Positions 1 to 40,362 of a DNA stretch of 40,362 nt are shown here, piece after piece; positions within the stretch are counted from its first letter, which is position 1, and each line of letters starts with the position of its first letter. Source of the DNA: Gammaproteobacteria bacterium. Lineage in GTDB: Bacteria > Pseudomonadota > Gammaproteobacteria > CAIRSR01. The stretch covers positions 1 through 40,362 of the forward strand of contig CAUYTW010000066.1 in NCBI GenBank assembly GCA_963575715.1, in the 5' to 3' direction. A program made the position numbers and the translations under genes. The notes under the pieces were generated by a model. The model saw only the letters and a list, made by a program, of their open reading frames with translations, did not search any database and was not told the DNA's origin.

Positions 1-39
1 ATATCCATAATTGAACACTATTATTCATATTATAAGCTA

Positions 40-618
40 CTAGAGTCTAGCTCCTGGAAGAACCTTTGAGTGATCGAGCTGGTTGACACTGGACGTGTCG
101 AGTAGATGCACGGTAAGTCCGTTATGCTGCTGGCCGAGTGCGTGTGCCGTGGTGTCGTACCACCATAGCGAGAAAGCGCGACGGACGAGGCCAGGGTCGA
201 ATGTGCGAACGCCACGGAAAAAGAGTGAATCAATGAGGCCACGTCGAATAAGGCCAGAGCAATCAATGCCAATTGGACTCTCGCCGCCCCAGTAGTAGGT
301 CACGCCGTCATAGCGACGAAGCCCTGCAACATAATCGGTGCGAAGCGAATCGACAGCAGGCAAGTTGCGTCCGGGTAAGGCTAGAAAGCCGCCGGACAAA
401 AGCGTGACGCTGAACAGGGAGAAACGGAGAACGCGATGCCACCAGCACAACGCGATGAACCCAAACCAGACAACGACAAATAGCACAAGGCCCGTCGCTC
501 GTGTGATGCGATTGCTCATGGGAAAGAGCCATACCGCGACGAATAGCACCAGTACGCCTAGCCAGAATTGTAGCAGTCGCGTTGATGTGGTTCCGTTCAT
601 GAGAATTGATAAATCCAA
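40..618 (-). CDS. Membrane-anchored NlpC/P60-like peptidase, C-terminally truncated
   Basis: The product is 192 residues from a TTG start with a GGTAG sequence just upstream; an in-frame ATG six codons later is the alternative. The N-terminus holds three hydrophobic segments (about residues 15-33, 41-60 and 64-81). A cell-wall-hydrolase-like segment follows, with YYWGG and then DCSGL, whose Cys120 matches the catalytic cysteine of NlpC/P60 peptidases. In that family a Gly-Asp turn and an HVG motif carrying the catalytic histidine normally follow. Here the protein stops after PGARL, where that part should begin, so the histidine is absent. It lies 132 bases downstream of the last SDR of the sugar operon and may be co-transcribed. 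It is probably a truncated, inactive gene; the family call is moderately secure and the function is inferred. Confidence 0.55.
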   Translation of the reverse strand: MDLSILMNGTTSTRLLQFWLGVLVLFVAVWLFPMSNRITRATGLVLFVVVWFGFIALCWWHRVLRFSLFSVTLLSGGFLALPGRNLPAVDSLRTDYVAGLRRYDGVTYYWGGESPIGIDCSGLIRRGLIDSLFFRGVRTFDPGLVRRAFSLWWYDTTAHALGQQHNGLTVHLLDTSSVNQLDHSKVLPGARL

Positions 619-750
619 GTTGCTACCTAACGAGAACTCGACGTAAGCAGTATGATAACCAGTTGTATCTATTAATTTATAATCTTAGAAGACCTCACCA
701 TGAACACATTATGGTTTCATTAAAATTCTACAAATTTATTCGTGTGAGTA

Positions 751-1755
751 TCAATGTAGTGATGTTTCCGTCCAATAATTCTTACGCTGCAGGTATTCTT
801 CACGATTAACAGTAAACCAATTCCATGTCGTTTCTAGTCCGCTACGCAGAGAAGTTGTTGGCTCAAAATCTATCCACGCACGAGCACGGGTCATATCCAT
901 AACACGACGCGGAAAACCCGACGGCTTCGACGTATCAAAAATATAATTAAATGGAATAAAGCTATTTAATGTTTTGACCAACTCACGGATGGTGTATCCC
1001 TGACCGCTGCCTAAATTAATAAAGGATCCTCGTGTTCCGTGGTATAAGGCAAGAATTACGCCTTCCGCTGCGTCGGTTGCATAAAGAAAGTCTCGAACCG
1101 CTGCACCATCTCCCCAAATTTGAACAGGATCTTCACCGTTGGCGATGCGCCACATCAATGAAGGAATGACCATGGCGTTCTCGGGATCGAAGTTATCGCC
1201 CGGACCGTAAATGTTGCAAGGGCGAACCACAGCAAAGTGATCAAAACCGTATTGTTGTTGATAAGCCTGACATTGCAATTCCGCCATTCGTTTAGCCCAG
1301 CCAGGAAACATATCCATTGGTTGCGTTAATAAATCATATTCATCTTCCTTGAAAATTTCGGCGCTGCCATAAGTTCCAATCGTACTGGTGTATACTACCT
1401 TTTTTGCGCCATTCAAACGAGCGGCTTCCAAAACGTTCGTATTCATCATTAAAAAAGGAACAAAGGTACTTGCTGGTCGTGCCTTGGTAATCTCAACAGA
1501 GCCTTTAATACCTGCGAGGTGAAATACAAAATCCATATCACAGGTTATTTCCTTGCAAAAGGAAAAATCGCGTAAATCACCATAAATATGTTCAGCGTTT
1601 TCATGGACCGTGAGATGATCGAGGGATACGATACGCACATTTGCACCAGCAGCGCAAAGGATGCGAACGACTTCACGGCCAATCATTCCAGTACCACCAG
1701 TAACGAGAGCGTTTTTGCCGATAAAGCTATCTACTATTTTCTGTTTTATCATCAT
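751..1755 (-). CDS. NAD-dependent epimerase/dehydratase (extended SDR), altered active site
   Basis: This is a 334-residue extended short-chain dehydrogenase/reductase of the nucleotide-sugar epimerase/reductase type. The Rossmann glycine motif TGGTGMIG is at residues 19-26. The TSTIGTYG segment (123-130) supplies the usual Ser/Thr, and RPCNIYGPGDNF marks the sugar-binding half. The YxxxK pair is altered: the aligned positions read P151-G-W-A-K155, so the lysine stays but the catalytic tyrosine is proline. The start is a double ATG with GGA upstream, nine bases after the broken FkbM gene. Its C-terminal half (FDTSKPSGFPRR and onward) closely resembles that of the SDR at 3776-4741, so the two are paralogues. 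Substrate is unknown; a nucleotide-linked sugar is inferred from the operon. Confidence 0.8.
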   Translation of the reverse strand: MMIKQKIVDSFIGKNALVTGGTGMIGREVVRILCAAGANVRIVSLDHLTVHENAEHIYGDLRDFSFCKEITCDMDFVFHLAGIKGSVEITKARPASTFVPFLMMNTNVLEAARLNGAKKVVYTSTIGTYGSAEIFKEDEYDLLTQPMDMFPGWAKRMAELQCQAYQQQYGFDHFAVVRPCNIYGPGDNFDPENAMVIPSLMWRIANGEDPVQIWGDGAAVRDFLYATDAAEGVILALYHGTRGSFINLGSGQGYTIRELVKTLNSFIPFNYIFDTSKPSGFPRRVMDMTRARAWIDFEPTTSLRSGLETTWNWFTVNREEYLQRKNYWTETSLH

Positions 1756-1764
1756 TGTTCCATT

Positions 1765-2868
1765 TTAGACATTATTATTTGATAAAGAACTAGCGCGAGC
1801 ATGAGGAACCGGAATTCTGCGTGGTAACGCCGCATCCGCAACGTCTGCGAAATGGCGATACTTATTGATGAAGCTACATAATTGCAAATTTGCCTGAGTC
1901 GGATCAGCATTCATGCGAGATAATAATTCTTGTATTTCTTGAATAGTAGCTTCTCCAGTTTTTTCTCCGACACGTTGTGCTAAACGTATAAGTCTCGCTG
2001 TCTCCTCAACAGAAAAATCTCCATCAACAGCAAGTTCAACAGCAAAGTCGTAATATCCAAGTAATAAGGCGCAAAGATACAACATGGCATATTGACGAAT
2101 TCCAGATAAATTCGTTACTGTATCTTTAGGATCTTTGAAAAAGACCGCATCACCAAAACATAGTCTTTCTCTTCCAATTATTTTACATTTATCAATATAT
2201 TTTTGTGACCAACCTTGAGTTTCCATGAATCCATAAAAGGAAAAACCAGCTTTTCTCAAGAATTGTTCTAAATCTGAAAAGCGCGGTTGATTCTCATAAA
2301 TTTCCACGAAAGAAACTTCAGAAATAATGGCCACGGTACGTTCTTGTAATGTGCGTGGTGCTGCCATCAATAAATCTAATTCCGATCCTTGCACATCTAG
2401 CTTTAGCAATTCCCCAAAAAAAGGTTGGCTCTTTCAATATTCAAACAAAATCGCGTCAAGCGTGTCCACCTCCACGGATAGGCTACCCTTGTACTCAAGT
2501 GATGAGACACGGTAACGATCACGAAATACGTGACTGGCCTTGAGCAAGGAATGGTTGACACCGTGAGCATAAAGATTTAATTCGCCACGGCCTCGAAAAC
2601 CACCAACAGCGATATTTTCAACCACCGCAAAACCATAACGATCAGCCAAAGAATCATTTAATTCCATAATTCCTTGAGGATCCGGTTCAAAAGCGAGTAC
2701 AGCCGCAAATTGAGCAATTGCATTGACGAAATTTCTCACCCCACCACGAGAACCAATATCTATGAAGCCAAGAGGAGCCGATTGTAGTTCAGCAAATATG
2801 TGACTAGCTTGAAAATCAGGATCATTTAGGAAATGACATTGATTCTTTTCCTCTACATCGGTCGCCAA
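1765..2868 (-). pseudogene. FkbM family methyltransferase interrupted by an in-frame TGA
   Basis: Two open segments, 2434-2868 (144 codons) and 1765-2409, lie in the same reading frame and together form one FkbM-type SAM-dependent O-methyltransferase of about 366 codons. The first half carries FIDIGSRGG (SAM site) and AFEPDP, ending in VDTLDAILFEY. A TGA at 2434-2436 follows, and then the reading continues SQPFFGELLKLDVQGSEL, which holds the family's LKxDVxGxE signature. There is no length change, so a single base change of a TGG tryptophan codon would explain the stop. A C-terminal extension of about 120 residues follows the domain. The start is TTG at 2866-2868, overlapping the upstream methyltransferase by 16 bases. 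The gene is likely inactive unless the stop is read through or is a sequencing error. FkbM enzymes methylate sugar hydroxyls. Confidence 0.8.
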
Positions 2869-3779
2869 ATCAATAACGAATAACCCTCATGATATAAACT
2901 ACCCATACCTAGACGGTGGGATTTAATTAATTCGATTTGCCTGGCATCCATTAGCTTTCGTAAACTAGGGAGATAACCTTGAAGATACTTGCGGCCTTGA
3001 TGATAACGAAAAGCTATATTATCATACAAGCTCTCTGAATTATAAAAATCTGCTATTGGCTCCATATGGATAACTAAACCTGGACGGCGTTCAATAAGCC
3101 AGTCAAGAAATTGTTGAAAGCCTTCGCCGATTTGTTCCAACGCACAAAAAGTCATAACTGCGGTGTTTTTTTCTAAGTGCAGTACCGGATCCGGATGGAA
3201 TAAATCAAAATGCCGTCCTTGTAACCGAAAGCCATGAAATTTCGCTACGTGATTAATAAGATCTACTGCAGAATATGCCCAGTCTAGCCCAACTAATTCC
3301 TTCTCCGGTGCCAGCTGCGCCAAAGCAGCCAAATTGAAGCCGCTGCCGCAACCAAATTCCCAAACTCGCTGAAATTTGGCTAAATATTTAACAAATAACC
3401 ATCGCCGCAGCACACGAAAATAATTAAACTCAAACCCTGTTGTCAATGGTAGAGCGTAATCACCTTGCAACCGGATATGGGTTGATTTACTAATAAAGCT
3501 TGGCTCTAAAGCCGCTAGATCATTTTTACTGGCAGCATAACGTTCCGCTATCTCACCCCAAGCCATTTCCCAAATAGGGTGGCGGTGTTCGCCTACTTGA
3601 TTAAAACTGTCCAATGAACGTAGCACCGACAGGATTAAAGTATCGCGCTCGTCTTGCTCTAATCGCCGATAGCGAAAATCATGTCGTGCTATTTCTTCTT
3701 GAACAAAATATGTATCTTCCGCAGGGGCATCAAAAGCATTCAGAAAATCAGTAACAGTAAAGATACGGATATCCTTCAT
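2853..3779 (-). CDS. Class I SAM-dependent methyltransferase
   Basis: The product has 308 residues. I place the start at the ATG at 3777-3779 because it forms an ATGA overlap with the stop of the upstream SDR; an in-frame start 12 codons earlier would overlap that gene more. The first 130 residues are a helical N-terminal region with no motif I recognise. VWEFGCGSGFN (about 139-149) is the glycine-rich SAM loop, ELVGLDWAYSAV the next strand with its acidic ribose-binding residue, and MTFCALEQIGEGF the strand-4 region. It is probably a small-molecule or sugar methyltransferase acting on the nucleotide sugar or glycan made by this operon. The substrate is not visible from sequence, and a non-methylating role cannot be excluded. 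Confidence 0.75.
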   Translation of the reverse strand: MKDIRIFTVTDFLNAFDAPAEDTYFVQEEIARHDFRYRRLEQDERDTLILSVLRSLDSFNQVGEHRHPIWEMAWGEIAERYAASKNDLAALEPSFISKSTHIRLQGDYALPLTTGFEFNYFRVLRRWLFVKYLAKFQRVWEFGCGSGFNLAALAQLAPEKELVGLDWAYSAVDLINHVAKFHGFRLQGRHFDLFHPDPVLHLEKNTAVMTFCALEQIGEGFQQFLDWLIERRPGLVIHMEPIADFYNSESLYDNIAFRYHQGRKYLQGYLPSLRKLMDARQIELIKSHRLGMGSLYHEGYSLLIWRPM

Positions 3780-4741
3780 GATTTCATGCCTGAAGTAATT
3801 CGATTCAAATACCAATGTACCGTATCGATTAAGCCGTCACGTAGAGATATCGTCGGCTCGAATCCAAGCGTTTCCCTAGCTTTACTGCAATCAACCATAC
3901 GTTTAGGGATCGTAGTTGGCTTGCTGGTATCAAATATAACCTCGACATCGTGCCCCGCAGCTTCAAGTATGTATCCAACAATTTCGCGGACGGTGGCAAC
4001 CTTGCCGTAGCCGATATTGATCGGCTCGCAGGTTGGCATTTTTTCCGTGGCCAATAGACAGCCACGCACTAAATCTTCAACATGCAAAAAATCCCGAATT
4101 TCGTCACCGGTACCCCATACTTCGAAGGGAGTCATCTTGTCCACAGCCTTGCGAATGAGCGCGGGAATTACATGACTGGTTGCTAGATTGAAATCGTCAA
4201 AACGACCATAAGTAGCCGTCGGGCGAACCAAGACGATTTTAGTGCTGGATTTTTGATGAACAAATTCCCCCATGCGCTCCAGATAACGACGCATCCAGCC
4301 ATAGCCGAAATAGGAAGGATGAGTAGGCCCATTCCACATTTCATCCTCACGGATGGGATGTTCGGATACCGGATAACCAGTAGACGAGCCAAAGATTTGT
4401 ACCCGCGCGGTTTTCGCCGCCCAAGCTGCCTCTAACACATTGGCAGTTAAGGTTAAATTGGTGGTAATCGCCGACATGGGATTACTGGCTGTGACTCCTG
4501 CGGCGGAGACCGCGCCGGCGCAATGAAAAACGATCTCGACGCCTTCTAGGGCGCGGCGGCATTCCTGCTGATTGGTCAAGTCGGCGATTCGTATTTCAAC
4601 ACTCGGATCATGAATAATCATCGGGCGATTGTGTACGACGGCATGCACCCGCGCACCCGTTTCTAGTAGGGCCTTGACCATGTGTGTGCCGACAAAACCC
4701 GATCCACCGGTTACCAAACATATCTTATTTTGATAAAACAT
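3776..4741 (-). CDS. NAD-dependent epimerase/dehydratase (extended SDR), YxxxR variant
   Basis: The product has 321 residues. The reading frame is open further upstream, but the start is set at the ATG at 4739-4741 because the Rossmann motif TGGSGFVG (11-18) then sits where the family has it. This start overlaps the transketolase C-subunit gene by 17 bases. The Ser/Thr motif reads FGSSTGYP. The YxxxK site reads Y147-G-W-M-R151: tyrosine is kept and lysine is replaced by arginine. RPTATYGRFDDFN and GTGDEIRDFLHVEDLV are typical of sugar epimerases and reductases. The stop forms an ATGA overlap with the next methyltransferase gene. It is a close paralogue of the SDR at 751-1755. Epimerase or reductase of a nucleotide sugar is the likely role. 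Confidence 0.8.
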   Translation of the reverse strand: MFYQNKICLVTGGSGFVGTHMVKALLETGARVHAVVHNRPMIIHDPSVEIRIADLTNQQECRRALEGVEIVFHCAGAVSAAGVTASNPMSAITTNLTLTANVLEAAWAAKTARVQIFGSSTGYPVSEHPIREDEMWNGPTHPSYFGYGWMRRYLERMGEFVHQKSSTKIVLVRPTATYGRFDDFNLATSHVIPALIRKAVDKMTPFEVWGTGDEIRDFLHVEDLVRGCLLATEKMPTCEPINIGYGKVATVREIVGYILEAAGHDVEVIFDTSKPTTIPKRMVDCSKARETLGFEPTISLRDGLIDTVHWYLNRITSGMKS

Positions 4742-5627
4742 GAGAATTATCTCTGGTTGCTGAAACCGATAGCAGCCATTCGACGGCAGTGTGAATACCA
4801 GAAACATCCAAGCCAAGCTTGGCGTGAATGTCATGTAAGGTACCGTACCAACCGCAAAAGACGTCCGGCAGCCCGTGATACCAGGTACGCAGGCCGGGCA
4901 CCTCGTTAATGGCCTCACGCAATCCGAAGGCGTCATGCACAACTAGGATGCGGGTGTCGGCAAATGCCTGTATCAATTCGTGGTCAATTGGTTTTATGGT
5001 GTGAAAGTACACCAGATTGACGTTCAGATCGCGCACTGCTTCCAGCACGTTACCAAGCAATGGGCCAGCGGTCATTACTGTCACGTCGCTTCCGTGTTTG
5101 AGCACCATTCCCTTGCCAAAACGGATTTCACCAGTATCGATGGTATGCGGATGATCAGACAGACGGAAATAGGTTGGTTGACCATTAGCATATTGACTGC
5201 GCAGCAGCGCGTTCAATTCTTTGATTGTTCCCGGCTGCAATACTTCGCACCCTGGCAACATCCGTAAAATAGCTAAATCCGTGTAGGCATGATGGGTGGC
5301 GCCGTCCCAGGCGTAATCAAAGGAAGCACCGCAAGAAATAATATTGCCCCCGAAATGGTTGTAGCACAAATCTAATTTGATTTGTTCATAGCTGCGTTCG
5401 GTAAGGAATGGTGCGATGGTATGCACAAAGGGAATTAATCCTTGCGAACTCAAGCCCGCCGCAACGCTAATTAACGTATTCTCGCAGATGCCCATATTAT
5501 GAAAGCGTTCAGGATAACGCTGACGAAAATCATTGAATACATAAACACTCACGTCGCCAAGAATGATGGTAATGCGATCATCATGTTCAGCGAGATCCAG
5601 CACAGTCTGTTTAAACTGTTTTCTCAT
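4725..5627 (-). CDS. Transketolase-like C-terminal subunit (pyrimidine-binding half)
   Basis: The product is 300 residues and corresponds to the C-terminal half of a transketolase: the pyrimidine-binding domain plus the C-terminal domain. MGICENTLISVAAGLS carries Glu49, matching the catalytic glutamate that activates the thiamine diphosphate cofactor in this family. The remainder (ISCGASFDYAWDGATHH, then TVMTAGPLL) follows the expected strand order. It overlaps the N-subunit gene by 17 bases, so the two are translated together and should form a heteromeric enzyme. Split transketolases in sugar clusters either supply ketose phosphates such as sedoheptulose 7-phosphate or add a two-carbon unit to a keto-sugar. 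Which applies here is inference. A DXS-like or acetoin-type activity is less likely, given the genes around it. Confidence 0.85.
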   Translation of the reverse strand: MRKQFKQTVLDLAEHDDRITIILGDVSVYVFNDFRQRYPERFHNMGICENTLISVAAGLSSQGLIPFVHTIAPFLTERSYEQIKLDLCYNHFGGNIISCGASFDYAWDGATHHAYTDLAILRMLPGCEVLQPGTIKELNALLRSQYANGQPTYFRLSDHPHTIDTGEIRFGKGMVLKHGSDVTVMTAGPLLGNVLEAVRDLNVNLVYFHTIKPIDHELIQAFADTRILVVHDAFGLREAINEVPGLRTWYHGLPDVFCGWYGTLHDIHAKLGLDVSGIHTAVEWLLSVSATRDNSHVLSK

Positions 5628-6393
5628 CCAGTTCTCTCATCAGGATTGCAAATTCTTGATTATTCGGTGACCGCCGATGCCATTCATAATGATTATTAGC
5701 TAATGTTGTGCAACCATACCCTTTGATCGTATGGGCTACAATTACTTTCACCTGTTGACTAAGCTGTTGAAACGTTTCGCTCAGTGCCTTCAAATCATGA
5801 CCGGCAACCGCGACCACCTCGCAGCCAAAACCTTGAAAGTGTGCTTCGGGTTCAAATATTTGCAACCCCCGGGCATGGGATCGATTGTCATCATAGATAA
5901 TTGTTAAGTTATTCAATCTTTGATTAACTGCGACCATGATTGCTTCCCAAACCGTTCCCTCATTTGATTCACCATCGCCAATAAGAACAAACACCCGACG
6001 AGGTAACTTTTGTATTTTAAATGCCAAAGCAATGCCAACCGCCACACCAATTCCATGACCTAGTGAACCTGTCGAAACCTCAATGCCGGAAATTTTAGCG
6101 TGATCCGCATGGCATCCAAAATCCGACATGAATGCTCCGAAGGTAAAAACTCTTTCGATTGGAAAATACCCATGGTGGGCTAATACACAATAATGAGCAA
6201 GTGCCGCATGGCCTTTACTTAAGACAAAGATGTCCCGCTGATTCCAATCGGGAATATTCGGATCGTGTTTCATCACGCCATAAACGGAATGAAGAATTTC
6301 AACAATGGAGAAGCAGGTCGGAATATGGCCATGACCACTTTCCCTGGCTATCCGTAAAATGTTTTTTCTGATGTCAGCACAAGCTGGCTGCAT
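5611..6393 (-). CDS. Transketolase-like N-terminal subunit (thiamine diphosphate-binding half)
   Basis: The product is 260 residues, the diphosphate-binding half of a two-subunit transketolase. HGHIPTCFSIVEIL and LSKGHAALAHY are the N-terminal cofactor-region motifs. The Mg/thiamine-diphosphate motif begins GDGESNEG at residue 139 and ends at Asn170 in IIYDDN, the spacing expected for this family. STGSLGHGIGVAVGIA is the conserved glycine-rich loop. The ATG at 6391-6393 has GGAG six bases upstream. It partners with the C-subunit encoded by the overlapping next gene. A single housekeeping transketolase is normally one chain of about 660 residues, so this split pair is more likely a pathway-specific enzyme for the sugar operon. 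Confidence 0.87.
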   Translation of the reverse strand: MQPACADIRKNILRIARESGHGHIPTCFSIVEILHSVYGVMKHDPNIPDWNQRDIFVLSKGHAALAHYCVLAHHGYFPIERVFTFGAFMSDFGCHADHAKISGIEVSTGSLGHGIGVAVGIALAFKIQKLPRRVFVLIGDGESNEGTVWEAIMVAVNQRLNNLTIIYDDNRSHARGLQIFEPEAHFQGFGCEVVAVAGHDLKALSETFQQLSQQVKVIVAHTIKGYGCTTLANNHYEWHRRSPNNQEFAILMRELDEKTV

Positions 6394-6416
6394 AATAACT
6401 CCAGTTTATCTCTCGA

Positions 6417-7175
6417 CTATTCCAAAACTGCGAAAGAAATACGTGACGCCGCAGGATAGCGTTGAATTCTAAGACCAGCTAAATTCATGGTTTCAAGAAG
6501 TGCGATAGTTTCACCAGGAAATATATCATCACATAATTCGTCAAACACTAATACACTTCCCTTGAATAATCTGGGCTTGATGGCTTCCAAAGCAATTTTA
6601 GTTGGAGCATGAATATCAAAATCAAATATCGCTAAGGATACAATAGTTTCTGGATGGCGTGCGAAATATTCGGGAATTGTCTGTGCCGCATCTCCTTTGA
6701 CCAGCTCGTATTTTTTAAGGTGAGAAACAGGATTCAACGCATCCTGGAGTTCGATGAGCCGCGCTAGATAGGTCTCGTACTCACTCGATACTGAAAAAGA
6801 GCCATCAATGCAACGACAATTTACACCATCTTTTTCATTCATTCCCTTAAATCCCTCAAAAGTATCAAAACCAATAATTTTTCGATGACGATTAAATGGC
6901 TCAAATATTCCTCGCAATGCCGACAATAAAGAAATAGTCTGTCCCCAGCGTACTCCAAACTCCATGATGACGCCGTGAGTATTGATGATTTTTTGATAAA
7001 TCTCATGAAAAAAAATTATTCGTGCTAGTGACTTAGAGGTCAGATATAATCCTAAATTTGGTAGTAGTTCGTCATCAGGTAAAGGAGTTTTCTTGAGTAA
7101 AGCACAGAACTCTTTTTGAATATTTTTTTCACTTACACTAGAAAGTACGATAGCATCATGTTTTTCTGTTTTCAT
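6417..7175 (-). CDS. TylF/MycF-like sugar O-methyltransferase
   Basis: The product is 252 residues. VIMEFGVRWGQTISLL (about 69-84) is the SAM-binding loop, and KIIGFDTFEGFKG the strand with the acidic cofactor residue. LVKGDAAQTIPEYF and LAIFDFDIHAPTK follow, with acidic residues placed as in the metal-dependent TylF/macrocin O-methyltransferase group. Members of this group in glycan clusters are sometimes misannotated as crotonobetainyl-CoA:carnitine CoA-transferase. The family's usual job is O-methylation of a deoxysugar hydroxyl, often needing Mg2+. The start forms an ATGA overlap with the preceding SDR, so translation is coupled. The substrate is inferred to be the sugar made by this operon. 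Confidence 0.78.
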   Translation of the reverse strand: MKTEKHDAIVLSSVSEKNIQKEFCALLKKTPLPDDELLPNLGLYLTSKSLARIIFFHEIYQKIINTHGVIMEFGVRWGQTISLLSALRGIFEPFNRHRKIIGFDTFEGFKGMNEKDGVNCRCIDGSFSVSSEYETYLARLIELQDALNPVSHLKKYELVKGDAAQTIPEYFARHPETIVSLAIFDFDIHAPTKIALEAIKPRLFKGSVLVFDELCDDIFPGETIALLETMNLAGLRIQRYPAASRISFAVLE

Positions 7176-8149
7176 TTATTCCACCAATTTTTATTTTCTT
7201 GCCACCATTCAAGTGTATTTTTTATTCCTGCATCAATGCTTATCTGTGGTATCCAATCTAGTTTGCTGCGGGCTTTCGAGCAATCCAGCGCGCGAAAAGC
7301 GGCCGTTGTTGGACGTTGGTCATTATATTGAATGCGGGATGGAGTATAGTCCGCATACTTGAGCGCCCATGTGACAACATCATCAACTGTTGTCTGAACC
7401 CCTGAACCAATATTGAAAACATCGAAATGGATGTCATCTCGTTCTAACATTAATACCACCGCGCGTGCAAAATCGTCAGCATGAATCACATCTCTTGTAA
7501 CCTCTGGGCTACCCCAAATTTCAAATGGATCCATTCGATCGACCGCCTTACGAATAATGGCAGGAATAAAATTAGAGGTTTGAGGATTGAAACGAGCGAA
7601 TGGCCCAAAAACATTAGACGCACGGATAATCATGATATCCATGCCGGATTGTCGATGCCAGAATTCGCATAATTTTTCGTTAAATCGAGTGACCCAGCCG
7701 ATTCCCGTATAAGCATCGGGAGGATTTTGATTCAGATCAAGCTGATTTTCTCGGATATGTCCATCAAACGGCTGATACAATGTCGCGGAGCCGATAAATA
7801 CGAGTCGTCGCATATTTGACATGGCTAAACCTTGCAATAAATTTGCGTTCATGAACAAATTGTCATTAATCTGTTGCCATGGTTGAGCGGTTAATGTGCC
7901 GACACCTGAAGTACGAGCAGCCGCCATTACGGCGCAATCACAGCCCATCCCAATACGACTGCATTCTTCCTGTGAGGCGATGTTTGATTTAACGTATTCT
8001 ATTCGCGGGTTCAAAAAAAATGGTTCTGTGTGATGATAACATGCTCGAATTAATAAATCGGAATCATGATAAAGAAGCCGGGCTAAAATGGCAGTACCAA
8101 CCATTCCAGTTGCTCCTGCCACTAATATTTTTTTTCCATGCAATGACAT
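7172..8149 (-). CDS. NAD-dependent epimerase/dehydratase (extended SDR) lacking the YxxxK pair
   Basis: The product is 325 residues. VAGATGMVG (10-18) is the Rossmann glycine motif, GSATLYQP the Ser/Thr segment, and RASNVFGPFARFN the sugar-domain signature. At the catalytic site the aligned residues read I150-G-W-V-T154, so both tyrosine and lysine of YxxxK are missing. The rest of the fold looks intact, which argues against simple decay. Relatives could act as epimerases using other residues, or could be inactive partners. It starts five bases after the dehydratase stop and ends in an ATGA overlap with the TylF-like gene. Its position directly after the dehydratase suggests it acts on the 4-keto-6-deoxy intermediate. 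Confidence 0.78.
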   Translation of the reverse strand: MSLHGKKILVAGATGMVGTAILARLLYHDSDLLIRACYHHTEPFFLNPRIEYVKSNIASQEECSRIGMGCDCAVMAAARTSGVGTLTAQPWQQINDNLFMNANLLQGLAMSNMRRLVFIGSATLYQPFDGHIRENQLDLNQNPPDAYTGIGWVTRFNEKLCEFWHRQSGMDIMIIRASNVFGPFARFNPQTSNFIPAIIRKAVDRMDPFEIWGSPEVTRDVIHADDFARAVVLMLERDDIHFDVFNIGSGVQTTVDDVVTWALKYADYTPSRIQYNDQRPTTAAFRALDCSKARSKLDWIPQISIDAGIKNTLEWWQENKNWWNK

Positions 8150-8154
8150 AATAT

Positions 8155-9165
8155 CTACCGTACTAAACGCGACGCGCTAAATTTTACTCGATTGCGCCAA
8201 TAATCCAGCAAATCCAGCATCGTTTTTTCAAACGGAATTGCTGGCTTCCATCCGGTGTGTGCCTGGAATTTTTTCGTATTAGGAACTTGCAGATCGGCAT
8301 CCAATGGCCTTAATCGAGTCTGCTCAATTTCCACCTGAATGCTATCACGGCACGTTGAAATTGAAATGAGATATTCGAGCATATCCGCTACGGAACATGA
8401 AAACGTGCCACCAATATTGTAATAAGCGCCTGGAACTGGATTAATCGTGACCAGCAAATAATAGGCTCTAACTGCGTCGCGGACATCAGACCAAGTACGC
8501 AACGACTGGAGATTTCCGGTTTTTACCACTGGTGGGATGAGTCCTTGTTCAATCATGGCGATTTGTTTGGCAAAGGAAGATTCCGCGAATACGTCGCCGC
8601 GCCGTGGACCCGTATGAGTAAACATGCGAGTGACCAATACCTTTTGACTGTAAGCCTCGGCGTGAAATCTACCTATTAAATCTGCTCCTGTTTTGGAGAT
8701 GGCATAAGGTGACGCTGGATGAAAAGAGCATTCTTCATCAATAGGTAATTTTTCTCGTGGTACTCTGCCGAAAACTTCCGACGAGGAGCAGACGTGTATG
8801 ATGGGATCGATTTCTGAACAACGGCGTAACGCTTCAAGGAGTCTTTCCGTGCCCAGGATATTGGTGTCAAGGGTATGGAGAGGAGAAGTAAAACTGTTTA
8901 ACGGATAACTTTGAGCCGCAAGGTGAAATACATAATCAGGGCGGGATTTTTCAACGGCGTTAATAAGAGATACATAATCACAAAGATCTCCATCGATGAA
9001 GTGGATGCGATCTTGACGATTTGCACGGTCAATGAGATGTTCAATATTATCCAGAGGGCTACGCCATCGACACATCCCAAAAATTTCCCAATCGGTATTC
9101 TCCAATAAAAAATCTGCAAGATGTGATCCGACCATACCGGTAATGCCGGTGATTAGTGTTTTCAT
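8155..9165 (-). CDS. GDP-mannose (or GDP-heptose) 4,6-dehydratase-like SDR
   Basis: The product is 336 residues. GITGMVGSHL (7-16) binds the nucleotide cofactor. HLAAQSYPLNSF and SSSEVFG (127-133) match the GMD-type active site, in which the Ser/Thr-Glu pair performs dehydration. Y154-A-I-S-K158 is an intact YxxxK motif, unlike the three other SDRs in the operon. The family converts GDP-D-mannose, or GDP-manno-heptose in DmhA-type enzymes, to the 4-keto-6-deoxy sugar. The start is an ATGA overlap with the HddC-like nucleotidyltransferase gene, whose product probably supplies the activated sugar. GDP is inferred as the carrier from this pairing; dTDP- or CDP-glucose dehydratases are less similar by motif. 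Confidence 0.82.
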   Translation of the reverse strand: MKTLITGITGMVGSHLADFLLENTDWEIFGMCRWRSPLDNIEHLIDRANRQDRIHFIDGDLCDYVSLINAVEKSRPDYVFHLAAQSYPLNSFTSPLHTLDTNILGTERLLEALRRCSEIDPIIHVCSSSEVFGRVPREKLPIDEECSFHPASPYAISKTGADLIGRFHAEAYSQKVLVTRMFTHTGPRRGDVFAESSFAKQIAMIEQGLIPPVVKTGNLQSLRTWSDVRDAVRAYYLLVTINPVPGAYYNIGGTFSCSVADMLEYLISISTCRDSIQVEIEQTRLRPLDADLQVPNTKKFQAHTGWKPAIPFEKTMLDLLDYWRNRVKFSASRLVR

Positions 9166-9887
9166 TTGGAATATTTTTCAAAGAAATTTTGAGCACGGAA
9201 ATAATCCACCGGAATGCCAATGTCGATAAATTTTCCCTGCGTTAAAAAACCATATAGTCCATAATCTATCATGGTTGGAAAAATTGTTTTTTCAAGAGAC
9301 ACTGACTGTTCAGCAGGTATCATCTTTATTATGATTTCCTGATTTATAACATAAATGCCTGAATTTATATAACCATCACCGGAGTAACAACCTTTTTCTT
9401 CAAATTTGGTTATTTGTCCTAAACTATTCATAGATACTTTTCCATAGCGACCCACATCATCTATTGAAGTTACGGCAATCGATAATTTTGCGCTTCTTGT
9501 TTTATGAACAGTGAACATTTCGCTTAAATCGAGATCACAAAAAGAATCCCCATTCATGACAATCACTGAATCGGTCTGCAATAGCGATAAAGCCAGACGC
9601 AAGGCTCCTCCTGTTCCTAGTGGATATTGTTCCGTCGAGTAAAGGAGTTCCATGGATCGATAACAAGAACCTAATACCGTTTTCATCATTGCTTCCATAT
9701 AACCAACACATAATATAACACGAGAGATGCCAGCGTCGGCAATTTGGTCCATGAGATAGGTAATGAATGGGCGTCCGTGTATTTTAGCTAAACATTTTGG
9801 ACAATCATTGACTATCGGACGAAGTCGAGTGCCTAGTCCACCAGCCAGAATTACTGCCTCTTGGGGATATTTTTTATTTATAATCAA
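9162..9887 (-). CDS. HddC-like sugar-1-phosphate nucleotidyltransferase
   Basis: The product is 241 residues. VILAGGLGTRLRP (about 12-24) with PKCLAKI is the nucleotide-binding signature of sugar nucleotidyltransferases, and VMNGDSFCDLD holds the metal-binding aspartate. KFEEKG and INSGIYVI are typical, and the ending FIDIGIPVDYFRAQ closely resembles D-glycero-D-manno-heptose 1-phosphate guanylyltransferase (HddC). The likely reaction is activation of a hexose or heptose 1-phosphate with NTP, probably GTP. The start is TTG at 9885-9887 with AAAGGAG at good spacing; no ATG precedes the signature. It is the first gene of the sugar operon. Mannose- or glucose-1-phosphate as substrate cannot be excluded. 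Confidence 0.8.
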   Translation of the reverse strand: MIINKKYPQEAVILAGGLGTRLRPIVNDCPKCLAKIHGRPFITYLMDQIADAGISRVILCVGYMEAMMKTVLGSCYRSMELLYSTEQYPLGTGGALRLALSLLQTDSVIVMNGDSFCDLDLSEMFTVHKTRSAKLSIAVTSIDDVGRYGKVSMNSLGQITKFEEKGCYSGDGYINSGIYVINQEIIIKMIPAEQSVSLEKTIFPTMIDYGLYGFLTQGKFIDIGIPVDYFRAQNFFEKYSK

Positions 9888-10398
9888 TTAAATACTCCTT
9901 TAGAGTAGTACTCGAAAACAATAGCGCGGAATCAGTGCCCATTCTTTTACTTGTATAATCAATGATTTTAGTTTTTTATACAAATTTCAAAGTAAATACC
10001 ATTGACAAATATTCTATTTTTTGTGTAAGTTGCTATTTTTATAGAAGCATGAAAATTGTGTTGAACCCCACGGCTAAAGTCGTGGTCTTGTTAAAGTCTA
10101 ATTCGTCAATCATCGCCGTCCTAAAGGGCGAGGCTAGTGAAAAAACGGAGATTGACCAGCCTAAGTCCGAGCAATCGGGTTACGTTGCAAAAAAGTAATA
10201 AAGACTCACCTTGGATTATTTAAAGTATTGAATTGAAGTTGCGTTTCAATATTAGCGAGATAAGTGAAGTCACAAAGCTTGCGTCACCATGCCCGCAAGG
10301 GCTGGCAACTGGGAAAGACCGGCGTTTTAACAGACGGTTGCAAAAATCGTCTCCTTTCATTACTAACTTTTTAAGCCAAACGTTTCTCGGAGATACAG
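9888..10398. other. Intergenic region between divergent sugar operon and rpmH
   Basis: This 511-base gap separates the leftward sugar operon from rightward rpmH. The left third is AT-rich and should hold the sugar-operon promoter, but I see no convincing sigma70 pair there. The middle carries two IS200/IS605-like hairpins, listed separately. On the right, TTGAAT (10228-10233) and TATTAG (10250-10255), 16 bases apart, form a weak promoter candidate for rpmH. No dnaA gene and no TTATCCACA-type DnaA boxes were seen, although dnaA and oriC often lie upstream of rpmH. Confidence 0.5.
10062..10190 (+). mobile_element. IS200/IS605-type end or omega-RNA-like hairpin remnant
   Basis: Two stem-loops with TAAA in the loop lie 28 bases apart. 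CCACGGC (10068-10074) pairs with GTCGTGG (10079-10085) around TAAA using one G-T wobble. TCGCC (10113-10117) pairs with GGCGA (10127-10131) around a loop that also contains TAAA. Such hairpins are characteristic of the subterminal ends of IS200/IS605-family elements and of the omega-RNA scaffold read from them. No transposase or TnpB reading frame remains here. The wobble pair works on the plus strand, which suggests the element read rightwards. It could also be a solitary REP-like relic. Confidence 0.42.
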
Positions 10399-10533
10399 AT
10401 GAAACAAACCTTCCAGCCGCATGTTCTGAAACGTAAACGTGATCACGGCTTTCGCGCCCGGATGAAAACGCGAGGTGGCCGATTGGTACTCAAGGCTCGC
10501 CGCGCAAAAGGTCGGGCGCGCCTGACGGTCTAG
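10399..10533 (+). CDS. rpmH: 50S ribosomal protein L34
   Basis: The 44-residue product starts [19 protein letters not shown] and ends in the Arg/Lys-rich tail [12 protein letters not shown], which is diagnostic for L34, a small protein of the large subunit that packs into 23S rRNA. CTCGGAG stands seven bases before the ATG. rnpA follows after 19 bases, the almost universal rpmH-rnpA pairing. A dnaA gene is not found upstream; the flank instead carries mobile-element hairpins. Confidence 0.97.
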
Positions 10534-10552
10534 TATTCCCAAAACTCAAAAA

Positions 10553-10912
10553 ATGGCCAGGATTGGCTTTCCCAGGACGCGGCGGCTTTTCAGGTCGGCA
10601 CAGTTTGAACGGGTTTTCGCGCAACCTCAGAAGGCGGGGGTGTCCGGTTTAACGGTACTGGCGTGCCTAAATGATCGCACTTATCCGCGTCTAGGTTTGA
10701 TCGTTTCCAAGCGAAGCACCCGATCTGCTGTTGCCCGTAACCGTATCAAGCGGTTGAGCCGAGAAGTCTTCCGCCATCTCCAGGACCGCCTGGGGGGGGT
10801 GGATTTTATCGTTATGTCCCGTCCCGGGCTAACAGAGCGGGATAATCCCACACTTGCTGGACTGCTCTCCAAATGCCTCCTTGACGCCGCGAACCGATGC
10901 GGAAGATCCTAA
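10553..10912 (+). CDS. rnpA: Ribonuclease P protein component
   Basis: The 119-residue basic protein is the protein subunit of RNase P, which helps the catalytic RNA remove 5' leaders from tRNA precursors. FPRTRRLFRSAQFERVF at the N-terminus and the RNR motif in AVARNRIKRLSRE (62-64) are the family hallmarks, followed by DFIVMSRPG. Length is normal. The gene overlaps yidD by 16 bases, giving coupled translation. GC content is clearly higher than in the upstream intergenic region. Confidence 0.96.
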   Translation: MARIGFPRTRRLFRSAQFERVFAQPQKAGVSGLTVLACLNDRTYPRLGLIVSKRSTRSAVARNRIKRLSREVFRHLQDRLGGVDFIVMSRPGLTERDNPTLAGLLSKCLLDAANRCGRS

Positions 10913-11124
10913 TCCTGCTGGTGCGAGGCTATCGTTACCTCTTGAGTCCCTTGCTCGGCAATCACTGCCGTTTTTACCCTACTTGCTCTCAGTACGCCCT
11001 GGATGCTCTTGAGCGCCATGGAGCGTTGTGGGGCATGTGGCTGACCGTGCGACGGCTGGCCCGTTGTCATCCCTGGCATGCTGGTGGGGTCGATCCGGTT
11101 CCCGATAAACTTTTCAGGCGTTGA
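10897..11124 (+). CDS. yidD: Membrane protein insertion efficiency factor YidD
   Basis: The 75-residue protein begins MRKILILLVRGYRYLLSP and carries the conserved cysteine region HCRFYPTCSQYALDAL, then HPWHAGGVDPVP. These are the signature of the YidD/DUF37 family. It is a small membrane-associated factor that assists YidC-dependent insertion. It overlaps rnpA by 16 bases and its stop lies one base before yidC, so the four genes form one compact operon. Confidence 0.95.
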   Translation: MRKILILLVRGYRYLLSPLLGNHCRFYPTCSQYALDALERHGALWGMWLTVRRLARCHPWHAGGVDPVPDKLFRR

Positions 11125-11125
11125 T

Positions 11126-12766
11126 ATGGATAACCAAAAATTAGTGTTGTACGTTGCCCTGTCTTTTGTTCTGCTGATGCTATGGCAGGCGTGGCAACAG
11201 GATTACGGCTCCAAGTCTATTTCCTCCCCTGCTGAACAAGGCGTTTATCCCCTTGGCGGTCCTGCGGTTAAGACTGGTGGAGGCACGGATATTCCCAGGC
11301 CGGGCGCGACATCCGTTTTGCCTGCTGCACCATCGCAATCGGTTTTGAAGTCCGCCGAGCGGATTCATGTGGTCACCGATCGGCTCAATGTCGAAATTGA
11401 TAGCACCGGCGGAGACCTGCGCCAAGTAGAACTCCGATCATATCCCGTTGTTGTGGAACAACCCGATCAGGCATTTCAGTTTCTCTCTGAAGCACCTGAG
11501 CGAATGTTCATTGCTCAGGGAGGTCTTTTAGGTAACTCTGCTCCCAATCACTATGCTTCATACAAAATCGAACAGTCCGATTATCGTTTATCCGAAAATG
11601 CTTCTACGTTGCAGGTACCATTGTCTTGGCACCATTCATCCGGGATGGAAATAATTAAGGTATATACTTTTCATCGTGATAGTTACGTCGTGAAACTAGA
11701 TTATCAGGTACATAATTCCACAAATGCGGAATGGCAAGGCCAAATATATTCTCAATTTCAACGCATCGAACCCCCCAATAAAAAATCCGCCTTTGGTATT
11801 TATACCTATACAGGAGGTGTAGTTTCTAGTCCAGAAAATATTTATGATAAAGTGGATTTTTCTCGAATGAAGAAAGAAAATCTTTCCTTGGATTTTAAGG
11901 GTGGCTGGCTTGCAATGATTGAACATTATTTCGCCGCCGCATTGATTCCGCCCACCGATATTCTGATCCATGCTTATACCAAGATCGTGGATGGGGAACG
12001 TTATGTCTTAGGCTACGTTGGCCCAGTGGTAACCCTTCAACCAGGCGAAAATGCGACCATTTCCACGAGTTTTTACATTGGTCCAAAGGATCAGCAGCAT
12101 TTAAAAAATGCGGCCACTAATCTAGAACTAACTGTCGATTATGGAAAGCTTACCATTATCGCTCAACCTATTTATTGGCTGCTTGCATTAATTCAAGGCG
12201 TAGTTCATAACTGGGGTTGGTCGATTATTTTCCTTACCATACTTATCAAGGCGGCATTTTTTCATCTTTCCGCCACCAGCTACAAATCCATGGCTCAAAT
12301 GCGCAAGCTTACCCCCCGCATTCAAGCCCTCAAGGAGCGTTTCGGAGATGATCGTCAGCGAATGAACGAGGCGATGATGGAGATCTATCGCAAGGAAAAA
12401 ATTAATCCGTTGGGTGGTTGCCTGCCGATTGTAGTTCAAATTCCAGTTTTTATCGCACTATATTGGGTGTTAGTGGAAAGCGTGGAATTGCGCCAGGCGC
12501 CATGGATGTTTTGGATTCACGACCTTTCAGCCCAGGATCCCTATTATGTTTTACCATTGATTATGGGGGTCACGATGTTTGTCCAGCAAAAACTTAGCCC
12601 CGCCCCACCAGATCCGATTCAAGCCAAGGTGATGATGGCTATGCCAATTTTTTTTACGGCCATGTTTTTATTTTTTCCGTCCGGGTTGGTGTTGTACTGG
12701 GTAGTAAACAATACTCTGTCTATTACCCAGCAATGGTACATTACCAATAAGCTGATCAATGACTAA
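11126..12766 (+). CDS. yidC: Membrane protein insertase YidC
   Basis: The product is 546 residues when begun at the ATG at 11126 (MDNQKLVLYVALSFVLLMLWQAW), directly after the yidD stop. An open stretch of 16 codons further upstream lies within yidD and is discounted. The N-terminal segment is the first membrane helix, followed by the large periplasmic P2 beta domain (about 60-320) typical of Gram-negative YidC. The C-terminal five-helix core contains IIFLTILIKAAFFHLSATSY, with the conserved arginine region replaced in part by Lys, and NPLGGCLPIVVQIPVF. The ending is LYWVVNNTLSITQQW. It inserts membrane proteins alone or with SecYEG. Confidence 0.97.
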   Translation: MDNQKLVLYVALSFVLLMLWQAWQQDYGSKSISSPAEQGVYPLGGPAVKTGGGTDIPRPGATSVLPAAPSQSVLKSAERIHVVTDRLNVEIDSTGGDLRQVELRSYPVVVEQPDQAFQFLSEAPERMFIAQGGLLGNSAPNHYASYKIEQSDYRLSENASTLQVPLSWHHSSGMEIIKVYTFHRDSYVVKLDYQVHNSTNAEWQGQIYSQFQRIEPPNKKSAFGIYTYTGGVVSSPENIYDKVDFSRMKKENLSLDFKGGWLAMIEHYFAAALIPPTDILIHAYTKIVDGERYVLGYVGPVVTLQPGENATISTSFYIGPKDQQHLKNAATNLELTVDYGKLTIIAQPIYWLLALIQGVVHNWGWSIIFLTILIKAAFFHLSATSYKSMAQMRKLTPRIQALKERFGDDRQRMNEAMMEIYRKEKINPLGGCLPIVVQIPVFIALYWVLVESVELRQAPWMFWIHDLSAQDPYYVLPLIMGVTMFVQQKLSPAPPDPIQAKVMMAMPIFFTAMFLFFPSGLVLYWVVNNTLSITQQWYITNKLIND

Positions 12767-12782
12767 CGCAGCTAAACTGTAT

Positions 12783-12830
12783 ACCCATTGAAGCCTTGCT
12801 ACACTTCAATGGGTTGCGGAAAATTACCGC
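12783..12830. terminator. Stem-loops between convergent yidC and cytochrome peroxidase genes
   Basis: ACCCATTGAAG (12783-12793) pairs perfectly with CTTCAATGGGT (12804-12814) across a ten-base loop. A second small stem GCGG/CCGC (12816-12830) follows. No T-run is present on either strand, so this may be a factor-dependent or bidirectional terminator. It lies exactly in the gap between two converging genes. Confidence 0.55.
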
Positions 12831-12831
12831 C

Positions 12832-13827
12832 TTATTTATTGAAAGGCTCCGGGCGCGGAGTCTTATCGCTGGAGGGTGGTAAGATCGGTAGCAAAAATCT
12901 AGGTTGATCGCCAGTCAAGGTGTTCAGGAATGCCACAATCTTGGCGTTTTCTTCCACACTAAATGTTTTTCCGAGTTGAATACGACCCATGGTATCCACC
13001 GCCTCAGAGAGGATATGAGCCTCACCGTCGTGAAAATAAGGATAAGTCAGCGCCACATTTCGCAAGGTCGGCACTTTGAACTTAAATCTATCCTCTTCGT
13101 TACCAGTGACCGCGCTTAAACCTTCGGCGGAACTGTTGGCTGCATAAGGCTCGACGATACCCATTTTTTGGAATGAATTACCACCCACTGCCATACCGTT
13201 GTGACAGGCGACACAACCGCTATTTTTAAATAGCTCGTAGCCAGCTTTTTCGTCGGCAGTAATAGCATCCGTATTGCCTAGCAACCATTGGTCGAAACGA
13301 GAATTCGGTGTGACTAGTGTCTTCTCGAATTCTGCAATTGCCTGGGTTACTTGATCGACAGTAATTTTGTCTTCACCGAAAGTTTGTTTGAAATCAACAA
13401 TATAACCAGGTATAGACTCTAATACCTCAATAGCCAGCGCATGGTTGGAGGCCATCTCACCTGGGTTAGCGATTGGACCACCTGCTTGTTCCTGAAGATC
13501 CTTGGCGCGACCATCCCAAAATTGGGCGACATTCATGCTGGAGTTGAGTACGGTCGGTGCATTGATTGGTCCCTCATGCCAATTGTGACCGATAGAAGTA
13601 CGCAAATTGTCAGTACCACCCATGCTCAAGTTATGGCAAGAATTACAGGAAATAAACCCGGATTTTGAGAGTCTGGGATCAAAATAGAGCTTCTTCCCTA
13701 GCTCCACCTGAGCCAGGTTGATCTCCTGAACAGGACGAATTGGTTGGATTGGTTCTTCGGCCAAAACCATGAAGGAAAGAGAAATTCCTACTAAAGTTAG
13801 ATTGATTGCATAATTAAGTTTTTTCAT
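12832..13827 (-). CDS. Di-haem cytochrome c peroxidase (CcpA/MauG family)
   Basis: The 331-residue protein has an N-terminal signal peptide (MKKLNYAINLTLVGISLSF, likely cleaved after VLA at residue 23). Two haem c sites follow: C61-N-S-C-H65 and C205-V-A-C-H209. FWDGRAKDLQEQA, TPNSRFDQWL and VPTLRNVALTYPYFHDG are conserved in bacterial di-haem peroxidases, and TMGRIQLGK near residue 285 probably supplies a distal methionine ligand. It reduces H2O2 to water in the periplasm using electrons from small c cytochromes. GAGGA lies upstream of the ATG. It converges on yidC. The anchored cytochrome c at 17872 is a possible electron partner, though this is only suggested by presence in the same region. 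Confidence 0.93.
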   Translation of the reverse strand: MKKLNYAINLTLVGISLSFMVLAEEPIQPIRPVQEINLAQVELGKKLYFDPRLSKSGFISCNSCHNLSMGGTDNLRTSIGHNWHEGPINAPTVLNSSMNVAQFWDGRAKDLQEQAGGPIANPGEMASNHALAIEVLESIPGYIVDFKQTFGEDKITVDQVTQAIAEFEKTLVTPNSRFDQWLLGNTDAITADEKAGYELFKNSGCVACHNGMAVGGNSFQKMGIVEPYAANSSAEGLSAVTGNEEDRFKFKVPTLRNVALTYPYFHDGEAHILSEAVDTMGRIQLGKTFSVEENAKIVAFLNTLTGDQPRFLLPILPPSSDKTPRPEPFNK

Positions 13828-13843
13828 AAATCCTCAGCGTGAA

Positions 13844-13873
13844 AACCCCTCAATCCTGTAGGGTCGAAGGGTT
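13844..13873. repeat. REP-like palindromic element, copy 1
   Basis: AACCC (13844-13848) pairs with GGGTT (13869-13873) around a shared core AATCCTGTAGGGTCG. The second copy at 17577-17609 has the same core with one inserted base and the same TTCTT downstream edge. It lies within the 5' flank of the peroxidase gene, just upstream of its ribosome-binding site. REP-type palindromes are often spread by TnpA-REP proteins; no such gene is in this window. Confidence 0.5.
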
Positions 13874-14012
13874 CTTAATGGAGATAGCTCACAGTATGAT
13901 CAAGATTCATACCAAATACACTTGAAACAATTTTTGGTCAATTACCCCGCTCAAAAGGACGGTGCTTGCGGTTGCACTTGGACGGTCCCTTGTCGTCATC
14001 GGCCAAGATAGA

Positions 14013-14105
14013 CTAATTGACATTAGCCTTTGTAGCGATAGTGATCACCGCATTTTTATCCGTATTCGCAACATGTCCACAGCAGACACATTGAAAACGG
14101 GATTG
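14013..14105 (-). pseudogene. TnpB (IS200/IS605 OrfB) zinc-ribbon fragment
   Basis: Read leftwards, this stretch gives RFQCVCCGHVANTDKNA followed by about 12 more residues and a TAG at 14013-14015. That is the second CxxC half of the TnpB zinc ribbon with the conserved D-x-N-A that follows it. The frame meets a stop just upstream, and the RuvC domain and first CxxC are missing, so only the tail of the gene remains. TnpB is the RNA-guided nuclease carried by these elements. Confidence 0.68.
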
Positions 14106-14450
14106 TGCGGTGCGCTATCCCTCCCCGGCATTTATGCCAGGGCTTCTCGCTCAATTCGGGTGAATTGTACGGGTAGTTGGTACAAGAGCAGTATTTGGAG
14201 TCCGCACCTAATGCATAGTCGGTCAGCATCCAGCTTCGCTCCGACGCATTGCTGGTTTGATTCGAGATTCATCGGACGTCAGTATTCCGGTAACGCTATC
14301 GTCACCGGCGCTTGGGGGCTATCGTCCTCCACGCGCATAACGTTCAGGCCTCCCGCCCGTAGCGACGTAACCATCGACACTGCCCGGCTGGTTTTACCTG
14401 CTCTTCCGGGTTTTCTTTACAGAACCCATACCCTAACCCCAAAATAATGG
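14106..14450 (-). mobile_element. IS200/IS605-like right end with TAAA-loop hairpin
   Basis: On the minus strand, CCCTGGCA and TGCCGGGG form a stem around TAAA (14123-14142), with one T-G wobble. This is the same design as the hairpins at 10062-10190. To its right a minus-strand frame ends at 14279-14281 with VTSLRAGGLNVM shortly upstream, resembling the variable tail seen after the TnpB zinc ribbon. The section between that stop and the hairpin is where an omega-RNA scaffold would lie. The adjoining tnpB fragment on the far side of the hairpin may belong to a different copy. Confidence 0.4.
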
Positions 14451-14661
14451 TAACGCGACGTCCTTTGGCTCGCAAACCCTACCAGGCGGGGCGAACCACC
14501 AACCTCTGCTACCGAAACCCTACTTTGCTATCGAAACCGGAAAATCATTGACCCGGTTTCGACTTCACGCTACGCAATGGCTTGAATCGGCGGGGGTGCT
14601 CACCATTCAGGGTGAGCTTCAACGATTTGGACAAATTGAATGGAACCATGGTGCATATTAA
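14437..14661 (+). pseudogene. Possible 3' fragment of an unidentified gene overlapping ubiX
   Basis: A plus-strand frame open from about 14437 ends at a TAA at 14659-14661 and reads plausibly in its last 50 codons (PKPYFAIETGKSLTRF, then QRFGQIEWNHGAY). It overlaps the ubiX start by 22 bases, an arrangement typical of coupled genes. There is no start codon with a ribosome site. Its 5' part may have been removed by the IS605-type insertion to the left. I do not recognise the family. Confidence 0.3.
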
Positions 14662-15317
14662 ATAGAAAGACACAATTATCCATTTCTTCCAGTGAAAAAT
14701 GGAATATCGGCGATCCGATTGCATTGGCCTATACCGGAGCCTCTGGCGCTTTATACGGACTCCGTTTATTGGAATGTTTATTAACCGCAGGACAACGGAT
14801 CTACTTGATGATCTCGACGGCTGCGCGGATCGTGCTCACCACGGAAACCAAGCTTGAATTTCCCGAATCGCCGGGTGAGCTAGAAGCATTTTTAGGACAA
14901 TACTACAACGCCGCGCCGGGCCAATTGCGTATATTCGATCATCAGGATTGGCAAGCGCCCCTTGCCTCAGGATCCAATCCCCCCGCTGCGATGGTTGTCT
15001 GTCCCTGCACGATGGGGACACTCGCCGCTATTGCGGTGGGTGGCTCCGACAATCTGGTTGAACGTGCCGCTGATGTCTGCATTAAAGAAGGGCGCCGTTT
15101 GATTTTGGTGCCTCGTGAAACTCCATTGTCAGTCATTCATCTTGAGAACATGTTGCGTCTTGCTCGTTTAGGTGTGGTGATTTTGCCTCCCAATCCCGGT
15201 TTTTATCACCATCCAACATCCGTTGCGGATATAGTTGATTTTGTAGTGGCAAGAATTCTCGATCATCTGCGTGTGGAACATCAACTTTCTGAGCGTTGGG
15301 GAGAACGGATTCGTTGA
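14640..15317 (+). CDS. ubiX: Flavin prenyltransferase UbiX
   Basis: The 225-residue product contains YTGASGALYGLRLLE (31-45), the FMN-binding start of UbiX. CPCTMGTLAAIAVGGSDNL and LVPRETPLSVIHLENML are the conserved loops that bind flavin and the prenyl phosphate. UbiX attaches a dimethylallyl group to FMN, making the prenylated cofactor required by the decarboxylase UbiD in ubiquinone synthesis. The N-terminus is about 20 residues longer than usual; the ATG at 14640 is the only in-frame start candidate, with only a weak ribosome site. ubiD is not in the window. The gene downstream was cut by an IS. Confidence 0.94.
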   Translation: MEPWCILNRKTQLSISSSEKWNIGDPIALAYTGASGALYGLRLLECLLTAGQRIYLMISTAARIVLTTETKLEFPESPGELEAFLGQYYNAAPGQLRIFDHQDWQAPLASGSNPPAAMVVCPCTMGTLAAIAVGGSDNLVERAADVCIKEGRRLILVPRETPLSVIHLENMLRLARLGVVILPPNPGFYHHPTSVADIVDFVVARILDHLRVEHQLSERWGERIR

Positions 15318-15319
15318 AC

Positions 15320-15368
15320 ATGACTTATACAACGTCTGCGCGTGCTATTATTTTTTTTGAAATCTCTA
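15320..15368 (+). pseudogene. 5' stub of a gene cut by an IS5-family end
   Basis: Two bases after the ubiX stop an ATG opens a frame reading MTYTTSARAIIFFEI before it runs into the IS terminal repeat at 15369 and stops. The close spacing to ubiX suggests this was the next gene of its operon. The stub is too short to identify, and no continuation is visible on the far side of the IS remnant. Confidence 0.35.
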
Positions 15369-15630
15369 GGGCCTGTTAACACTAACTAAACATAATCATT
15401 CTACTTCATTTCTTTTTTTATATGTTTTTTATCATATTTCCATTTCATAGTCCTATTCTTTTTTGGAGGAACTACAGGTTCCTTTCTGAGATCGGATATA
15501 AGTTTTCTGTTTTATTGTCTTCGTAAGCTCTATCTATGATTACTGGAATTCTTTCCAGCTTTTCTGTGTTTAATTGTTCGAGGAGTTTTCTTCCCTCGGG
15601 CGCATCGTGGGTTTGTCCGCAATACAATTA
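15366..15630 (-). mobile_element. IS5-family element remnant with terminal repeat and transposase C-terminus
   Basis: CTAG (15366-15369) is followed by the terminal repeat GGCCTGTTAACACTAACT. Inside, the minus strand encodes the C-terminal part of an IS5-family DDE transposase: GQTHDAPEGRKLLEQL, then PVIIDRAYEDNKTENL, then after a frame change VVPPKKNRTMKWKYDK, ending in TAG at 15401-15403. The DRAYE segment holds a catalytic acidic residue. The 5' half of the gene is missing and there is a frameshift, so it is dead. The CTAG context fits the YTAR target preference known for IS5-group elements. The same terminal repeat recurs at 40313 in the same orientation. Confidence 0.8.
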
Positions 15631-15669
15631 AAAATTAAGTAATTTTTTAGATAGAAACTTAGGTTACCC

Positions 15670-17127
15670 TCAACCATTCCTGGATATCGTTGCGAGACTT
15701 CCAATCGGCAAAGTGACGCGCAGGCAAGCACCGTGTAAATCGCGGGGCGATACCGCCTCGATATAGCCACCATGGGCATGGACATACTCCCAAGCAATGG
15801 ATAGTCCAATGCCGGTTCCCTTGAGATGACCACCGCCAGCGTGTCGTCCTTGATAAAAGGCCTCGAATACCTTGTCGCGCTCCTCGACCGCGATACCAGA
15901 ACCAGAGTCTTCCACTTCCAGAACCACTGTTTCACCGTGTCGTTCCAGACGCAACACCAGGATGCCGTCCTGTGGGGAAAATTTCACCGCGTTAGATAAT
16001 AAATTATCTATGACCACCCGAAGTTTTTTAGCATCCCCTCTCAGGGTTACCCGCGCGAGCGCCAAATGTGTCGTCAGGCCCTTGGCAATCATCGCTGGAC
16101 GGTGATCGGCTGCCACTTCCCGAATTAAGGCGTCGAGGAACACCGGTGTTTCCAGCAGGGTTCCATGCTCGGAACGGGCCAGGTTGAAGTTGAGCAGATC
16201 CTCAATGAGTCGTTGCAAGGTGGCGGCATTGCTTTTAAGGATAGCCACGATTTCGATCTGATCCGAGGAGAGTTCCCCCACGACACCTTCCGCTAGAAGA
16301 TCTGTTCCCTCACGCAGTGCGGTCAAGGGAGTCTTGAGTTCATGGGAAACCTGATGGAGAAATTTAGTTTTTTCTTCTTCCAGCTCTACCAGGCGGCGGC
16401 GTAACCAGTCAAGACGCTCACCCAGCTCACGCAGGTCGCGGGGGCCGCGCACCGTTGCTACCGGAGTGGCAAATTCACCATCGCCCAACCGACGCAGTGC
16501 GGTATCCACTTGACGGATCGGACGATTGATGAGAACTACGAACAATCCGGCGAGCAGCAAAGCCGTCGGACCCAACGCCAGCGCCTGCCAGTATAAAAAA
16601 TATTGTGTATTAGCAGCAGTGCTTTCCATCACCTTAACCTCGCGCTCAATGAGTGCTTTGCTGTCGGATAGTACCGCGCGCGACAGGTTGGAAAGCTCGG
16701 TAAGATTATGCACCGCGATTGGCACTGCCTCGGCTTCGGGACGTGTATCCGCGAGACGGGCGCGGACCTGTTCAGCAAGCTCGGTAAGATGCTGGAGGCG
16801 CTGCCGCTGTACGTCGTCCAGCGGCAAATTGGCCAACTCCGTAGTAGTACGGGAAAAATCGGCATAGGTTCGCCGATAGAGATCTAGTAATGGCAACTCA
16901 CCCACGACTTGATACTGACGCACCACGCGCTCCATATCAGTCACTTTTTCCACAAGTGCCGAACTGGCGCGAGTAGCCGTCACTGCCCGGAATACTGCTT
17001 CCTGGCTTTGCGCCGACAGGCGTTGCAGGTGTACTGCGGTATATACTAAGCCTCCAATGGGAGGTAGCGCCACTAAACCAAAACCGAACAATGTCAGTTG
17101 CAGGAGGGAGCGTGGGTGTAACGCCAT
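15670..17127 (-). CDS. Sensor histidine kinase (GlrK/QseE-like)
   Basis: The 485-residue membrane kinase has a first membrane helix (about 8-31), a periplasmic helical sensor domain (32-177), a second helix (179-200) and a HAMP linker from NRPIRQVDTALRRL. The phosphoacceptor His262 lies in VSHELKTPL. N-box NLLSNAVKFSP, G1 VEDSGSGI and G2 GTGIGLSI make a complete ATPase domain. Overall layout resembles GlrK/QseE, which partners with the sigma54 activator GlrR/QseF to respond to envelope stress. The regulator gene normally lies downstream; here that side is an IS remnant and no response regulator is present in the window. The gene is GC-rich compared with its neighbours. Confidence 0.9.
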   Translation of the reverse strand: MALHPRSLLQLTLFGFGLVALPPIGGLVYTAVHLQRLSAQSQEAVFRAVTATRASSALVEKVTDMERVVRQYQVVGELPLLDLYRRTYADFSRTTTELANLPLDDVQRQRLQHLTELAEQVRARLADTRPEAEAVPIAVHNLTELSNLSRAVLSDSKALIEREVKVMESTAANTQYFLYWQALALGPTALLLAGLFVVLINRPIRQVDTALRRLGDGEFATPVATVRGPRDLRELGERLDWLRRRLVELEEEKTKFLHQVSHELKTPLTALREGTDLLAEGVVGELSSDQIEIVAILKSNAATLQRLIEDLLNFNLARSEHGTLLETPVFLDALIREVAADHRPAMIAKGLTTHLALARVTLRGDAKKLRVVIDNLLSNAVKFSPQDGILVLRLERHGETVVLEVEDSGSGIAVEERDKVFEAFYQGRHAGGGHLKGTGIGLSIAWEYVHAHGGYIEAVSPRDLHGACLRVTLPIGSLATISRNG

Positions 17128-17193
17128 AGTCTAGAAACCGCCGATTTTCATTGGTGTGACCATACGCTCGGTGGTTATCGATTTTTCAAATGG

Positions 17194-17556
17194 TTAATGC
17201 TTGCCCGCGTACTGCTTACTCTCTGACTCGAGTAAATAAAGTAGTGCCGAGACTGCAGTTTCAGGAGCAGGCACCGTGTTCGGATTTTCGCCAGGATAAG
17301 CACGAGCGCGCAATAGAGTCCGTAAGCGTCCGGGGTTGAGACTATTAACATGAATTGACTCATTTTCCGGTTCATCGGCGAGAACCTCTACGAGTCGCTC
17401 AATTCGCCTTAGCTTTTCCAACCTGACCTCAAACGGTGGCATGTAGGCCAAAGCGGTCGCCTGCCCGAGGCCATCTCCCGCACCCGTGATTAAAATTACG
17501 TGATTACGCAATAAATTTGTGGGTGGTTGGTAGGCAACTAAAGAAAAATCACTCAA
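17194..17556 (-). pseudogene. YciK-like SDR with a large internal deletion
   Basis: The frame encodes 120 residues from a TTG codon. The N-terminus NHVILITGAGDGLGQATALAY is the cofactor site of a classical SDR like YciK, which should be about 250 residues. The sequence then jumps to LVEVLADEPENESIHVNSLNPG and LRARAYPGENP, which belong to the C-terminal third. The middle, with the catalytic Ser and YxxxK, is absent, so the product cannot work as a dehydrogenase. The joint lies near PPFEVRLEKLRR. It lies between the kinase and tRNA-Arg. Confidence 0.7.
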
Positions 17557-17576
17557 AAAAATTTTTTGACGTGGAT

Positions 17577-17609
17577 AAACCCGCGAATCCCCGTAGGGTC
17601 GCGGGATTC
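17577..17609. repeat. REP-like palindromic element, copy 2
   Basis: CCCGCGA (17580-17586) pairs perfectly with TCGCGGG (17599-17605) around ATCCCCGTAGGG. The core AATCC-GTAGGGTCG and the trailing TTCTT match the element at 13844-13873. It lies between the SDR relic and tRNA-Arg. It could act as a transcription terminator for the tRNA, since the minus-strand transcript would run into it, but the run of T expected for that is not present. Confidence 0.5.
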
Positions 17610-17630
17610 TTGATTTTTAAGAGGGATTAG

Positions 17631-17704
<74 letters not shown>

Positions 17705-17871
17705 GGGAAGAGGAAAAATTCAGGTGGATGCACGTTCTTAAATTCTCATCCGCTCATTCACCATGAAAATCTATTATATTCTTTATATTCTCGACGACAA
17801 GGTTGTTTAATAGACTCATCGTCGGGAGTTTTCAATTCTAACTGCCAGCTGTCTTCAACGAGATACTTATC

Positions 17872-18471
17872 ATGAACAATTTCAATGCAGTTTTTATTGG
17901 GCTGATTGCCCTGACAATATCGGTACTGATCGCTGATAAGCTCATTGGTGAACGAGGGTTCCAGATACACGACCCACTTGAGACTAGGATGATTGCTGAA
18001 CATATCGGCCCACCAGGGCAGATAATGACTACCACGCAGTCATCTTCGTCTCTTCCCGCGCCGACGGCAATCGCTACCCCGGTCACTTCCACTTCGCCAC
18101 CGATTCTTTCCCAAACCAACGAGCCACGCCTTGACCCAGCACCGATCGTTGCGGTCGTTGCTCCCGTTAATGAACCTCCACTTGAAGACCAACCAATAGC
18201 GGACATTCCGTCTAGCGACGATCTTGAAAACGGCAAAAATGTCTACGTTGCTGCCTGCTTTGTTTGTCATGAGACGGGAGCCGCTGGTGCCCCACTACGT
18301 GGTGATCAGACTGCCTGGCAACCACGCCTTGCACAAGGTAGGAAAGCATTGCTATTTCATGTATTGAATGGTTTCAATTCTATGCCCCGACGTGGCGGCA
18401 GTCCGAATCTTACTGAAAATGAAATGGCTGCGGCGCTATCTTACTTACTCTTCGATATTGAAGAAAATTAA
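17872..18471 (+). CDS. Membrane-anchored monohaem cytochrome c (cytochrome c5-like)
   Basis: The 199-residue product has an uncleaved-looking N-terminal helix (about 5-25) and then a long Pro/Thr/Ser-rich linker (about 50-112). A cytochrome domain follows with C129-F-V-C-H133 as the haem site and Met171 in NGFNSMPRRGG as the probable sixth ligand. This resembles cytochrome c5 domains, which shuttle electrons in the periplasm. The linker would let the haem domain reach partners away from the membrane. A likely partner is the di-haem peroxidase at 12832 or a terminal oxidase; neither link is proved. GAGATACTTATC precedes the ATG. Confidence 0.88.
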   Translation: MNNFNAVFIGLIALTISVLIADKLIGERGFQIHDPLETRMIAEHIGPPGQIMTTTQSSSSLPAPTAIATPVTSTSPPILSQTNEPRLDPAPIVAVVAPVNEPPLEDQPIADIPSSDDLENGKNVYVAACFVCHETGAAGAPLRGDQTAWQPRLAQGRKALLFHVLNGFNSMPRRGGSPNLTENEMAAALSYLLFDIEEN

Positions 18472-18518
18472 TAAAGTAATTTTGTTGGATATTCCAACGA
18501 TATGTTCATAGGCCTGTT

Positions 18519-18815
18519 ATGGAACCTGGAGTAAAAAAAAGTAAAGTGACTAAAAAAAATCAAGGAATTAGATTAATCAAACCTCAAAATGGTACGATTC
18601 CAGAATCTGGATCGGATGTTTTGTATTTAGATGTATTGGAGTCAACTATTACTACCCTTCGTGGGCAATTAGGCGAAGCATTTGAACGTGAGCAACAACA
18701 GCAGGTACGACTTGAACATTATGAGCGGGGAGTTGCTGAACTTTGGAGTATAACTGTAGAATTAAAAAAGGAATTGATTAAAAAAACGCATTTATTTCAT
18801 GCAAAAATGTCTTAA
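18519..18815 (+). CDS. Small coiled-coil protein of unknown function
   Basis: This 98-residue product has no family I recognise. The N-terminal 35 residues are basic and disordered-looking (KKSKVTKKNQGIRLIKP). Residues 45-92 form a probable coiled coil, with LDVLESTITTLRGQLGEAF followed by a Gln-rich stretch and a Lys-rich end. No signal peptide is visible. It begins 48 bases after the cytochrome gene on the same strand, with only a weak ribosome site. It could be a structural or partner protein, or a short remnant of a longer coiled-coil gene. Confidence 0.5.
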   Translation: MEPGVKKSKVTKKNQGIRLIKPQNGTIPESGSDVLYLDVLESTITTLRGQLGEAFEREQQQQVRLEHYERGVAELWSITVELKKELIKKTHLFHAKMS

Positions 18816-18948
18816 GGATGGATAAAGACGAAAATTAAGACCCCATTCAATCGTGCTTGCTTAAAGGAGAGAGATTTTTTATTATTCTGAACCAGGGGGT
18901 TTTTAAAAAATTTATTTTTACCTACTAAACGTTTCAGGAGATCTTTAA

Positions 18949-21093
18949 GTGAAAAAATTTTTTACCATCATAATTTTAAAACTGTTATTACCGCTTTTTT
19001 CATTGGTGGGAATATTTTCCACCCTCCAGGGCTGCGATGGCGGAAAATCGGAAATAACTTTGCCATCTCAGGGAGTAGTCAGCCGTATAGAAGTCAGATC
19101 TGATCCCGCTTCCATTAGCATTGATAGCACTAGTACTGTTACCGCTAAACTTTATGATGCTGAAAACAATCTTATATCTGATGAAGTAAGTGTCAGTTTT
19201 TCAGTTGATAAACCTGAACTTGGCTCTATCTCATCTTCTGCCACCACCACGAATGGTGCTGCTCAGGCTACTTTCTCAGCGGTCAAAATTGGAAAGGTAA
19301 CCATTACGGTGACTTTCGGCGATATCAAGGGAATAGGAACAATCGAAATCAAAATTGCTCCCACGAATATAGAACTAAAATCAGAGCCATCATCCATTAC
19401 AATTGACGGAACCAGCACTGTTACCGCTACACTTTACGATGCCCAGGATAAACCAATTTCTGATGGCATGGTGGTTAATTTTTCTATCGATAATTCTGGT
19501 CTTGGTTCTATCTTATCCTCGGCCATCACTGCAAATGGCATCGCCCAAACTACTTTTTCAGCAGGAAAGACTCAAGCTGGCATGGTCACTGTTACGGCCA
19601 ACTCAGGCGGTGTCAAGGCAATTAGTACCATTGAGATAAAATTCGCACCCACTGGAAGCATAGAATTTTTATCGGCAACTCCGCAGATTATTAGTATTCA
19701 GGGTAGTGGTGGAATCGCAACATCGAATATTCAATTCAAAGTTAAGGATTCTAACGGTAATCCTATTCTTAGTAGTCAAAAAGTGAATATTAAATTATCC
19801 GGGCCTAATGGGGGTGAATATCTTGGTTCCGTTCCAAATACATTTAATACCACTGTTGGCACGATTAATGGTATCGCTTCAGTAATTCTTCATAGCGGAA
19901 ATATCCCTGGAACCGCCACGCTCACCGCGAGTATTGAGGGAACGAATTTATCAACTTCCAGTGGTGTCATTGCCATCGGCGGCGGAATTCCATCAGCAGG
20001 TCATTTTTCCCTATCGGCTGAAAAGTTCAATCTTGAAGGATTAGATTTCGATGGTATCACCACCAAAATTTCGGCCATGATTGCCGACCGTTTTGGAAAT
20101 TATAATGTGCTCGCGGGTACGACAGTTTCATTTTATTCCGAATGTGGTGCCATTGATCGAGCTGTTGCTCTCGATAAGGAAGGTAAAGGGTCAGTAATTT
20201 TCAGAACACAAAATCCTATGCCTCGCACCGTGGATCGAGATTCTTGTGGACAGCTTTGTGATGATGAAGAAAAATTTATTACAAAGTATAAAGAATATTT
20301 TGGAGATATTGAAAAAAACGCTCGCCCAAGAAATGGAATATGTACAATCGTTGCGGTTACTGATGGTGAAGAAGAATTTATAGATAATAATGCCAATGGC
20401 ATTTATGATACTGGAGAATTTTTTGTAGATACTAATGACGATATCTATATTGATGTAAATGATAATGAAAAATACGATTCTAATGAACTATTCATAGTTG
20501 ACAATAATAAAAATGGAATTTTTGATGGTCCTAATGACGTTTGGGATAATAATAAACGTATCTCCAAAAAAATTAATATGTTCATAACGGGAGAACCAAA
20601 GCTGGTTGTGGCTGAAAAACGAGAAGATGGGAAATATCATCTTATTACTGAATCGGAATTTCAAGAAATTGTTGCACCTACAGGTAATAGTGATCAAGAT
20701 AATGATAAAGGAAATGGAAAACGAAGTTTTGCGTTTGCGCTGCATGATGCCAACTATAATCAACCCATCGCTGGAACTACATTATCACTTGAATCTAAAG
20801 GTCAAACCGTAATAGATGCAGATGGTAATGAATGCTCTACAAATGGAGAATTATCAATAGATTCATTTGATTATGTTGAATCAAAAAAACCAGGCACTGA
20901 AATTTTATACGTTACTCTTACTAATGATAATGACACTGGAAAGAATATAAATGTCAACCTCAAGTTTAATTGGAAATGGAAAGGTAGCACAACTGTGAAA
21001 TCGTACCAAGGTATACTTAAGTCTTCTTTAACTTCAACTCTTTGTAAAAAGCCGACTAACTCTAGCAGTAGCAGTTCAAATGGTGGTTCCTAG
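18949..21093 (+). CDS. Large Ig-like (BIG) lipoprotein with calcium-loop-like repeats
   Basis: The 714-residue protein starts at GTG with GGAG eight bases upstream. A lipoprotein signal ends in STLQGC, placing the lipidated cysteine at residue 29, with Asp next to it. Three Ig-like repeats follow (about 42-135, 139-233, 236-345); the first two share ITIDGTSTVTATLYDA-type openings and are close to invasin/BIG_1 folds. A domain with cysteines (387-446) comes next, then an acidic strip with repeated DxNxNGxxD loops (about 457-530) similar to calcium-binding loops. A Ser-rich tail ends the protein. It is likely a surface or periplasmic adhesin or structural lipoprotein. The gene is AT-rich compared with most neighbours. 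The ligand is unknown. Confidence 0.8.
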   Translation: MKKFFTIIILKLLLPLFSLVGIFSTLQGCDGGKSEITLPSQGVVSRIEVRSDPASISIDSTSTVTAKLYDAENNLISDEVSVSFSVDKPELGSISSSATTTNGAAQATFSAVKIGKVTITVTFGDIKGIGTIEIKIAPTNIELKSEPSSITIDGTSTVTATLYDAQDKPISDGMVVNFSIDNSGLGSILSSAITANGIAQTTFSAGKTQAGMVTVTANSGGVKAISTIEIKFAPTGSIEFLSATPQIISIQGSGGIATSNIQFKVKDSNGNPILSSQKVNIKLSGPNGGEYLGSVPNTFNTTVGTINGIASVILHSGNIPGTATLTASIEGTNLSTSSGVIAIGGGIPSAGHFSLSAEKFNLEGLDFDGITTKISAMIADRFGNYNVLAGTTVSFYSECGAIDRAVALDKEGKGSVIFRTQNPMPRTVDRDSCGQLCDDEEKFITKYKEYFGDIEKNARPRNGICTIVAVTDGEEEFIDNNANGIYDTGEFFVDTNDDIYIDVNDNEKYDSNELFIVDNNKNGIFDGPNDVWDNNKRISKKINMFITGEPKLVVAEKREDGKYHLITESEFQEIVAPTGNSDQDNDKGNGKRSFAFALHDANYNQPIAGTTLSLESKGQTVIDADGNECSTNGELSIDSFDYVESKKPGTEILYVTLTNDNDTGKNINVNLKFNWKWKGSTTVKSYQGILKSSLTSTLCKKPTNSSSSSSNGGS

Positions 21094-21120
21094 CCAATTT
21101 GATTTAACTAAAATCAAGCC

Positions 21121-21176
21121 AATCTCTCATTATTCTCGGGATTTAATTGAAAATAAACCGAAAATAATGAGAGATT
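21121..21176. repeat. Long inverted repeat after the lipoprotein gene
   Basis: The arm AATCTCTCATTATTCTCGG (21121-21139) matches the complement of 21158-21176 at 18 of 19 positions, leaving an 18-base loop. It begins 28 bases after the lipoprotein stop. No T-run follows, so it may be a factor-dependent terminator, an mRNA 3'-end stabiliser or a tiny mobile palindrome. Confidence 0.6.
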
Positions 21177-21406
21177 ATAATTCGAAATTGAGCCCTAATT
21201 GTGCAAAATTCAATCACAGACTGGCACACACGCCAGTAACGTCTATTCCTCAAACAACATACAGAGGTACGCAAAATTTTCGCGTTATGAATAATTACAA
21301 TATTGGGATGGGAATAAAGAAATGAAAAATCAAGAGAAGGAGAAAGCTTTGAAGAAATAAGAAATGAAATACAAAATGTCTAATAAAAACACTCAAAACA
21401 TTACAA

Positions 21407-21450
21407 GCGCATAAATATTGCGCCTAATGCTTTAGTTGATGATTAAAGCA
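21407..21450 (-). terminator. Candidate terminator after rplQ
   Basis: Read leftwards from rplQ, a seven-base stem TGCTTTA/TAAAGCA (21428-21450) is followed by a stem GCGCA/TGCGC (21407-21423) and then a T-rich stretch. This would end the long ribosomal transcript. The stems are short, so the call is tentative. Confidence 0.4.
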
Positions 21451-21471
21451 AGGAATGGATTTATATTATAC

Positions 21472-21843
21472 TTATGCACTTTTAATAGGCCGATCTACGA
21501 GTTCCACGATAGCCATTAATGCCATGTCTCCTGGACGAAAACCATTTTTGAGGATACGTAAATAACCACCTGGACGCTCTCGATAGCGCGGCCCTAATTC
21601 ATTAAACAGCTTGGTAACGACGCCACGATTCCGCAGGCGTGCAAAAGCCAGCCGCCGATGAGCGACGGAATCAATTTTTGCTAGAGTAATAAGAGGCTCA
21701 ACAACTCTGCGTAACTCCTTAGCTTTTGGTAGTGTGGTACGGATAATTTCATTCTCGAACAAAGAACCTGCCATATTTTTAAGCATCGCATGACGATGAC
21801 TTGAGTTACGACTTAATTGCCGACCACTATTACGGTGACGCAT
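21472..21843 (-). CDS. rplQ: 50S ribosomal protein L17
   Basis: The 123-residue protein begins [20 protein letters not shown] and contains [21 protein letters not shown], both diagnostic for L17 of the large subunit. Length matches short proteobacterial L17. AAGG precedes the ATG. It is the last gene of the alpha operon, 33 bases after rpoA. The convergent lipoprotein gene ends about 380 bases away. Confidence 0.97.
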
Positions 21844-21876
21844 GATCGATACCTTGAATTTTAATGTGTTTACAAA

Positions 21877-22890
21877 TTAATTTAACTTTTCTTCATTATT
21901 ATTACGATACATGCTTGGCACTGGCCAATTTTCTAGCTTCATACCCAACGATAACCCTTTAGAAACTAGCACATCTTTAATTTCGGTAAGCGATTTTTTT
22001 CCTAAATTAGGTGTTTTGAGCAACTCAACCTCGGTACGTTGAATTAAATCGCCAATCAGGAAAATATTTTCGGCTTTTAAACAATTAGCTGAACGTACTG
22101 TAAGTTCTAAATCATCTACAGGACGCAGCAGGAGTGGATTAACATCAATCCCACGCGGCTGGTTCATGAATTCTTCTTTACCTTGAAGCTCCACGAATAC
22201 CGCAAGTTGCTCCTGAAGAATGGTAGCAGCAATCCTGATGGTTTCCTCGGGATCAACCGTGCCATTAGTCTCTAAATCAAGAACCAGCCGATCTAGGTTA
22301 GTTCTTTGTTCAACACGGGCGCTTTCGACGTTATAAGTTACACGACGAATGGGACTGAAAGATGCATCAAGTAAAAGTTTTTCAATGGATCTCTGTTCTT
22401 CTTCGCCTGGTTGTCGTACCAATGCTGGTTGATAGCCACGCCCGCGACGTACCTTGAGCCTCATGGTAAGCTCGCCATCTTTAGTAAGATTAGCAATGAC
22501 ATGGGTAGGATTAAAAATTTCTAAATCTGGTTCATATTGAAAATCCCCTGCCAATACTTGACCTGGACCTTTTTTAGTTAACGTCATGTAGGACTCGATA
22601 TGGTCTCCAACCATACGAATGGCTAAACCTTTAAGATTGAGTAAAATATCGATGATATCCTCTTGAACACCTTCTTTAGTAGTGTAATCATGAAGTACAC
22701 CCTCAATTTCAGCTTCTACCACCGCTGCTCCGGGAATTGATGAAAGAAGAATTCTCCGCAATGAATTTCCTAAAGTATGACCGAAACCACGCTCAAGAGG
22801 TTCAACTATCACTTGCGCCCGAAACGGACTTACGGCCTGGACTTTAACTAGGCCCAGGCGAGGCTTAAGATCCGCTACCGCACTCTGCAT
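21877..22890 (-). CDS. rpoA: DNA-directed RNA polymerase subunit alpha
   Basis: The 337-residue product begins [12 protein letters not shown] when the start is set at 22890, matching gamma family members; an in-frame ATG four codons upstream is also possible. [22 protein letters not shown] is the dimerisation signature of the N-terminal domain. The C-terminal domain keeps [11 protein letters not shown] with the arginine that contacts UP elements and activators, then [16 protein letters not shown]. It is the assembly platform of RNA polymerase. It lies between rpsD and rplQ as in other gammaproteobacteria. Confidence 0.97.
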
Positions 22891-22905
22891 TTGGAGGCCC
22901 ATAAA

Positions 22906-23532
22906 TTATTTGGAATACAACTCAACAACCATTTGCTCGCTGATCGTAGCGGGTAAATCGCTACGTTCGGGCAATCTTTTGAAAATACCTTGCATTTTGT
23001 TGGCATCGACTTCTATCCATGAGGGAATACCGCGCTGAACAGCCATTTCCAGAGCTGCTTTGATACGCAGATGTTCTTTTGCTTTATCCACCACGGCAAT
23101 TATATCGTTAGGACGAACTTGGTAAGATGGAATATTGACACGTTGACCATTGACAACAATGGTATTATGACGCACAAGCTGACGCGCCTCAGAGCGCGAA
23201 GCACCAAACCCCATGTGATGAACTACACTATCAAGTCGTGACTCCAATGATTTAAGTAAATTTTCGCCGGTTGAACCCTTTTTTCGATCAGCTTCTTCAT
23301 AATAAAGGTGGAATTGCTGCTCCAAGACACCATAGATACGACGAATCTTCTGCTTTTCACGTAGCTGTCCGGCATAATCAGAAAGTCGGGAACGGCGTTG
23401 ACCGTGTTGGCCAGGTGGAAATGGACGTACTTCCACTGCACACTTTGCAGTAAAGCACTTTTCACCTTTAAGAAAGAGCTTTTCTCCCTCACGACGACAA
23501 TGACGACATTTCGATCCGATATACTTTGCCAT
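22906..23532 (-). CDS. rpsD: 30S ribosomal protein S4
   Basis: The 208-residue protein binds 16S rRNA early in small-subunit assembly and, in gammaproteobacteria, represses the alpha operon. The N-terminus carries four cysteines in KCRHC and KCFTAKC (residues 9, 12, 26, 31), the zinc-binding C+ form that E. coli S4 lacks. The S4 RNA-binding domain follows ([20 protein letters not shown]). GGAGGGC lies upstream of the ATG. Confidence 0.97.
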
Positions 23533-23547
23533 AAGAAGCCCTCCAGC

Positions 23548-23937
23548 TCAGACTCGTCGCTTCTTTGGGGGGCGACAGCCATTATGGGGAATAGGAGTCA
23601 CATCATTAATACTGATTACTTTAAATCCCCCAGCATTCAATGCACGTACTGCGGATTCTCGTCCTGGCCCAGGACCTTTGACCCTGACTTCAACATTTTT
23701 CATTCCAAATTCTTTCACGATTATTCCTACTTTTTCTGCAGCAACTTGAGCAGCAAAAGGTGTACTTTTGCGTGAGCCACGAAAACCACTACCGCCCGCA
23801 GTTGCCCACGCTAATGCATTTCCTTGACGATCAGTGATAGTAATAATTGTGTTATTGAAAGAGGCATGCACATGGGCTATACCATCCACGATATTTTTTT
23901 TTACGCGCTTACGAACGCGACTGACTGCTTTAACCAT
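23548..23937 (-). CDS. rpsK: 30S ribosomal protein S11
   Basis: The 129-residue protein contains [20 protein letters not shown] and ends [18 protein letters not shown], the conserved S11 tail at the platform of the small subunit near the mRNA exit. AGGA precedes the ATG. It is placed between rpsM and rpsD, as expected. Confidence 0.97.
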
Positions 23938-23961
23938 AGATTTCCTGTCAGAGTGGAGCCA

Positions 23962-24318
23962 TTATTTTTTAATGGGCTTGCGAGGTCCTTTACGAGTACG
24001 GGCATTTGTTCTAGTACGCTGGCCACGCACTGGCAAACCACGTCGATGACGCAACCCTCGATAGCAACCAAGGTCCATAAGTCGTTTAATACTCATTGAT
24101 ATCTCACGCCTGAGATCTCCTTCGACGGTATACTTGCTTACTTCCATCCGCAGAGCGTCGATTTCAGCTTCACTTAAATCAACAACCTTGCGCTCTGGTC
24201 GAATACCCGTCGCGGCACAGATTACCCTAGCATGGCTCGCTCCGATGCCATAAATAGCCTGAAGGCCAATTATTGTATGCTTTTGAGCCGGAATGTTAAT
24301 ACCAGCAATGCGGGCCAT
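23962..24318 (-). CDS. rpsM: 30S ribosomal protein S13
   Basis: The 118-residue product starts [20 protein letters not shown]; seven extra upstream codons are discounted because the [10 protein letters not shown] start is universal. It ends with the basic tail [16 protein letters not shown] that reaches tRNA in the P site. S13 forms bridges to the large subunit head. It is the first gene of the alpha operon, after rpmJ. Confidence 0.97.
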
Positions 24319-24456
24319 CCAATTTTCTCCTAAAATCATTAATTGGCTAATTTAAGATTGTAAAATAGTACATAACGAGACTGCAAGATGATCTATTTAT
24401 TTCTCTATAATTTTTTATCAAAAATTCATACCTAAAAAGACGCATAAAGATTATTA

Positions 24457-24570
24457 TTAACCCTGACGTTGCTTATGCCGAGCATCTTCACAAATCACAC
24501 GTACCACACCTTTACGACGAATAATTTTACAATTACGACACATTTTTTTTACAGAAGCGCGCACTTTCAT
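24457..24570 (-). CDS. rpmJ: 50S ribosomal protein L36
   Basis: The 37-residue product reads [19 protein letters not shown] and ends [12 protein letters not shown]. Cys11, Cys14, Cys27 and His32 make the zinc ribbon of the C+ type of L36. It lies between secY and rpsM as in other gammaproteobacteria, 25 bases after secY. A gap of 138 bases separates it from rpsM, room for an alpha-operon leader. Confidence 0.96.
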
Positions 24571-24595
24571 TTTGATCCCCTAATTTTAACTCCGT

Positions 24596-25936
24596 TCAAC
24601 GAACCAACCCAGTTCCAGTTCGACCGCTAGCCTTGAAATTTTTTTTCAACAAACCATCATATTGGTGAGACATAATGTGTGCCTGGATCTGTGCCATAAA
24701 ATCCATGACTACCACTACAATAATTAACAATGAAGTACCACCAAAATAAAATGGAACATTCCAGTTCAAGATTAAGAATTCCGGTAACAAGCAGACAACC
24801 GTAATGTAGATTGCTCCTGCGATAGTTAAGCGTGACATTACCTGATCAATATAACGTGCAGTTTGCTCGCCAGGTCTAAATCCTGGAATGAAAGCACCCG
24901 ATTTTTTTAAATTTTCTGCTGTTTCTTTTGGATCAAACACTAATGCTGTATAAAAAAAAGAGAAAAATACAATAGCAATCGCATAAGTTAAAACATAAAT
25001 TGGTTGTCCAGGCGATAATGTAGAGGAAATGTCATGTAACCATTCCATTCCTTCCGCTTGACCGAACCATCCACCCAACGTTGCTGGAAATAAAATAATG
25101 GATGATGCGAAAATAGGTGGAATAACTCCCGCCATATTCAATTTAAGCGGAAGATGACTAGTTTGACCTGCATATAGACGTCTGCCTTGTTGACGCTTGG
25201 CGTAATTAACTGTAATGCGACGTTGACCCTTTTCAACAAAAACAACAAACCCAGTTACCGCCACAGCAATGGCGAGTAAAAATAACACCAATAATGCATG
25301 CATCTCACCAGTACGAGCCAATTCTAAAGTGCTACCTATTGCTGCTGGTAGACCTGCTACAATGCCTCCAAAAATAATCATCGAAATACCGTTACCTATA
25401 CCACGTTCAGTAACCTGTTCGCCTAACCACATTAAAAAAAGAGTTCCTGTTACAAGTGATATAGTCGCAATAAAACGAAATCCCCAACCTGCTTCTACTA
25501 CTACAGGATATCCGCCTGCAATTTGACTTTCCAAGGCAATAGCAACACCCACTGCTTGAACACTTGCCAGAATGACCGTTCCATAACGAGTGTATTGAGT
25601 AATTTTACGTCTACCTGATTCACCTTCTTTCTTCAGTTGTTCCAACTTTGGATGTACTACTGTGAGAAGCTGCAAAATAATGGATGCCGATATATAAGGC
25701 ATGATTCCTAATGCAAATACTGTTAAGCGTCGTAAAGCTCCTCCCGAGAACATATTGAACATATCCAAAATAGTGCCCTTCTGAGATCGAAATAACTCCG
25801 CTAATGCTAAAGGATCAATCCCAGGCACTGGAATATGCGCTCCAATCCTGAATACTACTAATGCTCCAAGAAGAAACAAAAGGCGTTGCTTAAGTTCAGT
25901 GAATCTGCCTACTCCTCCAGCCAGATTTGTATTCAT
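24596..25936 (-). CDS. secY: Preprotein translocase subunit SecY
   Basis: The 446-residue polytopic membrane protein has ten predicted helices. [25 protein letters not shown]-like [14 protein letters not shown], and [16 protein letters not shown] are N-terminal signatures. [21 protein letters not shown] marks the central helices, and the cytosolic loop [15 protein letters not shown] contacts the ribosome and SecA. It forms the protein-conducting pore with SecE and SecG. It starts six bases after rplO. Confidence 0.97.
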
Positions 25937-25942
25937 TAATAC

Positions 25943-26377
25943 TCAATCCTCAACGGAGCCACCCACTGCTTCAATTGCCGATCGTGCACCTGAACTTACT
26001 CCCACACCCTTAAGCGTAATTGGATACTCTAAAGTTCCACGAACGATAACTTTAGCTTTTTTTACAGTACGAGATACGATTCCCGCTGACTTAAGAATGG
26101 CTAAATCAACAATTTGTTTATTAAACTGTCCAAGTTGATATAAACGAACCTCAGCTACATCATTAGATGTCAATGATAGAAATCCAAATTTAGGTAAACG
26201 CCGTTGTAATGGCATCTGTCCTCCCTCAAAACCGACCTTATGATAACCACCCGCCCGGGCTTTTTGGCCCTTGTGACCACGCCCTGATGTTTTACCAAAA
26301 CCAGATCCAATGCCGCGTCCTAAACGCTTAGGTGTGAACTTGGAGCCTTGAGCGGGTTTGAGAGTATTCATTCTCAT
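25943..26377 (-). CDS. rplO: 50S ribosomal protein L15
   Basis: The 144-residue product begins [21 protein letters not shown] choose the ATG at 26375-26377 because GAGGAG sits eight bases upstream and it makes an ATGA overlap with the rpmD stop; a start two codons earlier would crowd that site. [20 protein letters not shown] is the glycine-rich L15 extension that threads into 23S rRNA. Confidence 0.97.
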
Positions 26378-26565
26378 GAACATGACTCCTCAACACGAAG
26401 TAAATAAGAAATTTTGCAAATCATTCCCTTCACGGATGGAGTATCTTCAAGTATGACTGTTTGATTAATACGACGAAGTCCTAAGCCAATCAGTGTAGCT
26501 CGATGCGATGGTAATCGACCATAACGACTACGAATTAATGTTATTTTTACGGTTTTTTTGACCAT
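26374..26565 (-). CDS. rpmD: 50S ribosomal protein L30
   Basis: The 63-residue product carries [20 protein letters not shown] and [15 protein letters not shown], the full L30 fold. It is a small peripheral large-subunit protein found between rpsE and rplO. It starts four bases after the rpsE stop and overlaps the rplO start by four bases. Confidence 0.96.
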
Positions 26566-26569
26566 GACA

Positions 26570-27076
26570 TTAACTCAAAATTTCTTCAATGGTTTTTCCC
26601 CGCTTGGCTGCAACTATTTCTGGAGCCAGCATCATACGTAATCCTTTAAGAGTTGCACGAACCACATTAATAGGATTTGTGGATCCCATATTTTTAGAAA
26701 GAACATCCTTAATTCCTACCACATCAAAAACAGCACGCATCGCACCACCCGCTATTATACCTGTTCCTTCGGAAGCAGGTTGCATATAAACTCGTGCTGC
26801 ACCATGTTCAGAAGTTATAGGATAGTACAATGTTTGACCATTAATAGGTACTTTACGTAGATCACGCCGCGCGCTTTCCATTGCTTTCTGTATAGCCGCA
26901 GGTACTTCTCGTGCTTTACCTCTACCGATACCTACACGACCCTTACCATCACCTACCACGGTCAAAGCGGAAAAGCTAAATTGACGCCCCCCTTTGACAA
27001 CTTTAGCGACACGATTAACAGCAACCAATTTTTCTTGTAAGCCATCATTGTTCTTAGGAACGTCGTACGATGCCAT
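26570..27076 (-). CDS. rpsE: 30S ribosomal protein S5
   Basis: The 168-residue protein has the double-stranded RNA-binding N-domain with [20 protein letters not shown] and the C-domain [21 protein letters not shown]5 lines the mRNA entry tunnel and affects decoding accuracy; the sites where ram and spectinomycin-resistance changes arise look ordinary. It lies between rplR and rpmD. Confidence 0.97.
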
Positions 27077-27091
27077 TGATTCAGCCTTAAA

Positions 27092-27445
27092 TTAAAATTT
27101 CAAACCTTGCTCACGAGCGGCATCAGCTAGTGCTTTAACCCTTCCATGATACTGAAAACCACTACGATCAAAGGCAACATTGGTAATCCCCACAGCTAGT
27201 GCCCGTTCTGCTACTAATCGACCTACCGCTGCTGCTGCTTTAATATTACCAGTATAAAGTAAACTCAACTTTAAGATCGGATCCACAGTTGAAGCAGACA
27301 CTAACACATGATTACCTCTAGAAGTAATCACCTGCGCATAAATATGGCGTGGAGTACGATGAATACATAAACGTGTAGCACACATTTCACGAATTTTGAT
27401 GCGAGTCCGTAATGCACGCCGCAATCTAGCACTTTTTTTATCCAT
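27092..27445 (-). CDS. rplR: 50S ribosomal protein L18
   Basis: The 117-residue protein starts [20 protein letters not shown] and includes [16 protein letters not shown] and [20 protein letters not shown], the 5S-rRNA-binding L18 family. It forms the central protuberance with L5 and 5S rRNA. Eleven bases separate it from rplF. Confidence 0.97.
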
Positions 27446-27456
27446 ATATGAGAACT

Positions 27457-27984
27457 CTATTTTTTCTTAGCTTCTTTACGGACAATAACTTCATCTGAAT
27501 ATTTGACGCCTTTTCCCTTGTAGGGTTCTGGTGGTCTATAGGATCGAATATTCGCCGCTACCTGTCCTACTAATTGACGGCTAACACCATTGATCAAAAT
27601 TTCAGTAGATGATGGAGTTTCGATCTTAATTCCTTCAGGAACATTAAAAATCAACGGATGTGAGTAGCCCAAAGTCAAATTAAGTTTGGCACCTTGCGCC
27701 TGAGCACGATATCCTACACCGACTAATTCAAGCTTACGCTGAAAACCAATTGTTACCCCTTTAACCATATTGAAGAGTAATGCTCGTGTTGTACCAGCAT
27801 GCTGATCAGCATCCGTGGTTAAGGGAATTATATGTAACATATTGCCTTGTTGTATTATTTGAACCTGAGGAAATAAATCAAGCTGAATCTCACCTTTTGG
27901 CCCTTTAACACGCACTCGTTTGCTATCAATACCTATTTGTACTCCCGCAGGAAGAGCAACGGGTTTCTTCGCTATTCTAGACAT
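27457..27984 (-). CDS. rplF: 50S ribosomal protein L6
   Basis: The 175-residue product begins [15 protein letters not shown], aligned with the usual L6 start; nine upstream codons, including an ATG that overlaps the rpsH stop as TAATG, are the alternative. [23 protein letters not shown] and the tail [21 protein letters not shown] are conserved. L6 lies near the factor-binding stalk of the large subunit. Confidence 0.96.
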
Positions 27985-27995
27985 AGAATCAACCA

Positions 27996-28391
27996 TTAAA
28001 AGAAATGACACAAAACTTCACCACCCTGTCCTGCGGAACGCGCCGCACGATCAGTCATAATTCCTTTTGGGGTCGAAATAATAGCAATTCCTAATCCACC
28101 CATAATTTTTGGTAATTCATTACAATTTTTATAGATACGTAATCCTGGTCGACTAGCCCTGCGTACTTGTTCAATAACTGGCATATTTTGGAAATATTTA
28201 AGAGTAATAGTTAAGGCTGATTTACCTTTTAATTCTTGAGTAATTACATCCTGAATATAACCTTCTGCTTTAAGTAGTTCAGCGATAGCCTGTTTTAATT
28301 TAGAATGCGGTATAGTTACCGCGACCTTCCGTAACGCTTGACCATTACGAATCTGTGTTAGCATATCGGCGATAGGATCGGTCATGCTCAT
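27996..28391 (-). CDS. rpsH: 30S ribosomal protein S8
   Basis: The 131-residue protein starts [17 protein letters not shown] and contains [13 protein letters not shown] and [16 protein letters not shown], standard for S8. It binds the central domain of 16S rRNA and, in gammaproteobacteria, represses the spc operon at the rplE region of the mRNA. Forty-eight bases separate it from rpsN. Confidence 0.97.
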
Positions 28392-28439
28392 CTGCTAATT
28401 ACTCCTAATTTAGTAATCCAACAATTAGTTCAGACATCA

Positions 28440-28745
28440 CTACCAACTTGCCTTAACCAATCCAGGAATATCACCACGCATTGCAGCTTCACGTAATTTA
28501 TTACGTGCTAAACCGAATTTACGATAATAACCATGCGGACGCCCAGTAATTCGGCATCGATTATGCAGTCGTACCGCACTCGAGTCTCGAGGTAACAACC
28601 ATAATTGATGTGCAGCTTTAGTACGTTCTTCGTCACTGAGATGAAGATCAATGATACGTTTTTTTAGATCGGCACGCTTCTCAGCGTATTTTTTAACTAA
28701 CTGAATTCGACGCTTTTCTCGATTCGCCATGCAGGTCTTTGCCAT
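28440..28745 (-). CDS. rpsN: 30S ribosomal protein S14
   Basis: The 101-residue product begins [20 protein letters not shown]. It is the long, zinc-free type of S14, lacking the CxxC pairs of the short form, and contains [22 protein letters not shown]. An ATG two codons upstream overlaps the rplE stop as ATGA and may be the real start; the MAK start fits relatives better. It sits in the head of the small subunit. Confidence 0.95.
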
Positions 28746-28747
28746 GA

Positions 28748-29287
28748 TCATGTCCGGAAAGGAAAATTAAATGCTTGTAATAACTCACGCCCTTCCTCAT
28801 CAGAGGAAGCTGTGGTAGTGATTGTAATATCTAATCCTCTCAATCGATCAATTTTATCGTAATCAATTTCTGGAAAAATAATTTGTTCCTTTATTCCTAG
28901 ACTAAAATTACCTCTACCATCGAATGAACGAGGACTGATACCACGGAAATCACGCATTCGTGGAATAGAAACATTCACCAGGCGATCAAAAAATTCGTAC
29001 ATTCTTTCTTGACGCAGTGTAACTTTACACCCAATAGGCCATCCTTCACGAACCTTAAAATTAGCGACAGATTTACGTGCCTTAGTCACTACTGGTTTTT
29101 GACCAGAGATTCTAGCTAAATCAGCAAGCGCATTTTCCAGAATTTTTTTATCAAAAACTGCTTCACCTACTCCCATGTTAAGAGTAATCTTAGCAAGATG
29201 CGGCACCTGCATAACACTTTTGTAACTAAACCGATCCATAAGTTTTGGAATAACAACTTGGCGGTAATAATTTTTTAATCGAGACAT
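28748..29287 (-). CDS. rplE: 50S ribosomal protein L5
   Basis: The 179-residue protein has [38 protein letters not shown] and the tail [20 protein letters not shown], all L5 hallmarks. It binds 5S rRNA and contacts P-site tRNA. The region just upstream, which in E. coli holds the S8 repressor site, is here an all-AT palindrome. Confidence 0.97.
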
Positions 29288-29340
29288 GGTATATTTACCT
29301 AGCCTTCACCTAGATTTCACTGAAATAATTATATTTAACT

Positions 29341-29394
29341 AAGATTTAAATCTTAAATTATATAATATATTATATATTATATATTATATAATTT
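29341..29394. repeat. All-AT palindromes at the rplX stop
   Basis: AAGATTTAAATCTT (29341-29354) is a perfect palindrome. Directly after it, AAATTATATAATATAT (29355-29370) is repeated inverted and without mismatch at 29379-29394 around an eight-base spacer. The stop codon of rplX lies inside the right arm. Such a hairpin in the middle of the ribosomal operon could slow or end transcription, or set mRNA processing. Confidence 0.75.
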
Positions 29395-29698
29395 CATTAT
29401 TTGATTTAAAATAACGCACTTTACGTCCATCTGCCAAAAATCGAAATCCGACATGATCTCCTTTACAGGTTGCAGAGTTATATAGCATCACATTAGAAAC
29501 ATGAAGCGGCATTGCCTTTTCAACAATTGCTGGATTTATATTTTTTCTCGGATTACCACGAGTATGCCGTTTAGCAATATTGATACCTTCTACTACAACA
29601 CGATTTTTACTGGTTATAATACGATCAACCGTACCACGCTTTCCTTTGTCTTTACCAGCAATAATAAGAACCTGATCACCTTTCTTAATTTTATTCAT
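29384..29698 (-). CDS. rplX: 50S ribosomal protein L24
   Basis: The 104-residue product begins MNKIKKGDQVLIIAGKDKGK, which is the KOW-domain start of L24; twelve upstream in-frame codons lie over the end of rplN and are discounted. It ends KVRYFKSNNEII, the usual L24 tail, with the stop inside an AT-only inverted repeat. L24 starts large-subunit assembly and lies near the exit tunnel. Confidence 0.96.
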   Translation of the reverse strand: MNKIKKGDQVLIIAGKDKGKRGTVDRIITSKNRVVVEGINIAKRHTRGNPRKNINPAIVEKAMPLHVSNVMLYNSATCKGDHVGFRFLADGRKVRYFKSNNEII

Positions 29699-29714
29699 AA
29701 GAATCAATTCCGTC

Positions 29715-30083
29715 TCACAATACTTCTGGCGCAAGCGAAACTATCTTCATAAAACGTTCGCTACGTAATTCACGAGTAACTGGACCAAAAATACGGGTAC
29801 CAATTGGTTGGAGTTGATTATTCAATAATACAGCAGCATTACCATCAAAACGAATTAATGATCCATCTGGTCTTCGTACTCCTTTACGAGTACGAACTAC
29901 TACAGCATCATATACATCACCTTTTTTTACTTTACCTCGTGGGATTGCTTCCTTAATACTTACTTTAATAATATCTCCAATTCCAGCATAATGCCGTTTT
30001 GATCCCCCTAAAACCTTGATACACATCACCCTACGTGCGCCACTATTATCCGCTGCATCAAGAATAGTCTGCATCTGAATCAT
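29715..30083 (-). CDS. rplN: 50S ribosomal protein L14
   Basis: The 122-residue protein starts [20 protein letters not shown] and carries [21 protein letters not shown] and FGPVTRELR, the L14 signature. It forms intersubunit bridges. GGAG stands upstream of the ATG. A 115-base gap to rpsQ, AT-rich and without a clear promoter, separates the two. Confidence 0.97.
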
Positions 30084-30198
30084 TAATAATTTCTCCTAAC
30101 CACAAATTCTAATTTTTCTCTCAGAGATATAGATAAAATAATAGCATCAAAGCATATAAAAGCCAACCCTGATTCATGAGTTAACTGACATTAAATTA

Positions 30199-30462
30199 TT
30201 AAATTAATTTTTCCATAATTTCTGCTAAACGCCAACTTTTAGTTTTAGCCAAAGGACGACATTGTTCAATGGATACCACATCACCTTCTTGACAAATATT
30301 GTTTTCGTCATGTGCATGATACTTTGTGGATCGAAGCATGTACTTTTGATAAAGAGGATGTTTAACTTGACGTTCTACCAATACAGTAATGGTTTTATCC
30401 ATTTTGTTACTAATTACTCGACCGATTACCTTACGCGTAATTTTTTCCGCATACTCACTCAT
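30199..30462 (-). CDS. rpsQ: 30S ribosomal protein S17
   Basis: The 87-residue product begins [20 protein letters not shown]; twelve open codons upstream overlap rpmC and are not used. [19 protein letters not shown] and [18 protein letters not shown] are the S17 signature. It is a primary 16S rRNA binder of the small-subunit body. Confidence 0.96.
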
Positions 30463-30481
30463 AGATTCGCCTTTTATTAAT

Positions 30482-30673
30482 CTACCCGGTTTTTTCATTT
30501 AACACCGTTTTGACACGGGCAATATTACGGCGTACTGTCTTGAACTGATGATTTTTTGTAAATTGTTGATTTGATGCACGCTGCATGCGAAGATTAAAAT
30601 GTTCTCGCAATAAAGCTAAAAGTTCAATATTTAACTCATCAGCACCTTTTTTTCTCAATTCTGAGGCATTCAT
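30482..30673 (-). CDS. rpmC: 50S ribosomal protein L29
   Basis: The 63-residue helical protein begins [19 protein letters not shown] and contains [16 protein letters not shown] and [12 protein letters not shown], typical of L29. I use the ATG at 30671-30673, which overlaps the rplP stop as ATGTGATG; a GTG one codon upstream is possible. L29 sits at the tunnel exit and contacts trigger factor and SRP. Confidence 0.95.
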
Positions 30674-31086
30674 CACATCACCGTCCGAATAACAAAAATA
30701 GTTTGTACCGGCAGTTTGGCCGCTGCTAAACGAAAAGCCTCACGAGCAATTTCTTCGCTTACTCCTTCCATCTCATAAAGCATCCTCCCTGGCTGAACTT
30801 GTGCAATCCAGAATTCCACGCCACCTTTCCCATTACCCATACGTACTTCAAGAGGTTTTTTGGTAATAGGTTTATCCGGAAAAATTCGAATCCACAACTT
30901 TCCACCACGTTTGACATGACGACTGACTGTACGCCGAGCAGCTTCAATTTGACGAGAAGTGAGCTGTCCCCACCCCAAAGATTTAAGCCCGTAAGCACCA
31001 AAGCTTACTTGATTTGCACTTGTAGCTACACCACGATTACGCAGTTTTTGCTGTTTGCGAAATTTAGTTCTTTTGGGCTGCAACAT
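30673..31086 (-). CDS. rplP: 50S ribosomal protein L16
   Basis: The 137-residue protein starts [19 protein letters not shown] and contains [20 protein letters not shown], both L16 hallmarks. It binds near the A-site tRNA elbow and the peptidyl-transferase region. It starts two bases after rpsC and overlaps rpmC slightly. Confidence 0.97.
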
Positions 31087-31088
31087 AA

Positions 31089-31886
31089 TTAATAGCTCCG
31101 ATCACCCCGTTGAGAGCGATCTCCACGGTCACCACGATGACTACCGCGTTCACCACGTGAACCCCGTTCACTACGCTCTCCTTTTTCACCACGCTCGCTT
31201 CGTTCACCACGCCCACTGGCCTGTTTTTCAGTGCTTATTTCTGTAATTCCATCTCTACTACCCAAAATTTCACCTTTAAAAATCCAAACTTTTACTCCGA
31301 TTACGCCATAGGTTGTACGGGCTTCAGCAAGACCATAATCAACATCGGCACGAAAAGTATGTAATGGTACACGACCCTCGTGATACCATTCGCTTCGCGC
31401 AATTTCAGCACCATTAAGCCGCCCTGAAATACGTACCTTAATACCTAATCCGCCAATTCTCATTGCATTAGTTACAGCACGTTTCATAGCTCTGCGAAAC
31501 ATAATACGCTTTTCAAGCTGTTGCGCAATGCTTTCTGCTACTAATTGCGCATCTAGTTCCGCCTTACGAATTTCTTCAATTGAGACCCGCACAGGCATAT
31601 TCATAATTTGTCCTAACTCTTTACGCAAGAATTCAATATCTTCGCCTTTTTTACCGATTACAATCCCTGGTCGAGCGGTATGAATAGTAACATGAGCATT
31701 GCGTGCTGGCCGTTCGATATAGATACGACTCACTGAAGCAGCTGCAAGTTTCTTACGAAGATAATCTCTAACTTTGATATCCATATTGAGATAATCTGGA
31801 AATTCTTTTGTATTAGCATACCACTTTGCATTCCAATCACGTACGATACCCAGACGAATGCCGATCGGATTAACTTTATGCCCCAT
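31089..31886 (-). CDS. rpsC: 30S ribosomal protein S3 with Arg-Gly-rich tail
   Basis: The 265-residue protein begins [20 protein letters not shown] and has the KH domain [18 protein letters not shown]. The C-domain ends normally at WIFKGEILG around residue 209. It is longer than the roughly 230 residues common in relatives because it ends in a charged tail from about residue 225, built of repeated RGE, RGD and RSER units ([20 protein letters not shown]). S3 guards mRNA entry on the small subunit. The tail is encoded by short tandem DNA repeats (31092-31214). Confidence 0.96.
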
Positions 31887-31897
31887 GCTAACCCCAA

Positions 31898-32233
31898 TTA
31901 CTTATCAGCGACAGTCACAGTAATGTGACTAGTACGCTTCAGAATATGCGAGCCTCGACCCTTAGCGCGAGCGTGCATACGCTTGGCAATGGGGCCCCCA
32001 TTGACCCAAATAGCTGATACTCGTAAATCATCAACATCAGCCCCTGCATTATGTTCAGCATTGGCAATAGCAGATTCTAATACTTTTTTAACGATACCTG
32101 CGGCTTTTTTGTTAGTAAATGCAAGAACATTAAGCGCACGCCCAACAGGTAAACCGCGAACTAAATCCGCAACTAAGCGAGTTTTTTGCGCTGAAATTCG
32201 TGCGTAACGCAATGTGGCTTTTGTTTCAGCCAT
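31898..32233 (-). CDS. rplV: 50S ribosomal protein L22
   Basis: The 111-residue product begins [24 protein letters not shown] lies six bases before this ATG; in-frame ATGs five codons upstream overlap the rpsS stop. [20 protein letters not shown] and the loop [21 protein letters not shown] reach into the exit tunnel, where macrolide-resistance changes occur. The loop looks ordinary. Confidence 0.96.
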
Positions 32234-32244
32234 GCCAGACCCCA

Positions 32245-32523
32245 TCATTTTTTCTTGGTCTTTCTGTCCGCAGCATGTCCTTTAAAAACACGCGTCGCGG
32301 CAAATTCACCCAATTTATGGCCAATCATATTTTCGGTAATCATTACCGGCACATGTGCTCGACCGTTATGAATTGCAATAGTTAGCCCGATCATGTCAGG
32401 CACCACCATGGAACGACGCGACCATGTTTTAATAGGACGCTTGCTTCCAGAGGCGGTAACCCCCTCTACTTTCTTAGCCAAATGCAGATCGACAAATGGC
32501 CCTTTCTTAATGGAACGTGGCAC
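32245..32523 (-). CDS. rpsS: 30S ribosomal protein S19
   Basis: The 92-residue protein begins [20 protein letters not shown] and contains [20 protein letters not shown] and [20 protein letters not shown], the S19 signature. It works with S13 in the head of the small subunit. It lies 20 bases after rplB. Confidence 0.97.
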
Positions 32524-32543
32524 TTTTCCGACCTCGCTTAACC

Positions 32544-33371
32544 CTATTTCCGATGACGTCGACGTACGATCATATTAGTTGTTCGTTTGTTGTGGCGAGT
32601 TTTATGACCCTTTGTAGGTTGACCCCATGGACTAACCGGGTGACGACCACCAGAAGTGCGCCCCTCACCACCGCCGTGTGGATGATCAACTGGATTCATA
32701 GCCACCCCACGAACTGTAGGTCGAATACCTCTCCAACGTTTAGCACCTGCCTTCCCCAACGAAGACAAAGAATGTTCCTCGTTGCCTACTTCACCAATTG
32801 TAGCTCGACACTCAGCGTGAACCTTACGTATTTCTCCAGAACGTAACCTTAATGTTACGTAAGCACCATCCCTAGCAATAAGTTGAGCCGATGCTCCTGC
32901 ACTTCGAGCAAGTTGAGCTCCCTTACCCGGCTTCATTTCCACGCAGTGAATCAATGAACCTACCGGTACATTACGTAATGGTAAGCAATTACCTGGTTTA
33001 ATCGATGCCTCGTTACCGGAAAGAATTTCATTTCCAACATTTACTCCCTTAGGAGCAATAATATAACGTCGCTCACCATCAATATAAAGAACCAATGCAA
33101 GATGAGCACTTCGGTTGGGATCATATTCTAAGCGTTCAACACGCCCTGGAACTCCATCCTTGTCTCGTTTAAAATCAACGAAACGGTAATGTTGACGTTG
33201 ACCTCCACCCTGATGGCGTGTAGTAATGCGACCCTGATTATTGCGCCCCCCTTTTTTAATCTGACTTTCTACAAGTGGCTTAAAGGGACTACCTTTATGT
33301 AAATCAGGAGTTATTACCTGAACTACAAAACGACGCCCGGGCGAAGTAGGCTTTGCTTTGATGATGGTCAT
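32544..33371 (-). CDS. rplB: 50S ribosomal protein L2
   Basis: The 275-residue protein has [20 protein letters not shown] near residue 50 and the C-terminal [20 protein letters not shown] with the conserved histidine near the peptidyl-transferase centre. L2 is needed for subunit joining. A gap of 117 AT-rich bases separates it from rplW; I see no promoter there. Confidence 0.97.
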
Positions 33372-33488
33372 AATTAAAACCTTATCACTAATTGCATCAA
33401 AAGAAATGATCTTAAATAAAATTTCTAAACTTTATTAAAAAATAAAATTACGCTTAATTTTATCTTTATATTTTTAAATATTTTAGTA

Positions 33489-33788
33489 TTAGGATTTGGA
33501 ATCTAACATATCTATTGAGAAACCTGGCTGCAAAGACACATAGGCTTTTTTCCAATCGCTTCGCTTTCCCAATCTTCGTCCAAAACGCTTAATCTTACCT
33601 TTTACATTAACTGTTTGGACAGTATCTACTTTAACATTGAACAGTAACTCTACAGCATTTTTAATCTCCGACTTGTTCGCATCACATAAAACTCGAAACG
33701 TTGCCTGATTACTATTAGCATTCAGTTTTACTGTCTTTTCTGAAATACGTAGATATCGTAAGACTTTTATTAGCCGTTCCTGGTTCAT
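33489..33788 (-). CDS. rplW: 50S ribosomal protein L23
   Basis: The 99-residue protein begins [20 protein letters not shown] and ends with [39 protein letters not shown] and [20 protein letters not shown] are typical for L23, the docking site of trigger factor and SRP at the tunnel exit. Its start overlaps the rplD stop as ATGA. Confidence 0.97.
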
Positions 33789-34453
33789 GCGAGTCTCTCT
33801 TCAATTTGCCGTAAAGCACCTACAGTCATGAGTACCTTTTCAAACTTTACCAAACTCACCGGATCAACAACCCTGGCTTCGACAAGCCCCACACTGTGCA
33901 AATTGCGTGCAGCTAAATAGAGGTGCTCAGTTAAAGCATCAGTAATAATAAGCACATTTACTTTTTCTTTACCATGATCTTTACCGTGATCTTGATCATT
34001 ACATCTGACTAATGGAGGAATAGTAGTAAATAAAGAGACAAGTTCTCGAGTTTTGGGCGTAACTGGCTGAAGCTCATCTACGACAATTAAACGATCTTGG
34101 CGAACTAACTCGGAAAGAATCGACCGCATCGCACCTCGATACATTTTACGATTAACTTTTTGTGTATGATCTTGAGGGCGAGCCGCAAAAGTTCTACCCC
34201 CGCCTCGCCATAATGGACTACGTGTCGTACCTGCACGGGCACGACCTGTACCTTTCTGACGCCACGGTTTACGGCCACCTCCACTAACTTCAGCACGTGT
34301 CTTTTGAGACTTGGTACCTGCTCGACTTGCAGCCAAATAAGCCGTAACAATTTGATGGATTAGAGGTTCATTGAATTTTTGAGTAAATATAACATCTGCT
34401 GCATTAATTACGGAGACCAGATTACCCTGATTAGCGTATAAAGATAATTCCAT
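33785..34453 (-). CDS. rplD: 50S ribosomal protein L4 with a short charged insertion
   Basis: The 222-residue product begins [14 protein letters not shown] use the ATG at 34451-34453 because GGAGG is five bases upstream; the earlier GTG overlaps that site. [20 protein letters not shown] is the long loop lining the exit tunnel. Compared with E. coli L4 about 15-20 residues are inserted before VLIIT, including the duplicated unit DHGKDHGK, from a 12-base tandem repeat at 33967-33990. L4 represses the S10 operon in E. coli; whether it does so here is unknown. Confidence 0.96.
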
Positions 34454-34463
34454 GGCCACCTCC

Positions 34464-35108
34464 TTAATTCTGAGCCTTAACAGCTGGTCGAACCACTAAA
34501 TTCCCACCTCTGGATCCAGGAACTGCGCCCATCACCAATAATAAATTACGTTCCGTGTCCACCCTTACTACTTCCAAATTTTGGATAGTACATCGCGTAT
34601 TCCCTAAATGTCCCGACATTTTTTTTCCTTTGAATACACGACCTGGAGTTTGACGCATACCGATAGAACCTGGAGCACGATGCGAGAGGGAGTTTCCATG
34701 CGTGGCATCGCCCATAGCAAAATGGTGACGCTTAATAGTACCAGCAAATCCTTTACCTAATGAAGTTCCCGTTACATCTACCTTTTGACCAATCTTAAAA
34801 ATGTCCACCTTGACTTCAGCACATAAAACTAAACTTTGCCCTTCACCATCCGCAAGAAGAAATTCCCATAAACCACGCCCCGCTTCCACGCCCGCCTTGG
34901 CAAAATGACCTGCCATAGGTTTATTAACACGTGAAGGACGCCGCGTTCCGGTAGTTACTTGAAGTGCCCTGTAACCATCATTTTCAATAGTTTTGATTTG
35001 AGTTATCCGATTAGGCTCCGCTTCGATAACTGTTACAGGAATTGATGTTCCATCATCCTTAAATATACGAGTCATCCCGGACTTACGTCCAATAATACCA
35101 ATAGTCAC
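34464..35108 (-). CDS. rplC: 50S ribosomal protein L3
   Basis: The 214-residue product starts at GTG (35106-35108), giving a [16 protein letters not shown] start read as Met; GAGGAT is six bases upstream. Eight open codons further upstream would give a non-homologous extension. [17 protein letters not shown] and [21 protein letters not shown] are L3 signatures, the latter with the glutamine that is methylated in E. coli. L3 is an early assembly protein near the peptidyl-transferase centre. Confidence 0.95.
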
Positions 35109-35170
35109 TTTATTATCCTCATCAAACACCAATTACGATTGACTGGTGTTGTAATAAAAAATTTAAAAAG

Positions 35171-35482
35171 TTAATTCAATCTAATCTGAACATCAACGCC
35201 AGCTGCCAGATTCAATTTCATCAAAGCATCTACAGTTTTATCAGTAGGATCAACAATATCCATTAATCGTTTATGAGTACGAATTTCATACTGATCTCGA
35301 GCATCTTTATCTACATGAGGAGAAACAAGCACAGTATAACGTTCCATTTTAGTCGGTAGCGGAATCGGACCTCTTACTTGGGCACCAGTACGACGTGCTG
35401 TTTCCACAATTTCCCGTGCTGAACGATCAATCAGTCGATGATCAAAACTTTTTAGCCGGATACGAATTTTTTGATTTGCCAT
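35171..35482 (-). CDS. rpsJ: 30S ribosomal protein S10
   Basis: The 103-residue protein begins [20 protein letters not shown] and contains [20 protein letters not shown], the standard S10. Besides its head position in the small subunit it serves as NusE in transcription antitermination. Only nine bases separate it from tuf, so str and S10 genes form one run without a separate S10 leader. Confidence 0.97.
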
Positions 35483-35491
35483 AATTTACGC

Positions 35492-36682
35492 TCAGTCGAT
35501 AATCTTAGCGACTACACCAGCACCGACGGTGCGCCCACCTTCACGAATGGCGAAACGCAATCCTTCTTCCATGGCAATCGGGGAAATCAATGAAACCGTC
35601 ATCTGAATATTATCCCCTGGCATTACCATCTCTACGCCTTCTGGCAGATCGACCGCACCAGTCACGTCCGTAGTGCGAAAATAAAACTGCGGACGATACC
35701 CCTTGAAGAACGGAGTATGTCGTCCTCCTTCTTCTTTGGAAAGAACGTACACTTCGGCAAAAAATCTAGTATGCGGTGTGATTGAACTCGGTTTGGCAAG
35801 CACCTGTCCACGTTCTACATCATCGCGTTTGGTTCCACGCAACAACACACCAATGTTGTCCCCAGCCTCACCCTGATCAAGCAGCTTACGGAACATTTCC
35901 ACACCGGTACAAATGGTTTTTATGGTCGGACGGATTCCGACGATCTCAACCTCGTCCCCAACCTTGACGATTCCTCGCTCGACCCGACCAGTTACCACTG
36001 TTCCGCGTCCAGATATGGTGAACACATCCTCAATCGGCATCAGAAACGGTTTGTCTATCGCTCGAATTGGTTGCGGAAAATAGGCATCCATCGCGTCTAC
36101 CAGCTTTGTTATAGATCCCTCACCAATATCAGAATGATCCCCTTCTAATGCCTTAAGCGCTGAACCGATCACGATTGGCGTGTCATCGCCGGGAAACTGG
36201 TATTTATCAAGCAACTCTCGCACTTCCATTTCGACCAGTTCTAATAATTCGGCGTCATCTACCATGTCTGCCTTGTTCATGTAAACCACAATGTGGGGCA
36301 CTCCCACTTGACGTGCAAGCAGGATATGCTCCCGTGTCTGTGGCATTGGGCCATCCGCCGCCGACACCACCAAGATCGCGCCATCCATTTGAGCCGCACC
36401 GGTAATCATGTTCTTGACGTAATCTGCATGACCCGGACAATCAACATGCGCGTAGTGACGCTTCCCAGACTGATACTCAACATGGGCCGTAGCGATAGTG
36501 ATGCCCCTCGCTCTTTCTTCTGGAGCAGCATCAATTTGATCATAGGCCTTGTATTCCCCACCATAACGTGCGGCTAACACCTTGGTCATCGCCGCCGTCA
36601 ATGTTGTCTTGCCATGGTCAACATGACCAATGGTGCCAACATTCATGTGGGGTTTGGTTCGCTGGAATTTCTCCTTAGACAC
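35492..36682 (-). CDS. tuf: Elongation factor Tu
   Basis: The 396-residue GTPase has P-loop [10 protein letters not shown], switch [20 protein letters not shown] and the NKAD guanine motif. It delivers aminoacyl-tRNA to the ribosome. Domain 2 begins near [19 protein letters not shown] and domain 3 ends [14 protein letters not shown]. Only one copy lies in the window. The codon use is more GC-rich than in the downstream ribosomal genes, as usual for this highly expressed gene. Confidence 0.98.
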
Positions 36683-36740
36683 CTGTCTACCTCTCTACCA
36701 GTCTCAAAAATTTTAAAAGCTAGTATATAATCTTGTTATT

Positions 36741-38846
36741 TCAACGAGCGGATTTTTTCTTGATTACCGCTTCGGCGATATTGTTAGGTGCTTCTAAATA
36801 TTTACAAAATTCCATAGTATAAGTGGCGCGCCCCTGAGTAGCGGAACGTAAATCGGTCGCGTAACCAAACATTTCCGCGAGCGGCACCTCAGCACGGATA
36901 ATTCGCCCTGCTGGAGCATCTTCCATTCCCTGTACCATGCCACGACGACGATTAAGATCACCCATCACATCTCCCATGTAATCTTCTGGGGTTACTACTT
37001 CTACCTTCATAATAGGTTCAAGTAATACTGGACGCGCTCGCTTGACTCCTTCCTTGAAACCCATTGATCCAGCAATTTTAAAGGCCATCTCGCTCGAATC
37101 GACGTCGTGATAAGAACCATCGAATAAGGTAACTTTCACATCAACCACAGGAAAGCCTGCGATGACACCGTTCTGCAATTGTTCTTGAATACCTTTATCT
37201 ACCGCAGGAATATATTCCTTCGGAATTACTCCTCCTACAATCGCGTTAACAAACTCGTAACCTGTGCCCGCTTCCTTGGGTTCAAGGCGTAGCCAAACAT
37301 GGCCATATTGACCGCGACCACCGGACTGACGAATAAATTTACCTTCTTGTTCGACATTACTACGAATGGTTTCTCTATATGCTACCTGTGGAGCACCTAC
37401 ATTACATTCCACGCTAAATTCACGCTTCATACGATCAACAATAATCTCTAGATGTAACTCACCCATGCCGGAGATGATAGTCTGACTTGATTCTTCATCA
37501 GTACGTACCCTGAAAGATGGATCTTCTGAAGCGAGTTTAGATAGGGCAATTCCCATTTTTTCTTGATCAGCCTTAGTCTTTGGTTCAGCCGCGACCGAAA
37601 TGACAGGCTCTGGAAATTCCATCCGTTCCAAAGTAATAATCTGATCCATTGCGCACAATGTTTCACCAGTAGTGACATCCTTGAGACCTACAGCAGCAGC
37701 AATATCTCCCGCCCGTACTTCCTTAATTTCATCGCGCGTATTAGCATGCATTTGTAACAAACGTCCAATCCGTTCGCGTTTACTTTTAATTGGATTATAA
37801 ACCGTTGAACCTGAATTAAGCACTCCAGAATAACAACGAAAAAAGGTCAATGTACCGACGTAAGGATCAGTCATAATCTTAAAAGCTAAAGCAGCGAATG
37901 GTTCGTCATCGGAGGCATTTCTAACAATCTCAGTACCAACAGAATCGTCAGCAATACCACGAATAGGCGGCTTATCAACCGGAGAAGGTAAATACTCAAT
38001 GACAGCATCCAACAGCGCTTGAACGCCCTTATTTTTAAAGGCAGATCCACATAATACAGGAACAATCTCGCTCCGCAGAGTACGCACACGTAATCCAGTT
38101 TTGATTTCTTCGAGACTTAATTCTTTACCTTCCAGATACTTTTCCATTGTCTCGTCTGAAGCATCAGCAGCAGCTTCAACCAGTTTTTCCCGCCATTCCT
38201 GGCACATGGCCTTCATAGTAAGCGGAATATCCTCTTCACTGTAAATCGTTCCTTGAGTAGAGTCATCCCAATAAATAGCTTTCATTGCAACAAGATCAAT
38301 AACTCCTTTGAATGTTTCTTCGGCACCAATAGGAAGCTGCAATGGAACAGGAACAGCGCCCAATCTACTTTTTATCTGGGTTACTACCCTCAAAAAATTA
38401 GCACCCGCTCGATCCATCTTGTTAACAAATGCGAGCCGTGGAACTCCATATTTGTTTGCTTGACGCCATACAGTTTCAGATTGTGGCTCAACACCACCCA
38501 CAGCGCAAAACAACGCACATGCTCCATCCAGAACCCGCAAAGATCGTTCTACTTCAATAGTGAAGTCAACATGACCTGGAGTATCGATAATATTAATTCG
38601 ATACTCTGAAAATTGCTTACGCATTCCACTCCAAAAACAGGTAGTGGCAGCAGAGGTGATGGTTATTCCTCGCTCTTGTTCCTGAACCATCCAGTCCATA
38701 GTGGCAGCACCATCATGAACTTCTCCCATTTTGTGAGAGACTCCCGTATAGAACAGAATACGTTCAGTTGCGGTAGTTTTACCGGCATCAATATGAGCCA
38801 TGATACCGATATTTCGGTAACGCTCGATAGGCGTTTTACGTGGCAC
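36741..38846 (-). CDS. fusA: Elongation factor G
   Basis: The 701-residue translocase GTPase begins [20 protein letters not shown], with P-loop [35 protein letters not shown] and [10 protein letters not shown]. Domain IV carries [18 protein letters not shown] and domain [21 protein letters not shown]. It moves tRNA and mRNA through the ribosome and helps recycling. It lies 30 bases after rpsG and 58 before tuf. Confidence 0.98.
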
Positions 38847-38876
38847 GGCAGACCTCGTCGTAATTCGGTCGCTGAA

Positions 38877-39347
38877 TTACCAGCGATAATGAGCAAATGC
38901 CTTATTAGCATCCGCCATACGGTGGGTGTCTTCACGTTTTTTCACGGCCGTGCCCTTGCCATCATAGGCTTCCAGGATCTCTCCAGCCAAACGCATTCCC
39001 ATGGATTTTTCCCCACGCTTACGAGCCGCTTCCACTAGCCAGCGCATCGCAAGTGCGGTACGACGTACCAGACGAACTTCAACAGGTACTTGATAAGTTG
39101 CGCCACCAACGCGTCGAGATTTAACCTCGACCGCTGGACGAACGTTGTCCAGTGCCTTGCTGAAAATTTCCAGCGGATCGCTGCTACGCTTGGTCTGAAG
39201 TTGGGTAAGCGCTCCATAAACAATCCGTTCGGCCACTGACTTTTTACCACGTTTCATAACAACATTGATAAATTTAGCCAGAGTCTCATTCCCGTATTTA
39301 GGGTCTGGGAGGATTATGCGCTTTTCAGCAATTCTTCTTCTAGGCAT
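38877..39347 (-). CDS. rpsG: 30S ribosomal protein S7
   Basis: The 156-residue protein begins [20 protein letters not shown] and contains [20 protein letters not shown] and the C-terminal [25 protein letters not shown]. It nucleates the head of the small subunit and represses the str operon in E. coli. The gap of 99 AT-rich bases to rpsL is where the E. coli S7 site lies. Confidence 0.97.
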
Positions 39348-39446
39348 GGTTGTACCTGATGCAATTTTAATAATTTACTTTTTATATTCTGTGGTGATTT
39401 ACCGTCAATAAATAATAATTACTATTTTTTATTCTAAAAAATAAAC

Positions 39447-39821
39447 TTACGATTTTGGCCGTTTAGCACCATATTTCGAACGTCCTTGGCGACGAGCATT
39501 AACTCCAGAAGTATCCAGGCTACCACGCACTACATGATAACGTACCCCGGGTAGATCCTTAACGCGTCCACCACGGATCAATACCACTGAATGTTCTTGA
39601 AGATTATGACCCTCTCCACCAATATAGGTAGTTACTTCCATACCATTTGTAAGACGCACACGTGCCACTTTACGCAATGCCGAGTTCGGCTTTTTAGGTG
39701 TGGTCGTATAAACACGAGTACATACACCGCGCTTCTGCGGGCAACCATCAAGAGCAGGAACACTACTTTTTTCTTGCTGTCTTACTCGTGGTTTACGTAC
39801 CAACTGATTTGTCGTTGCCAT
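39447..39821 (-). CDS. rpsL: 30S ribosomal protein S12
   Basis: The 124-residue protein has the decoding loop [11 protein letters not shown] with the wild-type lysine at the position of streptomycin-resistance changes, and [15 protein letters not shown] with the second such site also ordinary. It ends [14 protein letters not shown]. It is the first gene of the str run. GGAG lies about ten bases before the ATG. The rpoBC genes usual upstream are not in the window. Confidence 0.97.
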
Positions 39822-39914
39822 TGATTGAATATCTCCAACCTAATCGAATGCTGACCCGACCTAACAACGGACGAACCGCGCATAGCGGTAAAAACTAATT
39901 CCCTTACATAAAAT

Positions 39915-39941
39915 GGCAGACCCAAAACGTCTGGGTCTGCC
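39915..39941 (-). promoter_or_regulatory. Leader hairpin / terminator at the start of the str transcript
   Basis: GGCAGACCCA (39915-39924) pairs perfectly with TGGGTCTGCC (39932-39941) around seven bases. On the minus strand the stem is followed by ATTTTAT. It lies a few bases downstream of the promoter listed next, so it would be the very 5' end of the str mRNA. It could stop transcription arriving from the right, act as an attenuator, or protect the mRNA. Confidence 0.65.
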
Positions 39942-39952
39942 AAAGATCTATA

Positions 39953-39982
39953 ATTCTAGCGATCTCTTCACTCAGTCGTCAA
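39953..39982 (-). promoter_or_regulatory. Sigma70-type promoter for the str operon
   Basis: On the minus strand TTGACG (39982-39977) and TAGAAT (39958-39953) are 18 bases apart, each one base from consensus. Transcription should begin near 39946, giving a leader of about 125 bases before rpsL. The promoter lies 34 bases from the nearby 131-base MITE. Confidence 0.7.
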
Positions 39983-40018
39983 TAGGTAAGCAGGGCAATC
40001 GCGCTATCTACCCCCTTA

Positions 40019-40149
40019 GAGTGTGTACAAAAACTACCACCTTGCGAATCAGCATCCTAACTCGTATGGATACAGATAAGAAACAATAACAAGGATTTCA
40101 TCTTGTAATTATACTTTAATAATCAAATCGTTAGTTTTTATACAGCCTC
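40019..40149. mobile_element. 131-bp MITE with terminal inverted repeats
   Basis: GAGTGTGTACAAAAACTA (40019-40036) and the complement of 40132-40149 (GAGGCTGTATAAAAACTA) agree at 15 of 18 positions. Both ends are flanked by TTA (40016-40018 and 40150-40152), which looks like a three-base target duplication. There is no coding sequence inside. TNA duplications are known for part of the IS5 family, which may supply the transposase. It separates the str promoter from the transposase fragment. Confidence 0.6.
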
Positions 40150-40152
40150 TTA

Positions 40153-40312
40153 GACAACAAAAGAAAGGATGAAAAATCAAGTGATTTTTTATCATCGATC
40201 GCAATCATATGAATTTTTGTGGTCCATCCACCACATGTTTTACCGATCGATTGTGGACCACTACTTTTTAACGCACCGGTACCATTGGGATGTACTTTAA
40301 TAATTGTACTAG
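40153..40312 (-). pseudogene. IS5-family transposase central fragment, cut by another IS5 end
   Basis: The minus strand reads STIIKVHPNGTGALKSSG, then PQSIGKTCGGWTTKIHM, the conserved centre of an IS5-family DDE transposase. The upstream part is replaced at 40309-40312 by CTAG and the end of another element. Downstream it loses similarity after KSLDFS. No start or catalytic set remains. Confidence 0.78.
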
Positions 40313-40362
40313 GGCCTGTTAACACTAACTGAACATATCTAAAATTAGGCCAAAAGTGATAA
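40313..40362. mobile_element. Terminal repeat of an IS5-family element running off the window
   Basis: GGCCTGTTAACACTAACT begins at 40313 directly after CTAG and matches the terminal repeat at 15370 exactly, in the same orientation. The element continues beyond the right edge, so whether it is intact cannot be seen. It is inserted inside an older transposase fragment of the same family. Confidence 0.72.

Follow-up and report, generated by a model that had tools for sequence, protein, structure and literature searches.

A widespread gene cassette joining a split transketolase to GDP-heptose functions, with a predicted role in branched surface sugar synthesis

We have identified an operon in a gammaproteobacterial genome that combines a two-gene transketolase with enzymes of GDP-heptose metabolism, and whose probable product is an activated, branched sugar derived from 6-deoxy-heptose and destined for a surface polysaccharide (we place the probability near 0.58). 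The operon is the local copy of a widespread cassette carried by distantly related, mostly Gram-negative bacteria. Literature searches on split transketolases, on transketolase with GDP-heptose and on transketolase with O-antigen returned no description of it, and this sugar-making cassette is previously undescribed.

The operon lies on the minus strand from position 9887 to 751 of the window (the whole 40,362-nucleotide stretch of DNA analysed) and is tightly packed, no overlap or gap between neighbouring genes exceeding 24 bases. A promoter scan gave no more sites than shuffled sequence. All genes are on the minus strand, beginning with an HddC-like sugar-1-phosphate guanylyltransferase (9162..9887, 241 aa, from NCBIfam and PDB matches) and a GDP-heptose 4,6-dehydratase-like short-chain dehydrogenase/reductase (SDR; 8155..9165, 336 aa). 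These are followed by SDR_C (7172..8149), a CalS11-like O-methyltransferase of the nucleotide-sugar type (6417..7175), TKTn (5611..6393) and TKTc (4725..5627), SDR_B (3776..4741, from an ATG at 4741 in a frame open to 4942), a SAM-dependent methyltransferase (2853..3779), an FkbM-type methyltransferase in two parts (2434..2868 and 1765..2409) and SDR_A (751..1755). Pfam matches on the operon proteins comprise Transketolase_N (3.6e-31), Transket_pyr (3.9e-23), Transketolase_C (1.7e-6) and GDP_Man_Dehyd (1.4e-70). The three SDRs match the Epimerase family, and the methyltransferases give weak matches. Thus, the gene types listed by an earlier sequence-only reading (HddC-like and GMD-like enzymes, a two-subunit transketolase, three SDRs and methyltransferases) are all present, although the FkbM-type methyltransferase (1765-2868) is split over two frames.

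Cassette loci were picked by TKTc alone in one genome scan, which recovered 61 further loci (53-75% identity) from about a dozen phyla, or 62 with an Azospirillum plasmid, and gene orders vary among them. The genes found nearby were a dehydratase (48/62), HddA (42/62), an RmlC-like epimerase (41/62) and an HddC-like gene (31/62); GmhA was seen in five loci, and complete GmhA/HddA/GmhB/HddC sets in a few. Best PDB matches of the epimerase include GDP-4-keto-heptose 3,5-epimerases. As seven of the operon genes recur together on the Azospirillum plasmid (47-73% identity) and the set of transketolase, dehydratase and heptose genes recurs across the 62 loci, this grouping is far beyond chance. HddA and HddC were not found within the stretch examined in a few loci, including Azospirillum (30.9 kb). 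Cultured bacteria with the cassette are Azospirillum sp. TSA2s, Desulfospira joergensenii, Roseospira visakhapatnamensis, Bradyrhizobium species and Desulfocucumis palustris. Because it occurs in Bradyrhizobium, we considered bradyrhizose as its product there; the published account shows no matching genes, and the idea is speculation.

A heptose origin of the pathway is well supported by sequence comparison, because the dehydratase falls with GDP-heptose dehydratase, HddA (with GmhA and GmhB in some loci) recurs beside it, and the source genome itself carries a putative HddA and a GmhA. The solved Campylobacter GDP-heptose 4,6-dehydratase (7us5) lies inside the clade of the 8155..9165 protein (support 0.98; 50% identity), which groups apart from GMD and scores 159 bits against the GDP-mannose 4,6-dehydratase model TIGR01472, whose curated cut-off is 415 bits; both results lead us to reject a GMD identity for it. 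Specificity of the nucleotidyltransferase is less clear-cut. Its score against HddC (NF049965) is 172 bits, below the curated cut-off of 300 bits and only slightly above the 168 bits for mannose-1-phosphate guanylyltransferase, and its cassette relatives divide, some scoring best with HddC and several with the mannose enzyme. The best PDB match is 6jq8/5xhw, a '6-deoxy-D-mannoheptose pathway protein' (139 bits versus 124). We therefore favour heptose as its substrate from genomic context and not from sequence. The operon and its flanks contain no gmhA- or gmhB-like gene and no glycosyltransferase, as had been reported, but a gmhA and a putative hddA are present elsewhere in the genome. The HddA candidate (contig C331:294-1298) scores 148 bits against NF049969, with the next family at 75 and a cut-off of 600, and its contig carries HddA-FkbM-glycosyltransferase; joining this contig to the start of the window was attempted, but their ends do not overlap. 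The search beyond the window that had been suggested thus recovered GmhA, but no GmhB over its cut-off. No heptose-type RmlC-like epimerase was found in this genome, where the nearest match (38%) is probably an ordinary RmlC.

TKTn, the ThDP-binding subunit (best PDB match 6yak), and TKTc, the pyrimidine-binding and C-terminal subunit (best PDB match 6yaj), constitute a split two-gene transketolase by Pfam, PDB matches and conserved residues; transketolase models, and not YerE-type decarboxylases, are the best families for both. The ThDP motif and the ketol-binding histidines of TKTn (H26, H66, H100 and H261) are kept in 61/61 relatives. In TKTc, D469 and H473 are kept in 62/62 and E411 in 61/62, the remaining one being a gap. 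The phosphate-binding set of pentose-phosphate transketolase (S385/H461/R520/R358) is incomplete in TKTc: H461 is replaced by Gly, and R520 by Asp, Ala or His, in 62/62 relatives (H461 and R520 are numbered as in E. coli TktA), and S385 appears as Tyr or Phe, a result that depends on the alignment. Both H461 and R520 are intact in E. coli TktA, in the genome's own housekeeping transketolase and in the split transketolase 6yaj. R358 and a second arginine (R155 in TKTc's own numbering, also present in 6yaj) are retained, and may still allow some phosphate recognition. The separate full-length transketolase in the same genome (contig C16, 987 bits) rules out a housekeeping role for the split enzyme. 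Related split transketolases with H461 replaced by Gly occur in clusters for CDP-glucose 4,6-dehydratase (CDP-4-keto-6-deoxyglucose) that lack heptose genes, and one of these adjoins a methyltransferase 39% identical to the CalS11-like protein of the window.

The accessory genes encode methyltransferases and SDRs. An AlphaFold model of the 6417..7175 O-methyltransferase (pLDDT 85) best matches CalS11 in Foldseek (3tos/5hoq; E 2e-25, 36% identity, TM 0.90), a TDP-rhamnose 3'-O-methyltransferase and hence an enzyme acting on a nucleotide sugar, and CalS11-like genes occur in 48/62 loci. The 2853..3779 methyltransferase, with weak Methyltransf_12/25 matches, shares 50% identity with a gene of the Azospirillum cassette and is found in 27/62 loci. 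The FkbM N-terminal part (2434..2868) clusters with FkbM-type frames of other loci, and is out of frame with the C-terminal part (Methyltransf_21, 2e-8). All three SDRs are GDP-fucose-synthase-like. The best PDB match of both SDR_A and SDR_C is E. coli Fcl, and GDP-L-fucose synthases are the best matches of SDR_B. SDR_C lacks the catalytic Tyr136 and Lys140, SDR_B (47/62 loci) has YxxxR in place of YxxxK, and SDR_A, present in many cassette loci, has Ala or Pro for the catalytic Tyr while retaining the Lys. As each lacks part of the YxxxK motif, their assigned reductions are doubtful.

From gene content, protein families, genomic association and residue pattern, we infer the reactions, donor, branch position and final sugar as follows. 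The dehydratase would yield GDP-6-deoxy-4-keto-heptose, on which the RmlC-like epimerase of many other loci would then act. TKTn-TKTc with ThDP may transfer a two-carbon ketol (glycoloyl) unit to the ketone, for which C4 is the simplest position, so that this carbon becomes a tertiary alcohol. With the phosphate site lost, a ketose phosphate would be an awkward donor, and hydroxypyruvate or some other donor lacking phosphate would have to serve. SDRs and methyltransferases would alter the branched nucleotide sugar before its transfer by glycosyltransferases encoded elsewhere. An unlikely alternative is that an ordinary transketolase has been brought in to increase sedoheptulose 7-phosphate, from which GDP-heptose synthesis starts (PMC10680097), the product being a plain methylated 6-deoxyheptose. 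Such a supply role, one of two offered by the sequence-only reading, would account for the genomic tie of the transketolase to HddA and HddC, and in five loci to GmhA. However, GmhA, which uses sedoheptulose 7-phosphate, occurs in just those five loci, compared with 42 for HddA. The housekeeping transketolase, the replacement of H461 and R520 in all TKTc relatives and the relatives in CDP-glucose clusters, where sedoheptulose 7-phosphate is not needed, therefore favour two-carbon branching over supply. Thus, of the earlier heptose-synthesis idea the heptose origin is well supported and the transketolase as supplier is disfavoured. Its other suggestion, that a keto-sugar receives a two-carbon branch, is the favoured role of the split transketolase, with GDP-6-deoxy-4-keto-heptose as the predicted acceptor. 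Of the two outcomes named as refuting the earlier reading, the split transketolase does not prove to be a housekeeping enzyme, and the nucleotidyltransferase by itself scores almost equally as a heptose and as a mannose enzyme.

The split transketolase could also act differently on the GDP-keto-sugar, by ketol addition at C3, by lengthening the chain to give a higher-carbon sugar or in reverse as two-carbon removal. Retention of D469 and all ketol-binding residues would suit these reactions too, and the odd SDR active sites do not fit simple 4-ketoreduction, but we judge them slightly less probable than the supply role, as the dehydratase of most loci gives a 4-keto sugar, the simplest acceptor, and C4 is the branch site in the precedents paulomycin, avilamycin and yersiniose. 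More doubtful still is a route from GDP-mannose, in which GDP-4-keto-6-deoxymannose is produced by a mannose-1-phosphate guanylyltransferase together with a GMD-like dehydratase and then branched by the transketolase. The near-equal scores of the nucleotidyltransferase, the preference of several relatives for the mannose model and the lack of HddA and HddC within 30.9 kb in Azospirillum would fit this route, but the dehydratase sits in the GDP-heptose dehydratase clade, and HddA is present in 42/62 loci and, as a candidate, in the source genome. Extending the branched-heptose reading to the cassette as a whole, we see roughly even odds that it has spread horizontally through about a dozen phyla and makes GDP-activated, C4-branched (nine-carbon) sugars via transketolase-type ketol transfer onto GDP-6-deoxy-4-keto-heptose. 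This would be a third ThDP route to branched sugars, after those of YerE and AviB. It would also be the first to use a GDP-heptose and the first in which a transketolase makes surface glycans.

Branching of keto-sugars by split transketolases is a published proposal, not yet proven, and a 2025 review notes that acceptance of a ketone sugar had yet to be demonstrated for any transketolase (PMC12247030). The candidates it names all come from Streptomyces or antibiotic clusters, including 13 further putative split transketolases counted in streptomycetes (PMC12247030). The cassette adds dozens of new candidate branching transketolases, each with a likely acceptor pathway alongside, which opens the question to direct testing. 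A further prediction is that environmental bacteria, cultured ones included, carry a class of branched surface sugars derived from heptose; if true, this is a new way to build unusual surface sugars. Enzymes joining a ketol to a ketone could additionally serve in the synthesis of chiral tertiary alcohols.

The cassette shares with the Campylobacter jejuni GDP-6-deoxy-heptose pathways the GmhA, HddA, GmhB and HddC set and the dehydratase and epimerase families. Those pathways comprise a GDP-heptose 4,6-dehydratase, C3/C5 epimerases and C4 reductases, whereas the cassette SDRs lack a standard YxxxK and a nucleotide-sugar-type O-methyltransferase is conserved; a review of the Campylobacter pathways makes no mention of transketolase or of branched sugars (PMC10680097). 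Yersiniose YerE (also ErwE and MMAR_2332) likewise uses ThDP to branch a keto-deoxy nucleotide sugar that goes into a surface glycan (PMC12247030), but it belongs to the decarboxylase superfamily and uses pyruvate-type donors and CDP-3,6-dideoxy-4-keto-glucose, in place of a two-gene transketolase and a GDP-heptose-derived sugar. For AviB1/AviB2 of avilamycin eurekanate, too, the proposal is that two proteins together add a two-carbon branch; unlike the cassette, their pathway makes an antibiotic, with pyruvate as proposed donor and acetyl as branch. The Carboxydothermus hydrogenoformans split transketolase (6yaj/6yak) has the same two-subunit arrangement and ThDP site, but keeps the H461 and R520 that TKTc has lost. 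The split transketolases of miharamycin and amipurimycin likewise have a proposed role in hydroxyacetyl addition to a keto-sugar (PMC12247030); these are unproven and confined to antibiotic clusters, whereas the cassette clade spans many mostly Gram-negative phyla and is tied to GDP-heptose. ThDP-dependent branching of nucleotide sugars is thus already known, and the version combining transketolase with GDP-heptose would be new.

Ten minus-strand genes from 9887 to 751 overlap or lie apart by no more than 24 bases and are read as one operon encoding an HddC-like nucleotidyltransferase, a GMD-like dehydratase, SDR_C (7172-8149), a methyltransferase, the two subunits of a split transketolase (TKTn and TKTc), SDR_B (3776-4741), a second methyltransferase, a methyltransferase of FkbM type spread over two reading frames, and SDR_A (751-1755). 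Pfam and NCBIfam searches returned the same gene families that the sequence-only reading had named. By eye, rnpA and yidC adjoin the operon, which lies at the start of its contig, C66. The FkbM-type gene carries a frameshift at 2409-2434, close to a run of seven A, which may reflect an assembly error, a pseudogene or phase variation. Two further genes were noted by eye: a minus-strand ORF downstream of the operon (40-618), whose N-terminus is membrane-like and which carries an NlpC/P60-like DCSGL motif, and a di-haem cytochrome c peroxidase/MauG-like protein with two CxxCH motifs (12832-13827).

In a tblastn search, TKTc matched a gene of 70% identity on Azospirillum sp. TSA2s plasmid p2, where seven window genes recur: dehydratase (72% identity), SDR_C (47%), methyltransferase (73%), TKTn (58%), TKTc (70%), second methyltransferase (50%) and SDR_B (60%). 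Counterparts of HddC, SDR_A and FkbM were not found in 30.9 kb of this plasmid. One scan of a genome collection with these two TKTc sequences yielded 61 more loci (53-75% identity) in Alphaproteobacteria, Magnetococcales, sulfate reducers and relatives, Nitrospirae, Nitrospinota, Omnitrophota, Elusimicrobia, Verrucomicrobia, Lentisphaeria, Planctomycetes, Lindowbacteria, Desulfocucumis, one Woesebacteria MAG and one Methanoperedens MAG; many of these genomes are MAGs, and binning errors may explain some placements. Judged by this recurrence, the operon is a copy of a cassette and no local accident.

As only TKTc served as query, neighbouring genes were not selected for. Among the 62 loci, many of which are partial stretches ending at contig ends, we counted TKTn in 61, the dehydratase and a CalS11-like methyltransferase in 48 each, SDR_B in 47, HddA in 42, RmlC-like epimerase genes in 41, HddC-like genes in 31, GmhB in 10 and GmhA in 5. 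HddA or HddC occurs in 24 of the 29 loci of at least 20 kb. HddA, dehydratase and transketolase co-occur in 37 loci, and these three with HddC and the RmlC-like gene in 22, in many gene orders. Loci linked by descent and transfer are non-independent events, but the association of transketolase and heptose genes has survived rearrangement. A radical SAM protein (L022:20708-22747 and 14 other loci) and NUDIX-type ORFs (about ten loci) also lie beside the cassette, and may represent further sugar chemistry.

Heptose is very probably the precursor of the cassette sugar. In a tree of 47 dehydratases (the window and 46 cassette loci), the solved Campylobacter GDP-heptose 4,6-dehydratase (7us5) falls within a 26-tip clade shared with the window (support 0.98), and GMD and RMD sequences fall outside the cassette enzymes. 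The best solved relatives of the RmlC-like protein include proteins named as GDP-4-keto-heptose 3,5-epimerases, about 15 bits above the best ordinary RmlC. Taken by itself, the nucleotidyltransferase sequence does not discriminate heptose from mannose. Several loci hold GmhA, HddA, GmhB and HddC homologues together, and in the one such locus given a family search GmhA and GmhB appear fused; in L107, L108 and L110, both homologues seemingly form one open frame (383-430 aa) by the cassette. The window's genome encodes an HddA homologue at the start of contig C331 (148 bits; next family 75), GmhA on contig C222 and HldE, so GmhA may also serve ADP-heptose. Family search found no GmhB over the cut-off in this genome; the C. 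jejuni GmhB is also located outside the capsule cluster (PMC10680097). On C331 (294-3961), an FkbM methyltransferase and a possible glycosyltransferase come after HddA; these genes may continue the window operon, but the contig ends share no overlap.

The cassette transketolase retains the catalytic E411 (61 of 62 TKTc, one gap), D469 and H473 (62 each; E. coli TktA numbering), as well as R358, and in TKTn the ThDP motif, H26, H66, H100 and H261 are intact in 61/61. The phosphate-binding H461 and R520 are replaced by Gly (62/62) and by Asp (53), Ala (8) or His (1), respectively, a double change that, in these alignments, is complete across the cassette clade. S385 stands opposite Tyr/Phe in one alignment and a gap in another. 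In a small control set, both residues are intact in E. coli TktA, the genome's own housekeeping enzyme (a separate full-length transketolase, 987 bits) and the split transketolase of Carboxydothermus hydrogenoformans (6yaj, C chain); split transketolases of other contexts mostly keep R520 and vary at H461, so loss of H461 alone is not diagnostic.

From gene content, families, association and residue pattern, we infer a route in which GDP-heptose would be dehydrated to its 4-keto-6-deoxy form, a two-carbon ketol unit borne on the ThDP of TKTn-TKTc would be joined to the keto carbon, and SDRs and methyltransferases would complete the sugar. As the phosphate clamp is lost, the donor may be an unphosphorylated ketol, such as hydroxypyruvate. 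The conserved methyltransferase (predicted model, pLDDT 85) matches CalS11, a TDP-rhamnose 3'-O-methyltransferase (E 2e-25), and thus at least one transketolase neighbour is of a nucleotide-sugar-acting family. All three SDRs are GDP-fucose-synthase-like, and plain ketoreductions are not to be assumed, as YxxxK is altered: the catalytic Tyr is Ala/Pro in 22/22 SDR_A orthologues, Lys is Arg in 41/41 of SDR_B, and SDR_C lacks Tyr in 27/27 and Lys in 15/27. These departures are family-wide (window and L057-L117), with Arg209 (Fcl numbering) kept.

Alternatively, the split transketolase could supply sedoheptulose 7-phosphate for heptose synthesis. We disfavour this, mainly because split transketolases accompany two kinds of keto-deoxy nucleotide sugar. 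They also occur in rfbF/rfbG CDP-glucose clusters of Methylovirgula (pHY1, L026) and Paenibacillus cellulosilyticus (L023), stretches with no annotated heptose genes, where H461 is Gly as in the cassette and R520 is Lys, and a methyltransferase 39% identical to the window's CalS11-like one adjoins the Paenibacillus enzyme. These enzymes possibly branch CDP-4-keto-6-deoxy sugars. In L023, the N subunit is apparently fused with an SDR (a 636-aa gene annotated as SDR). Split transketolases on Streptomyces plasmids (L125, L131), beside LysW, DegT aminotransferase and BtrH-like genes and with H461 and R520 kept, are part of a different, amino-group-carrier biosynthetic system. We put the probability that the cassette transketolase acts on a nucleotide sugar at roughly 0.65-0.7.

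Actinoplanes missouriensis also has a split transketolase with a methyltransferase, within a polysaccharide cluster (PMC13390465). Ketol branching by transketolases is a proposal only in the literature (PMC12247030, section 2.3). For YerE, keto-sugar branching with pyruvate-type donors is established (PMC12247030).
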